NCBI RefSeq assembly: GCF_016907925.1
Contig: NZ_JAFBCZ010000015.1
Coordinates: forward strand, 1-64,000
Source of the DNA: Herpetosiphon giganteus
GTDB taxonomy: Bacteria > Chloroflexota > Chloroflexia > Chloroflexales > Herpetosiphonaceae
Direction: 5' to 3'
DNA length: 64,000 bases
Shown here: positions 1 to 64,000 of the stretch, one piece after another
Position numbering within the stretch: the stretch's first letter is position 1
Layout of the letters: each line of letters opens with the position of its first letter
Made by a program: the position numbers and the translations under genes
Notes under the pieces: model-generated
The model's input: only the letters and a program-made list of their open reading frames with translations
What the model was told of the DNA's origin: nothing
Databases searched by the model: none

Positions 1-100
1 CCCTACTCGAAGCGCCTCAAGACACCGCTGCATAAGGCTCATTTTTGTGCCATCCAAACGACAGACATAGGCATACTATGTCATTGCTGAGTTTCGCCCG

Positions 101-895
101 TTGCACGATGTGCCGTTTATGGCCTTGCAAACCAGCGATGGCAATTGGCTGGTGCGCGATGAAAACCCAGCCATCGCCTTGGCTCCTAGTGCCACGATTT
201 TGGTGCGCTATGCCTTGGGTCGCCCAGCCAGCAGCCAACAGCAACACTATTGTTTTGGCTACAATAGCGTTGGCGACGATGCCCTGACCTATGCAGAACA
301 CGAAGCTCAAGAAATTGCCAAACTTGTGGGCGGCCAGGCTTGGACAGGCGCATTAGCCACTGATCAATTTTTGCGCTATGCCCACGACGCACGGATTATT
401 CACATTGCCTCGCATTGTGTCTATGATGCCCAGCAACCACTCAATTCGCACCTGATTCTTGGCAACGAAACCTTGAGTGCCCAAACAATTATGGATCATG
501 TGCAGATCGATACCGATTTGGTGGTGTTGAGTGCCTGTGTTAGCGGGCGCAGTTTTGTGGCAGTCAGCGACGATCAATATGGCTTGCAACGAGCGTTTCT
601 GTATGCTGGAACCCGCAGCTTGCTCTGTTCATTGTGGAACGCCTCAGACGTGGCAGCGTTGTTCGTGATGGATCGCTTTTATCGTCAATTACAGGCCGGA
701 GTACGGATTGCGCTAGCACTCAAACACGCAGTTATTGCTGTACGAGACTTGACGCGGGTTGATATTATTAAACAGTTCCAAATTTGGCAGTTACCGACGA
801 GCGCGATTCCGTTTGAACTTGATGGCCAGCACAATGACAGCCCTTTGGCAGATCCACGCTTTTGGGCTGGCTTTATGGTGATCGGTAAAGCCTAA
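101..895 (+). CDS. CHAT-domain (caspase-like) protein, C-terminal part, 5' end broken or out of frame
   Basis: The protein resembles the C-terminal half of CHAT (caspase HetF-associated) peptidase domains. The expected catalytic pair is present: His in HIASH (about residue 105) and Cys in LSAC (about 146), each after a hydrophobic strand. CHAT proteins are putative cysteine proteases, often fused to TPR repeats and found in signalling or defence loci. Only a TTG start at 101 is available. The reading frame extends upstream with family-like sequence (YYVIAEFRPLHDVPF, from about 74) to an in-frame TAG at 68-70, and no ATG precedes it. The N-terminal part therefore either lies beyond the window in another frame or has been lost. 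The domain assignment is good; whether the gene is intact is doubtful. Confidence 0.65.
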   Translation: MHDVPFMALQTSDGNWLVRDENPAIALAPSATILVRYALGRPASSQQQHYCFGYNSVGDDALTYAEHEAQEIAKLVGGQAWTGALATDQFLRYAHDARIIHIASHCVYDAQQPLNSHLILGNETLSAQTIMDHVQIDTDLVVLSACVSGRSFVAVSDDQYGLQRAFLYAGTRSLLCSLWNASDVAALFVMDRFYRQLQAGVRIALALKHAVIAVRDLTRVDIIKQFQIWQLPTSAIPFELDGQHNDSPLADPRFWAGFMVIGKA

Positions 896-940
896 AGTGT
901 AAGCAACCACTGTTCGTTCGACCATTGTATAACTGTTTAC

Positions 941-958
941 GATGCTTCTCGAAGCATC
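941..958. promoter_or_regulatory. palindrome GATGCTTC-TC-GAAGCATC before the sigma-factor gene
   Basis: Two perfect 8-nt arms are separated by 2 nt, located 26 bp upstream of the preferred ATG at 984. It could be a protein-binding site (autoregulation) or a hairpin in the leader. No -10/-35 pair of good quality could be assigned next to it, so its role is open. Confidence 0.35.
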
Positions 959-983
959 ACGCCTGAAAGCAAAGGTGCGCACC

Positions 984-1763
984 ATGTTCGAGACCCAATT
1001 ATCTGATAGCGAGCAGCTCTATACCGAACGTGCAACTCTTCTGATCAAGAAATATGGATGGACACTGCTCTCAATCGACGAGCTGGTACAACGAACTATG
1101 CGCCGTCGCCAGACCGATTTTCAAGGCACGCTTGATCAAACCCTGATTTGCTCGTACATGATTTCGTTATACGATGCATGTTCTGGCCGCGAAGGGTTCG
1201 GTCGACGTGAGGATGGCTATACGGAGCTTTTCCGCATGGTCTATAGTTATGCCATGCTTAAACGTTTTGAACCAGCTGAGGAAATTGCGCAGGCAACGAT
1301 TGAGCGGGTGCTCAAACATTTTGACGATTGCCGCAAGCCTGGGGCGTTTTGGGAATTTGTGCGTTTGCAAATGAACAATGCCTTGCGCAGTTTGCGCCGT
1401 TGGACAAAATATCCCGCTGATTCGCTTGATCAACCAAGCATGAATGACGAGGGTCAAAATCGTTACGATGTGCTGGAAGATACCCAAAGCATTGCCCCAG
1501 CCACGGTGGTCATTCAACATGAAACTAAGGAGCGCATCTCGGCCTGTTTAAACGCCTATTTACGGGAACATCCCCGTTCACATAACCAATTAGCCGCATT
1601 GTGGCTGAAATATATTACCGGCCTAGATGACAATGCGATTAGCCGGACGTTGGAAACTACCGTAAGCCATGTACATACCCTGCGGAGCCGCGCAATCAAG
1701 CGGCTGCGTGATGATCCCCGCTGGCAAGCTGTTGCCACTGATCTAGGGATTGCTTACGAATAA
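984..1763 (+). CDS. sigma-70 family RNA polymerase sigma factor (ECF-like, divergent)
   Basis: Predicted 259-residue protein with two helical regions arranged like sigma regions 2 and 4. Region 2 is around residues 95-140 (AEEIAQATIERVLKHF, then FWEFVRLQMNNALRSLRRW). The C-terminal region 4-like helix-turn-helix is around 205-250 (LAALWLKYITGLDDNAISRTL, then HTLRSRAIKRLRDD). ATG at 984 is chosen because AAAGGTG lies about 6 nt upstream; an earlier in-frame ATG at 942 sits inside an 8-bp palindrome and lacks a ribosome site. The next gene, 20 bp downstream, encodes a zinc-finger protein of the type that often restrains such sigma factors, so the two probably form a regulatory pair. Target promoters cannot be seen. 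Confidence 0.75.
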   Translation: MFETQLSDSEQLYTERATLLIKKYGWTLLSIDELVQRTMRRRQTDFQGTLDQTLICSYMISLYDACSGREGFGRREDGYTELFRMVYSYAMLKRFEPAEEIAQATIERVLKHFDDCRKPGAFWEFVRLQMNNALRSLRRWTKYPADSLDQPSMNDEGQNRYDVLEDTQSIAPATVVIQHETKERISACLNAYLREHPRSHNQLAALWLKYITGLDDNAISRTLETTVSHVHTLRSRAIKRLRDDPRWQAVATDLGIAYE

Positions 1764-1783
1764 CTATTTGGTGAGGAACTACC

Positions 1784-2416
1784 ATGAACACGTCACTTCC
1801 GACCGCATCTCACGAGATTATGCGTCAACGCCTTGTTGAGTATGCCCATGCTGTTGCCCTCGGCGCGCCAATAGATGCTGCGCTGCAAGTCGTCGCCGAC
1901 CATGTTGAAACATGTTCAGGCTGCCGCGCCGAGTTATTTGATGCCTTGGATGCTAGTTATGCCTTGTATAGCACGTCGTTTGCAATGGCAGATAACATTC
2001 CAGCGCCTTCGTTGAAGTTCTTGCGCCAGCATTCGTTGGTCACCGCCGCCCCTGAAACGGTTGGCTATCGCTTTATGATCGAGTTTTCTGACCAAATGCT
2101 TCAGCAGATGCAAATTCAATTGCAATACACAGGCCAAATGCGTGGCCAGCGGCTGATTGGCACCTATCGTCAATCGTCGGTGAGTATTCCCGATGTGACG
2201 ATTGAAATGTATGAGAGCATGCAACCAAAACATGCTGTTTTACACTGCTACATTCAAGTGCCAGAACGCGATCCTTTTGATCAAGCTGGAACTGAAGTCA
2301 AGGTCGTCTCGCCAAGCTACGAGAACAACGGCACAACCGATGCCGATGGCTTTGTCTTATTCGATCGTATTCCGATTGAAGAATTGGCTCGCTTGAAAAT
2401 CAAAATTCTCAATTAG
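1784..2416 (+). CDS. zinc-finger anti-sigma-factor-like protein
   Basis: 210-residue soluble protein. Residues 40-47 form the HxxxCxxC signature of zinc-binding anti-sigma (ZAS/RsrA-like) proteins: His40, Cys44, Cys47. No membrane helix follows, so it should act in the cytoplasm. The C-terminal third (about 165-210) looks like a small beta-sandwich of the carboxypeptidase-regulatory/Ig type (TDADGFVLFDRIP). The gene lies 20 bp behind the sigma factor with a GAGGA ribosome site and is very likely co-transcribed with it. By family precedent it would bind the sigma factor and release it on a redox or ligand signal, but it could equally be an adaptor for the neighbouring CHAT protein. The partner assignment is inference from adjacency. 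Confidence 0.65.
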   Translation: MNTSLPTASHEIMRQRLVEYAHAVALGAPIDAALQVVADHVETCSGCRAELFDALDASYALYSTSFAMADNIPAPSLKFLRQHSLVTAAPETVGYRFMIEFSDQMLQQMQIQLQYTGQMRGQRLIGTYRQSSVSIPDVTIEMYESMQPKHAVLHCYIQVPERDPFDQAGTEVKVVSPSYENNGTTDADGFVLFDRIPIEELARLKIKILN

Positions 2417-2420
2417 CAAG

Positions 2421-2456
2421 TGTGGGTAGTACGGGTTGTGTTGTGTTCTACCCACA
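2421..2456. terminator. possible terminator hairpin after the sigma/anti-sigma pair
   Basis: A 9-bp perfect stem TGTGGGTAG/CTACCCACA with an 18-nt loop begins five bases after the anti-sigma stop codon. There is no clear T-run, so termination is only possible. Confidence 0.35.
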
Positions 2457-2499
2457 GTTGCGAAACGAAACTAAAACCTAATCAACGAGAGAATCATTG

Positions 2500-3144
2500 C
2501 TACGATTCCCCAACTTCATGCGCTAATTGCTCCAAGAATTGGTTTAAAATACCGGTTCGTTGTTCTGCTAATGCACGGCCTGTGGCTGTTTGCATTGTTT
2601 GAGGCAGCTTTAAAAGTTTGGTATAAAAATGATCGATGCTGTTTGTCAAATCATCTGCTGGGCGAGTGCGCGGAATCGGCTGCTGTGGATCGTAGAGTCG
2701 GCGGCCAAGCTCAACGCTGAGCATCAAACAACGGGCTAAGCCAATCGCGCCCAGCGAATCAAGCCGATCGGCATCTTGCACGATTTTGGCCTCGATAGTT
2801 TCTGGTTGAATGTTGGCCGAGAAACTGTGAGCCGCAATCGCATGGCCAATTGCTGGCAAAGAGGCTGCTGGATAGCCTTGGCTGCTCAGCCATTGAGTTG
2901 CGTGTTCGGCGGCCATGCGCGAGGCTTGGCTGCGTAATGGCGAGGCCTTAGAAACCACCACGCAATCGTGCAACCAAGCTGCGGGAATAATTACCGCCAA
3001 ATCGCCGCCTTCTTGGGCTTGAATTAATTGGGCATTGCGCACGACCCGTCGAATATGTTCAGGATCGTGCGAAACATCTGCTTGACCAAGCTCTTGCTCA
3101 ATCCAGCTTGCAAAGCGTGGTTGCCATTGATTCAGATCAATCAT
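2500..3144 (-). CDS. HD-domain phosphohydrolase (YedJ-like)
   Basis: 214-residue HD-superfamily protein. The metal-binding pattern is visible as His in HDPEHIRRV (about residue 30), the His-Asp doublet in WLHD (59-60), and a later Asp in QDADRLDSLG. HD enzymes are metal-dependent phosphohydrolases; this small single-domain type resembles E. coli YedJ, whose substrate is not established here. It starts 8 bp after the stop codon of the upstream glycosyltransferase on the same strand, so the two are probably one transcript. Nothing in the neighbours indicates the substrate. Confidence 0.75.
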   Translation of the reverse strand: MIDLNQWQPRFASWIEQELGQADVSHDPEHIRRVVRNAQLIQAQEGGDLAVIIPAAWLHDCVVVSKASPLRSQASRMAAEHATQWLSSQGYPAASLPAIGHAIAAHSFSANIQPETIEAKIVQDADRLDSLGAIGLARCLMLSVELGRRLYDPQQPIPRTRPADDLTNSIDHFYTKLLKLPQTMQTATGRALAEQRTGILNQFLEQLAHEVGES

Positions 3145-3152
3145 CGTTCTAC

Positions 3153-4280
3153 TTAGCTCCCAACCTTACGATACACGTCGAGCGTCGCTTTGGCCAAATT
3201 TTCCCACGAGAATGCTTGAGCACGAAGCAAGCCCCGTTCGCGCAGATCGGCACGCAGACTCGCATCATTGGCGATGCGCACCAATTCTTGCGCCAGCTGC
3301 TCGATATTATCAGGATCGACTTGGATCGCCGCATCGCCGACCACTTCGGGAATGCTGGTGGCATTGGTGGTGAGCACAGGCGTACCGGAAGCCATGGCCT
3401 CAAGTGGCGGAATGCCAAAACCTTCGTAGCGCGATGGATAGACAAAAGCAGTCGCGGCGTTATACCACAGCGGCAAATCTTCGCCAGGCACATAGCCCAA
3501 AAAGCTCACGCTATCGTGTAATTGTAATTGCTCATAGGTACTGAAAATTTCGTCGAAATTCCAGCCCTTGCCACCGCCAATTAACAATGGCATGCCAACG
3601 TCGTGCTTAACTTTGGCATAGGCACGCAGCAAATTGGGAATATTTTTGCGTGGCTCTAAGGTGCCAAGATAAAGCAAAAATTGCTCAGGCAATTGTTTTT
3701 GCTGTTTCCAAGCATTAATTTCGGCGCTTGAACGAGGGTGATATTGCGCGCCAGCAGCATTATAGGCAATGCTAATTTTGGCGGGGTCAAGCCCAAGCCG
3801 ATCGACCATCGCAGCTTTGGTATATTCAGAAACCGCAAATAGATGGGCTGCTTGGCGGACACCTTGGCGAGTTGCCGCTGCCAAATACCGCCGATTGGCC
3901 TTGCGGTGCGAGCCTGTCACATCCATAAAAGCTAAATCGTGGATGGTGACGATGGTTGGCACTGGTGAAAGCAATGGCGTGATATTTAACAAGCCATGAA
4001 AGAGATTGACGCGGCGTTTGGCCAGCAGCCAAGGCGCAATAAATTGCTCCCATGGAATGCGATATTTGGGCTGAATTGTGGGCAAGCGCGATTCGACAAT
4101 TTCCCAGTTGGCGGGCAAATTGAGGTGTTGGCGCACGTTTGGCCCAACAAACAGCGTGTATTGATTATCGTGGTCGAGCTTCGCGAGGTTTTCAATCAAA
4201 AAACGGGTGTGATTTGAGACCCCAGCTTGGCGAAAAGAGCTATCAAATGAGAGGAGATGACCATTAATTGTAAAATGCAT
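3153..4280 (-). CDS. glycosyltransferase family 4-type (GT-B) protein
   Basis: 375-residue GT-B glycosyltransferase. The N-terminal Rossmann half begins MHFTINGHLLSF. The C-terminal donor-binding half contains LYLGTLEPRKN (about residue 205) and the conserved ExxxxxxxE stretch EGFGIPPLEAMASGTPV (about 290), typical of retaining family GT4 enzymes that use nucleotide sugars. The frame is open to an ATG at 4331, but the MHFTINGH start matches where this family normally begins. The sugar and acceptor cannot be told; cell-envelope polysaccharide or glycolipid synthesis is likely. The HD-hydrolase gene follows after 8 bp. Confidence 0.85.
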   Translation of the reverse strand: MHFTINGHLLSFDSSFRQAGVSNHTRFLIENLAKLDHDNQYTLFVGPNVRQHLNLPANWEIVESRLPTIQPKYRIPWEQFIAPWLLAKRRVNLFHGLLNITPLLSPVPTIVTIHDLAFMDVTGSHRKANRRYLAAATRQGVRQAAHLFAVSEYTKAAMVDRLGLDPAKISIAYNAAGAQYHPRSSAEINAWKQQKQLPEQFLLYLGTLEPRKNIPNLLRAYAKVKHDVGMPLLIGGGKGWNFDEIFSTYEQLQLHDSVSFLGYVPGEDLPLWYNAATAFVYPSRYEGFGIPPLEAMASGTPVLTTNATSIPEVVGDAAIQVDPDNIEQLAQELVRIANDASLRADLRERGLLRAQAFSWENLAKATLDVYRKVGS

Positions 4281-4380
4281 AGGCTCAATTTCTAAAACTG
4301 CAAACGAGCGATTCTTCAGCGAGTATACCATACCTGGCTTTTGGGGCTATTCTAAGGGTTGTTTCAATAACCAGGTTTTT

Positions 4381-4437
4381 TCTCCTCCCTTCCGTCCCTC
4401 CGCTGGAGGGAAACGCAGGGGTTTTCATCCCCTGCAC
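4381..4437 (+). repeat. double-hairpin interspersed repeat, copy 1
   Basis: This 57-bp unit is identical to 4568-4624. It can fold into two adjacent stem-loops: 7 bp TCCCTCC/GGAGGGA with a 3-nt loop (4395-4411), and 7 bp GCAGGGG/CCCCTGC with a 7-nt loop TTTTCAT (4415-4435). Related copies lie at 7349-7388 and 55146-55189. Confidence 0.85.
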
Positions 4438-4850
4438 TCCTAATATTCATGCGGTGGATTGTGTGTATGTTTCTATATCCCCTTCTTCGATTTGGTTGCT
4501 TTGCGTTCTTCGTGTTCTTCGCGGTTTCTTGACCCTGACCCCTGAAATCTGATCCCTCAACAAGATTTCTCCTCCCTTCCGTCCCTCCGCTGGAGGGAAA
4601 CGCAGGGGTTTTCATCCCCTGCACCCCTAATATTTGTTTTATGGATTGTTATTATGTTTCTATCATCCGCCAATTCTTTGTCTGATTTGTCCTTGACTAC
4701 TATTTGTTTTATGGATTGTTACTATGTTTCTGCTTCCCCCTTTTTTCGATTTGTGTGCTTTGCATTCTTCGCGCTCTTCGTGGTTTCTCCTCCTTCGTAG
4801 ACTTCGTGGATCAAAACTTCGTGGTTTCTTGGCCCTGATCCCTATTAAGC
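4438..4850. repeat. low-complexity mosaic repeat spacer upstream of cydA
   Basis: The 4332-4978 spacer has no credible gene. Outside the double-hairpin copies it holds three variants of a tail motif (TATTTGTTTTATGGATTG..., around 4441, 4630 and 4700). It also holds arrays of CTTCGTG/CTTCGCG words (about 4500-4535 and 4755-4828) and CCTGATCCCT-type words (about 4539-4557 and 4832-4843). The same words, in the same order, recur at 7.4-7.6, 14.05 and 37.3 kb. Confidence 0.75.
4568..4624 (+). repeat. double-hairpin interspersed repeat, copy 2
   Basis: Identical to copy 1 over 57 bp, at a distance of 187 bp. The stems fall at 4582-4598 and 4602-4622. As in copy 1, it is followed by a TAATATT...TGGATTGT...ATGTTTCT tail. 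Confidence 0.85.
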
Positions 4851-4865
4851 GTACCCTTACACTTC

Positions 4866-4871
4866 TATAAT
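4866..4871 (+). promoter_or_regulatory. -10 box TATAAT upstream of cydAB
   Basis: A perfect TATAAT lies about 108 bp upstream of the cydA start. No good -35 element is found at 16-18 bp, so the promoter may need an activator. This is the only promoter-like hexamer seen between the repeats and cydA. Confidence 0.4.
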
Positions 4872-4978
4872 ACGGTTAAGACCTTAGAACCATTCCAATC
4901 GTGATCCGATGGTTGGCTGAACAATTCTGGGTACGCTTATGGCTAGGGGGTTCTCCAACATTTTGCGGAGGAATACAC

Positions 4979-6304
4979 ATGGATACGTTGACCGCAGCAC
5001 GGGCGCAGATGGAAGTCTCGCTCGCGTTTCACATGGTCTTTGCGGCACTGGGTATTGGCTTTCCCTTGCTGATGGTCATTAGCGAAGGTTTGGGCTTGAA
5101 AACGGGGCAAGCTCATTATCTTGCTCTGGCAAAAAAATGGGCTAAAGCAACGGCACTCACCTTTGCAATTGGCGCTGTTTCAGGCACAGCGCTCGCATTC
5201 GAATTGGGCTTGCTGTGGCCAACTTTTATGGGTTTTGCTGGCAGCATTATTGGCTCGGCCTTTACGCTTGAAGGCTTTGCCTTTTTTATCGAGGCGATTT
5301 TCCTTGGCCTTTATTTGTATGGCTGGAAGCGACTTTCGCCGCTAGCGCACTGGCTTACTGGCATTCCGGTGGCGATTAGTGGCATGCTTTCGGGAGCACT
5401 CGTTGTTGCGGCCAATGCTTGGATGCAAACGCCAGTTGGCTTTGATTTGGTGGATGGCAAAGCGGTTAATGTCAATCCGCTTGCGCCGTTTCTCTCGCCT
5501 GCATGGCTTGATATGGCCTTGCACTCAACCTTATCGTGCTATATTGCGACTGGTTTTGCAGTGGCAGGCGTGTATGCGATGGGCATGCTCAAAGGCCGCA
5601 ACGACCGTTATCATCGCTCTGCATTAACGATTAGCCTTGGTTTGGCAACCGTAACTGCCTTGTTGCAACCGATTAGCGGCCATATTAGCGCTCAGCGTGT
5701 CGCCAAAGATCAGCCAGCAAAGTTGGCAGCCATGGAAGCCTTGTTTGAAACTCAAGCTGGCGCACCATTGTTGATTGGCGGCATTCCCGACCCAGAGACT
5801 GGCGAAATTCACTTTGGAATCGAAATTCCCAAAGCGCTGAGCTTTATGGCAACCAACGATTTTAATGCAGAATTACGCGGTTTGAATAGCTTTCCGCCAG
5901 ATGAACGACCGAATGTGGTGATCGCTCACATTGCTTTTCAAGTGATGGTTGGAGCCGGCTTTGCCTTGATTGGCTTGGGCTTGTGGTTTTGGTGGCGACG
6001 CTGGCGTGGCAATCTTGTTCTGAGTCGAAAACTATTATGGGCATTAGTGATAGGCTCGCCACTAGGCTTTTTAGCCTTGCAAGCTGGCTGGATTGTGACC
6101 GAGGTTGGCCGCCAGCCGTGGATTATCTACGAAGTGATGCGCACCCGAGATGCAGTAACCACGGTGGATGGCGTGCCACAGGTGTTTTATCTGTTTAGTT
6201 TGTTGTATATTGGGCTAGCAAGTGTGCTGGTGTATTTATTACGTAAACTTGCAACTGGCTATCCACCTGAAGCCAACGAAAGCGAGGCGACCAATGCCGC
6301 TTGA
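4979..6304 (+). CDS. cydA: cytochrome bd ubiquinol oxidase subunit I
   Basis: 441-residue polytopic membrane protein, the catalytic subunit of the bd-type quinol oxidase that reduces O2 to water. Family ligands are visible: His18 (high-spin heme), Glu99 and Glu105 of the proton path (LEGFAFFIE), His182 and Met323 (heme b558), and the GRQPW motif at 377-381. The protein is shorter than the 522-residue E. coli subunit and lacks the long Q-loop insertion, so it is the short-Q-loop type. ATG 4979 has GGAGGA 6 nt upstream; an upstream in-frame start at 4901 has no such site. The next gene, cydB, overlaps its end by 11 bp. The enzyme supports respiration at low oxygen or under cyanide or nitrosative stress. 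Confidence 0.95.
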   Translation: MDTLTAARAQMEVSLAFHMVFAALGIGFPLLMVISEGLGLKTGQAHYLALAKKWAKATALTFAIGAVSGTALAFELGLLWPTFMGFAGSIIGSAFTLEGFAFFIEAIFLGLYLYGWKRLSPLAHWLTGIPVAISGMLSGALVVAANAWMQTPVGFDLVDGKAVNVNPLAPFLSPAWLDMALHSTLSCYIATGFAVAGVYAMGMLKGRNDRYHRSALTISLGLATVTALLQPISGHISAQRVAKDQPAKLAAMEALFETQAGAPLLIGGIPDPETGEIHFGIEIPKALSFMATNDFNAELRGLNSFPPDERPNVVIAHIAFQVMVGAGFALIGLGLWFWWRRWRGNLVLSRKLLWALVIGSPLGFLALQAGWIVTEVGRQPWIIYEVMRTRDAVTTVDGVPQVFYLFSLLYIGLASVLVYLLRKLATGYPPEANESEATNAA

Positions 6305-7304
6305 AGTGATTGTGGCCGCAATTGGCTTGCTAGGGGTCATCACCTATGCGATTTTGGCTGGAGCCGATTTTGGTGGCGGCATTTGGGATTTATTCGCGTG
6401 GGGGCCGCGACGCGCACAGCAACGTGATGCCATTGCGCATGCGGTTGGCCCAGTTTGGGAAGCAAATCATGTGTGGCTGATTTTTATTATTGTGTTGCTG
6501 TTTACTGGCTTTCCGACGGCCTTCGCGGCCTTGAGCGTTGGCTTATTTGCACCCTTCCACATTGCGCTCTTGGGAATTATTCTACGTGGCGCGGCCTTTG
6601 TGTTTCGGGCGTATAGCCCGCAAAAAGCCGAACAACCAAGCCAAAGCAGCCAGCGCTGGGGTACGATTTTTGGTGCGGCCAGCGTCATCACGCCGGTAAT
6701 TTTGGGCATGGCGTTGAGTGCAGTTTCGGCAGGCCAATTACGGGTGATTGATGGCGTTGTGCAAAGCGAAGGGATTGTTTGGCTCACGCCGTTGGCAATT
6801 GCCATGGGCTTGTTAGCTTTGGCCTTATGCGCCTACCTCGCCGCTGTGTATATGACGCTTGAAACCCGCGACGAGCTGCAAGCCGATTTTCGCCAGCGAG
6901 CGCTGCTTGCAGGCACGGCAGTCGTTGGATTATCAGTTTTAAGCTTGCCCTTACTGTATTTCAAGGCCCAACATTTGTGGGATGGCTTGATTAGCTTGCG
7001 GGCTGCGCCAGTACTTGCGGTTGGAGTTATTGCAGCTTTAATTTCAGGTTGGGCTTTGTTGCGTTGGCGCTTTCAGCTGGCGCGAGGTGCAGCAATTGTG
7101 CAAATTAGCTGTTTGTTGGCAGGCTGGGGCATTGCCCAATATCCCTACATTATTTATCCCGATGTGACTTTGGCAGCGGCGGCAGCTCCACGAGCAAGCT
7201 TAATCTTTATTTTGGTTGCCTTGCCGTTAGGCTTGTTAATTTTGTTGCCGTCGTTGTGGTTTTTGTTCAAAGTGTTTAAAAGCGCGCCGCTTGAGGATGT
7301 CTAG
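6294..7304 (+). CDS. cydB: cytochrome bd ubiquinol oxidase subunit II
   Basis: 336-residue membrane protein of the CydB family, with about eight hydrophobic helices. It begins MPLEVIVAAIGLLGVITYAI and has the conserved early motif GADFGGGIWDLFA and the segment GPVWEANHVWLIF (about 60-72), both typical of subunit II. It pairs with CydA to form the bd oxidase. The start ATG lies inside the last codons of cydA (11-bp overlap), which implies translational coupling. No cydX-like small ORF and no cydCD exporter follow; the DNA after the stop is repeat-rich spacer. Confidence 0.95.
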   Translation: MPLEVIVAAIGLLGVITYAILAGADFGGGIWDLFAWGPRRAQQRDAIAHAVGPVWEANHVWLIFIIVLLFTGFPTAFAALSVGLFAPFHIALLGIILRGAAFVFRAYSPQKAEQPSQSSQRWGTIFGAASVITPVILGMALSAVSAGQLRVIDGVVQSEGIVWLTPLAIAMGLLALALCAYLAAVYMTLETRDELQADFRQRALLAGTAVVGLSVLSLPLLYFKAQHLWDGLISLRAAPVLAVGVIAALISGWALLRWRFQLARGAAIVQISCLLAGWGIAQYPYIIYPDVTLAAAAAPRASLIFILVALPLGLLILLPSLWFLFKVFKSAPLEDV

Positions 7305-7338
7305 GCTGCGATCCTTATGTTCAGATTTGGAGGATCGC

Positions 7339-7396
7339 CACCCTTCCGTCCCGCCAGCGGGAGACGCAGGGGGTTTTCAGCCCCCTGCACCCCCAA
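7339..7396 (+). repeat. double-hairpin interspersed repeat, copy 3
   Basis: Diverged copy of the element at 4381. Stem 1 is TCCCGC/GCGGGA (7349-7362) and stem 2 is GCAGGGGG/CCCCCTGC with loop TTTTCAG (7366-7388). Relative to copies 1 and 2, a T-A pair in stem 1 has become G-C and stem 2 has gained a G-C pair, so pairing is conserved while the sequence changes. Confidence 0.8.
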
Positions 7397-7625
7397 ATAT
7401 GTATGTGTTGGACTGTTGCAGTGTTTCTCCAATCCCAACCTTCGTGCGCTTCGCGGGCCTTCGCGGTTGAGTCTCTTCCGATTCCAGCAACTAAATACAG
7501 GGGCTGAAAACCTCTGCACCCCCAAATATGTATGTGTTGGACTGTTGCTGTGTTTCTCCAATCCCAACCTTCGTGCGCTTCGCGGGCCTTCGCGGTTGCG
7601 TCTCTTCCGATTTCAGCAACTAAAT
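7387..7625 (+). repeat. tandem duplication of a 110-bp low-complexity unit
   Basis: 7387-7496 and 7516-7625 are 110-bp direct repeats differing at three positions. Each runs from GCACCCCCAAATATGTATG, through a CTTCGTGCGCTTCGCGGGCC array, to CAGCAACTAAAT. The 19-bp joint carries a partial copy of the hairpin repeat. The rest of the 7305-7752 spacer holds no gene that I can support. Confidence 0.85.
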
Positions 7626-7752
7626 GAAGGAGATTTTCCTGCCCCTTATAGGTCCAAATAGTTATGTTCTAAAATATTGAATGGGCTTTTTATGACCCTA
7701 ACCTTCGTGGTTGGATTGATGATTACTGATACCTCAACGGTTATCCTTTGGT

Positions 7753-8139
7753 TTACGGTTGAGGTTGGGTATCGATTTCGAGCCAAGCACCGCGATCGTC
7801 GGGGAAAATCATGGCCAGAATCGCAAATTTCTGGCCGTTAATCAGCAATGGTTGCTCCAACGAAACAGTTTGTTTTTCACCAGCGACCTCAAATTGTTGT
7901 GGGCGAACCTCGATAATTGCCGTGGTTTCGCCGCGCCGAAAACTGCTTAAATGCAGCCAAACCCCTGGTTGAAACTCGCTTGGTGGTACGCCGCGCTTCA
8001 AAATAAAACTATCGGGCTTGGTCTGCGCATAAACTGGCAGGGCTGGGTTGGTAATTGAGGTTGGTTCGGTAGTCATACCACATGCTCCTACTATCACTAA
8101 CAAACTTAATATCAAGATCCGTTGTAAAAGCTGCTGCAT
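7753..8139 (-). CDS. small lipoprotein of unknown function
   Basis: 128-residue protein with a lipoprotein signal: hydrophobic residues 7-18 and lipobox VGAC, with the acylated Cys at about residue 20. The mature part has no recognisable motif. It contains VWLHLSSFRRGETTAIIEV and ends with an acidic/aromatic stretch, suggesting a small beta-rich domain. It stands alone between repeat-rich spacers. A near-consensus leftward promoter (TTGACA-18 bp-TATATT, 8304-8333) would give it an untranslated leader of about 160 nt, long enough to carry regulation. Function unknown. Confidence 0.7.
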   Translation of the reverse strand: MQQLLQRILILSLLVIVGACGMTTEPTSITNPALPVYAQTKPDSFILKRGVPPSEFQPGVWLHLSSFRRGETTAIIEVRPQQFEVAGEKQTVSLEQPLLINGQKFAILAMIFPDDRGAWLEIDTQPQP

Positions 8140-8303
8140 GGGACTTTAATCCTTTTCATTAACTGCAACTTGCTGATAATTAGCTTTAAATTCATCAAAG
8201 GTACTAATGCATCATATTCATAGCCAAATTGAGGGGAATTCGTTAATGAATCAGGATTGGATGAGGAAGGAGGAGGAAAAAGATGCTCAATCAATCACAA
8301 ACG

Positions 8304-8350
8304 AATATACCAAAAACTGTAATTGATTGTCAATAATTTAGCACTATAAT
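8304..8350. promoter_or_regulatory. two overlapping opposed sigma-70-type promoters
   Basis: Leftward: -35 TTGACA (8333-8328), 18-bp spacer, -10 TATATT (8309-8304), reading into the lipoprotein gene. Rightward: -35 TTGATT (8323-8328), 16-bp spacer, -10 TATAAT (8345-8350), reading into 95 bp without a gene and then the hairpin at 8445-8476. The two -35 boxes overlap, so binding of polymerase should be mutually exclusive. Apart from these promoters and the hairpin I see nothing in 8140-8499. Confidence 0.55.
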
Positions 8351-8441
8351 AGCTGTTTAGATACAATTTTTATTGGTTCTTCTTGTTAGGATTTATCAAC
8401 GTGAAGTATGAGGTAGCAGAGCGGATATACTTCCCGCCAAC

Positions 8442-8476
8442 AAAAAACGCAGGGGTTTTCAAGCCTCCCTGCGTTT
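8442..8476. terminator. terminator hairpin downstream of the acyltransferase gene
   Basis: A perfect 10-bp stem AAACGCAGGG/CCCTGCGTTT is followed on the minus strand by a run of six T. The loop contains GTTTTCAAG, recalling the second hairpin of the interspersed repeat, so this terminator may derive from that repeat. Confidence 0.7.
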
Positions 8477-8499
8477 CAAACATACGCTTGCAAAAACGT

Positions 8500-9126
8500 T
8501 TATTCGGCTTTGGGGGCTTTAATTTGAACGGTGCCTTCTTGGGCAGGGAAGCGACCAGCAGACATGCGTTCGTAGAATTCGCGCAACACCGCAAAATCGG
8601 CCTCAATATCGCCGGTTGGGTACAGTAACGGCCCAAAACCCAAGACTTTGCGCTTGTAGTTGATATAGCTCATACCAATCGGAATTTTGGCATTCAAGGC
8701 GATATAGTAAAAGCCTGTTTTCCAGTGATCGGTTGCTTTGCGTGTGCCTTCAGGGGCAACCACCAGAACCAATTTTTCGTGGCGTTCGATCTCATCGACC
8801 ACTTGCTGCACCGCGTTGTAGGTTTTATCGCGGCGAATCGGAATGCCGCCCAACCAGCGCATCAACGTTTTGAAGGGAAAGCGAAACAGCGAATGCTTGC
8901 CAATCCAATAAATTGGCAGTTGGCGCGAAAATGTTGCCAGCAACATCACCGCAAAATCCCAATTGGATGTGTGATAAGCTCCAATCGCGATCCATTTTGG
9001 CTCAGTTGGCACAGTCCCTTCGACTTGCCAACCGACGAGTTTGAGCAACGCTTGGGCAAGCCAACGCAACGGACGGCCTGGTTGTAACGACATCCGCGAT
9101 GGACGAAAGCCACGAAATCGCTTCAT
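8500..9126 (-). CDS. 1-acyl-glycerol-3-phosphate acyltransferase-like protein
   Basis: 208-residue protein of the PlsC/LPLAT acyltransferase superfamily. The catalytic H-x4-D motif is visible as HTSNWD (about residue 52), and the substrate-phosphate motif as APEGTRK (about 125), with a basic, hydrophobic N-terminus suited to a membrane surface. Such enzymes transfer acyl chains to lysophosphatidate or related lipids. This short soluble form with a WKTGFYYIA segment resembles putative phospholipid/glycerol acyltransferases of unproven substrate. ATG at 9126 is preferred over a TTG at 9168 because an AGGAACC site lies ahead. It follows hisS by 50 bp on the same strand and ends at a strong terminator. 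Confidence 0.8.
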   Translation of the reverse strand: MKRFRGFRPSRMSLQPGRPLRWLAQALLKLVGWQVEGTVPTEPKWIAIGAYHTSNWDFAVMLLATFSRQLPIYWIGKHSLFRFPFKTLMRWLGGIPIRRDKTYNAVQQVVDEIERHEKLVLVVAPEGTRKATDHWKTGFYYIALNAKIPIGMSYINYKRKVLGFGPLLYPTGDIEADFAVLREFYERMSAGRFPAQEGTVQIKAPKAE

Positions 9127-9176
9127 TGATGGTTCCTGTTGGGGCGGCAAGCCAACACCTGCCGCCAAAGGCTGAA

Positions 9177-10481
9177 TTAGAGAGCGGTTTTGATCGCCGC
9201 CACGATCGCATCACGGGCCACTGCTTGCTGCTCACCAGTGCGCAAATCTTTCAATTGCACCACGCCTGCCGCCAAATCGTCGGGACCAACCACAAGGGCA
9301 AAATTGGCCCCTTTGCGATCAGCTTCTCTGAATTGATTGGCTACTTTGACTGGATTATAGGCGGTCAGCACACTTAGGCCTGCGGCGCGCAATTCGCCAG
9401 CCAAGCGCAAGCTTTCGTTCTGAAAATCGCTGGCAAACAGTGTTACATAGGCATCGATGGTGCGTTCTGGGCGTGGCCCCATATTAAGCTCAAGCATCAA
9501 ATCAAACAAGCGCTCCAGCCCAAAGGCACAGCCAACGGTCGGCAATGAACGCTTGCTGAACATACCAACCAGATTGTCGTAGCGCCCGCCACCCAACAAT
9601 GAACCCATCGGCGGCGAATCGAGCACTGCTTCAAAAACGCAGCCCGTATAGTACGATAAGCCACGGGCCAAGCTGGGCGAAATTGTAAAGCTATCGGCGG
9701 GCACGCCAAAGCTGGTCAAGACATCGCAAATAGTGCGCAACGCTGATACGGCGGCCAACGCAGGGGCATCATTGGCCAGCACGCTTTCCATCTCGGCTAA
9801 AACTGCGTCAACTGAGCCGCTAATGCCGACAAAATGCAAAACCCGCTCGGCAGCTTCGGCGCTCACACCGCTTTTGAGCAATTCGTTGCGCACACCATCG
9901 TTGCCAATTTTATCGAGCTTGTCGATTGCGCGATACACGCCGCCGGCCTCGTTTTCAGCAACGCCCGCTACCCGAGCTAAACCACTTAAAATCTCGCGGT
10001 GATTGAGCAGCACTTTTGCGCCAGTAAAGCCAATCGCACGCAAGCCTTCAACCACCACCGCGACAATTTCAGCATCGGCGATTGGGCTATCCACGCCGAC
10101 AATATCAGCGTCGAGTTGCCAAAATTCACGGTAGCGGCCTCGAGCTTGGCGTTCGCCACGGAAGGATTGGCCCAAGGCATAGCGTTTGAAGGGCATGGTC
10201 AATTTGCCTTCATTTTGGGCTACCACCCGCGCCAAGGGCACGGTTTGGTCGTAGCGCAGGGTTAATGCATCATCGCCATATTTCAAACGATAGAGCAATT
10301 TTTCTTCGTCGCCAATTTTGCCCTCAAGCGTATCTGAGTATTCGACGATTGGCGTGGAAAGTGGTTCAAATCCATAGCGCTCTAAAACACCAATCAAGGT
10401 GTCAGTGATAAAACGCCGCAAGCGCATGGCTTCTGGCAGGTGGTCGCGCATGCCTTTGTAGGCGCGAGGAGTAATTGGCAT
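9177..10481 (-). CDS. hisS: histidine--tRNA ligase
   Basis: 434-residue class II aminoacyl-tRNA synthetase that charges tRNA-His. The characteristic sequences are present: RYDQTVPLAR (about 76), motif 2 as FRGERQARGRYREFWQLDADI (about 108-128), the histidine-binding LARGLSYYTG (about 268), motif 3 with GGGRYDNLVG (about 297), and a C-terminal anticodon-binding domain from about 335. Length is normal for the family. AAGGA precedes the start codon. The acyltransferase gene is 50 bp downstream. The solute-binding protein gene upstream is on the same strand with its stop 42 bp away. Confidence 0.97.
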   Translation of the reverse strand: MPITPRAYKGMRDHLPEAMRLRRFITDTLIGVLERYGFEPLSTPIVEYSDTLEGKIGDEEKLLYRLKYGDDALTLRYDQTVPLARVVAQNEGKLTMPFKRYALGQSFRGERQARGRYREFWQLDADIVGVDSPIADAEIVAVVVEGLRAIGFTGAKVLLNHREILSGLARVAGVAENEAGGVYRAIDKLDKIGNDGVRNELLKSGVSAEAAERVLHFVGISGSVDAVLAEMESVLANDAPALAAVSALRTICDVLTSFGVPADSFTISPSLARGLSYYTGCVFEAVLDSPPMGSLLGGGRYDNLVGMFSKRSLPTVGCAFGLERLFDLMLELNMGPRPERTIDAYVTLFASDFQNESLRLAGELRAAGLSVLTAYNPVKVANQFREADRKGANFALVVGPDDLAAGVVQLKDLRTGEQQAVARDAIVAAIKTAL

Positions 10482-10523
10482 AAATTCAATTCCTTATTTC
10501 AAGGGCACAATGCCCCAACAGCG

Positions 10524-12134
10524 CTAGCGCTTGAGCGAAACACCAGTTAAATCAAGCTCGCCCAAGGCGGTAATGGTGTAGCCATCAACATACGATTTTA
10601 CCAAGGAATAATCGACACTATGCATCAGCGGAATAACCACAAAATCGCTGAGCAATTGTTCCTCTGCTTGGCGATACAGTGCGCCACGTTTGTCGGCATC
10701 GGCTTCAGCCTTGGCTTGCTCAATCAATTGATCAAACTTTGGATTGCTGTAATTACTGCGGTTATATTGACCATTACTGCCAAACAACACCTCTAAAAAG
10801 TTCTGGGGATCAGGATAATCGGCGATCCAGCTGAGGTCGTACAAATGGTAGTTATCGCGTTCGAGCGCTGCCAAATAATCGCCAAATTGATCTTGGCTAC
10901 GAATTTCAATCGTCACACCAAGCTCATCTTTGGCAATTTGGGCGAGCAAACCAACGCCGCTGCCGCTGCTATAGCCAATGATTGGCGGGAATTTATCGAC
11001 GCTGCCATAGCTCGATTCGCTAATTAATTGTTTGGCGCGGGCAATATCGGCGCGTGGCTCAGGCAAGCGCTCTGGCTCAGCGCCAGGCATACCAGGTGGC
11101 AAAATCCCACGCGCAGCCACAACCGAACCATTGTAGGAAACATCGGCCAATTTGACCCGATCGATCAACAAATAAAAGGCTTCGCGCACTTTGGGATCGT
11201 CGAATGGCGGTTGGTTGACGTTCAAGCCAATGTAGCTCAATTGCAGCTGAGGTGTGACGCGCAATTCGGCGTGTAATGGATCAGCTTCATCATTAATCCG
11301 ATCAAGATCATAGGTGCCAATCGCGGTTACATCGATTTCGCCTTGCTCGAATAAACCCAACGGATTGCTACCTTCAGCACCGATCAGATAGGTAATCCGA
11401 TCCAATTTGGGGGCAGTGCCATAGTAGTATGGGTTTGGCACAAGCTCCATGCGGCGGCGATGGTTCCACAAATCGAGGGTAAACGGGCCAGAACCATTGG
11501 GCTTTTCGAGCCAAGCGCTATTACCTTCAACCGTGCGCCGATCGAGCACAAAGGCTGGTGGGTGGGTCAATTTGAGCAAAAACAGCGAGCTTGGCTGGCG
11601 CAGCGTAATTTCGATCGTCTGATCATCAACAACCTTAACCCCGCTGAGCGAGCTAGCTTGGCCTGTTACTTTTTCCAGCACGCCAGCAATATCATCGAGG
11701 TAGGTTGGCGAAACAATCGAGCCAATGCTAGGATCGGTCGCCCGTTCGAGGCTCCAACGCACATCTTCGGCAGTCAGCGGCGTGCCATCAGCAAAGCGGG
11801 TATTGCTGCGCAACTTGAAGGTATAGACCGTGCCATCAGCAGAAACATCGATTGTTTCGGCCAAATCGGGCACAGCCTCAAGATCGTTGTTGAGCGTTAC
11901 CAAGCCGCTGAACATCAAGCGCGCAATAAAGCCGCTGGTCGTATCGCCAACTAAAGCAGGGTCAATCGTGGCCGGATCGTCGCCTAGAGTCAGAATAAAG
12001 TTGCCACCACCACCAGCTTGGCTTTGGGCGGCTGGAGTTGGCACAGGTGCAGGCACAGAAGTTGGGCTATTGCCAACTGCGCAGCCAACCAAACTGGTCA
12101 GCAATAATCCCACAAGTGAGAGACGTTTAAACAT
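10524..12134 (-). CDS. ABC transporter substrate-binding lipoprotein, peptide/nickel type (SBP family 5)
   Basis: 536-residue secreted lipoprotein with signal peptide MFKRLSLVGLLLTSLVGC (lipobox LVGC) and a Gln/Pro/Thr-rich linker. It is followed by a family 5 solute-binding domain with typical phrases: FILTLGDDPATIDPALVG, FKLRSNTRFADGTPLTAEDVRWSLER, and DYPDPQNFLEVLFGSNGQYN near the C-terminus. It should bind peptides or similar solutes outside the cell for an ABC importer. No permease or ATPase genes lie nearby, so its transporter is encoded elsewhere or it acts as a sensor. ATG 12134 has GAGGAAG 6 nt upstream, which fits the signal peptide better than the longer frame. Confidence 0.9.
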   Translation of the reverse strand: MFKRLSLVGLLLTSLVGCAVGNSPTSVPAPVPTPAAQSQAGGGGNFILTLGDDPATIDPALVGDTTSGFIARLMFSGLVTLNNDLEAVPDLAETIDVSADGTVYTFKLRSNTRFADGTPLTAEDVRWSLERATDPSIGSIVSPTYLDDIAGVLEKVTGQASSLSGVKVVDDQTIEITLRQPSSLFLLKLTHPPAFVLDRRTVEGNSAWLEKPNGSGPFTLDLWNHRRRMELVPNPYYYGTAPKLDRITYLIGAEGSNPLGLFEQGEIDVTAIGTYDLDRINDEADPLHAELRVTPQLQLSYIGLNVNQPPFDDPKVREAFYLLIDRVKLADVSYNGSVVAARGILPPGMPGAEPERLPEPRADIARAKQLISESSYGSVDKFPPIIGYSSGSGVGLLAQIAKDELGVTIEIRSQDQFGDYLAALERDNYHLYDLSWIADYPDPQNFLEVLFGSNGQYNRSNYSNPKFDQLIEQAKAEADADKRGALYRQAEEQLLSDFVVIPLMHSVDYSLVKSYVDGYTITALGELDLTGVSLKR

Positions 12135-12193
12135 AGCACTTCCTCGCTCAGATCCCGTCCACAAGCGACGGTTGAACTATTATAGTACACACA

Positions 12194-12223
12194 AATGGCA
12201 CGAAGAACGCCCTTCGTGCCATT
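12194..12223. terminator. terminator hairpin after the pterin dehydratase gene
   Basis: Perfect 12-bp stem AATGGCACGAAG/CTTCGTGCCATT with a 6-nt loop, lying between the end of the pterin dehydratase gene (12244) and the solute-binding protein start (12134), both on the minus strand. The T-run is short. Confidence 0.6.
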
Positions 12224-12243
12224 CTAGGTCAGTAGCAAATGGC

Positions 12244-12534
12244 TTATTGGGCTGCGGCAAACAGCTGATCGATCGTATCGGCCAAAGCGAAATCTTTTTC
12301 GGTAATGCCCTTTTCATCGTGGGTCGAGAGGGCAATGGTTACTTTATTATAGCGAATGTCAATATCAGGATGATGATTAACGTCCTCAGCAGCATCGGCA
12401 ATCTGGCGTACAAACTCAATTGCAAATGGGAAGGTTGCGAGGCTGTAAGTTTTGCTAATTTGGCCATCGACGATCGTCCAATCGCTGCGTTGCTCTAAGG
12501 CTTGTTGCAATGCTGCCTTCGCCAAAACTGGCAT
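12244..12534 (-). CDS. 4a-hydroxytetrahydrobiopterin dehydratase (pterin carbinolamine dehydratase)
   Basis: 96-residue protein with the family signature EDVNHHPDIDIRYNKVTIAL (about 50-69), whose adjacent histidines bind the pterin. The enzyme dehydrates 4a-hydroxytetrahydropterin to quinonoid dihydropterin and thereby recycles the cofactor of aromatic amino acid hydroxylases. No such hydroxylase is in the window; in many bacteria the protein is present without one, and a moonlighting or protective role is then supposed. ATG 12534 is preceded by AAAGGAG at ideal spacing, replacing the longer frame. It lies 26 bp behind the glycosyltransferase on the same strand, so they share a transcript. 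Confidence 0.9.
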   Translation of the reverse strand: MPVLAKAALQQALEQRSDWTIVDGQISKTYSLATFPFAIEFVRQIADAAEDVNHHPDIDIRYNKVTIALSTHDEKGITEKDFALADTIDQLFAAAQ

Positions 12535-12560
12535 AGTCACTCCTTTGTCGACACTTGGCG

Positions 12561-13832
12561 CTACATGGCTCCAACCACATCGGCATATGGTTCGCCACAC
12601 ACAACATGATCATACAATTCACGAATATCGTGCGCGACGGCGGCCCAGCTATAGCCTTGGGCTGCTTGCACGCCGTTGCGCCCTAATTGTAAACGCAATG
12701 GCTCATCATTCAAGAGCAAACTAATTTTTTCGGCCAAAGCTTCAGGATCTTCGCGCGGCACTAGCAAGCCAGTTTCGCCATCGCGCACCGTGTAGCGCAA
12801 ACCGCCAACATTCGAAGCAATTACCGGCGTGCCACAGGCCATGGCTTCGAGCGCAACCATGCCAAACGATTCGTAGTGCGATGGAACCACGACCATATCA
12901 GCGGCGCTATAAAACAAGGGCAATTTGCGCTGATCTTGCGAGCCTTGGAACGTGACCAAATTACCAATGCCTAATTCGCCTTGCAAACGGCGTAAACGGC
13001 GCATCTCGCTGCCCCATTGATCGGGCGTTTCACGCCGATCGCCGCCAATGATTGCCAAACAAATATCGCCACGCAAGCTTGGCTGTTGCTCGGCCAACAA
13101 GGCTATTGAACGCAACAACGTATCAATGCCCTTGAGCGGCTCGATGCGGCCAACAAACAGCAACATGCGATGCGGATGGGGTGGCACGCCCAACTCTTTA
13201 CGCGCAACATGATGATCAATTGGGTGAAAATGCTCAACATCAACCCCACATGGCACAACCACAATTCGTTCCATGTCGGCTGCATAATGTTCGAGCATTT
13301 GGGCACGATCAAGCGGCGTGGCCGCCACGACCCGATCAACCTCGTGCAACAACATGCGTTCAATTTCGATCCGTTGCTCGGTTTCGGCCTCATCGCCACG
13401 GGCAATCGTATTTTTCATTGCGCCCAAGGTATGAAACATATGGATGACTGGCGTTCCCCACGCATGGCGCAACTCCAGCGCGGCAACGCCAGAGAGCCAA
13501 TAATGGCTATGCACCACATCATAATGAATATCTTCGCCATCAGCCACGCAACGAATTCGATGCACAAACTCTGGCAGATAATCTAAAACCCAGTTTTTAT
13601 CGTAGGGTGCGGCGGGACCAACCCGCACCGCAAAAACGCGCACATTCGGCGCGAGATTGGTAATCAACGGCGTGTTTGGGTCTTGCGAACGGGTGTAGAT
13701 ATCGACTGCAACCCCTTGACGACCCAACTCACGGCTTAATTCACGAACATAGACATTCATTCCGCCGGCTTCTTTGCCACCCAAAGCAGCCAGAGGGCTT
13801 GAATGGACACTCAACATTGCAACGCGGCGCAC
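12561..13832 (-). CDS. MshA-like glycosyltransferase (GT4)
   Basis: 423-residue GT-B glycosyltransferase. The N-terminal segment GGKEAGGMNVYVRELSRELG is characteristic of the MshA/sucrose-phosphate-synthase-like branch of GT4. The donor-site stretch ESFGMVALEAMACGTPVIAS lies around residue 320, with LLFVGRIEPLKGIDTLL around 205. MshA uses UDP-GlcNAc and inositol phosphate in mycothiol synthesis; mycothiol is an actinobacterial thiol, so here a sucrose-phosphate-synthase-like or other activity is equally possible. I chose the GTG at 13832 (VRRVAML), which follows a strong GGGAGGT site. The longer frame runs back into a heptanucleotide repeat array and is not credible. Confidence 0.85.
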   Translation of the reverse strand: MRRVAMLSVHSSPLAALGGKEAGGMNVYVRELSRELGRQGVAVDIYTRSQDPNTPLITNLAPNVRVFAVRVGPAAPYDKNWVLDYLPEFVHRIRCVADGEDIHYDVVHSHYWLSGVAALELRHAWGTPVIHMFHTLGAMKNTIARGDEAETEQRIEIERMLLHEVDRVVAATPLDRAQMLEHYAADMERIVVVPCGVDVEHFHPIDHHVARKELGVPPHPHRMLLFVGRIEPLKGIDTLLRSIALLAEQQPSLRGDICLAIIGGDRRETPDQWGSEMRRLRRLQGELGIGNLVTFQGSQDQRKLPLFYSAADMVVVPSHYESFGMVALEAMACGTPVIASNVGGLRYTVRDGETGLLVPREDPEALAEKISLLLNDEPLRLQLGRNGVQAAQGYSWAAVAHDIRELYDHVVCGEPYADVVGAM

Positions 13833-13895
13833 AGCTACCTCCCGTGTGTGGTTTCTGCCATCAGCATACCACGAAACGGGCCATGCCTTCTGTAA

Positions 13896-14110
13896 GGATG
13901 AAGGATGAAGGATGAAGGATGAGGGATGAACCCAAATGGCAAAAGTCAAAAAGAACATAGGGAGTTAAATTTAACACAGCGGCGCAGAGCGACCGAAGGA
14001 TGAAGGATGAAGGATGAAGCCAAAAGCCTATAGCTCATAGCCGCATCTTCGCGCTCTTCGCGCTCTTCGTGGTTGCTAGCTTTCGTGGCGAAAAATCTCC
14101 CCGATTCCCG
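13896..14110 (+). repeat. heptanucleotide-register mosaic repeat, element 1
   Basis: Five tandem copies of GGATGAA (one variant) occupy 13896-13930, and three more exact copies 13998-14018. An AAAAGTC word is at 13941. A further 7-nt series CAAAAGC, CTATAGC, TCATAGC spans 14020-14040, then a CTTCGCGCT/CTTCGTGGTT array (about 14046-14075) and a CCCGATCCCT word (about 14122). The same blocks in the same order form the element at 37057-37375. Confidence 0.85.
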
Positions 14111-14131
14111 ACACCTAGCCCCCGATCCCTA

Positions 14132-15043
14132 CTATTCTGCAACCGCAATCGGCGTGCGAGTTGGCAGTGGCACAAGCTCAGTTGGGGCAACGCTCAGAAT
14201 CGTACATGGATCATGCGCTGCATCGCAAATTCGTGGCAATTCAGGCGGAACCAGCAACGAATCGGTATCCAAATAGCCTTGATCATACAAGGCTTTGGCC
14301 GAAGCAGGGCCTTGCCAACGCCAATGCCATGGCTCGCTGGTATAGCCCATTAATTCATAAGTAATGAGTTCGCCATCGCGATATTTGATTGGGTAGGATT
14401 GCACCCAACCATATTTGTAAGCATTAGCGTTCAGCCAATCCTTCAACGGATCGGGAATGCGAAAGCCAATTTCGGGTGCGCCTTGGGGCAAAAGATCGAC
14501 CGTTAAGCCAGTTTGATGCTCGCTGGTACCAGGTTTGGCGCTATAGGTTGCGGCGTAGGCAATCGCCTGTTTGCGGCTAATTGGTTTACCAGCTTCGGCG
14601 GCGCTACTCAACTCGTATTGGACCCAGCCCTCGAAGGTATTGGCTTGTTCTGCATACGAACGATAGGCCGAGCGAATTTCGAGTTCAAAGCCATCACGGC
14701 GGGCAGCATCGATTAACGCTTTGAGATCGGCAACCGCTTCGCTGCGCAACAATTGGCCCGAACGCGAACCACGCACTCCAGCCAAGCGCAAATCGAGCAA
14801 TTCAGCCTCGGCAGCGAGCGTCGGAATCAACGGCACAGCCGTGGGGGTTGGGGGTTGGGTTGGGCGCGGCGTGCGCGTTGGAGTTGGCACAGGCGTGCGC
14901 GTTGGCTTGGGCGTTGAAGTCGCACTCGGCGCAACATGTGCTTGTTGCAAATGCACCTGACGATCAGCAATCGCTGCCTGTGAAACCGCCCCACAGCCAC
15001 CCAACAACATTAAACCACATAACCCAGCCAGCAATGACTTCAC
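14132..15043 (-). CDS. D-alanyl-D-alanine carboxypeptidase, VanY/M15B family lipoprotein
   Basis: 303-residue lipoprotein. Signal peptide with lipobox LGGC (Cys about 17), then a Pro/Thr-rich linker of repeated TP(K/R/V)PT units (about 42-72), then a peptidase M15 domain. The zinc and catalytic motifs are visible: SEHQTGLTVDLL (His and Asp ligands) and EPWHWRW (catalytic Glu and His). It should trim the terminal D-Ala from peptidoglycan stem peptides on the outer face of the membrane. The start is GTG at 15043 with only a weak ribosome site. No van-type resistance genes or regulators are nearby, so a housekeeping wall-remodelling role is more likely. Confidence 0.9.
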   Translation of the reverse strand: MKSLLAGLCGLMLLGGCGAVSQAAIADRQVHLQQAHVAPSATSTPKPTRTPVPTPTRTPRPTQPPTPTAVPLIPTLAAEAELLDLRLAGVRGSRSGQLLRSEAVADLKALIDAARRDGFELEIRSAYRSYAEQANTFEGWVQYELSSAAEAGKPISRKQAIAYAATYSAKPGTSEHQTGLTVDLLPQGAPEIGFRIPDPLKDWLNANAYKYGWVQSYPIKYRDGELITYELMGYTSEPWHWRWQGPASAKALYDQGYLDTDSLLVPPELPRICDAAHDPCTILSVAPTELVPLPTRTPIAVAE

Positions 15044-15309
15044 GCGAAAAACCCCAATTCGTTAGCCAACGCTTGCGATTGTACCAAAACAGCGCAATTG
15101 TGCAACTAGCACGCGTTGTAATCACAATTTAGCGGTTGGGTTTAATTGCTCAGTTTGGCTACAGGCAACCAACTCTAAGATCAGCAGGATTATCCCATAT
15201 TTGCGTCAAATAACTCGCTTCTCTCGATTATTAATAGCGAATCGTAACCTTTGGATAAACCAATCATCGAGCGCCCGATATTCTCAGCTATACTTATTAG
15301 TGAGGACAT

Positions 15310-15369
15310 ATGATTCGCTATGGCTTCTATCCAAATCTTAGAGAATCATGCAGCGATAGCTTTCACTAA
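15310..15369 (+). CDS. possible 19-residue small ORF in a leader
   Basis: ATG at 15310 is preceded by GTGAGGA and opens MIRYGFYPNLRESCSDSFH before TAA at 15367-15369. It ends just before the ribosome site (AAGGAGC) of the next small ORF. Length and lack of homology make it uncertain, but the spacing to the following ORFs is orderly. The rest of the 15044-15475 spacer shows nothing else. Confidence 0.25.
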   Translation: MIRYGFYPNLRESCSDSFH

Positions 15370-15380
15370 GGAGCAACCAT

Positions 15381-15479
15381 ATGCAAAATCCCAGCACCCA
15401 GTTACAACCTAAGCAATGGATACTTGAAAGAAGTCGGCTTCGAACAACGATTATGCTCAAGCAGAGTATCCACCCATGA
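15381..15479 (+). CDS. small ORF (32 residues) coupled to the downstream lipoprotein gene
   Basis: ATG 15381 follows AAGGAGCAACCAT, the best ribosome site in this spacer. The ORF encodes 32 residues (begins MQNPSTQLQPKQW, ends LKQSIHP) and its TGA (15477-15479) overlaps the ATG (15476) of the downstream lipoprotein gene as ATGA. That downstream gene lacks its own convincing ribosome site, so translation may depend on this ORF. The peptide is basic and polar with no signal sequence; it may be a leader peptide rather than a functional product. No known family recognised. Confidence 0.45.
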   Translation: MQNPSTQLQPKQWILERSRLRTTIMLKQSIHP

Positions 15480-16495
15480 ACCGCCAATTTTTTCGCCGGC
15501 TTTGGTCTGCGAGCATGATCCTGAGCCTCTTGGCAGGATGCACGACGATGAAGACGAGTGAAACAACTATTCTACCGTATACGCCCCAACCGTTGCCCGC
15601 CCTAGAAGGCACGCCTGGCCAATATAGTGGCTTGGCATGGCTTGATCAAGGCTTAGTCGTTCAGGCTACAATAGCTGGTGCACCATCAGGATTTCGGTTC
15701 TTTTGGGTTCAACAATCGATTGATCTCAGCAACCTAGTTGCAATTCCTGATGCCACTGATGCAGATCTAACGTTCCACCATCGTCCAGAGCGGTTGCCTG
15801 ATGGACGCTTAGGGTTGATCTATGAGACGAGTATGAAGGTCATTGGCGCGCCAACCGATCAACAGGGCTATGTTGCGTTTGATCCAATCAACAATACGTT
15901 GACCGAACTCATACCTCGCCCGGCTCCGCGCGAAATTTTGGGCCATGGACGCGTGATCTGGAATCCAAGCTTGGATCGGGCCTTAGTAACTGATGCGCAA
16001 GAACTTGGCTCGCGTTTTTATTGGTGGACGGCGGCAGAAGGATTTACGCCACTCGATCTCGATGTGGCCGTCGCTCAGTATTTTGCTTGGTCGCCTGATG
16101 GCGCAACCATTGCCTTTTTTGGCAAACCGCAAATTGGCTCGGGTGGCCCAACCAGTGCCTTATCAAGCCCGGCCAATCTCTATCTCATGGATGCCAATGC
16201 CGACAATCGGCGGATTATTCTCGAAACGGCCTATAACATTGCGGGCTTGCAATGGTCGCCTGATGGCCGCTGGTTGGCCTTGGTTGCACGCTTAGACGGT
16301 GGCCACACAATCGTTTGGTTGCTTAACCCAACCACTGGCGAACGCTTGCCGCTCACCCCACCAGGTCGCTATCAATGGCCCGCATGGTCGCCCGATGGCA
16401 GCCAGATTGCCGTGATTGCCTATGATCCCAAGAATACATGCCGACGCGACAAAGATTATATCATCACCCTTGCTGTGCCACCCGAAGCCCGCTAA
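15476..16495 (+). CDS. TolB/PD40-like beta-propeller lipoprotein
   Basis: 339-residue lipoprotein with lipobox LAGC (about residue 22). The body carries repeated WSPDG motifs (AWSPDGATIAFFG, QWSPDGRWLALVA, AWSPDGSQIAVIA), the hallmark of PD40/TolB-like beta-propeller blades. Such domains usually serve as protein-interaction or ligand-binding scaffolds outside the cytoplasm; no enzyme motif is seen. Its start overlaps the stop of a 32-residue ORF (ATGA), and it ends at a strong bidirectional terminator shared with dnaN. The precise role is unknown. Confidence 0.75.
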   Translation: MNRQFFRRLWSASMILSLLAGCTTMKTSETTILPYTPQPLPALEGTPGQYSGLAWLDQGLVVQATIAGAPSGFRFFWVQQSIDLSNLVAIPDATDADLTFHHRPERLPDGRLGLIYETSMKVIGAPTDQQGYVAFDPINNTLTELIPRPAPREILGHGRVIWNPSLDRALVTDAQELGSRFYWWTAAEGFTPLDLDVAVAQYFAWSPDGATIAFFGKPQIGSGGPTSALSSPANLYLMDANADNRRIILETAYNIAGLQWSPDGRWLALVARLDGGHTIVWLLNPTTGERLPLTPPGRYQWPAWSPDGSQIAVIAYDPKNTCRRDKDYIITLAVPPEAR

Positions 16496-16505
16496 CCCTA
16501 AAACC

Positions 16506-16544
16506 AAACAGGCAAGCCACGAATCAATTGGCTTGCCTGTTTTT
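16506..16544. terminator. bidirectional terminator between the propeller lipoprotein and dnaN
   Basis: Perfect 14-bp stem AAACAGGCAAGCCA/TGGCTTGCCTGTTT with a 9-nt loop, followed by T on the plus strand and by a matching T-run on the minus strand. It lies between two convergent genes. Confidence 0.85.
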
Positions 16545-16563
16545 GATGAAGCAAATTGCGAGC

Positions 16564-17709
16564 TTAGGGAATGCGCATGGGCATAACCAAGTGCAGATAT
16601 TCGTCGCCGCCAATGGGCCGAAACACGCCCGGCGAATTGGGGGTTTGGGTTTCCAAGGCCACTTGATCGGTATCAATTGCCCCAAGTGCTTCTTGCAAAT
16701 AGCGCACATTCAAGGCTAATTTGCCATCGTCTCCATTGATTAATGCACTAATCGCCTCAACCGATTCGCCGATTTCGGCAGCATTGGCGTTAAGTAGCAA
16801 ACGACCTGGCTCGCTGCCATCGCCGCGCTCCATTGTCAAAGTAACGATGTTGCCAGCAGCCTGCGAGAACAGCGCAATCCGCTTGACGGCGCGGCTAAAC
16901 TCGGCGGTTGAAATGACGCTGCGGGTGGCGTTATTGCTCGCTGGTGGCACAAAACGCTCGTAATCGGGAAACTTGCCATCAATCACCCGTGAAACAAAAT
17001 CAACAGTATCGCTATGAAAAATAACTTGCCCACCATTGGGCGTAATACTCATGGCAATCGGGTTTTCGCTATCGCCAAGGGTGCGGCCCAATTCGGCCAT
17101 AGCCTTGGAAGGAATCACCAACTCGGCATCGTGGGCCACTGGTTCGGGCAATTCGATTGTGCGCACCGCCAAGCGATAGCCGTCAATCGCCGCGAAGGTT
17201 GCTTGTGTGCCGCTCAAACGAATCAGCACCCCTTGCAAGATTGGGTTGGGATTGGTATTTTCAGCAGCAGCTGCAACTACAACTTGGCCCACAACTTTGC
17301 GCAATAGCTCAGCGGGAATATAGGCCAAAACTGGTTCGTCGCCAAGCGCAGGCATCGCCGGAAATTCATCAGCATCAATGCCTTTGATATTGGCTTTGGT
17401 ACCGCGACAGGTCACCGTTAAGGTCTGCGTGCGCGGATCAACCTCTAATTCGACGGTATCATTGGGCAAGTTGCCCACCAAATCCGATAATAATTTGGCT
17501 GGAATCGTAATTGCGCCATCTTCCTCGACTTTTGCGCCGACGAGGGCGGTAATTCCAATTTCGAGATTATTGCCAGCCAATTTAAGCCGACCACTTTCGG
17601 TTGCCAACAGAATATTTGCAAGTACAGGCAAGCTTGAGCGGCCTGCAACAGCATGGCCTGCCAAGGCTAAACCACGCTTTAGATTCTCTTGAAGACACGC
17701 TAGGCGCAT
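16564..17709 (-). CDS. dnaN: DNA polymerase III beta subunit (sliding clamp)
   Basis: 381-residue protein of the bacterial beta clamp family, made of three similar domains of about 125 residues. It forms a ring dimer that tethers the replicative polymerase to DNA. Typical sequences are the start MRLACLQENLKRGLALAGHAVAGRSSLPVLANIL, FPDYERFVPP (about 255), and the conserved C-terminus LVMPMRIP, with the MPMR motif that forms part of the partner-binding pocket. ATG 17709 has AAGGAGAT ahead at proper spacing. It is not next to dnaA or recF as in many genomes, so it is either relocated or a second copy. A hairpin abuts its ribosome site. Confidence 0.95.
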   Translation of the reverse strand: MRLACLQENLKRGLALAGHAVAGRSSLPVLANILLATESGRLKLAGNNLEIGITALVGAKVEEDGAITIPAKLLSDLVGNLPNDTVELEVDPRTQTLTVTCRGTKANIKGIDADEFPAMPALGDEPVLAYIPAELLRKVVGQVVVAAAAENTNPNPILQGVLIRLSGTQATFAAIDGYRLAVRTIELPEPVAHDAELVIPSKAMAELGRTLGDSENPIAMSITPNGGQVIFHSDTVDFVSRVIDGKFPDYERFVPPASNNATRSVISTAEFSRAVKRIALFSQAAGNIVTLTMERGDGSEPGRLLLNANAAEIGESVEAISALINGDDGKLALNVRYLQEALGAIDTDQVALETQTPNSPGVFRPIGGDEYLHLVMPMRIP

Positions 17710-17725
17710 AGAAAACTCGATCTCC

Positions 17726-17742
17726 TTGCCGCGATGCGGCAA
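17726..17742 (-). promoter_or_regulatory. leader hairpin abutting the dnaN ribosome-binding site
   Basis: On the minus strand a perfect 7-bp stem TTGCCGC/GCGGCAA with a 3-nt loop ends immediately before the AAGGAGAT site of dnaN. It could modulate ribosome access or act as a 5' stabiliser. A TATAAT -10 box lies upstream (17786-17781) without a good -35. Confidence 0.45.
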
Positions 17743-17797
17743 CGATAAGATTGCTACATCACTAAATGATCTAGCTCGTTATTATAGCATAATCGTT

Positions 17798-18433
17798 CTA
17801 AGGCGTTACCCATTGGGCAGTATACGAACCATCATCAGCCCAGCTAAATTGAGCACGATAGTTGCCATTAAATTGCAATTGCAGCCAATCTAAACTGTGA
17901 ATTGTGGTTGCAATCAGGCAGAAATTTGGCCGCCCAGCTTCGCTTTCTGCGAGGGTCGGTTCGCGGTCAAGCAGATCGTGATTCAGGCCATTGTTTGGCT
18001 GGTTGCTGATTTGGCCTGGTGCTAGGCCACAGTAGCAGCGTCGCCCCAAAACTGCACTTTTTTGCCACGCTGCCTCAACCAACCCATCGTTGGTATGAAT
18101 TTCGGCCAACGCGCGAATACGCAATTGCAAACGCGCAGCAGGATGATACAACAACCAACTCACCCGTGGATCACGTTCAATCAAGCCAATTTTGGGCGAA
18201 CGCAAATCGCTGTGAAACCACAAACGCCGCGTTGTTGGATCAAAGCCGCGCAGCACGACCACCCGCTGATCGCTGCCATGCTCGTCGCTGGTGCCAAGCA
18301 CTGGGGTATGCAATGGATCATGGCGATCGTGCACGCCATGTTCAATCAATCGCCACGCATGCTCCAGCAGCATTTCAAAAGCGACTGGCTGGCTAAAATC
18401 CAGCGGTTTTGGCAATTCAAAGCTTCCACTCAT
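17798..18433 (-). CDS. pyridoxamine 5'-phosphate oxidase-like FMN-binding protein
   Basis: 211-residue flavoprotein of the split-barrel PNPOx-like superfamily. RVVVLRGFDPTTRRLWFHSDLRSPKI (about 57-82) corresponds to the FMN-phosphate-binding strands, and VSWLLYHPAARLQLRIRALAEI (about 92-113) to the barrel core. It resembles the Alr4036-type subgroup, whose members are not proven pyridoxamine oxidases. The second Met (18433) is preferred because AGGAG stands 7 nt ahead of it and only 1 nt ahead of the first. The gene follows the alpha/beta hydrolase by 14 bp on the same strand, suggesting an operon. Confidence 0.75.
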   Translation of the reverse strand: MSGSFELPKPLDFSQPVAFEMLLEHAWRLIEHGVHDRHDPLHTPVLGTSDEHGSDQRVVVLRGFDPTTRRLWFHSDLRSPKIGLIERDPRVSWLLYHPAARLQLRIRALAEIHTNDGLVEAAWQKSAVLGRRCYCGLAPGQISNQPNNGLNHDLLDREPTLAESEAGRPNFCLIATTIHSLDWLQLQFNGNYRAQFSWADDGSYTAQWVTP

Positions 18434-18447
18434 AGGCATTCTCCTAA

Positions 18448-19623
18448 TTATTGCAACGCTTGGGCTAAAAAGCGCATCACGTAGGGCTGCACTTGCTGGT
18501 TGCTGACTCCATGCAAATTGAAATCAAAGCCATGATTTGCCAAAGGCAATTCAATCATGGTATAGGGCCGATTTGCTTGGGCCAAGGCATCGGCGACAAC
18601 ATCTGCATCAAGCGGGCGAATAAATTGATCGCGCCCACCATGCAGCAATAAGGTTGCTGGCGTATTTTGGTTGACCCATGTGACCGGACGCGCTTGGCGG
18701 TAGGCTTCAGCATGCGCTTCGGGCGGCCCACCAAGATAATCATCTAACGCTCCCGGCGCAAGCTCAGGCTTGATCACGTTGTAATAATCAAGCCGCGTCG
18801 GCGCATAATAGCTGACCACAGCCCGCACGCTGGTATCGGGCGCGTCGCAACTGGGAGCAATCGTGGCATCGGAATAGGCTGCGATCAAGGCTAATTGCGC
18901 CCCTGCCGAACGCCCAACCAAGCCCAAACGCTGCGGATCAACCCCGAAACGCTCTGCATTGCGCCGCACATAGCCAATTGCACATTTAACATCGCTCACC
19001 GCCGCCGGAAACTGTGCTTGCGGCGCTAAGCGATAGCTAATATCAAACACAACATAGCCTTGGCCCGCCGCCCAACGATTCCAAGCTGGAATATCGCCTT
19101 TGCCGCCACCACGCCACGAGCCGCCATGCACCACGACCAACGCCGGAGCATTCACTGGCGCGGTTGGCGGCACATAAATATCAACCAACAATGATTCACC
19201 TGCTACCTCTGCATAAACCGTATTTTGTTCACGCAATACGCCTTGTGGCGCAGCATCGCCGAGGGCAAATTGGTTTAGGCGAAACGTGCCAGGCCCAGCA
19301 TCAACCACCGCTGGCTGATTCGAGCGCACCCGCAAATCAGTCAACAAGCCGCGCACCAGCATGCCTGCAATCACAAAAAAGCTGATAATCGCCACCAAGC
19401 CGGTCAAACGATTGATCAAGCGCCATAAACCGTTGGGTGGTGCCAGCCCAAATAATACGCCAACCCCAACCAAAAGAACCAGTAAAAACCACGGTGCCCA
19501 CTCTTGGGCCGCAATGCCAAGCTGAAAAAAGATAAAATTGGGCGCTGGCAAGACCAGCATTGCAGCACTGACCAAGGCCAGCAGCACAATCGGCAGCATA
19601 ATTGCAGTTAAGGCGATACGCAC
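18448..19623 (-). CDS. membrane-anchored alpha/beta hydrolase (esterase, HSL/BD-FAE-like)
   Basis: 391 residues. The first about 95 form three hydrophobic helices, followed by an alpha/beta-hydrolase domain probably outside the membrane. HGGSWRGG (oxyanion-hole loop, about 170) and the nucleophile elbow GRSAGAQ (Ser about 243) are visible; LLHGGRDQFI supplies the Asp region and ANHGFDF the catalytic His near the C-terminus. This pattern is that of carboxylesterases/lipases of the esterase-D/HSL-like kind. Start is GTG at 19623 with AAAGGAGC ahead. The substrate is unknown. The PNPOx-like gene follows after 14 bp. Confidence 0.85.
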   Translation of the reverse strand: MRIALTAIMLPIVLLALVSAAMLVLPAPNFIFFQLGIAAQEWAPWFLLVLLVGVGVLFGLAPPNGLWRLINRLTGLVAIISFFVIAGMLVRGLLTDLRVRSNQPAVVDAGPGTFRLNQFALGDAAPQGVLREQNTVYAEVAGESLLVDIYVPPTAPVNAPALVVVHGGSWRGGGKGDIPAWNRWAAGQGYVVFDISYRLAPQAQFPAAVSDVKCAIGYVRRNAERFGVDPQRLGLVGRSAGAQLALIAAYSDATIAPSCDAPDTSVRAVVSYYAPTRLDYYNVIKPELAPGALDDYLGGPPEAHAEAYRQARPVTWVNQNTPATLLLHGGRDQFIRPLDADVVADALAQANRPYTMIELPLANHGFDFNLHGVSNQQVQPYVMRFLAQALQ

Positions 19624-19739
19624 ACAGGCTCCTTTATAGCGGATTCGGCGTTATTGTACCGCCTTTTGAGCCAGAATTATAGCTGGCAGCATGCCCAATT
19701 GCTGTCACAATTTTTCGCTTGCTTTTTTGAAGTCAATAC

Positions 19740-19768
19740 TTGTATTTTTATAGTTAAGCTGCTAGAAT
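19740..19768 (+). promoter_or_regulatory. promoter of the DUF899 gene
   Basis: TTGTAT (-35), 17-bp spacer, TAGAAT (-10), about 85 bp upstream of the ATG at 19853. Both hexamers are near consensus, the spacing is ideal and the orientation is correct. Confidence 0.5.
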
Positions 19769-19852
19769 CAACGCACAAATGTTTCATTTCAGCACAACAT
19801 TGGTATTTCATGGCATTGAGCGCTTGTATTTTCGTGATTCAAGGAGCCTAGT

Positions 19853-20647
19853 ATGACGAAGGGGATACCACAGTCAATCGCGTTTGTCAGCAACGAAGCA
19901 TCAACCACGCCTACAATTGTTGATCGTCAGCACTTCCAAGCCAACATCGATACGTTACGCGTTCGCGAAAAGGCACTTACCCGCGAAGCTGATGCGATTG
20001 CCGCAGCACGTCGCCAGTTGCCGATGGTCGAGGTGGATGCCTTAACGCCGTTGGTTGGGCTAAAGGGAATGGTTCCGCTGATTGAGGCCTTCGAGGGCCG
20101 CCAACAGCTGATGGTCGCCTATATGATGTGGCACGAAGGCAAATCGGCAGCCGAACAATGCCAAGGCTGCACAATGGTTATCAACCATATCCCCGAACTC
20201 GGCTATTTACACAGCCGCGATGTGACGCTTGCCGTCTTCTGCCAAGGGCCGTTTGATCCAAGCAATCGCTATCGCGAATTTATGGGCTGGACAATGCCGT
20301 GGTATTCGGTTCCGAGTAGCTCGGTTGAGCCGCTGATTGCTGGTCGCCATTTTGGCATGTGGGCTTGTTATCTGCGCCAAGGCGAGCGGGTGTTTGAAAC
20401 CTATTGGACGACCGACCGTGGCTGTGAGCAGATGGGCAGTTCATTTGCCATGCTCGACTTGACCGTCTATGGCCGCCAAGAGGTTTGGCAAACAGCACCA
20501 AACGGCTGGCCACAGCAGTTTTTCAACACCATGTGCCTGCCAAATGAGCATCCTTTGGTCGAACGCCCAATTGCTCAATGGTCACGCATCGCCCAAGGGC
20601 ACGCCGACGATCTCTATGCCAGCACGAACGCAAATCCAACCGAGTAA
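19853..20647 (+). CDS. DUF899 family thioredoxin-like protein
   Basis: 264 residues matching the DUF899 pattern: VREKALTREADAIAAARRQLPMVEV (about 35-60), FEGRQQLMVAYMMWHEGKSAAEQCQGC (about 80-106), HSRDVTLAVFCQGP and MGWTMPWYSV. These proteins have a thioredoxin-like fold and are annotated only as predicted dithiol-disulfide oxidoreductase relatives; here the CQGC pair (about 103-106) is the candidate redox site. AAGGAG precedes the start. The hydrolase gene downstream is 45 bp away on the same strand and may share its transcript. No partner reveals a substrate. Confidence 0.85.
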   Translation: MTKGIPQSIAFVSNEASTTPTIVDRQHFQANIDTLRVREKALTREADAIAAARRQLPMVEVDALTPLVGLKGMVPLIEAFEGRQQLMVAYMMWHEGKSAAEQCQGCTMVINHIPELGYLHSRDVTLAVFCQGPFDPSNRYREFMGWTMPWYSVPSSSVEPLIAGRHFGMWACYLRQGERVFETYWTTDRGCEQMGSSFAMLDLTVYGRQEVWQTAPNGWPQQFFNTMCLPNEHPLVERPIAQWSRIAQGHADDLYASTNANPTE

Positions 20648-20692
20648 CTAAATTAATGTGAGTGAATTATTGAATTAAATGGAGCAATGCAA

Positions 20693-21478
20693 ATGCTGGT
20701 AAAAAGTGGTTATGCCCCGATTAATGATTTACAACTCTACTATGAAATTCATGGCAGCGGCCAGCCGTTGATTTTGGTGCACGGCGGCCTAGGCGGCATT
20801 GGAATGTTTACCGATTTATTGCCAGCCCTCGCCGAACATGTTCAAGTGATTGCGGTTGAACTCCAAGGCCATGCCCGAACGAATGATATCCCACGCGCAT
20901 TCAGTTATAGCGCGTTGGCCGATGATGTGGCGGATTTGATTGCCTACCTCGGTTTGAGCCAGGTTGATATAGCAGGCTTCTCGTTTGGTGGTGGGGTTGC
21001 GCTGCAAACCGCAATTCGCCATCAGCATTTGGTGCGCAAATTGATTATCATCTCCGCGCCATTTCGTGATACTGGTTGGTATCCGGCGGTTCAAGCGGCT
21101 ATCCGCCAGCTCGATGAGAGGGTGGCGGCAGCAATGGTTGAATCAATTCCCTACAAATTCTATCAAGAATATGCGCCAAATCCAGCCAATTGGCCCCAGC
21201 TCGTGCGCAAAACAGGGGCAATGGGCAATCAAAGTTATGATTGGAGTAGCGATATTGCTAAGCTCCAAAGCCCATGTTTATTAATCCAAGGCGATGCCGA
21301 TAGTATTCCACCAAGCCATGCTGTTGAGTTTTTTGCGTTGCTTGGCGGAGCACAAAGTGATGATCCGCAACAACGCAGCCAATCGCAGTTAGCAATTTTG
21401 CCCAATACTAATCACTTTGACATCATTGATCGCGTCGATCTTTTGCTGCCAATCATCAATCCATTTCTGGCTGGCTAA
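20693..21478 (+). CDS. alpha/beta hydrolase
   Basis: 261-residue single-domain alpha/beta-fold hydrolase. Oxyanion loop LVHGGLGGIG (about 24), nucleophile elbow GFSFGGG (Ser about 96), Asp in IQGDADSIPP (about 204), and His in PNTNHFD (about 243) complete the triad. The substrate cannot be deduced; relatives include esterases, haloperoxidase-like and C-C hydrolases. I prefer the ATG at 20693 because GGAG is 8 nt ahead; the ATG at 20687 is only 2 nt from it. A clear terminator follows at 21486. Confidence 0.85.
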   Translation: MLVKSGYAPINDLQLYYEIHGSGQPLILVHGGLGGIGMFTDLLPALAEHVQVIAVELQGHARTNDIPRAFSYSALADDVADLIAYLGLSQVDIAGFSFGGGVALQTAIRHQHLVRKLIIISAPFRDTGWYPAVQAAIRQLDERVAAAMVESIPYKFYQEYAPNPANWPQLVRKTGAMGNQSYDWSSDIAKLQSPCLLIQGDADSIPPSHAVEFFALLGGAQSDDPQQRSQSQLAILPNTNHFDIIDRVDLLLPIINPFLAG

Positions 21479-21485
21479 TACCACT

Positions 21486-21514
21486 AGGGAGTAGTCAAAC
21501 CAACTACTCCCTTT
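21486..21514 (+). terminator. terminator after the alpha/beta hydrolase
   Basis: Perfect 10-bp stem AGGGAGTAGT/ACTACTCCCT, 7-nt loop, then TTTAT. It starts 8 bp after the stop codon. Confidence 0.75.
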
Positions 21515-21556
21515 ATCGGCACTAACGATTAATTAAGGTGCGAAATTGGTCAATGG

Positions 21557-21854
21557 TTATAGTGGATGACACGTACCACAGAGATGAATTTCATTATTAG
21601 ATCGATGAGGATCTTGCCATGCTTTTAATTCAATAATCGTAAGCGCAACAATCTTATATTGAGTATTAGCTGTAGATGAACCATCTTTCCTGCCTGAATT
21701 ACGTCCAATAGTTCGACATGTTGCCTGATGCAATACAATCGGATCTGAAGGAGCTTTTGCCACGTTTAAAACAAAGCCCTGTGGATTTTGAAAGCCAATC
21801 AAAATATGGTTCGTCGTCGCCATCAAATACAATATACGTTGAATGTTGACTCAT
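21557..21854 (-). pseudogene. small conserved protein gene split by a one-base frameshift
   Basis: An ATG at 21854 with AGGAGTG ahead opens a frame beginning MSQHSTYIVFDGDDEPYFDWL. At the T-run complementary to 21791-21793 the similarity jumps to another frame that continues QNPQGFVLNVAKAPSDP, then LHQATCRTIG, and ends CGTCHPL. Removing one T joins them into a 98-residue protein with a smooth DWLQNPQGFVLN junction. From memory this matches a family of small bacterial proteins with a DGD...YxxWLxxNPxGFVLN...LHxAxCRTI...CGxCxP layout; I know no function. The paired cysteines suggest metal binding. It is either a genuine inactivating mutation or a sequencing error. Confidence 0.6.
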
Positions 21855-21940
21855 GAATAATCACTCCTATGCAATATAATCACTCAATTGCAGCCAGCGA
21901 CATAGCTATAATAGCAGCATTCACAGCTTCTAATAATTAA

Positions 21941-23272
21941 TTATGCGAGGTCAGCAAGGGCTTGATTGACCCAAAACGGCAAGGCCCAAGCAAATTCTAA
22001 GCGCGCAGTTGGCGCTAAAGCATGCAGCAATGCTTGATAGGTTAAGGCTTGATGCAGCGCATACAGCGGCTCAATCTGCTCGAACAGCGCTTCTAGGCGC
22101 TCGATTGGCTCGTAATCGAGCCATTGGGCCAAATAGGCAGCTCGCAGTTGGCGCTTGATGCTTGGATCTGGCTCGTGAAAAACATCCTGCAAATCGAAAA
22201 ATGGATGGCTCAAACCAGCACCAGCCCAATCGAAAAAGCAATAGCCCTGCGCATGCTTGGCAACATTGCGCGGGTGCAAATCGCCATGGGTCAATGTGGT
22301 TGGAATGGTATAGCTCTGGACCTGCTCACAACGGGTAATCAACTCAGCCTTATGAGCCACAAAGCGCGTATGTAATTCTGGACCAAGCGCCTCGATTACC
22401 AACCGATCAGCAGCAAAAACGTCGATTGCTGCGATTAGCACAGCGAGATCGCGTTGCACGAAACCACGCGCAGCCAACGTATCAAGAAAGCCCAACGAGG
22501 CTTGTTGAAGCTGAGCAAAGCTGGCTAAAACATCAGCACGAGTTGCAACACTCGCATTTGGGCCTAAATCTGGCCCCAAATCGGCGAGCAACAGATATTC
22601 TGGTGCATTCGGCGCTACAATTGGGCTTGGCACATGGTTGGGCAAATAGCGGGCGAGCGTCGTTAATACACGACTTTCAGCAAGCATTAATCGGGTTTGC
22701 AACGCTGTTTTGCAATAGATCCAGCCTTGATCGCTGGCAATTCGGGCCACAAACGATAAATTCGAGGTTTTAACTTGCTCAATTGGGCCAGTTAAGTGAT
22801 AGCCTAAATCGGTTAATGTTTGGCCCAGCCATGTTGCCCAAGGTTGATACCAGCCTAAGCGCATCCAAGCCACATGTTGCAATTCCGGCCCAGCCAACGC
22901 ACCAAAAAATGCTTGGGCCGCAGCATAATGCTCATCATTAACAAACAAGGTTGCATCCACATCGGCCAGCGCCAGCCAGCAACAATTGACTGGCAAGACC
23001 GATTGTTGTTCGTGTACTTCGAGCACACGCAGCGACTTAACCGTCTGGCTGGTTCGATCGATAATTTGGTGCAGCAATTGGAGAATCGTGCTCACTACGC
23101 CATAGTGTTCGAGCACCAGCTGATTAATCGTCTGGAGCGGAACCAGCCAAAGCTGGGCAATTGGCAAGCGAGGAATGCGCCACCCTAGACCAGTTTGTTC
23201 AATCAAAATTCGATGCGATTGAGCATCAAACAGAATTACGTAAACCTGCGATTGCCATTGAGTTGCATCCAT
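21941..23272 (-). CDS. aminoglycoside-phosphotransferase-fold kinase with an extra N-terminal domain
   Basis: 443 residues. The C-terminal about 290 form an APH/choline-kinase-like domain with catalytic loop THGDLHPRNV (about 326) and metal motif FFDWAGAGLSHPFFDL (about 345). The N-terminal about 130 (VYVILFDAQSHRILIEQTGLGWRIPRL, then CCWLALADVDA) look like a degenerate Nudix fold without the Nudix box; this part is inference. Such proteins phosphorylate small hydroxyl compounds, and resistance cannot be claimed from sequence. Start 23272 has GGAGC 5 nt ahead; the longer frame to 23341 would run through the promoter area shared with the divergent MalT-like gene. Confidence 0.8.
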   Translation of the reverse strand: MDATQWQSQVYVILFDAQSHRILIEQTGLGWRIPRLPIAQLWLVPLQTINQLVLEHYGVVSTILQLLHQIIDRTSQTVKSLRVLEVHEQQSVLPVNCCWLALADVDATLFVNDEHYAAAQAFFGALAGPELQHVAWMRLGWYQPWATWLGQTLTDLGYHLTGPIEQVKTSNLSFVARIASDQGWIYCKTALQTRLMLAESRVLTTLARYLPNHVPSPIVAPNAPEYLLLADLGPDLGPNASVATRADVLASFAQLQQASLGFLDTLAARGFVQRDLAVLIAAIDVFAADRLVIEALGPELHTRFVAHKAELITRCEQVQSYTIPTTLTHGDLHPRNVAKHAQGYCFFDWAGAGLSHPFFDLQDVFHEPDPSIKRQLRAAYLAQWLDYEPIERLEALFEQIEPLYALHQALTYQALLHALAPTARLEFAWALPFWVNQALADLA

Positions 23273-23365
23273 GGCTGCTCCACTGCTAGGCCGTTCATCA
23301 ACGCTAACACTCTGCTGGGTGTGGTTGGATTGACGCGGCAAATCGGCGCACTCTATAATTGAGCT

Positions 23366-25996
23366 ATGCCAATACCCATTCTAGCAACCAAGCTGCATCT
23401 TCCGCAACCACGCCCAAATGGGGTGGCCCGTCCGCATTTAATCGCCCGTTTGGAGGCTGCCCAACATTACGGCTTACGCTTGATTTCGGCTCCAGCTGGC
23501 TTTGGTAAAAGTAGTTTGCTCAGCGAATGGCAGGCCAGCACCCAGCAGCAGGTTGCATGGCTGGCGCTCGATGAAGGCGATAACGATCCCAGTCGATTTT
23601 TCAGCTATCTTGTGCATGCCATCCAAACGATTGTGCCAACGGTGGGCGGCGCAGCATTGGCCTCGATTCAAGCGCAGCCACAGGCGATCGAACAAGCGCT
23701 AATTAGTCTGATCAATGAAATAAGTGGCAGCAGCAAAAGCATCAATTTGGTGCTTGATGATTATCATGTGATCGAAAACCATGCGCTTGACCAAGCACTG
23801 AGCTTTTTGCTTGAGCATTTACCAACGTCGTTGCGCCTAGTCATCGCCACTCGCGAAGATCCGAATTTGCCGTTGGCGCGGCTACGTGCCCGTGGCCAAC
23901 TCCACGAATTGCGCAGCGCCGACCTGCGATTTAGCTTCGCCGAAGCCCAACAATTTCTCAACCATGCCATGCACCTCGAGCTGAGTGAGCCTGAAGTTGC
24001 AGCCTTGGAAGCACGCACCGAAGGCTGGATTGCAGGCTTGCAATTGGCAGGGCTTTCGATGCAGCACCAAACTGATCGCCAAGGGTTTATCGCTTCGTTC
24101 ACCGGCAGCCACCATTTTGTGATGGATTATTTGCTGGAAGAGGTACTGCAACACCAATCGCCAGCAATTCAGCAATTTTTATTGCATAGCTCAATTCTTA
24201 ATCGGATGTGCGGCTCGTTGTGCGATGCGCTGCTGCCAAACAACGAACAAACCGGCCAAAGCACACTCGAATATCTCGAACAAGCCAATATGTTTATTGT
24301 AGCACTCGATAATGAGCGGCGTTGGTATCGCTATCATCATTTGTTTGGTGAATTGCTGCGTCAACGCTTGCAACGCAGTTTGGCCCAGCAAGCAACAACC
24401 AGCCTCGAAGCGCTGCATATTCACGCCAGCAGCTGGTTTGAACAGAATGATTTAGAAATTGAAGCGTTTGAACATGCCGCCGTTGCCAACGCAATCGAAC
24501 GTGCTGAACGCTTAATCGAAGGCAAACGGGTGCCGCTGCAATTTCAAGGCGCATTACTGCCGATTATGCATTGGCTGCAAGGCTTGCCAACCGACGTGCT
24601 CAATCAACATCCGTCGCTTTGGGTCACTGCAGCCTCGGTTTGGCTAGCAACAGGCCAAGTTAATGGCATTGAGCAACGCTTGCAAGCAGCAGAAAACGCC
24701 TTAACTCATCTTGAAATAACCCCCAAATTCCAAGATTTAATCGGGCGAATCGCGGCAATTCGGGGCACGCTGGCGCTCAGCCAAAACGATGCCAACACAA
24801 TTATCGTTCAATCAGAACGCGCTTTGGCCCACCTTGCGCCCGATAATCTTTCGTTTCGAACTTCGACAGTTTGGAAATTGGGCTATGCCTATCAGTTACA
24901 AGGCCAACGCGGTGCGGCCAAACATGCCTACGAGCAAGCAATTAGCATCGGCCAGCGTTCAGGTAACTTGGTCACGGTACTGTTGGCTTCAATCGGCTTG
25001 GGCAATCTGCACGAAAGTGATAATCGGCTCAAACTTGCGACGGCGACCTACCAGCAGGTGCTCAATGGGTGCAGCAAGCTCGGATTGCCTGCGGCCAATT
25101 GTGGCGCAGAGCTTGGCCTTGCCCGAATCTATTATCAATCGAATCAGTTTGATCTCGCTGAGCAGCATTATCAACGGGCGTTGCAAGCAGCCCAATTATT
25201 GCAGCACACCGATCGCGAAGTCGCCTGTCAGGTGGTCAAAGCACGCTTATTAATTGCCCAAGGCCAGCTGGAGCAAGCAAGTTTGCTGTTGGAGCAAGCG
25301 CAGATCGCGGCCCAACAGCATCGCCATACCACTCAGCCCGCCAAAATTGCTGCCGAACAGGTGCGAATTTATTTGCTGCACGGCCAAATTCAAGCAGCCC
25401 AACAGCTTGCCCAAAGCTACAGTTTGGCAATTGGTCAGGCGCAAGTGTTTTTGGCTCAACAACAGCCAAGTGCAGCCTTGGCAGTGCTCAAACCCGCGCT
25501 TGAACAGGCGCAAGCAAACGATTGGCTCGACCAACAATTATGGTTGAGTTCAATCCAATGTTTAAGTTTAGCAGCGCTCGGCGAGCATGGTCAAGCCCTG
25601 CAAATCCTCACAAAAATGTTGCTTACTGCCGAAGCCGAGGGGTTTGTGCGCATTTTTCTTGATCATGGCAGTGCCATGCAAACCCTGCTTGCCAGCATCA
25701 ATCCTCAATCAGCCCAAGCAGCCTATCGCGATTCATTGCTAGCCCAATTTGCCCGCGAGAATCTCAAGCACCTTTATCCGACAGCCCCAAGCTTGCTTGA
25801 TCTGCTGAGCCAACGCGAGCGTGAAGTGTTGCAACTCATCGCCCAAGGCTATTCAAATCAGGCAATCTGCCAGCAACTCCACCTTGCCTTGGATACCGTC
25901 AAGGGTCACAATCGGCGCATTTTTGAAAAACTTCAGGTTCAGCGCCGCACGGAGGCCGTCGCTCGCGCCCGCGACTTAGGCTTGCTCAGCCAATAA
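23366..25996 (+). CDS. MalT-like LuxR-family regulator (LAL/STAND ATPase)
   Basis: 876-residue signal-transducing ATPase. Walker A SAPAGFGKSSLL (Lys about 48), Walker B LVLDDYHVI (about 130), a winged-helix/arm region, then TPR-like helical repeats (about 400-780), and a C-terminal LuxR helix-turn-helix (LSQREREVLQLIAQGYSNQAICQQL...DTVKGHNRRIFEKL, about 810-865). The architecture equals E. coli MalT: an inducer bound by the repeats allows ATP-dependent multimerisation and transcription activation. It lies directly upstream of the small-protein/MDR operon on the same strand (115 bp gap) and divergent from the APH kinase, so those are its likeliest targets. The ligand is unknown. Confidence 0.9.
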   Translation: MPIPILATKLHLPQPRPNGVARPHLIARLEAAQHYGLRLISAPAGFGKSSLLSEWQASTQQQVAWLALDEGDNDPSRFFSYLVHAIQTIVPTVGGAALASIQAQPQAIEQALISLINEISGSSKSINLVLDDYHVIENHALDQALSFLLEHLPTSLRLVIATREDPNLPLARLRARGQLHELRSADLRFSFAEAQQFLNHAMHLELSEPEVAALEARTEGWIAGLQLAGLSMQHQTDRQGFIASFTGSHHFVMDYLLEEVLQHQSPAIQQFLLHSSILNRMCGSLCDALLPNNEQTGQSTLEYLEQANMFIVALDNERRWYRYHHLFGELLRQRLQRSLAQQATTSLEALHIHASSWFEQNDLEIEAFEHAAVANAIERAERLIEGKRVPLQFQGALLPIMHWLQGLPTDVLNQHPSLWVTAASVWLATGQVNGIEQRLQAAENALTHLEITPKFQDLIGRIAAIRGTLALSQNDANTIIVQSERALAHLAPDNLSFRTSTVWKLGYAYQLQGQRGAAKHAYEQAISIGQRSGNLVTVLLASIGLGNLHESDNRLKLATATYQQVLNGCSKLGLPAANCGAELGLARIYYQSNQFDLAEQHYQRALQAAQLLQHTDREVACQVVKARLLIAQGQLEQASLLLEQAQIAAQQHRHTTQPAKIAAEQVRIYLLHGQIQAAQQLAQSYSLAIGQAQVFLAQQQPSAALAVLKPALEQAQANDWLDQQLWLSSIQCLSLAALGEHGQALQILTKMLLTAEAEGFVRIFLDHGSAMQTLLASINPQSAQAAYRDSLLAQFARENLKHLYPTAPSLLDLLSQREREVLQLIAQGYSNQAICQQLHLALDTVKGHNRRIFEKLQVQRRTEAVARARDLGLLSQ

Positions 25997-26111
25997 TCCT
26001 CAACTCGTGCACAACAACACTTTGGTGTCTAACCAACATTAGCGCAATTGCGTATGCTAGTGAGCAGTTGAGCCGTTGGCATTGAGCGCGGCGCTTGTTC
26101 CAGCAGAGGCA

Positions 26112-26381
26112 ATGATGACCAACCACCAGCAACGAGCACCAGAAGCAATGATCTATCAAATTTGCCTGCGTGGCCAGCTTGATCAGTCGTGGGCCGAATG
26201 GTTTGCAGGCTTGGAAATCGTTGCGCTGGCTAATGGCGATACGCTTTTAATTGGCCTAATTGCTGATCAAGCAGCCTTGTATGGCCTAATTAAAAAAATT
26301 CGCGATTTGGGCATGCCCTTAATTTCGCTGCTGCCAATCAGCTCAACCAGCAACAAATGTACTTCCCATGAACAAGCATAA
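26112..26381 (+). CDS. small conserved hypothetical protein preceding MDR genes
   Basis: 89 residues beginning MMTNHQQRAPEAMIYQICLRGQLD. The segments QSWAEWFAGLEIVALANGDTLL and DQAALYGLIKKIRDLGMPLISL resemble a family of small proteins often found beside oxidoreductases in actinobacteria and Chloroflexota (xxWxEWFxGLxI...DQAALHGLLxKIRDLGLPL). The fold is probably an alpha/beta sandwich; no function is known. ATG 26112 has AGAGGCA close upstream. It sits 14 bp before the first MDR gene, so it is the first gene of a three-gene operon behind the MalT-like regulator. Confidence 0.7.
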   Translation: MMTNHQQRAPEAMIYQICLRGQLDQSWAEWFAGLEIVALANGDTLLIGLIADQAALYGLIKKIRDLGMPLISLLPISSTSNKCTSHEQA

Positions 26382-26395
26382 ACTGGAGTTTTCCG

Positions 26396-27391
26396 ATGCA
26401 AGCAATTATCTATCGTGATTATGGCTCGGCTGATGTGTTGCAACTCAGCGATGTGACTCGCCCAAGCCCTGGCGATAACCAAGTAATGATTAAAGTCTAT
26501 GTTACTGCCTTGAATGCTGCCGATTGGCGATTAATGAATGGCAAGCCCTTGCCTTTGCGCTTCGTAACTGGCCTATTCAAGCCAAAACAGAGCATTCTTG
26601 GCACCGATATCGCCGGAGTAATCGAGGCAGTCGGGCGCAATGTTCGCCAATTTAAAGTTGGCGATGCAGTGACTGGCAATATTTGGGGCAGCGGCGCTAG
26701 CGGTTTAGGTCAATATATCTGTGTCCCAGAACATATGCTGGTGCTCAAGCCAGCGAATGTTAGTTTTGAGCAAGCAGCTGCCACGCCGATGGCGGCAGTT
26801 ACAGCACTCCAAGGGCTGCGTCAGGGCCAGATTGCCGCTGGCCAACAGGTCTTAATTTATGGTGCTTCGGGCGGAGCTGGGACATTCGCAGTCCAACTTG
26901 CGAAACATTTTGGTGCAACGGTCACGGCTGTTGCCAGTGCCGCCAAACACGAGCTGATGCGGTCGTTGGGCGCGGATCAGGTTTTGGATTATGCCAAGGA
27001 CGATTTTGCCAAAAGCGGGCAGCTCTATGATTTAATTCTGGGGGTCAACGGCTATCGCTCAATCTTTGATTACAAACGCAGTTTAGCGCCCAAAGGCCGT
27101 TATGTGATGGTTGGTGGCGACATGGCCCAAATTTTTCAAGCCCTCGCCTTGGGTAAATTGCTGTCAATCGGCAGCACAAAACGCCTCAGTAATGTGACAG
27201 CCAAAACCAATCAAGCAGATTTGGCAGAAATTGGCCATTTGCTGTCCACTGGCGCGATTAAAGCCGTGATCGATCGCAGTTATCCGCTCGCCGAAGCACC
27301 TGCTGCCATGCGCTATTTGCAAGCAGGTCACGCCAAAGGCAAAATCCTGATCAATCTGCACGCTGAACAAGCCTTGGAGCAACACGTATGA
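26396..27391 (+). CDS. NAD(P)-dependent MDR oxidoreductase (quinone-oxidoreductase-like), first copy
   Basis: 331-residue zinc-free medium-chain dehydrogenase/reductase. N-terminal GroES-like domain (about 1-120, with LGTDIAGVIEAVGRNVRQFKVGDAV) and a Rossmann domain with the cofactor loop YGASGGAGTFAVQLAKHFGATVTAV (about 153). No cysteine/histidine zinc set is present. It should transfer hydride from NAD(P)H to a quinone, enone or similar substrate. The next gene encodes a paralogue whose ATG overlaps this stop (ATGA). Two adjacent copies could form a heterodimer or act on related substrates; control by the upstream MalT-like protein is inferred. Confidence 0.88.
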   Translation: MQAIIYRDYGSADVLQLSDVTRPSPGDNQVMIKVYVTALNAADWRLMNGKPLPLRFVTGLFKPKQSILGTDIAGVIEAVGRNVRQFKVGDAVTGNIWGSGASGLGQYICVPEHMLVLKPANVSFEQAAATPMAAVTALQGLRQGQIAAGQQVLIYGASGGAGTFAVQLAKHFGATVTAVASAAKHELMRSLGADQVLDYAKDDFAKSGQLYDLILGVNGYRSIFDYKRSLAPKGRYVMVGGDMAQIFQALALGKLLSIGSTKRLSNVTAKTNQADLAEIGHLLSTGAIKAVIDRSYPLAEAPAAMRYLQAGHAKGKILINLHAEQALEQHV

Positions 27392-28350
27392 AAGCGATGC
27401 TATGTACTGGCTACGGTTCGCCTGAGGTTTTGCAATTTAGCGAGGCCAGTAAGCCAACGCCCAAGGCCAACGAGCTGCTAATTCGTGTCCAAGCAGCCAG
27501 CGTCACGCCCTCGGATTGTGCTTTTCGCAAGGGCGATCCTTTCATCATCAAGCTGATGTATGGCCTGCGCAAGCCAAAATTTGCAATTCTTGGGGTTGAA
27601 TTCGCGGGCACGGTCGAGGCGATTGGCCCAGCAGTTCAGCGCTTCAAGGTCGGCGATCAGGTTTTTGGCATGAGTCCCAACACCTTTGGCAGCTACGGCG
27701 AATATTTATGTCTCCCCGAAGATAAGCCAATCGCCAAACAGCCAAGCAATGTCAGCGATGCCGAAGCTGTGGCAATTTGCGATGGTGCAACCACAGCCTT
27801 GATCTTTTTGCGCGATATTGCCAAGCTCCAAGCTGGCCAACACATCTTGATCAATGGCGCTTCGGGAGCAGTCGGCATCTACGCCGTACAATTGGCCAAA
27901 TATTATGGCGCAACGGTTACTGCCGTGTGCAGCGCCACCAATCACAAATTGGTAACCCACTATGGAGCCGACCATGTGATCGATTACACCAGCAGCGATT
28001 TTACCCAAAGCCAACAGCGCTATGATGTGGTGTTCGATGCAATTGGCAAAAGCTCATATCGCCGTTGCAAGCGCTTGCTTACAGCCAACGGCAGCTATTT
28101 AATGACCGTGCCAAGCCTTGGCATTATGCTCAACATGGCGTGGACAAGCCTTGGCAAAGGCAAAAAAGCCAAATTCGCGGCCACGGGACTGAATCAAAAC
28201 CCAGCCAATCTCAACTTCTTAGCCGAATTAATCGCTGCTGGCAAGCTCAAAGCAGTGATCGATCGCCGCTATCGCTTGGCCGATTTGGCCGAAGCTCATC
28301 GTTATGTCGAGACAGGCCGCAAAAAAGGCAATGTGGTGATCGAGATTTAG
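27388..28350 (+). CDS. NAD(P)-dependent MDR oxidoreductase (quinone-oxidoreductase-like), second copy
   Basis: 320-residue paralogue of the preceding protein, with the same order of domains: GVEFAGTVEAIGPAVQRFKVGDQVFG in the GroES-like part and NGASGAVGIYAVQLAKYYGATVTAVCSATNHKLV in the Rossmann part. It is zinc-free. Its start overlaps the previous stop by 4 bp, indicating translational coupling and probably matched synthesis. The 3' end overlaps the convergent adenylate cyclase gene by 4 bp (28347-28350), leaving no room for a terminator, so transcripts of the two strands may overlap. Confidence 0.88.
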   Translation: MKAMLCTGYGSPEVLQFSEASKPTPKANELLIRVQAASVTPSDCAFRKGDPFIIKLMYGLRKPKFAILGVEFAGTVEAIGPAVQRFKVGDQVFGMSPNTFGSYGEYLCLPEDKPIAKQPSNVSDAEAVAICDGATTALIFLRDIAKLQAGQHILINGASGAVGIYAVQLAKYYGATVTAVCSATNHKLVTHYGADHVIDYTSSDFTQSQQRYDVVFDAIGKSSYRRCKRLLTANGSYLMTVPSLGIMLNMAWTSLGKGKKAKFAATGLNQNPANLNFLAELIAAGKLKAVIDRRYRLADLAEAHRYVETGRKKGNVVIEI

Positions 28351-30032
28351 CTATTCAAGGTCAATGGCACCAGCACAAGGCTTTTGGCGCTCTCGAATGA
28401 ATAGATTTCTAAGGGTTGGATGCGGCCACGAATCGGAATTTCGCTCAACACGAGGTCGTGCAAATCCAAGCTGCTATGTTGCATCACGGCCCGCGAAACC
28501 ACGAGTTGAGTTTGCAAAGTTTTGGTAGCTTCTTCCAAACGGGCGGCAATATTTACCGCGTCGCCAATCGCGGTCAGATGTTTCGCCCGTTTATAGCCCA
28601 AATCGCCAACAATCACATGGCCGCAATGAATCCCAATGCCCATGCGCAACGGTTCGCTCACATCATCTTGCAAGCGCTGATTCAGCACATCGAGTTGATG
28701 GGCCATGGCTTGGGTCGCTGCCAGCGCATTATGACAAGCTTGTTCGAGAGTACCTTCCAAGCCAAACAAGGCCATAATCCCATCGCCAATAAATTTATCG
28801 AGATACCCACCGTTGGATTCGATCACTTGGCCCATCGATTGAAAATATTGGTTCAGAATAAAGACCGTATCATAGGGCAATTTGCCCTCGGAGAGTGTGG
28901 TAAAGCCACGCAAATCGGCAAACATAATTACAATTTGCTTATCAGCGCCATGGCTAATCATGGTTGGCGTGCCTGGTTGGGCGCGATCGTGGTGGTGCAA
29001 CAATGGCCGCACAACACACGCGCCAGTCGGAATCGTTTGGCATGCCAAGCGAATATCGCCGCCAGCCCCAAAACGCTTGAGCAGACGTTGCTCGGTTTCA
29101 TTCGGCGGATTCAATGCTTTAGCGCCTTCGATAATTTCGATTCGGCAGGTTGAGCAGCGCCCGCGCCCGCCACAACTATGGGCATGCGGAATGCCATTGG
29201 CAAGGCTGGCTTCAAGCAAGCTCGTGCCAGGCGGAATTGTGACTGTGGCAATACCCTTATATTCCACCGTAATCAGATAATGCTTGCGCCGCAAACGCAA
29301 CACCAAAGCCCGACCGCCACCCAAACCCAGCAAGATGGCTGCATAGCCGGCACCGAATCGCGCCATAAAATTGCTTGAAGCAGCCAGCAAATCTACATTG
29401 TTTGGATTGGTAAATTGCATAACGCTGGCAATCCATGCGGGGTCTTGTTTAAGCTGGTTTACCTCGCGATGGGCGACGATGATGCCAACCATGGCCAGCA
29501 AGGGAATCACAATTTGGACAATCAGCAAGGGCTGTTTGATGCGCCGGAACCATGGTTTATGCCATAAATAGCTCAGCAAGCCAAGATTGCCATGCAACCA
29601 AACCACCACCAGCAGCAAATACAAATCGATCGCGATTGTCATTTGGCCAAGCAGCACATAGCTATAGGTGTCGCGCACGCCATACAATATGGTGGCAAAA
29701 CGAGTCGCATAAACATGCGAGCTAATGAGCAAAGGCATAATCAGGCTTAAGCTCAGTTGCAGCCATTCGTTCCAATGCAAGCGCCGCCAATTGGTGATCG
29801 TTAGTAATTTATAGCCGGATAAGACGATATGCACCAGCAAACTTGCAGGCACAACCCAAAAAATCGCTGGATGCCGCCAAAAACCCAAAAAAAATCGGCG
29901 CGCCGATTCCAAGGCATCAAGCCCAAAGATTCCCCAAACATGGTTCAGCAGGTGGGTGGTAACGTAGAGCAAGAGCGCCAAACCAGCATGTAGCCGCAGG
30001 CGCGGAATCAGAGCTTGAAACATGCGAGCCAT
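28347..30032 (-). CDS. class III adenylate cyclase fused to a membrane (heme-b-like) anchor and a 2Fe-2S ferredoxin domain
   Basis: 561 residues in three parts. Residues 1-245 form six hydrophobic helices with histidines in or near them (15, 27, 31, 68, 106, 147, 188), like the diheme cytochrome b anchor of succinate dehydrogenase. Residues about 255-345 are a plant-type ferredoxin domain with Cys287, Cys293, Cys296 and Cys331. Residues about 365-545 are a class III cyclase with metal Asp373 and Asp417, adenine-type Lys413, and Asn494/Arg498 of the transition-state motif GDAVNIAARLE, all intact. It should make cAMP in response to quinone or redox state, similar in principle to redox-regulated CyaC of Sinorhizobium meliloti, with an added iron-sulfur relay. 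An alternative start at Met4 (30023) is possible. Confidence 0.85.
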   Translation of the reverse strand: MARMFQALIPRLRLHAGLALLLYVTTHLLNHVWGIFGLDALESARRFFLGFWRHPAIFWVVPASLLVHIVLSGYKLLTITNWRRLHWNEWLQLSLSLIMPLLISSHVYATRFATILYGVRDTYSYVLLGQMTIAIDLYLLLVVVWLHGNLGLLSYLWHKPWFRRIKQPLLIVQIVIPLLAMVGIIVAHREVNQLKQDPAWIASVMQFTNPNNVDLLAASSNFMARFGAGYAAILLGLGGGRALVLRLRRKHYLITVEYKGIATVTIPPGTSLLEASLANGIPHAHSCGGRGRCSTCRIEIIEGAKALNPPNETEQRLLKRFGAGGDIRLACQTIPTGACVVRPLLHHHDRAQPGTPTMISHGADKQIVIMFADLRGFTTLSEGKLPYDTVFILNQYFQSMGQVIESNGGYLDKFIGDGIMALFGLEGTLEQACHNALAATQAMAHQLDVLNQRLQDDVSEPLRMGIGIHCGHVIVGDLGYKRAKHLTAIGDAVNIAARLEEATKTLQTQLVVSRAVMQHSSLDLHDLVLSEIPIRGRIQPLEIYSFESAKSLVLVPLTLNS

Positions 30033-30269
30033 GCAGCGAATCTCCGTAAAGCCATGAGTAGCCTGAGTATACCATCTATCTTGGTCACTAGCTTAGTTCA
30101 CCCAAGCCCCATTTGTCCTATCCAAATGCTTAACTTATGGGTTGTTAGCGCTCACCCATAGGCTAAAGTGGCCAAATCCAGCAGTAAGCCAACTATCAGC
30201 TACGCACCATTGTCGTAGGGATACGCAATCGGCTATTGTTGCACCAGAATAGTTTGGTAAGGAGCTTGG

Positions 30270-30737
30270 ATGCAACAGATTCCACGCCATATTGTGACGG
30301 TTGCAGGCTGTGTGTTTAATCATGTTGGCGAGATTTTACTCTTGCAAAGCCCACGCAGCGGCTGGGAATTTCCTGGCGGCCAAGTTGAGGTTGGTGAGAT
30401 CTTGCCCGCAGCACTCGCACGTGAGATTTTTGAAGAAACAGGAGTTCATGCCACAATTGAACGCTTGGTCGGGGTATCATCAAATCTGGCTTTGGGCAGC
30501 GTTAATCTTGATTTTCGCTGTTTATACCAAGCTGGTCAATTAACCACTAGCGCTGAGAGTTTAGCAGTTCAATGGGTTGAACCAAGCCAAGCGCTTAACT
30601 TGGTTCAACGCCCATCAATTCGTGCCCGTTTGCTGACCATGCTCAATCCAAGCCAATCAGTCACCTATCGCGCCTACAGCGTAGGCTCGCGCGACCTTGA
30701 GTCGCCTTACGAATTGCATGCTGAGGATGCTTATTAA
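30270..30737 (+). CDS. Nudix hydrolase
   Basis: 155-residue protein with a complete Nudix box, GGQVEVGEILPAALAREIFEETGV (about 34-57): Gx5Ex7REUXEEXGU is satisfied. Nudix enzymes hydrolyse nucleoside-diphosphate derivatives; the substrate is not predictable. The C-terminal tail beyond about 130 (RAYSVGSRDLESPYELHAEDAY) is longer than the minimal domain. TAAGGAG precedes the ATG. It is followed by a strong terminator. It stands alone between the leftward cyclase gene and a convergent small gene. Confidence 0.9.
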   Translation: MQQIPRHIVTVAGCVFNHVGEILLLQSPRSGWEFPGGQVEVGEILPAALAREIFEETGVHATIERLVGVSSNLALGSVNLDFRCLYQAGQLTTSAESLAVQWVEPSQALNLVQRPSIRARLLTMLNPSQSVTYRAYSVGSRDLESPYELHAEDAY

Positions 30738-30743
30738 TTGGTG

Positions 30744-30765
30744 AACCATAATCCTATGGTTTTTT
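30744..30765 (+). terminator. terminator after the Nudix gene
   Basis: 7-bp stem AACCATA/TATGGTT with a 4-nt loop followed by six T. It overlaps the last codons of the convergent Tat-signal gene. Confidence 0.75.
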
Positions 30766-30984
30766 ATTCTTGTACGACCCAGTTGGATTGGCTAAAATAT
30801 CGGTTATTGAGGCAAATTGCTGAGGCATTGTTTGTAACAACCATTGCTCACAATCTAAGGCTGATGGAATTGCAACTTGGTGGATGTCCTTGCTTTGAGT
30901 AAATGTCGAACCGTGAGTTTGATTAGGGATGATTACCGCTGCGATTCCAGCGATCGTTGCTTGAAGGAATGTTCGTCGCTTCAT
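30754..30984 (-). CDS. small Tat-exported protein of unknown function
   Basis: 76-residue protein with a twin-arginine signal: KRRTFLQ followed by the hydrophobic stretch ATIAGIAAVIIP. The mature part is only about 50 residues (ending KNKKP) and has no known motif, which is unusually small for a Tat substrate. It lies 63 bp downstream of a lipoprotein gene on the same strand and may be co-expressed with it. A C-terminally truncated relic of a longer Tat protein is an alternative. Confidence 0.55.
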   Translation of the reverse strand: MKRRTFLQATIAGIAAVIIPNQTHGSTFTQSKDIHQVAIPSALDCEQWLLQTMPQQFASITDILANPTGSYKNKKP

Positions 30985-31047
30985 TCGATGATTCCTTTAA
31001 TCAAAGTAATTTACTATGGCTAGGTCATAGTTACAAAGCGTTTCGAC

Positions 31048-31494
31048 TTAGTTTTGGCCAATCCCTTTTTCCAGTATTGTATATAATCCAGGCTCCAAGC
31101 TTGGCTGGCCGCTTAGCAGCAAAAAACGTTCGAGATCATTATTAGGATCGCTAAACACCCGTTCGTAGTTATCGCCTATTATCCAAACAAATCCTTGTTG
31201 AACCCGAATTGTACGGGCTGGATTAATAGTGGTAACAATAAACCCGCGATTGCCTAAATTATCAACGGCTTTTTTAGCCTCTAGCGGGGTAAGTTGCTGA
31301 AGGATAGTGAAAAATTCACTGCGTTGTGCCGTTGAAAGCTGCCACGTTGGTGGCGGCACGCCCGCAGTCATGTCAAGTTGCACGCTTACTGGATCATGCG
31401 TTGCCATGGATGAGCCACTTTCGGATTGTTGAGCACAGCCAATCCAAACGCTGCAAAAAATCATGAGCAAAAACAATTGAGTTAACCAACGCAT
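31048..31494 (-). CDS. lipoprotein of unknown function
   Basis: 148-residue protein with a clear lipoprotein signal (hydrophobic core LFLLMIFCSVW, lipobox WIGC, Cys about 20). The mature part includes LSTAQRSEFFTILQQLTPLEAKKAVDNLGNRG and RVQQGFVWIIGDNYERVFSDPNNDLERFLL, an alpha/beta pattern I do not recognise. It is followed by the small Tat-signal gene. 31495-31747 upstream is AT-rich spacer without a recognisable feature. Confidence 0.65.
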   Translation of the reverse strand: MRWLTQLFLLMIFCSVWIGCAQQSESGSSMATHDPVSVQLDMTAGVPPPTWQLSTAQRSEFFTILQQLTPLEAKKAVDNLGNRGFIVTTINPARTIRVQQGFVWIIGDNYERVFSDPNNDLERFLLLSGQPSLEPGLYTILEKGIGQN

Positions 31495-31747
31495 TGTTGT
31501 TATCCTACTAGAAATTAGCTATGGAATAACGAAGCGTTATAGCCATGTACATCCTATCAATACATTACATTGTATAGCAATTTGAGCATAAATACGTGTT
31601 AACCCAGATCAATACAGCTTTATGAAGCCAACTGATCTGTGTTATTCCTCTTCTATTCCAGCAGGTTCTATCACTGAAGAAAGAAACTGTTAGTTTTTAC
31701 GTCTTTCAGCAGCATTAGCAAGTATCAAACGCTTTTAGGAGAGTGTT

Positions 31748-33073
31748 ATGCAACGACAACAGGCAGTCGTGATCGGGGCCAGTATCGCGGGTTTAGTCGC
31801 AGCGCGTGCCTTAGCCAATCATTTTCAAAACGTGATTATCGTTGAGCGCGATGGCTTGGATCCAGCAACCCAGCCACGCAAGGGCGTACCACAAGCCAAT
31901 CATGTGCATATTTTATTAACTGGTGGCTTTAATGTGCTTCAACATTATTTTCCGAGCTTCACCAGCGATTTACATGCTGCTGGCGTGCCAGAACTCAATT
32001 GGTCGCGCGATGTGCAATGGTTTCAAGCTGGCTCGTGGAAAACCCGCCAACCATGCAGCATCAGCTTTTATCCCCAAGCGCGGGCAACCCTCGAAAGCCG
32101 CATTCGCGAATATGTGCGCCAACATCCCAAAATTGAGTTTCGCGGCCAAACCAAGGTCGAGCAATTGCTGTTCGATGCCAGCAAAACCACGGTAACTGGC
32201 GTGTTGGTCAATCAAGCCGAGCAAAGCAGCGAAATTGTTGCCGACTTGGTGGTCGATACAACTGGCCGTGGCTCGCGTACTGGCCAATGGCTCGAAGCTG
32301 CTGGCTATCCAACGCCCACCAAAGAAGTAATGCCGATTGATTTGGTCTATGTGAGCCAAGTTTTCAAAAAAACTGCTGCGCCACGCAATTGGCAATGTTT
32401 GGCCTGCCACCCTTCGAAAAATTCGCCGCGCGGCGCGATTATTGTGCCAATCGACGACGAACATTGGATTGTGACGCTGTTTGGCTATCTCGGCCAGCAC
32501 CCAACCCCAACCAATGCCGATGTGTTGGAGTTTGTCAAAAATCTGCCAGTGCCCGATATTTATACCACCTTGGCCGAAGCTACAGCGGTCAGCGAGCCTG
32601 TGCGGTTTGGCTATCCACAACAAGTTTTTCATCGTTATGACAAGCTAGAACACTTTCCGCAAGGATTTTTGGTGCTTGGCGATGCCTTATGTAGCGTTGA
32701 CCCAGTGTTTGGCCAAGGCATGACCTTGGCTTGCAAAGAGGCTCATGCTTTAGATCAAGTGCTGGCTTCAGCCCAAGGTCAACAAGCTGCAACCCTAGCC
32801 CAAGCTTTTTTCAAACAGGCCCAAAAAATCATCGAAGTTCCATGGCTCATTACCCAAGCCGAGGCCTTACGCTTCAAAGGAATGCCAGGCTCGCGTAGCC
32901 CAAAAATTCGCTTTTTACAATGGTATACCGAGCATGTGTTTTGGCTCAGCGCGCAATCAACCGAAATTTACCAAGCCTTTTTAGATGTGATGCATCTGTT
33001 GGCAGGCCCAGAAGCGTTGCTCCGACCCAAAGTGGTGCGCGGCGTGCTTGGGCGCATGTTCGGGCGCGCCTAA
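31748..33073 (+). CDS. FAD-dependent monooxygenase/oxidoreductase
   Basis: 441-residue flavoprotein of the GR2/PHBH-like group. N-terminal dinucleotide-binding AVVIGASIAGLVAARAL (about 6-22) and the second FAD motif GDALCSVDPVFGQGMTLA (about 314-331). The insert HVHILLTGGFNVLQHYFPSF resembles geranylgeranyl-reductase/halogenase-like members that act on hydrophobic substrates. The reaction is probably hydroxylation, epoxidation or reduction of a lipid-like compound. AGGAGAG precedes the ATG. No biosynthetic partners flank it, so the substrate is open. Confidence 0.85.
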   Translation: MQRQQAVVIGASIAGLVAARALANHFQNVIIVERDGLDPATQPRKGVPQANHVHILLTGGFNVLQHYFPSFTSDLHAAGVPELNWSRDVQWFQAGSWKTRQPCSISFYPQARATLESRIREYVRQHPKIEFRGQTKVEQLLFDASKTTVTGVLVNQAEQSSEIVADLVVDTTGRGSRTGQWLEAAGYPTPTKEVMPIDLVYVSQVFKKTAAPRNWQCLACHPSKNSPRGAIIVPIDDEHWIVTLFGYLGQHPTPTNADVLEFVKNLPVPDIYTTLAEATAVSEPVRFGYPQQVFHRYDKLEHFPQGFLVLGDALCSVDPVFGQGMTLACKEAHALDQVLASAQGQQAATLAQAFFKQAQKIIEVPWLITQAEALRFKGMPGSRSPKIRFLQWYTEHVFWLSAQSTEIYQAFLDVMHLLAGPEALLRPKVVRGVLGRMFGRA

Positions 33074-33268
33074 GTTGGGTTGCGATTTGTAAACCTCGCT
33101 CCATAAAAATAACTATAATTTAGCCAGCAAAACACCGCTACAATAGCCATGATTAAGGCAAAAACGTCCAATAATAGAAGCGGTGGCTTTGCGTTAATCG
33201 CCAGCTATTGCATGCAATGGCAACCACACCAACGGCGGTGCGGATCATTAATAAAGGACAGAGCGTTC

Positions 33269-34981
33269 ATGAAAAGTAGTTTACAAATCGCTGCCGAGGC
33301 TTCACCTCGCCCGATCGCCCAAATTGCCGAAGCGCTTGCGATTGCTGAGCAATTTGTCGAGCCATATGGGCGGTATCGCGCCAAAATCAACCTTGATCTG
33401 CTTGATGCCAGCCATGATCGGCCTCGCGGCAAGCAGATTTTAGTAACTGCCATGACTCCAACGCCGCTTGGCGAGGGCAAAACTGCCACCAGCATTGGCC
33501 TGAGCATGGCACTCAATCGCTTAGGCAAACGCGCTATCTGCACCCTGCGCCAAAGCTCGCTCGGTCCAGTTTTTGGCATCAAGGGCGGTGGCTCTGGTGG
33601 CGGCTATTCGCAAGTTATTCCCTTGGAAGATAGCTTGATGCACTTGACTGGCGATATTCACGCCGTAACCCAAGCCCACAACCAAATTGCCGCCATGACC
33701 GACAATAGTTGGTATCAGAAAAATCCACTTGGCATCGACCCCGAGCAGATTCAGATTCGACGCGTGCTTGATGTTAACGATCGCTTTTTACGCTCAATCA
33801 CGATTGGCCAAGGCGGGGCGCAGCATGGCATTCCGCGCCAAACTGGGTTTGATATTACTGCAGCCAGCGAATTAATGGCAATTTTGGCCTTGGTGAGCGG
33901 CGAAACTCACGCCGCTGTGATGCGCGATTTGCGTCAGCGCATCGGACGCATGGTCGTAGCATTCAATCGCCAAGGCCAACCGATCACTGCCGATGACATT
34001 CGGGCAGCAGGTGCAGCGACGGTTATTCTCCGCAACGCAATTCACCCAACCCTGATGCAAACGATCGAAAACACGCCAGTGTTGATGCATGGCGGGCCAT
34101 TTGCCAATATCGCCCATGGTAACGCTAGCGTGGTTGCCGACCAAGTTGGGCTGCGGATCGCCGATTATGTGGTGACTGAAGCAGGGTTTGCGATGGACAT
34201 GGGCGGCGAAAAATTCTTCGATATTAAGTGCCGTGCCTTTGATGCCAAACCCGCCGTGGTGGTGCTTGTAGCAACAATTCGCGCGCTCAAAGCCCACAGC
34301 GGGCGCTGGAACATCAAGCCAGGTCGGCCATTGCCAGCCGATTTGTTGCAAGAAAATCCTGATGCGGTGTATGCTGGCGGGGCAAATCTCCAAAAACACA
34401 TTCGCAATGCCCAATTATTCGGCTTGCCAGTTGTGGTTGCGCTCAATGCCTTCCCCGATGATCATCCCTCGGAAATTGAGGCCGTGCAGGAAATTGCCAT
34501 GAGTGCAGGCGCGTTCGATGTGGCGGTGAGCACAGTATTTAGCCAAGGTGGCGCTGGCGGCGAAGCATTGGCCGAAAAAGTGCTGGCCGCGATTGAACAA
34601 GCAGGCCAAGCCAAGTTTTTGTATGAACTGGAGCAACCATTAACCGCCAAAATTGCCAGCATCGCCACCAAGATTTATGGCGCTGCCGAGGTCAGTTATA
34701 GCCCTGAGGCCAGCGAACAATTGGCCAAACTTGAAGCCAATGGCTTTGGCAATTTGCCAATTTGTATGGCCAAAACCCATCTAAGCATCAGCCATGATCC
34801 GGCGCTCAAAGGCGCACCAAGCGATTATACCTTCCCAATTCGCGAGGTGCGTGCAAGCATTGGCGCTGGCTTTATCTACCCAATTGCTGGCGATATGATG
34901 ACCATGCCCGGCCTCAGCGCCCATCCAGCCGCCGAAAATATTGATATTGATCAGCACGGCCAGACGATTGGTTTATTCTAA
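33269..34981 (+). CDS. fhs: formate--tetrahydrofolate ligase
   Basis: 570-residue enzyme that makes 10-formyl-THF from formate, THF and ATP in one-carbon metabolism. The P-loop TPLGEGKTATS (about 69) and the conserved LRQSSLGPVFGIKGGGSGGG, DNRFLR-type loop (VNDRFLRSITIG), FDITAASELMAILAL and PIAGDMMTMPGL near the end are all present. Length is usual. ATG 33269 follows AAAGGACAG; the longer frame to 33149 lacks family similarity in its extra 40 residues. No folD or other one-carbon genes are adjacent. 33074-33268 shows no other feature. Confidence 0.97.
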   Translation: MKSSLQIAAEASPRPIAQIAEALAIAEQFVEPYGRYRAKINLDLLDASHDRPRGKQILVTAMTPTPLGEGKTATSIGLSMALNRLGKRAICTLRQSSLGPVFGIKGGGSGGGYSQVIPLEDSLMHLTGDIHAVTQAHNQIAAMTDNSWYQKNPLGIDPEQIQIRRVLDVNDRFLRSITIGQGGAQHGIPRQTGFDITAASELMAILALVSGETHAAVMRDLRQRIGRMVVAFNRQGQPITADDIRAAGAATVILRNAIHPTLMQTIENTPVLMHGGPFANIAHGNASVVADQVGLRIADYVVTEAGFAMDMGGEKFFDIKCRAFDAKPAVVVLVATIRALKAHSGRWNIKPGRPLPADLLQENPDAVYAGGANLQKHIRNAQLFGLPVVVALNAFPDDHPSEIEAVQEIAMSAGAFDVAVSTVFSQGGAGGEALAEKVLAAIEQAGQAKFLYELEQPLTAKIASIATKIYGAAEVSYSPEASEQLAKLEANGFGNLPICMAKTHLSISHDPALKGAPSDYTFPIREVRASIGAGFIYPIAGDMMTMPGLSAHPAAENIDIDQHGQTIGLF

Positions 34982-35002
34982 GCATATGTCAATGGTCGAT
35001 GT

Positions 35003-35109
35003 CTTTTTGTAAAGCAGACATTTCTTTTTGTAAAGCATCCTTGACTTAAATAAAAAACGGGTGTATACTCACGCCAGTTCAATGATTAAGTCAAGGATGC
35101 TTTACAATG
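35003..35109 (+). promoter_or_regulatory. promoter embedded in operators of the membrane protein/XRE module 1
   Basis: Near-consensus promoter TTGACT (35041-35046), 17-bp spacer, TATACT (35064-35069). A perfect 22-bp inverted repeat (35028-35049 and 35086-35107) flanks it: the left arm covers the -35 box and the right arm runs into the A of the ATG at 35107. The word CTTTTTGTAAAGCA occurs twice in direct orientation 21 bp apart (35003-35016, 35024-35037), and TGCTTTACA is its inverse at 35098-35106. This is the layout of a repressor-controlled promoter; the XRE protein encoded downstream is the natural candidate to bind. Confidence 0.75.
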
Positions 35110-35487
35110 AAAGCTCAATCATCAGCAATTCGCCAATTGATCATCGCGTTCGTGTTGTTCCCAATCTTGTTGATGGCCGTGATTTTGGTGCTGCCCAAGC
35201 TGCCAGAATCGCCATGGCGCGCGGCGCTGGCAATCGTGCCGTTGGTTCCGGTGGGGCTTGGCATTAAGGCGATGTATCGGGCAGTTAGCAACATGGATGA
35301 ATTTCAGCGCCACGTTCAGCTGCTGGCTTTTACGTTTGCCGTGGGAGCTACCAGCTTTATTAGCTGCGCCTATGGCTTGCTGCAAGTGTTGGTCAATGTA
35401 CCGCAATTGTCGTGGCTGTGGATCTTGCCACTGTTGACAACCTGTTGGAGTTTTGGCTTAGCCTTCGCTCATCGGAGCTACCAATGA
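35107..35487 (+). CDS. four-helix membrane protein, first gene of XRE module 1
   Basis: 126 residues with four hydrophobic segments (about 9-30, 37-53, 68-92, 100-120) and a conserved-looking cytoplasmic loop MYRAVSNMDEFQRHVQLLAFT between helices 2 and 3. Similar short membrane proteins with a MDExQRxxQLEAxA loop are commonly encoded beside XRE regulators; no function is established. Its stop overlaps the XRE start as ATGA. No ribosome site is evident because the operator arm occupies that position, so the operator may also affect translation. A paralogous arrangement is found at 54.0-54.8 kb. Confidence 0.75.
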   Translation: MKAQSSAIRQLIIAFVLFPILLMAVILVLPKLPESPWRAALAIVPLVPVGLGIKAMYRAVSNMDEFQRHVQLLAFTFAVGATSFISCAYGLLQVLVNVPQLSWLWILPLLTTCWSFGLAFAHRSYQ

Positions 35488-35705
35488 AAAATCGCTTACG
35501 TGTCTTGCGCGCCGAACGCGATTGGTCACAAGCCGATTTGGCCCAAGCCTTGGGGGTATCGAGGCAAACCATCAATGCGCTTGAAACCGGCAAATACGAC
35601 CCGAGCTTACCGCTGGCCTTCAAAATAGCCGATCTGTTTGAGCTGGCGATTGAGCAAATTTTCGAGCGGCCTAACGCCGATAATCAACAAGCAACGAACG
35701 ATTAA
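35484..35705 (+). CDS. XRE-family (Cro/C1-type) small repressor, module 1
   Basis: 73-residue protein that is nearly all helix-turn-helix: MKNRLRVLRAERDWSQADLAQALGVSRQTINALETGKYDPSLPLAFKIADLF matches the YozG-like XRE group. It starts inside the stop of the membrane-protein gene (4-bp overlap) and ends in a perfect terminator hairpin. It probably represses its own promoter at 35.0 kb, perhaps under control of the membrane partner. The 74-residue protein of module 2 is a clear relative (GVTRQTIAAIEAGKYSPSL). Confidence 0.88.
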   Translation: MKNRLRVLRAERDWSQADLAQALGVSRQTINALETGKYDPSLPLAFKIADLFELAIEQIFERPNADNQQATND

Positions 35706-35752
35706 CGAGTTTGCGCATGATTGAAATTTCTGCAATCATGCGCAAACTCGTT
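35704..35752. terminator. bidirectional terminator of XRE module 1
   Basis: A perfect 20-bp stem starting AACGAGTTTGCGCATGATTG (35704-35723) pairs with 35733-35752, with a 9-nt loop. It begins inside the XRE stop codon and ends just before the convergent lipoprotein gene. Confidence 0.8.
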
Positions 35753-35755
35753 CAT

Positions 35756-36334
35756 TTATTGATTCAAATGAATTTCAGCAATCGAACCATTAGTTGCCAA
35801 ATCTGGACCAAAATTGAGGCTAACCGTTGCCGTTTGAGCATTCGCCCCAATCAACGTAATGGTTGGTGGCGAACTATAGCCAGCCCCTGGGTTAATCAAT
35901 TTAAAGCCAGTAACCACACCATCGCTAACAATCGCTTCGATTTGCGCCGCAGTTTTGGGCCACGTTTCACCAGCACTGGCATTAAATCGATAATAATCAG
36001 ATACTCGATCAAGAGTCTCGTTGGTAACGTTGTAGGGAGCCAAAACGGCTAAAAGCTCAGCTTTATTACGGCGCACTTGCTCAGCATCAGGTTCTTGACC
36101 AGCAGGCGCAGGGCTAACATGGCTAAAAGCTTCACGAAAAACCGTTGTGGGCACGCCTAATGCCGCTGCAATTAACACCACAGGTCGGCCTTTATCACGC
36201 GGATCGGTCGCATCACCACCAGTAATTTCGACTCGAATTGCATTTTGGTTATTTGATGATACCGTCTCGGTCGTAGTAGCACAGCTACTAAGCAACAAGC
36301 CCATCATGCCAATAATCAATAACCAACGACCCAT
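35756..36334 (-). CDS. lipoprotein with unknown domain
   Basis: 192 residues with lipobox LSSC (Cys about 18) after a hydrophobic signal. The mature part contains NAIRVEITGGDATDPRDKGRPVVLIAAALGVPTTVFREAFSHVSPAPAGQEPDAEQVRRNKAELLAVLAPYNVTNE, then VSDGVVTGFKLINPGAGYSSPPTITLIGANAQTATVSL, whose GxGYSSPPTVTI-like phrase is found in secreted bacterial repeat proteins. Function unknown. ATG 36334 has GGAAGGA ahead; the longer frame is not needed. It lies 28 bp downstream of the tetR-like gene on the same strand and may be part of its transcript. Confidence 0.7.
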   Translation of the reverse strand: MGRWLLIIGMMGLLLSSCATTTETVSSNNQNAIRVEITGGDATDPRDKGRPVVLIAAALGVPTTVFREAFSHVSPAPAGQEPDAEQVRRNKAELLAVLAPYNVTNETLDRVSDYYRFNASAGETWPKTAAQIEAIVSDGVVTGFKLINPGAGYSSPPTITLIGANAQTATVSLNFGPDLATNGSIAEIHLNQ

Positions 36335-36362
36335 TGAGAATCCTTCCGCTAAACCCACCCTG

Positions 36363-36980
36363 CTAATTGATCAACAATACTTTCAAGCCACGTAAAAACA
36401 GCTCAACCGAGCGTTCTAGCTCTGCATGCGTTGCCCCATTGACACTTTGAATCGATAAGCCATTGGAAAAGGCCATAATCGTGCGTGCCAGATCAGCTGG
36501 ATCAACACCCTCAGCCAGTTGCCCCGCCCGATCTGCTTGCATCAAACGCTCGCGAATCAAGCTTTCTTGGCCTAGACGTTGGTCAACCACTGCCTGATAA
36601 ATTGGCGCAGTTGTATCATTGCAAACCGGCACGCCGCGAATTAATAAACAGCCAGTAGGCACACTTGGGTTGGTAATTTGGCGAATATTAATCCGCAGCA
36701 ATTGCTCAAGCGCCATATAAATTTCAGCATGCTCCAACGCCGCCGCAATCGAAGGCACACTCAGCTCGTGATAGCGCGCCAAAACCTCGCGAAAAAGTTG
36801 CTCTTTATTGCCAAATGCTGCATACAAGCTGGGCCGATTAATCCCCATCGCTTCAGTTAAATCGCTGAGCGACGCGCCTTCGTAGCCCAAACGCCAAAAG
36901 ACATTTAAGGCTTGAAATAAGGCCTCATCGCGATCAAAGGCGCGCGGTCGCCCAACTTTTTGTTCTGTGATTGCTTTCAT
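36363..36980 (-). CDS. TetR/AcrR-family repressor
   Basis: 205-residue regulator. The N-terminal helix-turn-helix is GRPRAFDRDEALFQALNVFWRLGYEGASLSDLTEAMGINRPSLYAAFGNKEQLFREVL (about 9-66), of the TetR type with the GRPR start. The C-terminal ligand domain has CLLIRGVPVCND. It is divergent from an SDR dehydrogenase whose promoter carries two GTACYNATCRGTAC-type sites, so it almost certainly represses that gene in the absence of its ligand. ATG 36980 is the family start; upstream extension runs into repeat DNA. No strong ribosome site is seen. Confidence 0.88.
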   Translation of the reverse strand: MKAITEQKVGRPRAFDRDEALFQALNVFWRLGYEGASLSDLTEAMGINRPSLYAAFGNKEQLFREVLARYHELSVPSIAAALEHAEIYMALEQLLRINIRQITNPSVPTGCLLIRGVPVCNDTTAPIYQAVVDQRLGQESLIRERLMQADRAGQLAEGVDPADLARTIMAFSNGLSIQSVNGATHAELERSVELFLRGLKVLLIN

Positions 36981-37056
36981 CGTTGCTAACCAATCTAGTC
37001 TGGATTGACCATAACGATCATACGCCAAACAGCTCGATAACACAAGCCAGATGAAA

Positions 37057-37375
37057 GGATAAAGGATGAGGGATGAGGGATGAAAGCAAAAGTCAAAAGT
37101 CAAAAGTCAAAAGTCAGAAAGCAAAAGGCAGAAGGCAGAAGGCAGAAAGCAAAAGGCAGAAAGCAAAAGGCAATAGCCCATAGCTCAAAGCCTATAGCCG
37201 TTCGTGTAATTCGTGCAATTCGTGGCTAAAATAAAGCTTCGGCCCCTTCGTGGAGAAAAATCAAATCTAAATAATCTGTGTGAATCTGTGGCTAAAAAAC
37301 TAAGCTTCGTGCGCTTCGCGTCCTTCGCGGTTTCTAAACCTTCGTCCTCTTCGTGTGCTTCGTGGATCAAATTCG
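37057..37375 (+). repeat. heptanucleotide-register mosaic repeat, element 2
   Basis: Four GGATGAG-type heptamers occupy 37057-37084. From 37088 to 37199, sixteen heptamers follow without a phase break: four AAAAGTC, then AGAAAGC/AAAAGGC/AGAAGGC variants, then AATAGCC, CATAGCT, CAAAGCC, TATAGCC. Three 9-mers TTCGTGTAA, TTCGTGCAA, TTCGTGGCT (37201-37227) and CTTCGTG/CTTCGCG arrays (about 37302-37369) complete it. It fills most of the 36981-37476 spacer upstream of the tetR-like gene. No gene is supported in it. Confidence 0.85.
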
Positions 37376-37378
37376 GGC

Positions 37379-37442
37379 TTGACAAATTACGCCACCTTCT
37401 ATATAGTACCGATCAGTACAAAATATATGTACTCATCGGTAC
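37379..37442 (+). promoter_or_regulatory. SDR promoter with two TetR-type operators
   Basis: Promoter TTGACA (37379-37384), 17-bp spacer, TATAGT (37402-37407). Two 14-bp imperfect palindromes follow: GTACCGATCAGTAC (37406-37419) and GTACTCATCGGTAC (37429-37442), 23 bp centre to centre and mirror-related to each other. The first overlaps the -10 box, so binding would block polymerase. Confidence 0.8.
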
Positions 37443-37476
37443 TATATTATTTTTATTGAATCTTGGAAGGAAGCCC

Positions 37477-38226
37477 ATGAGCAAGCCATTAGCCGGAAAA
37501 GTTGCCTTGGTCACTGGTGGTTCACGCGGAATTGGCGCAGCCAGCGCGCTGGCGTTGGCCGAACAAGGCGCAGACGTTGCGATTAGTTATGTCGCCTCGG
37601 CCAGCAAAGCAGCAGCGGTGGTCGAACAATTACAAGCCCTTGGTGTAAAAGCCGCAGCCTTCCACGCCGACCAAGCAGATAGCGACCAAGTGGCCAGTTT
37701 GGTCAATAACGTCGTAGCGCAGTTTGGCAAGCTCGATATTTTGGTCAATAACGCTGGCGTATTTCAGGGCGCAGTCTTGAGCGATCCCAATACCGATGTT
37801 GAAGCGATCGAGCATATGTTTGCGGTTAATGTGAAAGGTGTTGCCACCGCCGTGCGCACCGCAACGCCGTTGTTGCAAGATGGCGGGCGGATTATTTCGA
37901 TTGGCTCGGTAGCCGCTGATGGCTCACCATTTGCTGGGCTAGCCGATTATTCAGCCTCGAAAGCGGCGGTTGCCAGCTACACCCGCGCATGGGCACGCGA
38001 GCTAGGCCAACGTGGCATCACAGTTAATAATGTGCAACCAGGCCCAATCGACACCGATATGGGACCAGGCGATAGCCCAATGCTGGAAGTATTTACCCAA
38101 GCAATTGCGCTCAAACGCTTGGGCAAGGCCGAAGAAGTTGGCGCAACCGTGGCCTTCTTGGCCAGTCCAGCCGCCGGCTTTATCACCGGCGCGACCATCA
38201 ACGTCGACGGCGGATTAAGCGCCTAA
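37477..38226 (+). CDS. short-chain dehydrogenase/reductase (FabG/glucose-dehydrogenase-like)
   Basis: 249-residue classical SDR. Cofactor motif GGSRGIGA (about 13-20), structural NNAG (about 89), catalytic Ser in SIGSV and YSASK Tyr/Lys (about 157-161), and C-terminal FITGATINVDGG. It reduces or oxidises a carbonyl/alcohol with NAD(P)H. The substrate is not predictable, though TetR-controlled SDRs often handle small electrophiles or antiseptics. GGAAGG precedes ATG 37477; the longer open frame extends back through the promoter and repeats. A perfect terminator follows immediately. Confidence 0.9.
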   Translation: MSKPLAGKVALVTGGSRGIGAASALALAEQGADVAISYVASASKAAAVVEQLQALGVKAAAFHADQADSDQVASLVNNVVAQFGKLDILVNNAGVFQGAVLSDPNTDVEAIEHMFAVNVKGVATAVRTATPLLQDGGRIISIGSVAADGSPFAGLADYSASKAAVASYTRAWARELGQRGITVNNVQPGPIDTDMGPGDSPMLEVFTQAIALKRLGKAEEVGATVAFLASPAAGFITGATINVDGGLSA

Positions 38227-38228
38227 AC

Positions 38229-38275
38229 AACCAAGGCCTGTGAGTTCATTGCAAACTCACAGGCCTTGGTTTTTA
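38229..38275. terminator. bidirectional terminator between the SDR and cotH genes
   Basis: Perfect 18-bp stem AACCAAGGCCTGTGAGTT (38229-38246) with its complement at 38254-38271, then TTTTT on the plus strand. It separates convergent genes and touches the cotH-like stop codon. Confidence 0.85.
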
Positions 38276-39928
38276 TTGGGTTGCCAAGAAGGTCTTCAAA
38301 TCGTTGCTACGAGTGCGAATCCGCTCCATGAGGCTCGTAACAGCAGCGTTATACTCGTCAACGCTGGTTTTTTTGATCGCACTTGGGCTGATAGTCGCGG
38401 CTAAGGCTGTGTATTTTTGCACCAAAGCCTCTGCATCAAATTGGCTGCTGGTTTCGCGCAGCGCCGCGATATAGGCCGCATAGTAAGTCGGATCATCAAG
38501 CAAATAGCGAATCAAAGGCCAATCGCTGGTTACGCTGGCTTTATCGAAGCTGTTGTTTTGGCCGCCAAAGCCGCCGCCAGGCCCGCGCATTCCGCCACCA
38601 TTAGCTGGCCGATTAGGATTATTGGGCATGGCTTGGTTGTTGCCATTGGCTGGTTGATTAGGATTATTCTGCATTCCAGCAGGCGCTTGATTGCGACCGC
38701 CACCCATGCTCGCCCCCAACACAAAATTATGATCCCACGAAATCCACGTCAGTTTGCCAGTTGCAGGGTTAGTGTAAAGATAATAATTATGGGTCATCGC
38801 CCCGTAGGTATCCCAATGCTCCAACAAGGTGCTCACGCCAAGCCATTTCAGAAAAATCGGCACATCGAACACGGCCTCTAATTTGGCCCGCCATGCCGCC
38901 GGATCGCTGGTGCGTTCGCTTGAGTGCAACACATCGTAGAGCGCTTCAACATCGGCCCAGCCTGTTGCATCGTTATTTTCCTTCTGAAAACTTTCATTAA
39001 TCGCACCTTTGGTGCCTTCGGCCAAACTGGCAGCGCTGCCATCGCCTTCGTAAATATTGCCGCTATCGTCGCCAAACACGCGAGCAATCGCCGTATCGTC
39101 GATCACCTCAACCGCGGTGTATAGCCCCAAACTCTCAACGCCGTTGCCATGATCAAGCAGCACTTCGTAGGTTGCGGTTTCGGCGGCGGGCAAGCCCATT
39201 TGAGCAAAGAGATCGTAGGCCAGTGTCTCGCGCATCGCCGTCAGATCGCCTAAATTATTCGCCAGCGCCAATTGTTTGAAGCCATAAAAGCGTTGGTTAT
39301 CAATTTCGGGATAAGTTTTTTCAAATTGATCAAAATCGAGCTTGAAGGGCAAGTTGGCTTGCTGGCTATTCCAAGCACTCATCAACGAGGAATTGCCTTT
39401 GTAGCGCACGCCAACATTCGTCCATGTTTGGCCTTCAAAACTCAGAGTTGCCGTTACCCACATTGGATTTTCGGTCACCAAATCGCCCATATTTGGCATC
39501 CCACCAGGCATGCGTTGGGTGTCGGTGAAGGCTCCAGTTGGCGGCATTGGCAAGCCATTGGTATCAGTAAAAGCACCAACTGGGCGCATTGGCAAGCCAT
39601 TGGTATCGGTAAACACGCCACCAGGAAAACCACCGCCCAGCTGACGGCTACCAGGTTCGCCAAAAAGCTCGCTCATATTCGCTTGCATGGCTTGCCACGA
39701 AGCCGAATCGATCGTGATCGTTAGTTGATTGACCGCATCCTGCGGAAAAACCACAGCATAATTTGGCTCAGCACTCTCGCCATGCGAGGCTTCATTCCAG
39801 CCAGCAGGCCGCGTCACACCATCAATAACGGTCGTTTCAGCAGGCACAACGGGCGCAGTGCTCGAAGTCGCACATGCCACCAAGTTTAATCCAACAGCCA
39901 GCAAACACAGCCAACGCCAATATTTCAT
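38273..39928 (-). CDS. CotH-kinase-family lipoprotein
   Basis: 551 residues. Lipoprotein signal (lipobox LVAC, Cys about 18), then a region with three 14-residue repeats (GVFTDTNGLPMRPV, GAFTDTNGLPMPPT, GAFTDTQRMPGG, about 97-140). A CotH domain follows (VGVRYKGNSSL, LPFKLDFDQF, IYEGDG, and catalytic WISWDHNFVLG near 410). A Gly/Asn/Pro-rich linker (about 425-470) interrupts the C-terminal part. CotH proteins are atypical secreted kinases first known from Bacillus spore coats. Here the gene is third in a VTC-DUF4956-CotH order that recurs in many bacteria and suggests surface polyphosphate or protein phosphorylation. GAGG precedes the start. Confidence 0.85.
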   Translation of the reverse strand: MKYWRWLCLLAVGLNLVACATSSTAPVVPAETTVIDGVTRPAGWNEASHGESAEPNYAVVFPQDAVNQLTITIDSASWQAMQANMSELFGEPGSRQLGGGFPGGVFTDTNGLPMRPVGAFTDTNGLPMPPTGAFTDTQRMPGGMPNMGDLVTENPMWVTATLSFEGQTWTNVGVRYKGNSSLMSAWNSQQANLPFKLDFDQFEKTYPEIDNQRFYGFKQLALANNLGDLTAMRETLAYDLFAQMGLPAAETATYEVLLDHGNGVESLGLYTAVEVIDDTAIARVFGDDSGNIYEGDGSAASLAEGTKGAINESFQKENNDATGWADVEALYDVLHSSERTSDPAAWRAKLEAVFDVPIFLKWLGVSTLLEHWDTYGAMTHNYYLYTNPATGKLTWISWDHNFVLGASMGGGRNQAPAGMQNNPNQPANGNNQAMPNNPNRPANGGGMRGPGGGFGGQNNSFDKASVTSDWPLIRYLLDDPTYYAAYIAALRETSSQFDAEALVQKYTALAATISPSAIKKTSVDEYNAAVTSLMERIRTRSNDLKTFLATQ

Positions 39929-39980
39929 CGTAACCTCACAATTTTGCAGATTAAAAAGCGAGCCAATAGCCGAATTCCGC

Positions 39981-40619
39981 TTAGGGCAACTGATGCTGAT
40001 CGCGCAACACACGGGGATTGCTTGGTTTATGCTTAGCGCTCAAGCGTGGCGTTTCATCGTAGAAAATTTTCAAATCGGCCATATCGTGCAATAAATCGAT
40101 GCGCCCAATTTCAACCCGCTTGACCAAAATGCCGGTGCGTTGGCGTAAATCGGCCAATAGTTCTTCGGAACGTGCAGGCCCGATCAGCTCAATTTTATCG
40201 TAAGCAACGCGCTTGTTGGCTTCAAACTGAAAGCCCCAACCTTTTTCAAGCACAAACAAAATCACTAAAATCACGGCGTTGGCGATGCCAATTTGCAGCA
40301 AACTGCCGCTATGCATCAGCGAATTCATCACGCCCAAGGCAATCAAAATAAATAAATAGGTCATTTCACGAATCGGAATCTCATCGGTGCGATAGCGCAG
40401 CAACGAGAAAATCGCAAACAATCCAAAGCCCACGCCAACGCCCACTTCGACGCTGGTCAGAAAGCCCAGCACAAAGTAGATGATCATATTGAAGCCAATA
40501 AAGGTAAAAACGAAATTTTTATCTTGGGTCACGGGGTAATACACGCCGCGCACAATTAGCAGCGTTACGAATAAATTAAAGCCCGCGCCGAGCAAAAATT
40601 GAGTTAATTCGGTTGTCAT
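39981..40619 (-). CDS. DUF4956 membrane protein
   Basis: 212 residues with about four to five helices (14-30, 40-75, 88-105, 110-125) and the conserved loop FAIFSLLRYRTDEIPIREMTYLF (about 68-90) that marks DUF4956. The soluble C-terminal about 80 residues (KIELIGPARSEELLADLRQRTGILVKRVEIGRIDLLHDMADLKIFY) form an alpha/beta tail like that of MgtC-related proteins. The family is regularly found with VTC-domain polyphosphate polymerases and probably partners them in the membrane. Start overlaps the VTC stop (ATGA); CotH follows after 52 bp. Function unproven. Confidence 0.85.
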   Translation of the reverse strand: MTTELTQFLLGAGFNLFVTLLIVRGVYYPVTQDKNFVFTFIGFNMIIYFVLGFLTSVEVGVGVGFGLFAIFSLLRYRTDEIPIREMTYLFILIALGVMNSLMHSGSLLQIGIANAVILVILFVLEKGWGFQFEANKRVAYDKIELIGPARSEELLADLRQRTGILVKRVEIGRIDLLHDMADLKIFYDETPRLSAKHKPSNPRVLRDQHQLP

Positions 40620-41458
40620 TGAGCATACTCCATCAAACTATGCAAATAGCGTAAGGTTGGTTTGAAGCTGTTGCGTGGTAATTCTGGGTAGAGCAAGGCT
40701 GCGCCGCTGCAATATTTGCTCATGCCAATTGTGTGCAAATGCTGGCCGCGAATGCCTTGGATAAAGGGCGAACTGCGGTTGATGCCAGCTTGTTTGACTT
40801 CGGCAATCACCACTCCTGTCAGTTCAACAGTGTGCAGATTGGCCTGAAACTGAATCCCAATATCAAGGGTTACTCGCTCGTGGGCGGCAATATTCACCAA
40901 GGTGATGCGGCTAAAATCGTTGGTCAGGGTTGGCTGCAATACACTCACATCGAACGGCACATGTCGTTGCACAAAGGCTTTGCTGGCTGGATTCAGCGTT
41001 TCTAAGCCAGTTGGGGTTGGCATTCGATGCTTGATCGTGCGATATTTATTAATTTTGTGCTTGACTTCGAGAAAGTGCTGCTGGGTATCGAGATAGGTGC
41101 GGCTGCGCACTTTGTAGCGATTGCGCCCCCCAGCATGATGCCGCCGATAAAGCGCAAAATCAGCGCTATCAAAATAGCGCGTATGATAGCGATGCATGCG
41201 CCGCCCAGCGATCTCCAGCACCCAATAATCCGCCGCTAAATCGGGGAAGATTGCAGCCAATTGCTGCATTGAGCAGACATATTTGCTATCGGTGCGATTC
41301 AGCAAGGCCACTGAATCCATCTGTTGCAAACTAATTGGCTCAAAACGCGCCAAGTGTTGGTCAAGCAGCGGCTTTGGAGCTGGTTGCGCTGGTTCGCAAG
41401 CAGGCGTTGGCTCAGTTGGCCAGATCAGAGTTGGTTGATAGCGCAGTTGTTGCAGCAT
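40616..41458 (-). CDS. VTC-domain protein (polyphosphate-polymerase-like)
   Basis: 280 residues with the VTC tunnel-fold domain: LNRTDSKYVCSMQQL (about 54), RYHTRYFDSADFALYRRHHAGGRNRYKVRSRTYLD (about 90-124), LEVKHKINKYRTIKHRM, and VIAEVKQ (about 222). Basic residues lining the tunnel and the late Glu are as in eukaryotic Vtc4, which makes polyphosphate from ATP. Bacterial members are predicted polymerases. ATG 41458 is preferred for its AAGGA site 8 nt ahead. First gene of the VTC-DUF4956-CotH operon. Confidence 0.85.
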   Translation of the reverse strand: MLQQLRYQPTLIWPTEPTPACEPAQPAPKPLLDQHLARFEPISLQQMDSVALLNRTDSKYVCSMQQLAAIFPDLAADYWVLEIAGRRMHRYHTRYFDSADFALYRRHHAGGRNRYKVRSRTYLDTQQHFLEVKHKINKYRTIKHRMPTPTGLETLNPASKAFVQRHVPFDVSVLQPTLTNDFSRITLVNIAAHERVTLDIGIQFQANLHTVELTGVVIAEVKQAGINRSSPFIQGIRGQHLHTIGMSKYCSGAALLYPELPRNSFKPTLRYLHSLMEYAQ

Positions 41459-41600
41459 AAGCTCATTCCTTCGCACGCCGCAACGCCAAAAGCGATCGGC
41501 AATCTGTGTTAGCTTCTGGTTAAGAGTGTAGCCAGCAATTGTTATAAAACTGTTAGGATCTGACGTGCTTGCGATGAGGATTTAGGTAGAGGTGATTAAC

Positions 41601-41636
41601 AAAAAGCCCCGCATTTCCATCATGGATGCAGGGCTT
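41601..41636 (-). terminator. terminator after the thioesterase gene
   Basis: 11-bp stem with one mismatch (AAGCCCCGCAT/ATGCAGGGCTT) and a T-run on the minus strand. Confidence 0.65.
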
Positions 41637-41665
41637 CAACAAACGCGATGTTTAGGAAAACGGAA

Positions 41666-42106
41666 TTAATAGCCTTCGGCAATTTGCTCGGAAAGTGTGG
41701 CGCGCAATTCGGGCGAAACCCGCATATATAAGCCGGTTGCTTCGGCCACAATCGTGCCATCGGGCAATTGGGCAAAGCCCTCGACCTCAAGCGCGCGCCC
41801 GCGATCGCGCACGATGCTGCCAGTAAAGGTAATTTCTTGGTCAATTGGGGCTGGCTGACGATAGCGCACTTCAAAACGGCCAGTCATCGTCCAGGCATCG
41901 ATTAAAAAGCCAACCCGGCCTAAGGTTTCATCAAGAATCGTCGCAATGATGCCGCCATGGACAAAGCCCGGCCAGCCTTGATGGAGCGAGGTGGAGGTAA
42001 AGCGCGTCACAACCCGATTTTCTTCCTCGAAGAAATCTAATTGCAAGCCACTCGGGTTATTTTTGCCACAGACAAAACATGCCTGCGAATCTAATTGGCG
42101 ATTCAT
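41666..42106 (-). CDS. hotdog-fold thioesterase (PaaI-like)
   Basis: 146-residue hotdog protein. The helix segment WPGFVHGGIIATILDETLGRV (about 45-65) holds the HGG and Asp/Glu typical of PaaI/YiiD-type acyl-CoA thioesterases. The N-terminal CFVCGKNNPSGL (about 10-21) is the cysteine-containing motif common in this subgroup. It should hydrolyse an acyl- or aryl-CoA. AAAGGAG precedes the ATG. Single gene between two terminators, no metabolic context. Confidence 0.88.
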   Translation of the reverse strand: MNRQLDSQACFVCGKNNPSGLQLDFFEEENRVVTRFTSTSLHQGWPGFVHGGIIATILDETLGRVGFLIDAWTMTGRFEVRYRQPAPIDQEITFTGSIVRDRGRALEVEGFAQLPDGTIVAEATGLYMRVSPELRATLSEQIAEGY

Positions 42107-42142
42107 GAATGCTCCTTTTGCAAATATAGCCGATTATAGCGC

Positions 42143-42174
42143 AAAAAAACCACGACTCGCAGTGAGCCGTGGTT
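42143..42174 (-). terminator. terminator after the MFS gene
   Basis: 11-bp stem with one mismatch (AACCACGACTC/GAGCCGTGGTT), 5-nt loop, followed on the minus strand by seven T. Confidence 0.8.
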
Positions 42175-42197
42175 GTAGTTTATCTGTTGTTGGACAA

Positions 42198-43460
42198 TTA
42201 ATTTAATTTGCGGACGGCAGGGTGGAAGCTAAACACGGTCGTCATAACCAGCATAATGATGCCACAGGTGGCAAACACTGCTGGCGCACCAAAATAGTCG
42301 GCGGCCCAACCAGCAACGCCATAGCCAATTGGCAATAACGCAACCGACCCAAGCAAGTCAATGCTGGCAACCCGCCCGAGCTGTTCACGCTCAACCATTT
42401 CTTGCATGGTATGCGTCCAAATCAAGCCAAAAGTTGCAATCCCAATCCCGCGGAAGACCAACACGCCAAGCAAAGCTGCTAAGGCGATGGTGCTCCCAAA
42501 CATCCCAACATTCAAGCCAATCACGCCAACTAATAAGGTTGCCAAGCTAGCCAAAAACAAGGCCCCATAGCCCATCAGGCCACGGCGGCGCAACCGATTG
42601 CCTTTACTCAGCCAAATCGAGGCCGAAACCGCACCCAACGCAATGCTGGCATGCGCCCAGCCAAGCCGTTCACTGGGCAACAGCAAAAATTTATTGATCA
42701 GAATTGGCAAGGCGGTCTGGGCTGGAGCAGCCAACAGCATGTTGGCCATCGAAGAAAGAATAATCGTCATCCATAGCCAAGGATTCATGCTGACCGTTCT
42801 CAGGCCCGCGCCAACATCTTTCAAGATGCCAGTTGAGCGTCGAGCTTTCGCGCGGCTCGCATCGGTTGAGAGCAACGGAATTAAGCACAAGCCAGAAACC
42901 AAAAACGAGAAACTGTTGAATAAAAATGCGGTTGGCGCGCCGCCAATGCCGACAATCAAAGAGGCAATCAATGGCCCCAAAATCAAGGTCATTTGGGCAC
43001 TCAAAGCAGTCAGCGAGTTGGCTCCAGGCAGCGATTCTGCTGGCACTACATCGGGCACCAAAGCGCTATAGGCCGGCTGAAAAAACGAATCAAAGAAGCC
43101 AAATGAGATACTTGCCGCATAAATATGCCAGAGTTGCAAGGTATTCGTCAGGGCCAGAATCCCAACGCCACCAACAATCAAGGCTCGCAACATATCGGAG
43201 CTAAACATCAGCCAACCACGCGAAAAGCGATCAACTGCTGCCCCGCCAAGCAATGAGAAGACGATCATCGGCGCAAACGAACAGATTAACACTAAGCCCA
43301 TCGCAGCAGCCGAGCCAGTGTGATCCAAAACCCATAGCGAGAGCGCAACCTGATACATCGTATCGCCCAAACGCGAAATCGTTTGCCCCGTCCAGAGCAT
43401 TGCAAACAAGCGTTGTTGTAAGGGCCGAAATAAACCATTCTCCGAGGTACTTGAGGTCAT
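42198..43460 (-). CDS. MFS transporter (drug/siderophore exporter-like)
   Basis: 420-residue protein with about 12 hydrophobic helices, a short N-terminus and the MFS loop 2-3 motif GGAAVDRFSRGWLMFSSD (about 72-90). RLGDTMYQVALSLWVLDHTGS in helix 1 and the general layout fit the macrolide-efflux/EntS-like branch of MFS exporters. Likely a proton-driven exporter of a hydrophobic compound. AGGAGG stands before the ATG and a strong terminator after the stop. No biosynthetic cluster is adjacent, so the cargo is unknown. Confidence 0.85.
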   Translation of the reverse strand: MTSSTSENGLFRPLQQRLFAMLWTGQTISRLGDTMYQVALSLWVLDHTGSAAAMGLVLICSFAPMIVFSLLGGAAVDRFSRGWLMFSSDMLRALIVGGVGILALTNTLQLWHIYAASISFGFFDSFFQPAYSALVPDVVPAESLPGANSLTALSAQMTLILGPLIASLIVGIGGAPTAFLFNSFSFLVSGLCLIPLLSTDASRAKARRSTGILKDVGAGLRTVSMNPWLWMTIILSSMANMLLAAPAQTALPILINKFLLLPSERLGWAHASIALGAVSASIWLSKGNRLRRRGLMGYGALFLASLATLLVGVIGLNVGMFGSTIALAALLGVLVFRGIGIATFGLIWTHTMQEMVEREQLGRVASIDLLGSVALLPIGYGVAGWAADYFGAPAVFATCGIIMLVMTTVFSFHPAVRKLN

Positions 43461-44056
43461 GCTTCCTCCTACAATTTCGCGCTACGCTGAGCAACCTCCC
43501 CACATTTGGCTTGCTCAGCTTAAATAGTGTGCAATCGTGTGCATGGGAGTTTCAGCGTGGAACCCTTAGCCCAACAATCTTGGAGTTACTTAATCCATTG
43601 CTGCGCAATGTTGAACATTCGCGAGCATTCGTTGCAGGCATTGGCGCTGAAAGCAGTTATCGGCGTGGATGGCTGTTCTCTCTGGCCTGCGAGACTGTAA
43701 ATCAGCAGTTGGAATGTAGGCTATGATCGCGAGGCGAATTATACCAATTTTTAACTTTTTCTGCAAGATGCTTTTTTCTGCCTGCATGGTATAGGCAGGC
43801 AGTATAATAAACCTGAGGTTTTTGTTTAGAAATTGCGCTTAATAACAATCAGCATTATGTTAACATATCATCACACAGCGTAGCAGCTTACGCTCAGCAT
43901 TTGGCTTCAAACAGTAGTTAATGACATTTGATCGCTAGGATTATGTTCATTGCATTTATACACAGCTAAGGCCCAGCATTTTACGCCTCAATAGTCGGTA
44001 GTTAGAGCAGATTGAGGCAGCAACAGCGCAATCAAGACTATTGCTGCCTGTAAAGC
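43461..44056. other. gene-poor spacer between the MFS and urease genes
   Basis: 596 bp, AT-rich. It contains a perfect 8-bp hairpin CTGCCTGC/GCAGGCAG with a 9-nt loop at 43778-43802, without a T-run in either direction. A weak 47-codon frame begins GTG 43557 after GGGAG (VEPLAQQSWSYLIHCCAMLN...). Neither is convincing as a gene. No repeats of the kinds found elsewhere are present. Confidence 0.4.
44015..44049 (-). terminator. possible terminator after ureG
   Basis: A 9-bp perfect stem AGGCAGCAA/TTGCTGCCT with a 17-nt loop, 8 bp beyond the ureG stop on the minus strand. No T-run. Confidence 0.35.
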
Positions 44057-44704
44057 CTAGTGATGATGGTGGTCGTGAATCTGAATTGGCTCAGGCCGTG
44101 GCGCTGCATACACCTGATCAATCCAAGCAACCACCTGATCCAAGCCAGTTTCAGCCTTGAGGTTGGTAAAAACCAGCGGCAATTCGCCGCGCATGTGCTT
44201 GGCATCGTGCTCCATCACCTGTAACGATGCGCCAACCAACTCGGCCAAATCAATTTTGTTGATCACCAATAAATCGGAGCGTGTCACGCCTGGGCCACCT
44301 TTACGCGGCACTTTATCACCGCCAGCCACATCGATCACGTAAATCCAATAATCGACCAACTCTGGGCTAAACGAGGCCGCCAGATTATCGCCGCCGCTTT
44401 CAACAAACACAATTTGCAAATCGGGCAGGGTTGCACACAAATCGGCAATCGCTTCGAGGTTCATCGAAGCATCATCGCGAATTGCCGAGTGTGGGCAGCC
44501 GCCAGTTTCCACCCCGCGTACTCGTTCGGCTGGCAACACACCTTGACGCAGCAAAAATTCGGCATCTTCTTTGGTGTAAATATCGTTGGTAACCACAGCC
44601 ACTGAATAGCGCTTGGTCAGATGCACGCTCAAACAATGGGCTAAGGCTGTTTTGCCACTGCCCACTGGGCCAGCAATCCCAATTCGCAACAGGTTTTCCG
44701 CCAT
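44057..44704 (-). CDS. ureG: urease accessory GTPase UreG
   Basis: 215-residue SIMIBI GTPase that delivers nickel to apo-urease. P-loop GPVGSGKTA (about 11-19), metal motif [10 protein letters not shown] (the conserved Cys-Pro-His nickel site, about 69-78), [17 protein letters not shown], and NKID guanine recognition (about 149). Unusually, the C-terminus ends HDHHHH, a histidine cluster that could bind or store nickel. This is notable because no ureE nickel donor is in the operon. It is the last gene, 13 bp after ureC, with GAGGAA ahead. Confidence 0.96.
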
Positions 44705-44717
44705 AAATTCCTCACAA

Positions 44718-46427
44718 TTAGAATAGGAAATAGCGCTGAGCCAAGGGCAAACTACTGGCTGGCTCGCAGGTCAATAATTCGCCGTCAGCTCGCACAGCAT
44801 AGGTTTCAGGGTCAACTTCGATCACTGGGGTAGCGTTGTTGTGAATGAGATCGGCTTTTTGGACGCTGCGGCAACCACGCACCGCAGCGGTTGCTTTTTG
44901 CAAGCCTAGCTGTTGGCCAATCCCTGCTTGTTGCGCTGCCGCCGAAACAAAGGTCAAACTGGTTGCGCCAATCGCCCCGCCAAAGGCCCCAAACATCGGG
45001 CGATAGAGCACTGGTTGCGGCGTGGGAATCGAGGCATTGGCATCGCCCATCGCATTCCAGGCAATCATGCCGCCTTTGACAATCAGCTCGGGCTTTACGC
45101 CAAAAAATGCTGGCTGCCAGAGCACCAAATCGGCTAATTTACCAGGCTCAAGCGAGCCAACCTCGTGAGCAATGCCATGGGCCAATGCCGGATTAATCGT
45201 ATATTTGGCGATATAGCGCTTGACCCGTTGATTATCGTTGCGCGCCGAATCACCGAGCAGCGGGCCGCGTTGAACTTTCATTTTGTGGGCGGTTTGCCAA
45301 GTGCGGGTCACAACTTCGCCAACCCGCCCCATCGCCTGCGAATCGCTCGAAATCATGCTAATTACGCCGAGATCGTGCAAAATATCTTCGGCGGCGATCG
45401 TTTCTGGCCGAATTCTGCTTTCAGCAAAGGCCACATCTTCGGGCACTTGCGGGTTGAGGTGGTGGCAAACCATCAACATATCAAGGTGTTCGGCAATCGT
45501 GTTGACGGTGTAGGGGCGCGTGGGGTTGGTTGATGAGGGCAGCACATAACGTTCGCCAGCAATTTTGATAATATCGGGAGCATGGCCGCCGCCCGCGCCC
45601 TCAGTGTGATAGGTGTGGATAGTACGGCCAGCAATCGCCCGCAGCGTATCTTCTAAAAAGCCAGCTTCGTTGATCGTATCGGTGTGAATTGCCACTTGCA
45701 CATCGTATTGGTCGGCGACGCGCAAGCACATGTCGATTGCAGCAGGCGTTGTGCCCCAATCTTCGTGCAATTTCAAGCCACATGCGCCAGCCTGAATTTG
45801 CTGAATCAACGATTCTGGCTGGGCAGCATTGCCTTTGCACAAAAAGCCAATATTGACTGGCCAAGCATCGGCGGCTTGCAGCATGCGCGCCATATTCCAA
45901 ATGCCTGGCGTACAGGTCGTCGCCTTTGTGCCCGTGGCTGGGCCAGTGCCACCGCCAAGCAGCGTGGTCACGCCATTCGAAAGCGCCTCGGGAATTTGGC
46001 CAGGCGCAATAAAGTGAATATGGCTGTCAATGCCGCCAGCAGTGACGATCAAGTGCTCGCCAGCAATGACCTCGGTGTTAGCGCCAACTACCAATTCTGG
46101 GTCAACTCCGGCCATGGTATCGGGATTGCCAGCCTTGCCAACTTTGACAATTCGGCCTTGTTTGATGCCAATATCGCCTTTGACGATGCCCCAATGATCG
46201 ATAATGATCGCGTTGGTAATCACCAAATCAAGCACAGCGTGGGCGCTACTGCTTTGGCCCATGCCATCGCGAATCACTTTGCCGCCGCCGAAGGTAATTT
46301 CATCGCCATAGTGGGCAAAATCGTGCTCAATCTCAATAATCAATTCAGTATCGGCCAAACGCAGGCGGTCGCCTTTGGTCGGGCCATACAAATCAGCATA
46401 GGTTTGGCGTGGAATCCAGAGGCTCAT
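44718..46427 (-). CDS. ureC: urease alpha subunit
   Basis: 569-residue catalytic subunit of urease, which hydrolyses urea to ammonia and carbamate at a dinickel site. Ligands visible: HIHF in [14 protein letters not shown] (about 134-136), the carbamylated Lys in GLKLHEDWG (about 219), His in AIHTDT and [12 protein letters not shown], flap residues MVCHHLNP with the catalytic His (about 322), and Asp in [10 protein letters not shown] (about 362). Full length and intact. The start overlaps the ureB stop by 4 bp and AAGGAGA precedes it. ureG follows. Confidence 0.98.
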
Positions 46428-46816
46428 TCCAAATCTCCTTCCGGGCGATGGCCAAATTGCAGGGCTTGGGCAGCATTGAGGCTGATTTGCACCTGATCAG
46501 CTGCATCTAAAGCCCCGTTGACCAAGCCATTATGGCCATAGATCTGGCGCGAGCCAGCAAACGCCACCACAGTCACAATTTTGCTATCGCCTGGCTCGAA
46601 ACGGACCGCCGTGCCCGCCGGAATATTGAGATGCATGCCATACGCAAGGCTGCGATCAAAGACTAAAGCCCGATTGACCTCGAAAAAGTGGTAGTGGCTG
46701 CCAACCTGAATTGGCCGATCGCCCGTGTGGGCAACAAGGATTTCAAAGCTTGCCCGGCCAAGATTAGCGGCAATTGCCTCGTTTGGTTGATCGATTAGAT
46801 ATTCGCCTGGCTGCAT
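46424..46816 (-). CDS. ureB: urease beta subunit
   Basis: 130-residue structural subunit of urease; sequences such as [20 protein letters not shown] and [15 protein letters not shown] and TVVAFAG are the family core. It has the bacterial three-subunit form (separate alpha, beta, gamma). It ends with a short extension ([16 protein letters not shown]). The stop overlaps the ureC start; ureA is 13 bp upstream. ACAGGAG precedes the ATG. Confidence 0.97.
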
Positions 46817-46829
46817 TCGCGGCTCCTGT

Positions 46830-47132
46830 TTAACGAATTGGGTCGTGCACGGTCACAAGTTTGGTGCCATCGGGAAACGTGGCCTCAACTTGAACCTCGT
46901 GAATCATTGTGGCAACGCCATCCATCACATCGTCAACGCTCAAAATCGTCGTGCCATAGCTCATAATTTCGGCGACGCTTTTGCCATCGCGGGCAGCTTC
47001 TAGCAATTCGGCGCTGATAATCGCCACCGCTTCGGGATAATTCAGCTTGAGGCCACGCGCCTGACGACGACGCGCCAAATCGGCGGCCACGACAATCAAC
47101 AATTTTTCTTGTTCACGCGGAGTTAAATGCAT
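46830..47132 (-). CDS. ureA: urease gamma subunit
   Basis: 100-residue structural subunit, with the standard start [12 protein letters not shown] and [23 protein letters not shown], and the end [20 protein letters not shown]. It assembles with UreB and UreC in the (alpha-beta-gamma)3 enzyme. GAGG precedes the start. It sits 15 bp after ureD. Confidence 0.98.
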
Positions 47133-47147
47133 TGGTTAAGCCTCATC

Positions 47148-48011
47148 CTAATAAATTTTGCGCGGCAGATTTGGGCTTGTGCCATATAAAGCTTGTTTGG
47201 CGATGCGCCAATAGTCAAACGCCGTTGTCAGCAAATCGCGGCTATTGGTGCTCAAGCCGCGAATCATTAGGCCATGAGCAGCCAAACAACTCACGCCCCA
47301 GAGGCAGCGCCCAAGTTTGGTTTGGCTGGACGCAAAGGCCATTAATTCAGCTTCGAGGGCTTTCCACTGGCCAGCATCCAACCCAACCCGACAGATGTAG
47401 CCCGTGGCCAAATAGCTGTAGTTGCCAAAATACAGTGGATTATTGAGTTGTTGTAGACTTGGTTGCAAACGCATGCGATCAAGCAGCAATGGCCGACCCA
47501 AGGCATAAATATCGCAATCCAAGCGCAACTGACGATAGGCAAAACGCTCGCCATAGGCTTCGCGGCCAGGCGCAAGAAATTCCCACCAACACAAGCCAGC
47601 AGCATCAGCCAAATCAATTCGTGTTTGTTGATGATACATACTTTCAGCAAACGGAATCGTCGTATCGGGCCAATATTCCAACAAACTATGTTCAGCCAAA
47701 TTGGCATGCATAGCTTGATAAGCCACCTGCTCGCCAGCACTGCGATAAATGCGGGTTGAACTCGTGGTCGTCAGTTGGGCTTTGGTCGCTACGGCTAAAT
47801 TGATTGTAGTAGTCAGCTGATCGCCTGCCAACACGCCGCCAGCAATATTATGTAAATGCACAAAACTCGTGCCATCGGCCAACCCAAAATCGCGTACAAC
47901 CTGCAACGGTGGCCGATGTTCGCGCACCGTCAAGCGCGTGCGTTGCTGCTTGAGCGTAAAATCAAGCGCCAGATGGCCATGCATTCGCTCAAGGCGCGCT
48001 GATGGTTGCAT
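47148..48011 (-). CDS. ureD: urease accessory protein UreD
   Basis: 287-residue maturation scaffold. The typical core LHNIAGGVLAGDQLTTTINLA (about 53-73), AQLTTTSSTRIYRS and LLEYWPDTTIPFAESMYHQQT are present. UreD (UreH) binds apo-urease and, with UreF and UreG, forms the chaperone through which nickel passes. The ATG at 48011 shares one base with the ureF stop (TGATG); a TTG one codon earlier is less likely. Confidence 0.95.
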   Translation of the reverse strand: MQPSARLERMHGHLALDFTLKQQRTRLTVREHRPPLQVVRDFGLADGTSFVHLHNIAGGVLAGDQLTTTINLAVATKAQLTTTSSTRIYRSAGEQVAYQAMHANLAEHSLLEYWPDTTIPFAESMYHQQTRIDLADAAGLCWWEFLAPGREAYGERFAYRQLRLDCDIYALGRPLLLDRMRLQPSLQQLNNPLYFGNYSYLATGYICRVGLDAGQWKALEAELMAFASSQTKLGRCLWGVSCLAAHGLMIRGLSTNSRDLLTTAFDYWRIAKQALYGTSPNLPRKIY

Positions 48012-48706
48012 CAACTTATAAACAGGCGCGTCCCCAGCAACGGGTGACGCATACTCGCAGCATCCAAGCCGATGCTACATGGCGCGAGATCAGCAAATGT
48101 GATGCTTGGGGTTTGCTCAACAACTGCCTGAAGCGTTGGATTCAACTGCCACAACAATTGCTGGGCCTGCACTTGGCCAAGCGGCAAGATTTTCTGGCAT
48201 GCCAAAATCAGGCTTAATGTCATTTGTTGCAATAAGGCGGCGAGCATCGCTTCGGCCTCAATTGCCAAGCCAGCCGCCACCAAACCAAACACACAACTAT
48301 GATGGGTTTCGATCTGCTGGGTTTGGGCAAGGCTGTTGGCCTGTTGCCAACGTGGCAAGGGTTCTAGTTGCAAGGCCAAGCTTAACAAACGTCGACCAAG
48401 CACAGCGCTAGCATGACGGCTCTCGCGGGCTGGCTTGAAGGCCGCTGCATGATCATTCACATCCAGCCATGGCTGCGCAAATTCAGCAGCAGCGCCCAAT
48501 TGCCAAGCCTGATAGGCCAAATAGGCTTCGAGCTGGCCGCTCTCCTGTACAAAAGCGCGCAGAAACTGGCCCAGCCCAGCCACGCCAAGTTGGCCCTCGG
48601 CCACCAACGACTCAACCCCATACGAATGGGCGGTTGAGCCAATCGGCAAGGCGCTATCAGCAAGTTGCAATAATTTGAGTTGGGCCAAAGCAGCGTTTAA
48701 CATCAT
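48011..48706 (-). CDS. ureF: urease accessory protein UreF
   Basis: 231-residue all-helical accessory protein that acts as GTPase regulator of UreG in the nickel-insertion complex. The family opening LLQLADSALPIGSTAHSYGVESLVAEG (about 10-36), ETHHSCVFGLV (about 135) and the C-terminal MRHPLLGTRLFIS are clear. I prefer the ATG pair at 48706/48703. No ribosome site precedes it, and a TATACT hexamer lies only 6 nt upstream, so a leaderless transcript is possible. First gene of ureFDABCG; the gene order is unusual in starting with ureF. Confidence 0.93.
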   Translation of the reverse strand: MMLNAALAQLKLLQLADSALPIGSTAHSYGVESLVAEGQLGVAGLGQFLRAFVQESGQLEAYLAYQAWQLGAAAEFAQPWLDVNDHAAAFKPARESRHASAVLGRRLLSLALQLEPLPRWQQANSLAQTQQIETHHSCVFGLVAAGLAIEAEAMLAALLQQMTLSLILACQKILPLGQVQAQQLLWQLNPTLQAVVEQTPSITFADLAPCSIGLDAASMRHPLLGTRLFIS

Positions 48707-48783
48707 CACGCCAGTATAGCCGAGCAGAAAATCGCCAACTCTAGGCAAACTATCCAAACCCTATTCGAGCAGATTGCACAAAC

Positions 48784-49527
48784 TTAGGCCTCAGGCCAGG
48801 TTGCGGCAACTAAAGCTGGCAATAGCTGTGCTGCTGGGCCACGCAAACGATGGCGCGCATGGCGGCTCAACGGCGTATCTTCAAGATTCAGGTCGATCAA
48901 ACGGGCACGATGCGCTCGGGCTGTCATCGGAAAGGTCGCGGCGGGAGCCACAAGGCCCGATGTGCCAATTGCCAAAAACACATCACAAGTTTGGCTGGCT
49001 ACTTCTGCCGCCTGAAGTTTAGCCAGATCCAAGCGCTCACCAAACCAGACCACATCAGGCCGCAATGGCGCGCCACAAATCGCACAAAGCGGCAAACTTG
49101 AGCTATCTGGCCACGCGGAAATACCATGGTCGCCAGCGCTACAACGAATAGTATCAATCGTGCCATGCAGCTCGATCACGGTGCTTGAACCAGCTCGTTG
49201 ATGTAGGGCATCGATATTTTGGGTAATCAGCGTGACTTTGGGAATATATTGCTCAAGTTGGGCTAAAGCCCGATGGCCGGCATTGGGCTGAACCGCCAAA
49301 ATCTGTTGGCGATGGGTGTGATACCACTCCCAGACTGCCTTCGGTTGCTGCAAGTAGCCCGCCAAACTTGCCACTTGTTCAATATCAAACGTATTCCAAA
49401 GCCCAGTCAAACTGTCACGAAACGTTGGGATGCCACTCTCAGCAGACATCCCTGCGCCAGTTAAAATCGTGAGCGAACGAGCTGCCCGCAAGGTTTCAAT
49501 TAGGCCCTGATCAAATAATTCAGTCAT
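48784..49527 (-). CDS. NAD-dependent protein deacylase, SIR2 family
   Basis: 247-residue sirtuin. NAD motif GAGMSAESGIPTFRD (about 24-38), TQNIDALH (about 104), catalytic His in IELHGTID, and C-terminal AIGTSGLVAPAATFP. The YxxR pair in WEWYHTHR (about 69-76) places it with class III (SIRT5/CobB-like) enzymes, which remove succinyl or malonyl as well as acetyl groups. The zinc site is reduced: a single Cys (RCSAGDHG) precedes the CAICG pair, as in E. coli CobB. AGGGAA precedes ATG 49527. The urease operon begins 77 bp downstream on the same strand. Confidence 0.9.
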   Translation of the reverse strand: MTELFDQGLIETLRAARSLTILTGAGMSAESGIPTFRDSLTGLWNTFDIEQVASLAGYLQQPKAVWEWYHTHRQQILAVQPNAGHRALAQLEQYIPKVTLITQNIDALHQRAGSSTVIELHGTIDTIRCSAGDHGISAWPDSSSLPLCAICGAPLRPDVVWFGERLDLAKLQAAEVASQTCDVFLAIGTSGLVAPAATFPMTARAHRARLIDLNLEDTPLSRHARHRLRGPAAQLLPALVAATWPEA

Positions 49528-49633
49528 ATATTCCCTCGTTAGGCCGATCAAGCGTCAATTAGCATAGTATAGGATATTTGGGCCTGTGGAATAGGCTATT
49601 GCAAGCGTTCAAGCAATTATTATGGAGCAGAAC

Positions 49634-50374
49634 ATGCAGCTTAATCAAGCCTTGGAGATTTTTATGCATGGCGAAATTGGTATTCCTAGTGCTGAAAATC
49701 GCTCAAGTCGCCAGCAACTAGCTGGCCTCGACATCTTGCATAGTGATGATGTTTGGAATCAGCAGCGCCAGATTGCTGATGAAGCGATTGTACAAAGCCA
49801 TGCGCCTGCTGAGGTGCTTGCGCTGCTTGCAGACTATCAGCCAAGTGTCGATCATCGAATTACCCTGGTTGATCGGCCAACCAGCGAGCATGCTGCCTAC
49901 CATGCCGCAGGCTATCGCCATAGCGCAAGCGAAGTGCTGCTTGCCCGCTCCCTCAACAATCTACCAGCACCTGATCCACGCTATGCGGTGGCCCAAGCTA
50001 CAACCATCGCCGATATGGAATGGCTGAACACGCACGATCCTGCCAAGCGGGCTTGGCTCACAGTCACTCGCCTGCTGGAGCCACGGTTGCGCCATAGTTT
50101 TATTCGGCTTGATGCTGAGGTGGTGGCGCGAGTACGGGTTTGCCAGGTTGATCCAGCGCATAGCTATGTGACAAATTTATACACTGCCCCCAACTATCGG
50201 CGACGCGGCATTGCTCAGGCGTTGATGATCGCTGTTTTGCAGCAAGCAGCAGCGCTTGGCGAATGCTGGAGCGTGCTCATAGCCTCCGAGGCTGGGCTAC
50301 CGCTCTACCAAAAATTGGGCTATCAACCACTGGCAACGCTCACGGTTTTTGAACCAGCTGAAGCAAGCGAATAA
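49634..50374 (+). CDS. GNAT-family acetyltransferase
   Basis: 246 residues. The C-terminal half carries the acetyl-CoA site VTNLYTAPNYRRRGIAQALM (about 178-197, the RRxGxA loop) and GLPLYQKLGYQPL, both typical of GNAT N-acetyltransferases. The N-terminal half has a partly repeated pattern (LLADYQPSVDHRITLVDRP...YHAAGYRHSASEVLLARSL) that may be a second, degenerate GNAT fold. ATG 49634 has GGAG 6 nt ahead; the ATG at 49622 contains that site. Divergent from the sirtuin gene. A protein-acetylation link between the two is tempting but only inference. Confidence 0.8.
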   Translation: MQLNQALEIFMHGEIGIPSAENRSSRQQLAGLDILHSDDVWNQQRQIADEAIVQSHAPAEVLALLADYQPSVDHRITLVDRPTSEHAAYHAAGYRHSASEVLLARSLNNLPAPDPRYAVAQATTIADMEWLNTHDPAKRAWLTVTRLLEPRLRHSFIRLDAEVVARVRVCQVDPAHSYVTNLYTAPNYRRRGIAQALMIAVLQQAAALGECWSVLIASEAGLPLYQKLGYQPLATLTVFEPAEASE

Positions 50375-50449
50375 GCCAATAATTGCCTTTGCGAGGCTTG
50401 CAAGCTCGGCTACAATACGATTAATCAGTTTTTTAGCAATGGTAGGGCA

Positions 50450-51310
50450 ATGAATCGCTTGTTAATCACCGGAGCATCGGGCTATCTCGGCCAGCGAGTT
50501 GCTTATTTTGCTCAGCAGACAACAATTTGGAATAAAATATATAGCCAAAGTTGGCGCAACCCAGCGCTAGCAGGCGAACATGTGGCATGCGATTTGGCTG
50601 ATCAAACGCAGCTTCAAGCGTTGCTTGATCGCATTCAGCCAAGCGCAATTATTCATACGGCGGCGGTCACGCCAGCCATGGGCGCTGCTATGACCAACGA
50701 GGCTTTGTGGGCAGTTAATGTGCAGGCCACCGCCAGCTTGGCAGCTTGGGCGGCTCAGCATCAGGCCCGCTTTGTGCATGTTTCATCGGATGCAGTTTGG
50801 GGTGGGCGCGATGCGGCGTATACGGAAAGTGATGTTCCAGCTCCCATCCATCCGTATGGGGCATCGAAGGCCGCTGCCGAGGCGCTGGTGGCGACGCTCA
50901 ATCCTGAGGCAGCGATTGCCCGCACCTCGCTGTTGTATGGCCAAAACCCGCTTGACCCCAACACCACCATGGCCTTGGCGATGTTGCGCGGCGAGCGTGA
51001 TGGCGTACTATTTACCGATGAAATGCGTTGCCCTGTCTTTGTTGAAGATGTGGCCCAAGCCTTGCTGGAACTTGCACAAAAACCAAGGCTTTATGGTATA
51101 TTTCACCTTGTAGGCCCACAAATTCTCAGTCGATTTGAGCTTGGCCAAGCCTTGCTCACGTGGAATGGCCTTGATTCCACGGGTTTGCCCGCTGGCAGCA
51201 CAAGCGCCAGTGGCTTACGTCGCCCATCGCGGGTTGTCGTTGATAATCGCGCAACCCAATCGCAACTTAGCACTATTCTTCGAAGCATTGATGATGTCAC
51301 AAGGAGGTGA
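50450..51310 (+). CDS. RmlD-like NAD(P)-dependent sugar-nucleotide reductase/epimerase
   Basis: 286-residue extended SDR. Cofactor loop TGASGYLGQRV (about 7-17), DLADQTQLQALLDRIQPSAIIHTAA (about 47-71), catalytic HVSSDAVWGG and YGASKAAAE (about 141-149), as in dTDP-4-dehydrorhamnose reductases. No other rhamnose genes are adjacent, so the substrate may differ. It begins a four-gene rightward operon: a HEAT-repeat protein starts 3 bp after its stop, followed by HIT and a secreted glycosidase. Confidence 0.82.
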   Translation: MNRLLITGASGYLGQRVAYFAQQTTIWNKIYSQSWRNPALAGEHVACDLADQTQLQALLDRIQPSAIIHTAAVTPAMGAAMTNEALWAVNVQATASLAAWAAQHQARFVHVSSDAVWGGRDAAYTESDVPAPIHPYGASKAAAEALVATLNPEAAIARTSLLYGQNPLDPNTTMALAMLRGERDGVLFTDEMRCPVFVEDVAQALLELAQKPRLYGIFHLVGPQILSRFELGQALLTWNGLDSTGLPAGSTSASGLRRPSRVVVDNRATQSQLSTILRSIDDVTRR

Positions 51311-51313
51311 CGC

Positions 51314-51991
51314 ATGGAGCGCACACCTGAATCGATCGTTCAATTAGTCGCCGATTTGCAACACACCGATGAGTTTGTGCGTTCGCAGGCGGCGTTTACC
51401 CTTGGGTTATTTGGCGAACCAGCTGTGCCATTTTTGATTCCACTGTTGCGTTCGCCACAGCGCGAAATTCGCATGCGCGCTGCATGGACCCTGGGCGTAA
51501 TCGGCGCTGCCGCCGTGCCAGCCTTGCTCGACCTGATGGAGCAAAAAAACCGCCAATTGCGGATCGAGGCAATTCGAATTTTAGGCGTAATTGGCCAAGC
51601 ACGGGTGTTCAATCACTTATTAATTGCATTAACTGATTTCGACCCCGAAATTGCCGCCCGAGCTGCTCGCTCGCTGGGCAAAATTGGTGATCCACGGGCG
51701 TTTCATGCCTTGGTGCTAGCCTTGCGCCACCCCGATAGCGATGTGCGCTACGAAGCTGCTGTGGCCTTGGCCGCGCTCCACGTGCCCGATTCAATCACCC
51801 ATTTGCAAGAAGCGCTGCTCCACGAAGACCCACGGGTTGAAACAACTTGGGGTACGTCGGTGCGTGAGGGCATGGTTCGGGCCTTGGAAGAAGCCGAAAA
51901 ACCCCATGACCACAGTTTGATCGAAGCCTTAATGCGGCTTGGCGACATGTTGAAATCCAACGAAGAAGAAGCGGATGAGGAAACGCCATGA
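51314..51991 (+). CDS. HEAT-repeat protein (PBS-lyase-like repeats)
   Basis: 225 residues made of five to six HEAT/PBS-lyase-type helical repeats of about 31 residues (EFVRSQAAFTLGLFGEPAVPFLI, EIRMRAAWTLGVIGAAAVPALL, QLRIEAIRILGVIG, EIAARAARSLGKIGDPRAFHAL, DVRYEAAVALAAL). An acidic tail (SNEEEADEET) follows. Such solenoids bind partner proteins; a role in chromophore lyase reactions is not implied. The strong AAGGAGGTGA site overlaps the end of the epimerase gene, and the stop overlaps the HIT start as ATGA, so expression is coupled. Confidence 0.85.
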   Translation: MERTPESIVQLVADLQHTDEFVRSQAAFTLGLFGEPAVPFLIPLLRSPQREIRMRAAWTLGVIGAAAVPALLDLMEQKNRQLRIEAIRILGVIGQARVFNHLLIALTDFDPEIAARAARSLGKIGDPRAFHALVLALRHPDSDVRYEAAVALAALHVPDSITHLQEALLHEDPRVETTWGTSVREGMVRALEEAEKPHDHSLIEALMRLGDMLKSNEEEADEETP

Positions 51992-52371
51992 ATGCTTGCC
52001 CATTTTGCGATCCCGCCACCCTCGAAATCGAAACCATGCTCGAAAATCACTTTTGCCGCTTTCTGCAACAACCCCATAAAGTCCTCGCTGGTTCGGGCGT
52101 AATTATTCCCAAACGCCATTGCGAAACCCGCCACGAAATGGATCTCGACGAATGGGATGCGATGCAAGACATGCTCAACCTGGTCAAAATTTTCATCAAC
52201 ATCAGCCATAAACCCCTTGGCTATACGATTGGCTGGAATTGTGGCGAGGTTACTGGCGTGGTGATTCAGCACGTCCATATGCACATTATTCCACGCCTAA
52301 CCAATGAGCCAATTAATGGTGCTGTCCACTTCAACCTCAAATCCACTGCTACCAAGCGTTTCGACAATTAA
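51988..52371 (+). CDS. HIT-family hydrolase
   Basis: 127-residue histidine-triad protein. The CPFC start (MNACPFCDPATLE) resembles zinc-binding HIT proteins, and HVHMHIIPR (about 93-101) is the histidine-triad motif that carries the nucleophilic His. HIT enzymes cleave nucleoside phosphoramidates or dinucleoside polyphosphates such as Ap4A. Translation is coupled to the HEAT-repeat gene by an ATGA overlap. The glycosidase gene follows after 24 bp. Confidence 0.9.
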   Translation: MNACPFCDPATLEIETMLENHFCRFLQQPHKVLAGSGVIIPKRHCETRHEMDLDEWDAMQDMLNLVKIFINISHKPLGYTIGWNCGEVTGVVIQHVHMHIIPRLTNEPINGAVHFNLKSTATKRFDN

Positions 52372-52395
52372 CAACCAACACCTTCAGGAGGTTGT

Positions 52396-53994
52396 ATGTC
52401 TCTGCATGCCTTACGGCGATTCGTGCTCGTTTGCTTGCTATTGGGATCGGTTTCAAGTCTTGGGGCGAATTATTTGCCGCCAAGCAGCACCTATTTGCCA
52501 GTTGTGATAGGCAATTCCGAGTTTACGGCAAATACGTTTGTGCCAAGTTATTCAGCACTTTTTCAATTTGGGCTAAACCCTGGCTACTATGGCAACGGCT
52601 GGGACGACCAGAAAATTTATGCAATTGGCGCTGATGCTGGCGCACACAGCGCGCGAGCTTCGCTGCCCGATAGTTTTATTGGCCAATGGGGCGCAGCAAT
52701 TCGGGTTCCAGTTTTTGAGTATATTTCCACGACGCTTAATTTTCGCGAAAACACGGTCTTTTTAGGTGAGCCACGGGCGGCGTGGCGCGATCCAGCCAGC
52801 TATTTCAGCAACAATGGCACGCCAGTCCAGAGCAAGCTTTGGCAAGGCATGTACGAGCCAATTTGGGATAATGGCGAAAATGGCACACCAGTTAATGATG
52901 CAAATAAATTTGCAGTTTATGCATGGCAAATTGCCAGCACTTATGGCAAATATATGCGCTTCTACGAAATTATTAACGAGCCAGATTATACTGGCAGCGC
53001 TAGAGCCTATGCTAACCCAGGAGCAAGCGGCGGCAGCTGGTGGGATAGTGCGCCAACGCCGAATGAATTACCAAATCTGAACGCACCAATCTATAACTAC
53101 ATTCGTTTATTGCGCATTGCCTATACTGTGATCAAAAAAACTGATCCTGACAGCTATGTTGCTCCAGGTGGGATTGGCTATGCTTCATTTTTGGATGCAT
53201 TGCTACGTTATAGTGATAATCCTGATGCCGGCAAAATTACTAGCCAATATCCATTAACTGGCGGAGCCTATTTTGATACTCTGAGTTACCATATTTATCC
53301 ACAGTATGGTGGCTCATATTGGGATAATAATGCTGGTGGTTTTGTCTATGTGCGGCATAGCGACCGTATGAGCCAAGTTTTCCAAGATCAATATCATGGA
53401 ATGAACCAAACCTTAGTTAATCGCAACTACAATGGCACAACCTTTCCCCACAAACCAAGCATCATCACTGAAACCAATGTTTCGCGTAAAGCTTTCAATA
53501 ATTATGCAGGCGGCGAGGAAATTCAGCGCAATTATTTGATTAAGGCGATTATCAAAGGTCAGCAGCTTGGTATTTTGCAAATCTATTGGTTCGCAACTGG
53601 TGAAGGCGCAGATTATGCAACTGCCCAAGATGAATATCAATTAATGGGATTTTACGAAAATCTCAAACGTGATGCGCCAAATAACCAAATTGTGACAAGT
53701 GAAGGCATTGCCAATCGCACAACCTATAATCAGCTGTATGGCTGGCGCTACGATGCAACAGCCACGACAGCGCTCAATTTGCCCAATACCATCGATGGCG
53801 CGGCCTTTCGCAAAAACAACCAACTGCGCTATGTGCTTTGGGCCAAAACCACGCTTGATCGTAACGAAACTGCCAGCGCAAGCATCAACCTGAGCGGAAG
53901 CTACAGCAAAGTAACGTGGAATGGTACAAGCAGCACAATCAGCGGCAATAATATTCAACTTACTGGCGCGCCAATTTTCTTAACCCCACAATAA
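52396..53994 (+). CDS. secreted glycoside hydrolase, clan GH-A type
   Basis: 532 residues with a signal peptide (MSLHALRRFVLVCLLLGSVSSLGA). The catalytic TIM-barrel signature is visible: acid/base Glu in FYEIINEPDY (about 198) after strand 4 and the nucleophile Glu in SIITETNVSRK (about 358) after strand 7, the pattern of clan GH-A glycosidases such as GH39/GH5. A small C-terminal beta domain (from about 430) follows. It probably acts on an extracellular polysaccharide, but the family and substrate need a search. CAGGAGG precedes the ATG. It ends at a bidirectional terminator. Confidence 0.7.
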   Translation: MSLHALRRFVLVCLLLGSVSSLGANYLPPSSTYLPVVIGNSEFTANTFVPSYSALFQFGLNPGYYGNGWDDQKIYAIGADAGAHSARASLPDSFIGQWGAAIRVPVFEYISTTLNFRENTVFLGEPRAAWRDPASYFSNNGTPVQSKLWQGMYEPIWDNGENGTPVNDANKFAVYAWQIASTYGKYMRFYEIINEPDYTGSARAYANPGASGGSWWDSAPTPNELPNLNAPIYNYIRLLRIAYTVIKKTDPDSYVAPGGIGYASFLDALLRYSDNPDAGKITSQYPLTGGAYFDTLSYHIYPQYGGSYWDNNAGGFVYVRHSDRMSQVFQDQYHGMNQTLVNRNYNGTTFPHKPSIITETNVSRKAFNNYAGGEEIQRNYLIKAIIKGQQLGILQIYWFATGEGADYATAQDEYQLMGFYENLKRDAPNNQIVTSEGIANRTTYNQLYGWRYDATATTALNLPNTIDGAAFRKNNQLRYVLWAKTTLDRNETASASINLSGSYSKVTWNGTSSTISGNNIQLTGAPIFLTPQ

Positions 53995-54004
53995 TGCTAA
54001 AAAC

Positions 54005-54040
54005 GCAGCACCCTTGCGACAAAATAAGGGTGCTGCATTT
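54005..54040. terminator. bidirectional terminator between the glycosidase and XRE module 2
   Basis: Perfect 11-bp stem GCAGCACCCTT/AAGGGTGCTGC with a 10-nt loop and ATTTT after it on the plus strand. Confidence 0.78.
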
Positions 54041-54044
54041 TCAA

Positions 54045-54269
54045 TTAATCAGCCTGTTCGTCAACTTCCCATTGAAAAACCTCTTCCAAGGGAACTCTGA
54101 ACACATAGGCAATCCGAAACGCCGCCTCAAGCGATGGTGAATATTTGCCAGCCTCGATGGCGGCAATTGTTTGGCGAGTTACGCCGATATACTGGCCAAG
54201 CTCAGCCTGCGACATTTCGCCATGCTGAAAGCGCAAGAGGCGAATTCGATTGACAAGCGTTGCTTTCAT
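54045..54269 (-). CDS. XRE-family small repressor, module 2
   Basis: 74-residue helix-turn-helix protein (MKATLVNRIRLLRFQHGEMSQAELGQYIGVTRQTIAAIEAGKYSPSLEAAFRIAYVF), related to the XRE protein of module 1 and of the same length. The C-terminus LEEVFQWEVDE resembles YozG-like regulators. Its ATG overlaps the membrane-protein stop by 4 bp exactly as in module 1. It probably represses the promoter at 54.74-54.77 kb. Confidence 0.88.
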   Translation of the reverse strand: MKATLVNRIRLLRFQHGEMSQAELGQYIGVTRQTIAAIEAGKYSPSLEAAFRIAYVFRVPLEEVFQWEVDEQAD

Positions 54270-54691
54270 GCACGCTGCCAGCGATAGCTCAGCACAACAA
54301 TGCTGCCACACACAACTTCAGCAAGCACAATCATCAACAAAGCGCTATTGACCAAGGTCCAGCCGCTTTGATTGAACGGCATAATCATGCCTACGATAAG
54401 CATGCCCACCATCAACACATAGTAGGCAGCAGTGATTGAACGCTGAGAGATCGCCCGATCGCGCTCGTCGAGCGGCATGCGATCGGCCTTGGGCGAATTG
54501 TAGCGCAAATACAGATAGCCACCGCCAAGAATCAGCATGCGAACCACGCTGGCAATGCCAAAAAAGCCTAGTTGGCTCAAATTGGGCAGCGTATCATCGG
54601 GCGGAGAAATTACTGTAAGTGCAAAATAAGGGCCAAATGCCACTGCCAACGCAATCAACGAGAGCCACGCAGTTTTTTCACGGTACGCCAT
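54266..54691 (-). CDS. four-helix membrane protein, first gene of XRE module 2
   Basis: 141 residues with four hydrophobic segments (about 8-27, 41-60, 85-105, 113-132) and a charged loop YLRYNSPKADRMPLDERDRAISQRSI between helices 2 and 3, whose DERDRAI part corresponds in position to the MDEFQRHV loop of module 1. Function unknown; such proteins commonly accompany YozG-like regulators. The GGAGGAG site lies before ATG 54691. Confidence 0.78.
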   Translation of the reverse strand: MAYREKTAWLSLIALAVAFGPYFALTVISPPDDTLPNLSQLGFFGIASVVRMLILGGGYLYLRYNSPKADRMPLDERDRAISQRSITAAYYVLMVGMLIVGMIMPFNQSGWTLVNSALLMIVLAEVVCGSIVVLSYRWQRA

Positions 54692-54734
54692 CGAACACTC
54701 CTCCAAGCTAGTTCAACTAATTTATGTTAAAAAT

Positions 54735-54773
54735 ACTATACATCATGTAAATTATTTTTGTCAATATGTATAG
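54735..54773 (-). promoter_or_regulatory. promoter and inverted-repeat operator of XRE module 2
   Basis: On the minus strand TTGACA (54764-54759), 18-bp spacer, TATAGT (54740-54735). An 8-bp inverted repeat CTATACAT (54736-54743)/ATGTATAG (54766-54773) has one arm over the -10 box and the other just upstream of the -35 box, 30 bp centre to centre. The sequence differs from the operator of module 1. Confidence 0.7.
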
Positions 54774-54953
54774 AATATATAACATTAAAGAATACTACCT
54801 AGGGAGAGCTTTGAATAGGACGTTTTTATACCAAAAATATAATAAACTAATCCGCTAGTAATAGTTTTCTTGGCGATAAGCTTTATTTAAATGTTAGGAA
54901 TACAATTTTTACTGGGTGATTGGTTTGGGAGATTTGGTGAGCGAGGGGGTTGA

Positions 54954-55029
54954 TGGTGGGCCATGAGGGATTCGAACCCCCAACCAAGCGGGTATGAGCC
55001 GCGTGCTCTAACCGTTGAGCTAATGGCCC
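54954..55029 (-). tRNA. tRNA with CAU anticodon (tRNA-Ile2 or elongator tRNA-Met)
   Basis: 76 nt on the minus strand including an encoded CCA. The 7-bp acceptor GGGCCAT/ATGGCCC, D arm with AGCTCAACGGTTAGAGC, anticodon loop CTCATAC (anticodon at 54996-54994) and T loop GGTTCGAATCC are all present. The first anticodon-side segment and CGCTTGGTT variable region resemble tRNA-Ile2, whose C34 is changed to lysidine by TilS, but an elongator tRNA-Met cannot be excluded by eye. Confidence 0.92.
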
Positions 55030-55137
55030 TTCTCACCGGAGTGTATAGTACCATATTTTTCAAATAATGGTGCAGCAATTCATTCAAATCAATCATGCTC
55101 ACATGGTGGATTTATTGATTAAAATAGTTAATCACCA

Positions 55138-55204
55138 CCCTTCCGTCCCGCCTCAAGGCGGGAAACGCAGGGGGTTTTCATCCCCCTGCACCCCCTAAAG
55201 TTTA
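55138..55204 (+). repeat. double-hairpin interspersed repeat, copy 4
   Basis: Stem 1 is TCCCGCC/GGCGGGA with a 4-nt loop (55146-55163); stem 2 is GCAGGGGG/CCCCCTGC with loop TTTTCAT (55167-55189). It is the same element as at 4381, 4568 and 7339, about 50 kb away, between a tRNA gene and an S9 peptidase gene. The rest of 54774-55287 outside the tRNA shows no gene. Confidence 0.8.
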
Positions 55205-55287
55205 ATATTTGGATTACCCATAACACAAAGATCTAGTTCCGTTGCTTACTTTCGATAAGAATCTTTAAGCTACTCTTGCAGCAAAGC

Positions 55288-57174
55288 CTAAAGATACTGA
55301 CTAAAGAAGTCGGTGATGCGGTTGTAGCAGGTCACTTTGTTGGCATATTTCAGCACATCGTGGCCTTCATCGTTGAACAACAGATAATCGACATTTTTGC
55401 CCAGCGCTTGCAACTCGTGGACGACTTCGCGCGATTCTTGCTCGATCACCCGTGGATCGTTGGCTCCTTGGGTTACCAACAAGGGGCACGCCAAATTGTG
55501 AATGTAGGTTTTTGGTGAGCGCTCGACCAAGAAATCCGATTCGGTTACAGGGTCGCCAACTTGGGTCGCCATATAGGCCTTCCAGGTTTCGGGCACGCGG
55601 GCCGAGAAGGTGTGCAAATCATACGGCCCAAACATATCGATCCCAGCTTGCCAAAGCTCTGGATGGCGACCAACCAAGGTTAAGGTCATAAAGCCACCAT
55701 ACGAACGGCCCATTACCCCAGCGCGTTTGGTATCGATCAAGGGATCGTTGGCAAGCACTTTGGTCATAGCATGCACATGATCAAGCCGATCCTGGCCGCC
55801 CCAATCGTGGGTAACTTGGTTCATATAATTAAAGCCATAGCCGCTGCTGCCGCGCACATTCGGCACAAACACCGCGAAACCTTTCAAGGCCAAAAATTGA
55901 ATCAATGGCATCGAGAACCAAGCAAAATCAGGCCGTTCTTGGCCTTGAGGGCCGCCATGAATGTAATAGACCAATGGGCGCGGGCCTTCGTAGCCTAAGG
56001 CTGGGGCTGGGCGATACAATCGCGCGGAAATGCGCAAGCCATCGTGCGAGTTGAACGAGGCATCTTCACCAGCTGATAAATGTTCGACTGGAATGCCTAA
56101 AACCCGTTCGTTGGTATGTTGTTGCAGCTCTTGGTTCGGTTTGATCGTGTAGATTTGGGTTGGAGCGATGGCGGTCGAGAACGAAAGCGCAAAGCTATCG
56201 CTATCTGAATCATAGGCAATCGATTCCAAAACGCCATTATCAAGCGGCGCTTGACCACACAATACTTTAGTAACCAGCATGCGCTTGGTTGCGAGATCTA
56301 GCTCAGCTTCGTAGCACCACGAACAGCCATCGATGTTGTAGCCAAGCAAATAGCGCTGCTCGCTGAGCTTGGTCAAACGATCAAACTCGCCTTGGCCGGT
56401 ATGCACCAAGCCTTCAATCGCAACTGAATCTAAGCTTTGCGAGCCATCAAGCCGCAACAAGGCCAAACTATAGCAATCATCAAATAAGCTCGTGCTAAAC
56501 AAGGCATAATCAGCGTTGACCCATTCGGCAAAACCCATGCCATTTGGCTCGATTGTGGTTGTGCGTTGTTCCATAGGCGTGCCAAAAATAACACTGCGCT
56601 CGGTGCTGCCCAGCTTCTGCCGATAGACCACGGTATCGCCAATGCCATAGGCATCGATGGTCAATATCGTTTGTTGATCGGGCGAAGAAGTGGCATAGAA
56701 TGGGCCTTCAGCGGCAGTAGCGAGTAAGGTTGCGCTACTTTCAAGCACATTAATTTGATAACCGCTAAATTCAGGCCGCGTGCGTGAACTAGCCGTCAAA
56801 TAGCCAATCCCAGTTTTAAGATCGATTTTGGCAATCGTGGTTTGCATTCCGGCAAATTGATCACCGAAAATCAACTCAGGGAAGCCACCAGTGAGGGGAA
56901 TGCGCATTGGCTGATAATTTTCGTCACCATCTTGATCAATCATAACCACAATTTGATTATATTCAGCCAGCACCACGAACGATTTACCATCCATATGGTG
57001 CGGCGTTTGCAAGGCAATATTTGGTGGCAACAGCGGCTCAGGCACACTGCCAGTTAACAACATTCGATACAAACTCAAGCGACCATTCAAATCGCTAATA
57101 AAATACAAATACTCGCCCGAGCGTTGGGGCACAACAAATTGACGGGCGGCAAGTAGGGCTTCGATGCGCGGCAT
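55288..57174 (-). CDS. S9 family serine peptidase (prolyl-oligopeptidase/acylaminoacyl-peptidase type)
   Basis: 628-residue two-domain peptidase: an N-terminal beta-propeller (about 1-360) with repeated strand patterns, and a C-terminal alpha/beta-hydrolase domain. The catalytic triad is visible: Ser in MGRSYGGFM (about 491), Asp in QGANDPRV (about 573) and His in NDEGHDV (about 606), with the oxyanion segment YYIHGGPQGQERPDF. No signal peptide, so it is probably cytoplasmic and cleaves short peptides. AAGGAGAT precedes the ATG. Single gene. Confidence 0.92.
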   Translation of the reverse strand: MPRIEALLAARQFVVPQRSGEYLYFISDLNGRLSLYRMLLTGSVPEPLLPPNIALQTPHHMDGKSFVVLAEYNQIVVMIDQDGDENYQPMRIPLTGGFPELIFGDQFAGMQTTIAKIDLKTGIGYLTASSRTRPEFSGYQINVLESSATLLATAAEGPFYATSSPDQQTILTIDAYGIGDTVVYRQKLGSTERSVIFGTPMEQRTTTIEPNGMGFAEWVNADYALFSTSLFDDCYSLALLRLDGSQSLDSVAIEGLVHTGQGEFDRLTKLSEQRYLLGYNIDGCSWCYEAELDLATKRMLVTKVLCGQAPLDNGVLESIAYDSDSDSFALSFSTAIAPTQIYTIKPNQELQQHTNERVLGIPVEHLSAGEDASFNSHDGLRISARLYRPAPALGYEGPRPLVYYIHGGPQGQERPDFAWFSMPLIQFLALKGFAVFVPNVRGSSGYGFNYMNQVTHDWGGQDRLDHVHAMTKVLANDPLIDTKRAGVMGRSYGGFMTLTLVGRHPELWQAGIDMFGPYDLHTFSARVPETWKAYMATQVGDPVTESDFLVERSPKTYIHNLACPLLVTQGANDPRVIEQESREVVHELQALGKNVDYLLFNDEGHDVLKYANKVTCYNRITDFFSQYL

Positions 57175-57311
57175 TTCTTTTATCTCCTTGGTAACAGCAC
57201 GTTTGACGCTATTGTAGAGAAATCACAGCAATCAAGCTTCATTCAAAAGGTGTAGCCACAAGGTGTAGTTGGCTATGGTAGACTAAAAGACACGTGTTGA
57301 GGGATTTTCAT

Positions 57312-59894
57312 ATGCTCCAACTTATTCAAACCAAATTAGTTGTCCCGCCACCGCGTGAACGAGTCGTCAAGCGTTCGCGGTTATATCAACGGCTTGACCA
57401 TGGACGCAAACAACGGCTTACCTTGATCAGCGCGCCAGCAGGCTTTGGCAAAACAACTTTAGTCAGCGCCTGGCTGCACGCCAACAATCAAACCCGCAAC
57501 GTTTGGCTCACCCTCAATGATCACGATAATGATCCATTACGCTTTGCCCAATATGTGCAACGTGGTTTTCAGGCCCAATTGCCGCAATTCAATTGGCAAT
57601 GGCTCGAAATGATGGGCCATCAGGTCGTGATTAATTTGATCACAACCCTGATTAACGAACTGCACGAGCAAAGCGAGCAGTGGGTGCTGGTGTTCGATGA
57701 TTATCAAATGATCGATCATCCAGTGATTCATGAAGCCATCAGCACCTTGATTGAGCATTGCCCGCCACAATTACACATTTTATTGACGTGTCGCCAACAG
57801 CCAAGCTTGCCTTTAGCACGTTGGCGCGCCCGCAATTGGCTCACCACCCTTGGCGTAAACGATTTGCGCTTCACCGATAATGAAGGCGGCGAGTTTTTGC
57901 GCGAAGTCATGCATATGCGGCTCAATCAGCACGTCGAAAGCCAAGTCTTGCAACAAAGCGCTGGCTGGATTGCCGGATTACAGCTCGCAGCCTTAGCCTT
58001 ATCCGAAGCGCCCAGCCCTGAACAAGGCCTGCGCGCGCTCAATTCTGGTCAAGCCAGCGATATTAGCGTCTATTTGCTCGAAGAAGTGTTTCAGCAACAG
58101 CCAACCTCGATTCAGCAAGCCTTGTTGGCCTTGGCCCCGCTTGAACGTTTTAATCGTTCGCTGGCCGAGTTTATTCAACAAGCCTTAGCGCTTGGCCCAA
58201 GCCAGCTTGAGGCGATTATCGAGCGTCAGTTGTTTATTGGGGCGCTTGATCAAGAGTGGTGGCAATTACACCCGCTGTTTCGCGATTTTCTGCTGCAACA
58301 CGCCAGTTTGGTTGAGCCAGCGCTGCGCAACAACGTGTTAGCGCTAGCAGCCCAATGGTGTGGCGAGCAGCATTATATTCACGATGCGATGCATTATGCG
58401 TTGCAAGCCCAAGCCCATCAATTGGCCGCCAATATTCTTGCGCCATGGGTTGGCCAATTTGTACGTGAAGCAGCATTTTATACCTTGCGACCATGGCTTG
58501 ATCAATTGCCAACCCATGTGATTTGGAACGAACCGCGCTTGTGCATTGCCCAAATGTGGATTTTGATTACGCTGCGCAATGGCGAAGGCGTACAAGGCTA
58601 CATCGAACGGATTAGCCAATTGGTCGATAGCAGCGAGCCAAATCCCTTGGCCGCAGAAGCCTTGGCCTTAGGTGCGTTAGCCGCCACGATTACCTCGAAA
58701 TTAGAGCAAGCAACCTTGTGGGGCGAACAGGCCAAGCGGCTCAATACCAGCAACGATCCAGTGATTCAAGGCGTGATGACCTTTTGTTTGGCGGTCGTCG
58801 CCCATTTTCAAGGCGATGCAGAGCAAGCAGAAATGTTCTATCAGCAAACCGAAACCTTGGGTCAAACAATCAACAGTCGCTTTTTATCAACCGTCGGCGC
58901 GGTCAATCGGGCAGGCTTGTTGGCCGATTTAGGCCATTTTAATCGGGCTGAACAATTGTGTTTGAGCTTGATCGAACAATCGCAGGCCTTGCCAACGCCG
59001 CGCCCGTTTATGGCTGGCATGCATTGGATGTTGGCCCGCATTTATCACCAGCGCAATCAATTGGCCGAAGCTATGGCCGCGACTGAGCAAAGCCTCACCA
59101 ACAGCAAAGCCATGGATAATCGCTATATGTGGTGTGTTGCCCAAGCCCAGCGCGTGGCAATTTTGCAATCGCTCAACGAATATCCCCAAGCCTTGCAAGC
59201 GCTGCAACAACTTGAGGAGCAAGCAATCGGCCAAGAGAGCGAAAAGGTGCGGCTAATTATTCAACAAACCCGCTGCTTGATTGCGATCGAGCAACATGAT
59301 TTGAGCCAAGCAGCTCAATGGCTAGCCCTGATTAACACGAACCAAGAGGAAATTAATAATCCGAGCAATCAATGGCTTGGTGGCTTGTTGGCCTTGCGTC
59401 AAGGCCAGTTCGATCAGGCCAGCGCGTTGCTTGATAAAGCGTTGGCAACTGCCCAGCGCATCAATTATGTACCGTTGTTGATTAGCATTCATGCAACCAT
59501 CGCCATGGTGTTAGCTCGTCAGGGTCAGCTGCCCAAGGCAATTGGCCAATTGCAGCATGCCTTGGCAATCGCCGAGCCAGAGTCGATTATTCAGCCCTTG
59601 CTTGATTTACATGCTGGCTTGATTCCCTTGCTGCAACAATTGCCAAGCAGCCCAATGGTTGTGCGCTTGCTGCACCATAATCGGCTTGATACCGATGATT
59701 TGGCGATAACGCCGCGCGAGCATGAGATTTTGCGCTACTTGGCAGCTGGTTTGGGCAATCGGGCAATTGCTGAAGCCTTGGTGATTGCTGAAAGCACGCT
59801 CAAACGCCATATTAGCAATTTGTATCTCAAGCTCGATGTACACAATCGTACAGCAGCAATCGTTAAGGCCCGCGAGCAAGGGCTGATTGATTGA
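57312..59894 (+). CDS. MalT-like LuxR-family regulator (LAL/STAND ATPase), second copy
   Basis: 860 residues. Walker A ISAPAGFGKTTL (Lys about 47), Walker B LVFDDYQMI (about 130), the arm region GWIAGLQLAALAL, TPR-like repeats (about 380-770), and a C-terminal LuxR helix-turn-helix (ITPREHEILRYLAAGLGNRAIAEALVIAESTLKRHISNLYLKLDV, about 795-840). It is collinear with the protein at 23.4 kb but clearly diverged. ATG 57312 follows GAGGGA by 8 nt. It is not flanked by an obvious target operon: a convergent exporter lies downstream and a divergent peptidase upstream. The peptidase is the nearest candidate target. Confidence 0.9.
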   Translation: MLQLIQTKLVVPPPRERVVKRSRLYQRLDHGRKQRLTLISAPAGFGKTTLVSAWLHANNQTRNVWLTLNDHDNDPLRFAQYVQRGFQAQLPQFNWQWLEMMGHQVVINLITTLINELHEQSEQWVLVFDDYQMIDHPVIHEAISTLIEHCPPQLHILLTCRQQPSLPLARWRARNWLTTLGVNDLRFTDNEGGEFLREVMHMRLNQHVESQVLQQSAGWIAGLQLAALALSEAPSPEQGLRALNSGQASDISVYLLEEVFQQQPTSIQQALLALAPLERFNRSLAEFIQQALALGPSQLEAIIERQLFIGALDQEWWQLHPLFRDFLLQHASLVEPALRNNVLALAAQWCGEQHYIHDAMHYALQAQAHQLAANILAPWVGQFVREAAFYTLRPWLDQLPTHVIWNEPRLCIAQMWILITLRNGEGVQGYIERISQLVDSSEPNPLAAEALALGALAATITSKLEQATLWGEQAKRLNTSNDPVIQGVMTFCLAVVAHFQGDAEQAEMFYQQTETLGQTINSRFLSTVGAVNRAGLLADLGHFNRAEQLCLSLIEQSQALPTPRPFMAGMHWMLARIYHQRNQLAEAMAATEQSLTNSKAMDNRYMWCVAQAQRVAILQSLNEYPQALQALQQLEEQAIGQESEKVRLIIQQTRCLIAIEQHDLSQAAQWLALINTNQEEINNPSNQWLGGLLALRQGQFDQASALLDKALATAQRINYVPLLISIHATIAMVLARQGQLPKAIGQLQHALAIAEPESIIQPLLDLHAGLIPLLQQLPSSPMVVRLLHHNRLDTDDLAITPREHEILRYLAAGLGNRAIAEALVIAESTLKRHISNLYLKLDVHNRTAAIVKAREQGLID

Positions 59895-59896
59895 TT

Positions 59897-60018
59897 CCCT
59901 CACCCCCTCGCCCACGAAAACGCGCGCGAGGGGGAACCTTGGGTTTTCACCACGAATTTCGCAAAAACCATGGAATTAAAGCCCCTCGCCCATCGGATGG
60001 GAGCGGGGTTGGGGTGAG
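59897..60018. repeat. imperfect palindromic spacer element with CCCTCACCCC/GGGGTGAGG ends
   Basis: The spacer between two convergent genes begins CCCTCACCCCCTCGCCCA and ends TGGGAGCGGGGTTGGGGTGAGG, so its ends are imperfect inverted copies. An inner GCGCGCGAGGGGGA pairs partly with the left end. This looks like a short interspersed palindromic repeat that may also terminate transcripts from both sides. Confidence 0.55.
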
Positions 60019-60024
60019 GAAAAT

Positions 60025-61353
60025 CTATTCGTGGCGCAAAGCATCGATTGGGTTCAGCTTTGCGGCGCGTTGAGCTGGGTAAATTCCGAAGAATAAGCCA
60101 ACCCCAAGCGAGAAGCCAATTGCCACGCCCACAGTTTGCACATCAATCGGCGCATCGAGCACGCCAAGTTGGGTCACTATAATAGGAATAATGCTGCCCA
60201 GCATCAGCCCAATCATCCCGCCCGTCATACTCAAAACTGCGGCCTCGACCACAAATTGCATCAAAATATGATGGCTGCGTGCGCCCACCGCTTTGCGCAA
60301 GCCAATTTCACGGGTGCGCTCGGTCACACTCACCAGCATAATATTCATAATCCCAATTCCGCCGACCAGCAGCGAAATGCCTGCGACCGCCGCCAAAAAT
60401 AGGGTCATCATCGAGGTGATGGTATTGAGCGTGCCCAAAATTTCAGCTTGGTTGATCACATTAAAATCATCAGCGCTGCCATCAAGTTTAAGGTGATGGC
60501 GCTCACGCAGCAGCATGCTCACCCGCGATTGCAAGGCATCAAGATCGCTGGCATTAATCGCTGAAAGCGTAATCGAGCCAACCCGATAGCCATTGCCATC
60601 AGGCGTGCGCGCATTGAACAAACGCTTTTGAGCCGTAGTAATTGGAATATAGGCGCGATCATCTTCCGAGCCAAAGGCGCTGCCACCTTGCGGCGTAAGT
60701 ATTCCAACCACACGCAAGGTTTGGTTATTAATCCGCACAGTTTGGCCTAAGGCTTGGCCATTACCAAATAAATCTTTGGCCAAGGTTGAACCCAACACAA
60801 TTACGGTGTTTGCGCCTTGCAAATGCTCATCGCTAATAAAACTGCCTTGCTGCATGGTCAAATTATTAACCACTTGAAAAGCTGGCGTAATGCCAATAAC
60901 CTGGGCATTTTTATCAGCAGATTTGGCTACGATTTGCGCACTTGAATTCAGCTGCGGAGCCACACCGATAACTGGCAATTGCAAGGCTTCAATCGCTTTG
61001 GCATCGTCCATCGTCAGGTTTTGGGCGGCGGTTGCATTGCCAGGCCCGCGATTTTGCGAGCCAGCAGAAATTGTCAGAATATTGGTGCCAATCGCCTCAA
61101 TTTCGCCAGTAATCGAAGCGCTCGCGCCATTGCCCAGTGCCAAGAGCGAAACCACTGAGGCCACACCAATAATCACGCCCAGCATCGTCAATAATGAGCG
61201 CACTTTATTGGCCAGCAAGCTGCCAAACGAAATTCGCACAACCTCCCAGAGGCTGCCAAAACCACTCGAACTGGCAGTAATCGGCTGAAACAAAATGCTA
61301 TCGGCAGCAACTGGGGTCGATTCAGGGGCAGCATGCACATCAAGCGTTGTCAT
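60025..61353 (-). CDS. MacB-like ABC transporter permease (FtsX/MacB fold)
   Basis: 442 residues: N-terminal helix at about 48-70 (LTMLGVIIGVASVVSLLALG), a large extracytoplasmic MacB-PCD domain (about 75-315), and three C-terminal helices (about 325-435) with MLVSVTERTREIGLRKAVGA (about 343-362), the hallmark of this permease family. With the adjacent ATPase and HlyD-like adaptor it forms a MacAB-type mechanotransmission exporter. No outer-membrane TolC partner is nearby. AAGGA precedes the ATG. Last gene of the operon, ending at a palindromic spacer. Confidence 0.92.
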   Translation of the reverse strand: MTTLDVHAAPESTPVAADSILFQPITASSSGFGSLWEVVRISFGSLLANKVRSLLTMLGVIIGVASVVSLLALGNGASASITGEIEAIGTNILTISAGSQNRGPGNATAAQNLTMDDAKAIEALQLPVIGVAPQLNSSAQIVAKSADKNAQVIGITPAFQVVNNLTMQQGSFISDEHLQGANTVIVLGSTLAKDLFGNGQALGQTVRINNQTLRVVGILTPQGGSAFGSEDDRAYIPITTAQKRLFNARTPDGNGYRVGSITLSAINASDLDALQSRVSMLLRERHHLKLDGSADDFNVINQAEILGTLNTITSMMTLFLAAVAGISLLVGGIGIMNIMLVSVTERTREIGLRKAVGARSHHILMQFVVEAAVLSMTGGMIGLMLGSIIPIIVTQLGVLDAPIDVQTVGVAIGFSLGVGLFFGIYPAQRAAKLNPIDALRHE

Positions 61354-61364
61354 CGTTGCATCCT

Positions 61365-62042
61365 TTAGTTACGCTGATCGCCGATTAACTGGCCATCGCG
61401 CATCGTCAGCACCCGCGCTGCATAGGCCGCCACATCGTGTTCGTGAGTCACCAGCACAACCGTAATCCCTTGTTCACGATTCAAACGCCGCAGCAATTCC
61501 ATAATTTCGCTGCTGGTTTTGCTATCCAACGCGCCGGTTGGCTCGTCGGCCAGAATTACCGAAGGGCTGCCAGCCAAAGCGCGCGCAATCGCCACCCGTT
61601 GTTGCTGGCCGCCGCTCAATTCGTTTGGGCGGTGATCAACGCGCTGGCCCATTCCAACCAGATTGAGTGCTGCCAAAGCCCGACGTTGGCGTTCAGATCC
61701 CGAAACGCCGCGATAAATCATGGGCATTTCGACGTTGCGCAAGGCCGATTGGCGTGGCAAGAGATTGTATTGCTGAAAAATAAAGCCTAATTTTTGCCCA
61801 CGCACCAGCGCCAAATCATTGCTCGAAAGCTGATCCACCGCCACGCCATCAAGCACATATTCGCCCGAGGTTGGCGTATCCAAGCAGCCGATCAAGTTCA
61901 TAACGGTGCTTTTGCCGCTACCGCTTGGCCCCATAATCGCCACAAAATCGCCTTTGTCGATGCTGAAACTCACGCCTTGCAGCGCCGCCACCAGCACATC
62001 GCCCATTTGGTAGGTTTTGTGAATATCGCGCAAGCTAATCAT
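61365..62042 (-). CDS. MacB/LolD-type ABC transporter ATPase
   Basis: 225-residue ATPase. Walker A GPSGSGKST (about 39-47), Q-loop FIFQQYNLLP (about 88), signature LSGGQQQRVAIARAL (about 142), Walker B ILADEPTGALDS (about 163) and H-loop VTHEHD (about 200). It belongs to the LolD/MacB ATPase group. Start and the upstream stop share one base (TAATG). The permease begins 11 bp later. Confidence 0.96.
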   Translation of the reverse strand: MISLRDIHKTYQMGDVLVAALQGVSFSIDKGDFVAIMGPSGSGKSTVMNLIGCLDTPTSGEYVLDGVAVDQLSSNDLALVRGQKLGFIFQQYNLLPRQSALRNVEMPMIYRGVSGSERQRRALAALNLVGMGQRVDHRPNELSGGQQQRVAIARALAGSPSVILADEPTGALDSKTSSEIMELLRRLNREQGITVVLVTHEHDVAAYAARVLTMRDGQLIGDQRN

Positions 62043-63970
62043 TAGCGGCCTCCGCCGAACAAGCCACGGCTGCCGCTATCCGAGGCGGCGGTTGGCACGG
62101 CAATAATCGTATCGCCTTCGTTTAAGCCGCTCAGCACTTCGGTAAACGAGCCATCGCTAATCCCCGTTACGACATCGACTTCGCGCACACCAGCGCCATC
62201 GGGCACTTGCACCGCTCGCCCACTACCTTTGGGCAACAATGCCGAATTAGGCACCAGCAAAACATCGCTTTTTTCGCTGAGAATAATGTTCGTATTAACC
62301 GTCATGCCAACTTTAACCAGCGGATCGTTGCTGGGCACGCTGATTTTGACCCGATAAATCACCACGCCATTCGAAACTTCAGCAACTGGCGAGATATAAC
62401 TGACCGTGCCTTCGGCGCTCCATGTATCAAGCGCATCAATTGTTAATTCAACTTTTTGATTCAAGGCAACCAAGGCAACATCGGTTTCACTCAAGTTGAG
62501 TTCAACATAGAGGTTGCTGCGATCAAGAATATGCATCACCACGCCGCTCGACGAGCCACCTGGCACAATCGAAACTGAGGTAATTACGCCAGCAAACGGG
62601 GCGCGCAAGGTCGCGTTATCACGTTGTAATTGGGCTTGATTCAACGATTGTTCGCTTTGCGAGACCGCCGCCGCTTGAATTGCCAAATCAGTATCGGTTG
62701 GCGGCGCGGTGAGTTTATCGCGATTGGCTTCAGCTTGATCAACATTGGCTTGGGCCGCAGCCACATCAGCCGCCGTGCCACCTTGGGTCAATTTGCGCAA
62801 ATTGGCTTTGGCTTGGTCGAGGTTGGCTTGGGCTGCTGCCACATCATCGGGCGTGCCGCCTTGCTTGAGTTTATCCAGATTGGCCTTAGCTTGGTCGAGC
62901 GCAGCCTCTGCCTGAGTAATTTCGAGTGCCGTCGCGCCCTTCAACACCGTTTGCAATTGCACCTCAGCATCGCGCACTTTGGCCTCGGCGTTGGCAATAT
63001 CCAAGCCTTCTTGGGTTACTGCGTTGTCGTAGGCTAGTTGGGCGGCGTTGAGCTTGGATTGGGCATCTTGCTCATCGCGCTGGGCATTGGTATAGCGATC
63101 AACATCGTTTTGATAGCCAGCATCGTCGGGCTTTTTCTTCCAATTGCCAGCCTCATCGTGGGTTTCCCAATAAATTTGGCTGAGGCTAGTTTGGGCATTG
63201 CGCACCGCATTCGCCGCGGTATCGCGGTCAAGCCCAGCTTGGGTTTTGGCCTTCGAGGCATCGGATTTAACTTGCTCTAGGCTTGATTTGGCTTGATCGA
63301 GCGTGGCTTGGGCACTTGAGACTTTTTCTGGCTTCGGCCCTGCCCGCAGATCGTCGAGTTTGGCTTGGGCAGAGCGCACCGAGGCTTCAGCATTGGCCAA
63401 ATCGGCAGGCGTGGCAGTGCCATTTTTGGCCTTGCGCAATTGGGCTTCTGCATTGGCAACGCTGGCTTGGGCGGCAGCAATATCGGCAGCGGTCGTGTTG
63501 CCTGTCACGGTTTTTTGCAAATTGGCCTTAGCATTATCAACGCTTGCTTGCGAGGCCGCTAAATCTTCTGGTCGGGCATTGCCATCTTGGGTTTGGCGCA
63601 AACGAGCTTGAGCACTTTGCAAATTAGCTTCTGCCGAAAGCACACTTAATGCCAAATTGCGATCATCAAGCTCAGCCAGAATCTGGCCTGCAACCACATT
63701 TTGACCTTCGCTCACCAAGACCGTGCTGACGATTCCCGTGGTCTGAAAGCTCAAATCAAGGCTTTGCTTGGGGTTGATCGTGCCACTCCCAAGCACCGAC
63801 GAAACCAAACGGCCACGTTGGATGGTCGTAGTCGTGCTGGCCGAGACGGTCGCAGAATTCTTGCCGCCAAGCACAAACGGCAGCAAGACCAACACTAAAA
63901 TCACCGCCCCGCCAATCACAAACCATTTGTAGCCACGTTTTTTGGGCTGTGCTGAGCTTGATTCAGCCAT
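62042..63970 (-). CDS. HlyD/MacA-family membrane fusion protein with extended coiled coil
   Basis: 642 residues, well above the about 370 of MacA. N-terminal membrane anchor (WFVIGGAVILVLVLLPFVLGG, about 16-36), biotinyl-lipoyl-like half (about 60-95), then a hairpin from about 98 to 440 made of many near-repeats of about 27 residues (patterns such as AAQANLDQAKANLRKLTQGGTAADV), a second lipoyl half and beta-barrel (from about 455), and a membrane-proximal domain. The periodic heptads imply an unusually long coiled-coil hairpin. It should connect the MacB-like permease across the cell envelope. AAGGAGC precedes the ATG. First gene of the operon. Confidence 0.93.
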   Translation of the reverse strand: MAESSSAQPKKRGYKWFVIGGAVILVLVLLPFVLGGKNSATVSASTTTTIQRGRLVSSVLGSGTINPKQSLDLSFQTTGIVSTVLVSEGQNVVAGQILAELDDRNLALSVLSAEANLQSAQARLRQTQDGNARPEDLAASQASVDNAKANLQKTVTGNTTAADIAAAQASVANAEAQLRKAKNGTATPADLANAEASVRSAQAKLDDLRAGPKPEKVSSAQATLDQAKSSLEQVKSDASKAKTQAGLDRDTAANAVRNAQTSLSQIYWETHDEAGNWKKKPDDAGYQNDVDRYTNAQRDEQDAQSKLNAAQLAYDNAVTQEGLDIANAEAKVRDAEVQLQTVLKGATALEITQAEAALDQAKANLDKLKQGGTPDDVAAAQANLDQAKANLRKLTQGGTAADVAAAQANVDQAEANRDKLTAPPTDTDLAIQAAAVSQSEQSLNQAQLQRDNATLRAPFAGVITSVSIVPGGSSSGVVMHILDRSNLYVELNLSETDVALVALNQKVELTIDALDTWSAEGTVSYISPVAEVSNGVVIYRVKISVPSNDPLVKVGMTVNTNIILSEKSDVLLVPNSALLPKGSGRAVQVPDGAGVREVDVVTGISDGSFTEVLSGLNEGDTIIAVPTAASDSGSRGLFGGGR

Positions 63971-64000
63971 GGGAACGCTCCTTGTTGGGCAATTTGGATT

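What the first reader, a model, noticed from the sequence alone, without database searches (positions are those of the whole stretch)
4381..4624. Double-hairpin interspersed repeat with compensatory stem changes
Four copies (4381, 4568, 7339, 55138) can fold into two adjacent stem-loops. Seen directly: stem 1 pairs T-A at its fifth position in two copies and G-C in the other two. Stem 2 has 7 G/C-rich pairs in two copies and 8 in the others. Loops vary freely (GCT, CA, TCAA), while the ACGC joint and the TTTTCA loop core stay fixed. Changes that keep pairing argue for selection on a folded DNA or RNA form, as in REP-like elements or non-autonomous mobile elements, rather than simple recent duplication. 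The terminator at 8442-8476 also contains a relic of hairpin 2, so the element may supply terminators. I do not recognise a published family.
Basis: partly seen in the sequence, partly recalled or inferred. Interest (0 to 1): 0.66.

Follow-up and report, generated by a model that had tools for sequence, protein, structure and literature searches.

The report
Portable double-hairpin core of transposons
The repeat is real: a 60-base piece of DNA that can fold into two hairpins occurs at least 148 times in this Herpetosiphon genome, many copies lie inside small non-autonomous transposons, and the same piece also sits in the tails of two unrelated transposon families in Firmicutes, which suggests a portable module kept for its shape, function not yet known.

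Summary
Confirmed and extended. The window (Herpetosiphon, Chloroflexota) holds four intact copies; a covariance model finds at least 148 in the genome. The stems covary (6 of 15 pairs with changes on both sides; none of 500 shuffles reaches this). Many copies are the core of a MITE-like element ("A2"): about 180 bp, 18-bp terminal inverted repeats CTTWCAAGGGTAGGTTTT, exact 11-bp target duplications in six of 26. A related form (A1) has outer repeats TGTAATGGTTCAT, a family that makes 6-bp duplications. Three of the window's four copies are a third form (B), without recognised inverted repeats, often tandem. Within A2 the core is 98% identical between copies, the repeats about 85%, the spacers 65%. 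It is not a RAYT-moved REP (no Y1 transposase), not an intrinsic terminator (no T tract), and not in Rfam. In Bacillota the same core, extended to about 160 nt, lies in the 3' tails of IS1111-type and IS256-type insertion sequences whose relatives lack it, so it looks like a portable structured module. Type A copies lie preferentially behind genes transcribed towards one side (22/31 and 31/38), so I favour a hairpin acting in 3' untranslated RNA (read-through insulator or 3'-end protector). That function is inferred; spread within mobile elements is well supported.

The parts
4384..4441 (+). double-hairpin core, copy 1 (type B); stem 1 TCCCTCC-GCT-GGAGGGA, stem 2 GCAGGGG-TTTTCAT-CCCCTGC
4571..4628 (+). 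double-hairpin core, copy 2 (type B), tandem duplicate of copy 1
7338..7402 (+). double-hairpin core, copy 3 (type B); stem 1 loop CA
7470..7531 (+). decayed copy in the 129-bp tandem duplication that follows copy 3
   Evidence: D2; 15 bits, E 0.11
55135..55196 (+). double-hairpin core, copy 4; right flank fits neither type clearly; lies between a tRNA-Met gene and the 3' end of the ORF at 55288-57174 (-)
4440..4474 (+). type B right flank CTAATATTnn..TGGATTGT..TGTTTCT
   Evidence: (D3)
4627..4661 (+). type B right flank
   Evidence: (D3)
4697..4731 (+). second copy of the type B right flank without a core
   Evidence: D3
7394..7428 (+). type B right flank
   Evidence: (D3)
7523..7557 (+). type B right flank of the decayed copy
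   Evidence: D3

Best explanation
The repeat is the conserved core of a family of small non-autonomous mobile elements. Shown: it is interspersed in every sampled Herpetosiphon genome; type A2 copies are bounded by TIRs and, in part, by 11-bp target duplications; A1 copies look like A2 elements nested in a second TIR family (TGTAATGG..) that makes 6-bp duplications; the stems covary; the core is more conserved than the element's own ends; in Bacillota the same core (within a module of about 160 nt) sits as an accessory piece in the tails of two unrelated IS families. Inferred: A2 moves by a DDE transposase acting in trans, and the core is cargo kept for its folded form. Most likely function, inferred: a GC-rich hairpin pair in the 3' untranslated region of the neighbouring gene or transposase, which hinders transcriptional read-through or protects 3' ends and so makes the insertions tolerable. 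How the folded form acts, and what moved the core between element families, is not shown.
For: Copies: at least 148 in the genome; 120 exact-pattern hits with 0 for the reversed pattern; present in 6 of 6 Herpetosiphon genomes and 0 of 394 other Chloroflexota. Mobility: A2 has TIRs and six exact 11-bp TSDs; counting at least 9/11 matches, 7 of 26, shuffled mean 0.9, maximum 5. The outer TIR family has 6-bp TSDs: at least 5/6 matches in 20 of 47, shuffled mean 3.2, maximum 10. Sites differ between species. Structure: 6 pairs with changes on both sides, covariation score 0.111 against 0.046 shuffled, and sliding the partner destroys it. Constraint: in 17 A2 elements core identity is 0.98, TIRs 0.87/0.83, spacers 0.65/0.67; the stretch not forced by the search pattern is 0.987. 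Portability: inside IS1111-type IS and inside IS256-type IS, with the far TIR seen in two of three copies. IS256 relatives at about 69-77% identity, and IS1111 relatives at 56-58%, have tails without it. 3'-UTR orientation: right-hand neighbour gene on the - strand in 22/31 and 31/38 type A copies; same arrangement for the IS256 transposases, two plasmid ligase-like genes and an Alicyclobacillus gene.
Against: Type B, the commonest form in the window, shows no TIR and no orientation bias. In IS1111 the core has the opposite orientation to transcription, so a single-strand RNA role is not uniform. Wobble changes do not single out one RNA strand clearly (A-C 24, G-T 9 on the + strand, partly one inherited Firmicutes change). 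Neighbour genes were called as ORFs, not from an annotation. Flanks used for the 11-bp TSDs are C-rich.
Confidence: 0.6

Rival explanations
1. REP/REPIN-type repeat moved by a RAYT (Y1 tyrosine) transposase.
For: Short palindromes, high copy number, intergenic, tandem clusters, as in PMC3116915.
Against: No Y1_Tnp in the genome while the control genomes ring; no GTAG tag; CGTC REPs have A-T pairs at the foot of the stem (PMC3733652), here the stem is T-A then C-G; A2 has TIRs and 11-bp TSDs instead.
Confidence: 0.05
2. The core is the guide (seekRNA/bridge RNA) of an IS1111/IS110 element, and the Herpetosiphon copies are orphan guides.
For: In Paenibacillaceae the core lies in the non-coding region downstream of an IS1111-type transposase, where seekRNAs map (PMC11187229).
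Against: IS1111 relatives without the core keep a tail up to the conserved right end; the core is also in IS256 elements; this genome has no IS110 transposase and the Herpetosiphon IS110s that exist have no core nearby; A2 makes TSDs, which I do not expect of IS110/IS1111 elements (own knowledge).
Confidence: 0.08
3. Intrinsic transcription terminator.
For: Strong GC-rich hairpins near gene 3' ends.
Against: No T tract on either strand; no terminator-like hit at the copies.
Confidence: 0.1
4. A trans-acting or regulatory non-coding RNA gene that is duplicated widely, related to Rfam Clostridiales-2.
For: Covariation; sub-threshold matches of three window copies to RF02937 on the - strand (E 0.04 to 0.35); Bacillota module of about 160 nt with further covarying helices.
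Against: No Rfam hit at gathering score, no hit genome-wide with RF02937 (whose controls were silent too); lies inside MITEs; more than 100 copies.
Confidence: 0.12
5. Neutral recent duplication; pairing is kept only because copies are young.
For: Tandem copies at 4381/4568 are 90% identical over 98 nt; some clusters are tandem duplications.
Against: Core 98% while spacers are 65% identical within the same elements; compensatory changes between subfamilies and phyla.
Confidence: 0.05

Closest known systems
Bacterial MITEs (non-autonomous derivatives of DDE insertion sequences)
   Same: Short, non-coding, TIRs, target-site duplications, high copy number, intergenic
   Different: Carries a central double hairpin that is better conserved than the TIRs and that recurs with other TIRs and in full-size IS elements; parent IS not found
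REP/REPIN elements (GTAG and CGTC superfamilies)
   Same: Intergenic palindromic repeats, compensatory stem changes, clusters
   Different: No RAYT in the genome, no GTAG tag, two different adjacent hairpins with conserved unpaired bases, TIRs and TSDs in type A2
IS1111/IS110 non-coding region with seekRNA/bridge RNA
   Same: Structured non-coding DNA downstream of the transposase gene
   Different: Core is an accessory piece: absent from relatives and present in IS256 elements
Rfam RF02937 Clostridiales-2 RNA
   Same: Similar order of motifs GGGGUGCAGGGG..CCCCUGC....GACGGAAGGG on the - strand
   Different: Scores far below the gathering threshold; lead only

Membership tests
Bacterial MITE | terminal inverted repeats | tested here: met
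   A2: CTTWCAAGGGTAGGTTTT at both ends; A1: TGTAATGGTTCAT. Not met for type B.
Bacterial MITE | target-site duplication | tested here: met
   A2: six exact 11-bp duplications; outer TIR family: 6 bp; both above shuffled controls. Many single copies have none left.
Bacterial MITE | no coding capacity, short length | tested here: met
   About 170-195 bp (A2) and 213-374 bp (A1), too short for a transposase
Bacterial MITE | shares ends with an autonomous IS | tested here: inconclusive
   None in 1.85 Mb held; the rest of the genome could not be searched
REP/REPIN | RAYT transposase in the genome | tested here: not met
   PF01797: 0 hits, controls positive
REP/REPIN | GTAG or CGTC tag with the family's stem rules | tested here: not met
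   Consensus against PMC3733652
IS1111/IS110 seekRNA | DEDD transposase next to the element | tested here: not met
   Absent from this genome; present only in some Bacillota copies
IS1111/IS110 seekRNA | guide bases match both strands of the target | not tested
   Guide and target were not analysed
Intrinsic terminator | hairpin followed by a run of T | tested here: not met
Rfam Clostridiales-2 | score at or above the gathering threshold | tested here: not met
   22.9, 21.8 and 19.7 bits against 58.6

The most novel reading that the evidence does not exclude
The core is a portable structural cassette that passes between unrelated mobile elements and phyla: it entered the 3' tails of IS256- and IS1111-type insertion sequences and the middle of Herpetosiphon MITEs independently, and is kept there because its folded form helps the carrier or protects the host from read-through.
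Probability: 0.35. Interest if true: 0.78.

Novelty: new variant of a known kind. Interest (0 to 1): 0.6.

Why it matters
MITEs are normally thought of as two ends with a dispensable middle. Here the middle is the most conserved part, covaries, and recurs in insertion sequences of two other families in another phylum. That makes it testable whether mobile elements share structured accessory parts, and what such a part does at the 3' ends of genes. It also gives Herpetosiphon genomes, whose intergenic DNA is full of undescribed repeats, a first anatomy.

Tried and rejected
RAYT/REP. IS110/IS1111 bridge RNA as the whole explanation. Intrinsic terminator and the relic at 8442-8476. Rfam families, gathering and relaxed. 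Phage or viral carriage: no hit in the phage collection or IMG/VR. Search for the autonomous partner of A2 or A1 in held sequence: TIR pairs 0.6-4 kb apart that I inspected enclosed non-transposase ORFs. Literature searches by name and by letters gave no description. Strand assignment by wobble pairs gave no firm answer. A pattern search of the window gave nothing because the pattern was too long for the 7-pair copies.

Full report
What is there. The window belongs to a Herpetosiphon genome (contig 15 of 85, 6.16 Mb; genus). They share CCCTTCCGTCCC, stem 1, GGGA(A/G)ACGCAGG, stem 2 and CCCTGCAC. Folding gives two stem-loops on the + strand.

How many. An exact pattern finds 120 copies with none for the reversed control. 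A covariance model built from 12 copies of two phyla finds 148 at E <= 0.001, where at most 150 candidates were scored, so this is a lower bound. The pattern is in all six sampled Herpetosiphon genomes (17 to 120 copies) and in none of 394 other Chloroflexota.

Structure is under selection. On 79 distinct sequences 93.9% of cells pair, six of 15 pairs show changes on both sides, and neither figure is reached by any of 500 shuffles; sliding one arm by one base destroys it. Pair 16-26 occurs as G-C, U-A and C-G. The alignment was fitted to the model, which favours it, and relatedness is not removed by the shuffles; but the sliding control keeps relatedness. The unpaired strings CTTCCG and ACG are invariant too, so sequence and fold are both kept.

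The element around it. Copies fall into forms by flank. A2 elements are about 180 bp with TIRs CTTWCAAGGGTAGGTTTT. Six carry exact 11-bp target duplications, among them CTAGCCACCAT and CATCCCCTCTC; counting 9 of 11 matches or more, 7 of 26 against 0.9 in shuffled pairs, maximum 5. A1 elements carry outer TIRs TGTAATGGTTCAT; that TIR family makes 6-bp duplications: 20 of 47 with at least 5 of 6 matches against 3.2 shuffled, maximum 10. A1 still contains the right end of A2, so I infer that it is an A2 nested in that second element. Type B, to which three of the window's four copies belong, starts directly at the core and has no recognised TIR; it often lies in tandem. Sites differ between species, with insertions or replacements in intergenic DNA, but clean empty sites are few.

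The core is special. In 17 A2 elements mean pairwise identity is 0.98 in the core, 0.87 and 0.83 in the TIRs and 0.65-0.67 in the spacers. Loci were found through a core pattern, which biases this; but the 27 core columns outside the pattern are 0.987 identical. Two elements with A2 ends enclose a different palindromic core, CCCTCACCCC..GGGGTGAGGG, so ends and cores are not strictly coupled.

The same core elsewhere. In Cohnella and Paenibacillus it lies in the 3' non-coding region of IS1111-type elements. In Brevibacillus and Geobacillus it lies in the tail of an IS256-type element, between the transposase stop and the near TIR; the far TIR was recognised in two of three. It also stands alone, in two cases about 230 nt behind a ligase-like gene on plasmids. 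In Bacillota the shared module extends to about 160 nt with further helices, one of them with several compensatory changes. Relatives show that it is accessory: three IS256 relatives (about 69-77% identity) run from the stop codon to the TIR without it, two carry a different structured tail, and three IS1111 relatives (56-58%) lack it.

What it may do. It has no T tract and is no intrinsic terminator. Type A copies are oriented: the gene on the right is transcribed towards the element in 22 of 31 copies here (p = 0.03) and 31 of 38 in other Herpetosiphon (p = 0.0001); these sets may share orthologous sites, and with a stricter ORF cut-off the first falls to 18 of 27 (p = 0.12). Type B shows no bias. 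The IS256 and ligase cases have the same arrangement, IS1111 the opposite. I infer a hairpin acting in 3' untranslated RNA, as an insulator or 3'-end protector; transcription was not tested. Wobble changes lean to the - strand (24 against 9) but part of this is one inherited change.

What it is not. No RAYT, no IS110 transposase in this genome, none of the Herpetosiphon IS110s has the core beside it, no Rfam family at threshold, no phage or viral hit. Rfam Clostridiales-2 resembles it below threshold and stays a lead. I found no publication describing it; subscription journals are mostly not in the library.

Verdict. As an element it is a new MITE-type family. The unusual part, at 0.35 probability in its strong form, is a structured core that travels between unrelated mobile elements.

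Noticed in passing
L249, L257, L261, L246 and others; 109 TIR ends in H. aurantiacus: A second MITE family with TIRs TGTAATGGTTYATYGSRTTRAC, a palindromic core CCCTCACCCC..GGGGTGAGGG, 170-180 bp and 6-bp target duplications.
   Followed up: partly
L061:544-733, L115:265-460: Elements with A2 ends but the CCCTCACCCC core instead of the double hairpin: ends and cores appear to be exchanged.
   Followed up: partly
L272 and L274, downstream of the IS256 transposase: Two Geobacillus IS256 elements carry another long structured tail (GTCAAGGAG..CTCCTTGAC) where relatives carry the double-hairpin module or nothing.
   Followed up: no
window:45985-46274: Rfam 5_ureB_sRNA match (73.9 bits, gathering score 40) on the + strand, over ORFs on the - strand.
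   Followed up: no
window:4498-4534, 4757-4793, 14046-14082, 37304-37340: Another interspersed repeat, about GCTTCGTGCTCTTCGCGTTCTTCGCGGTTTC, often next to type B copies.
   Followed up: no
window:8447-8474: Terminator-like hairpin ACGCAGGGGTTTTCAAGCCTCCCTGCGT with a T run on the - strand, behind the ORF at 8500-9168 (-); also present in a relative.
   Followed up: partly
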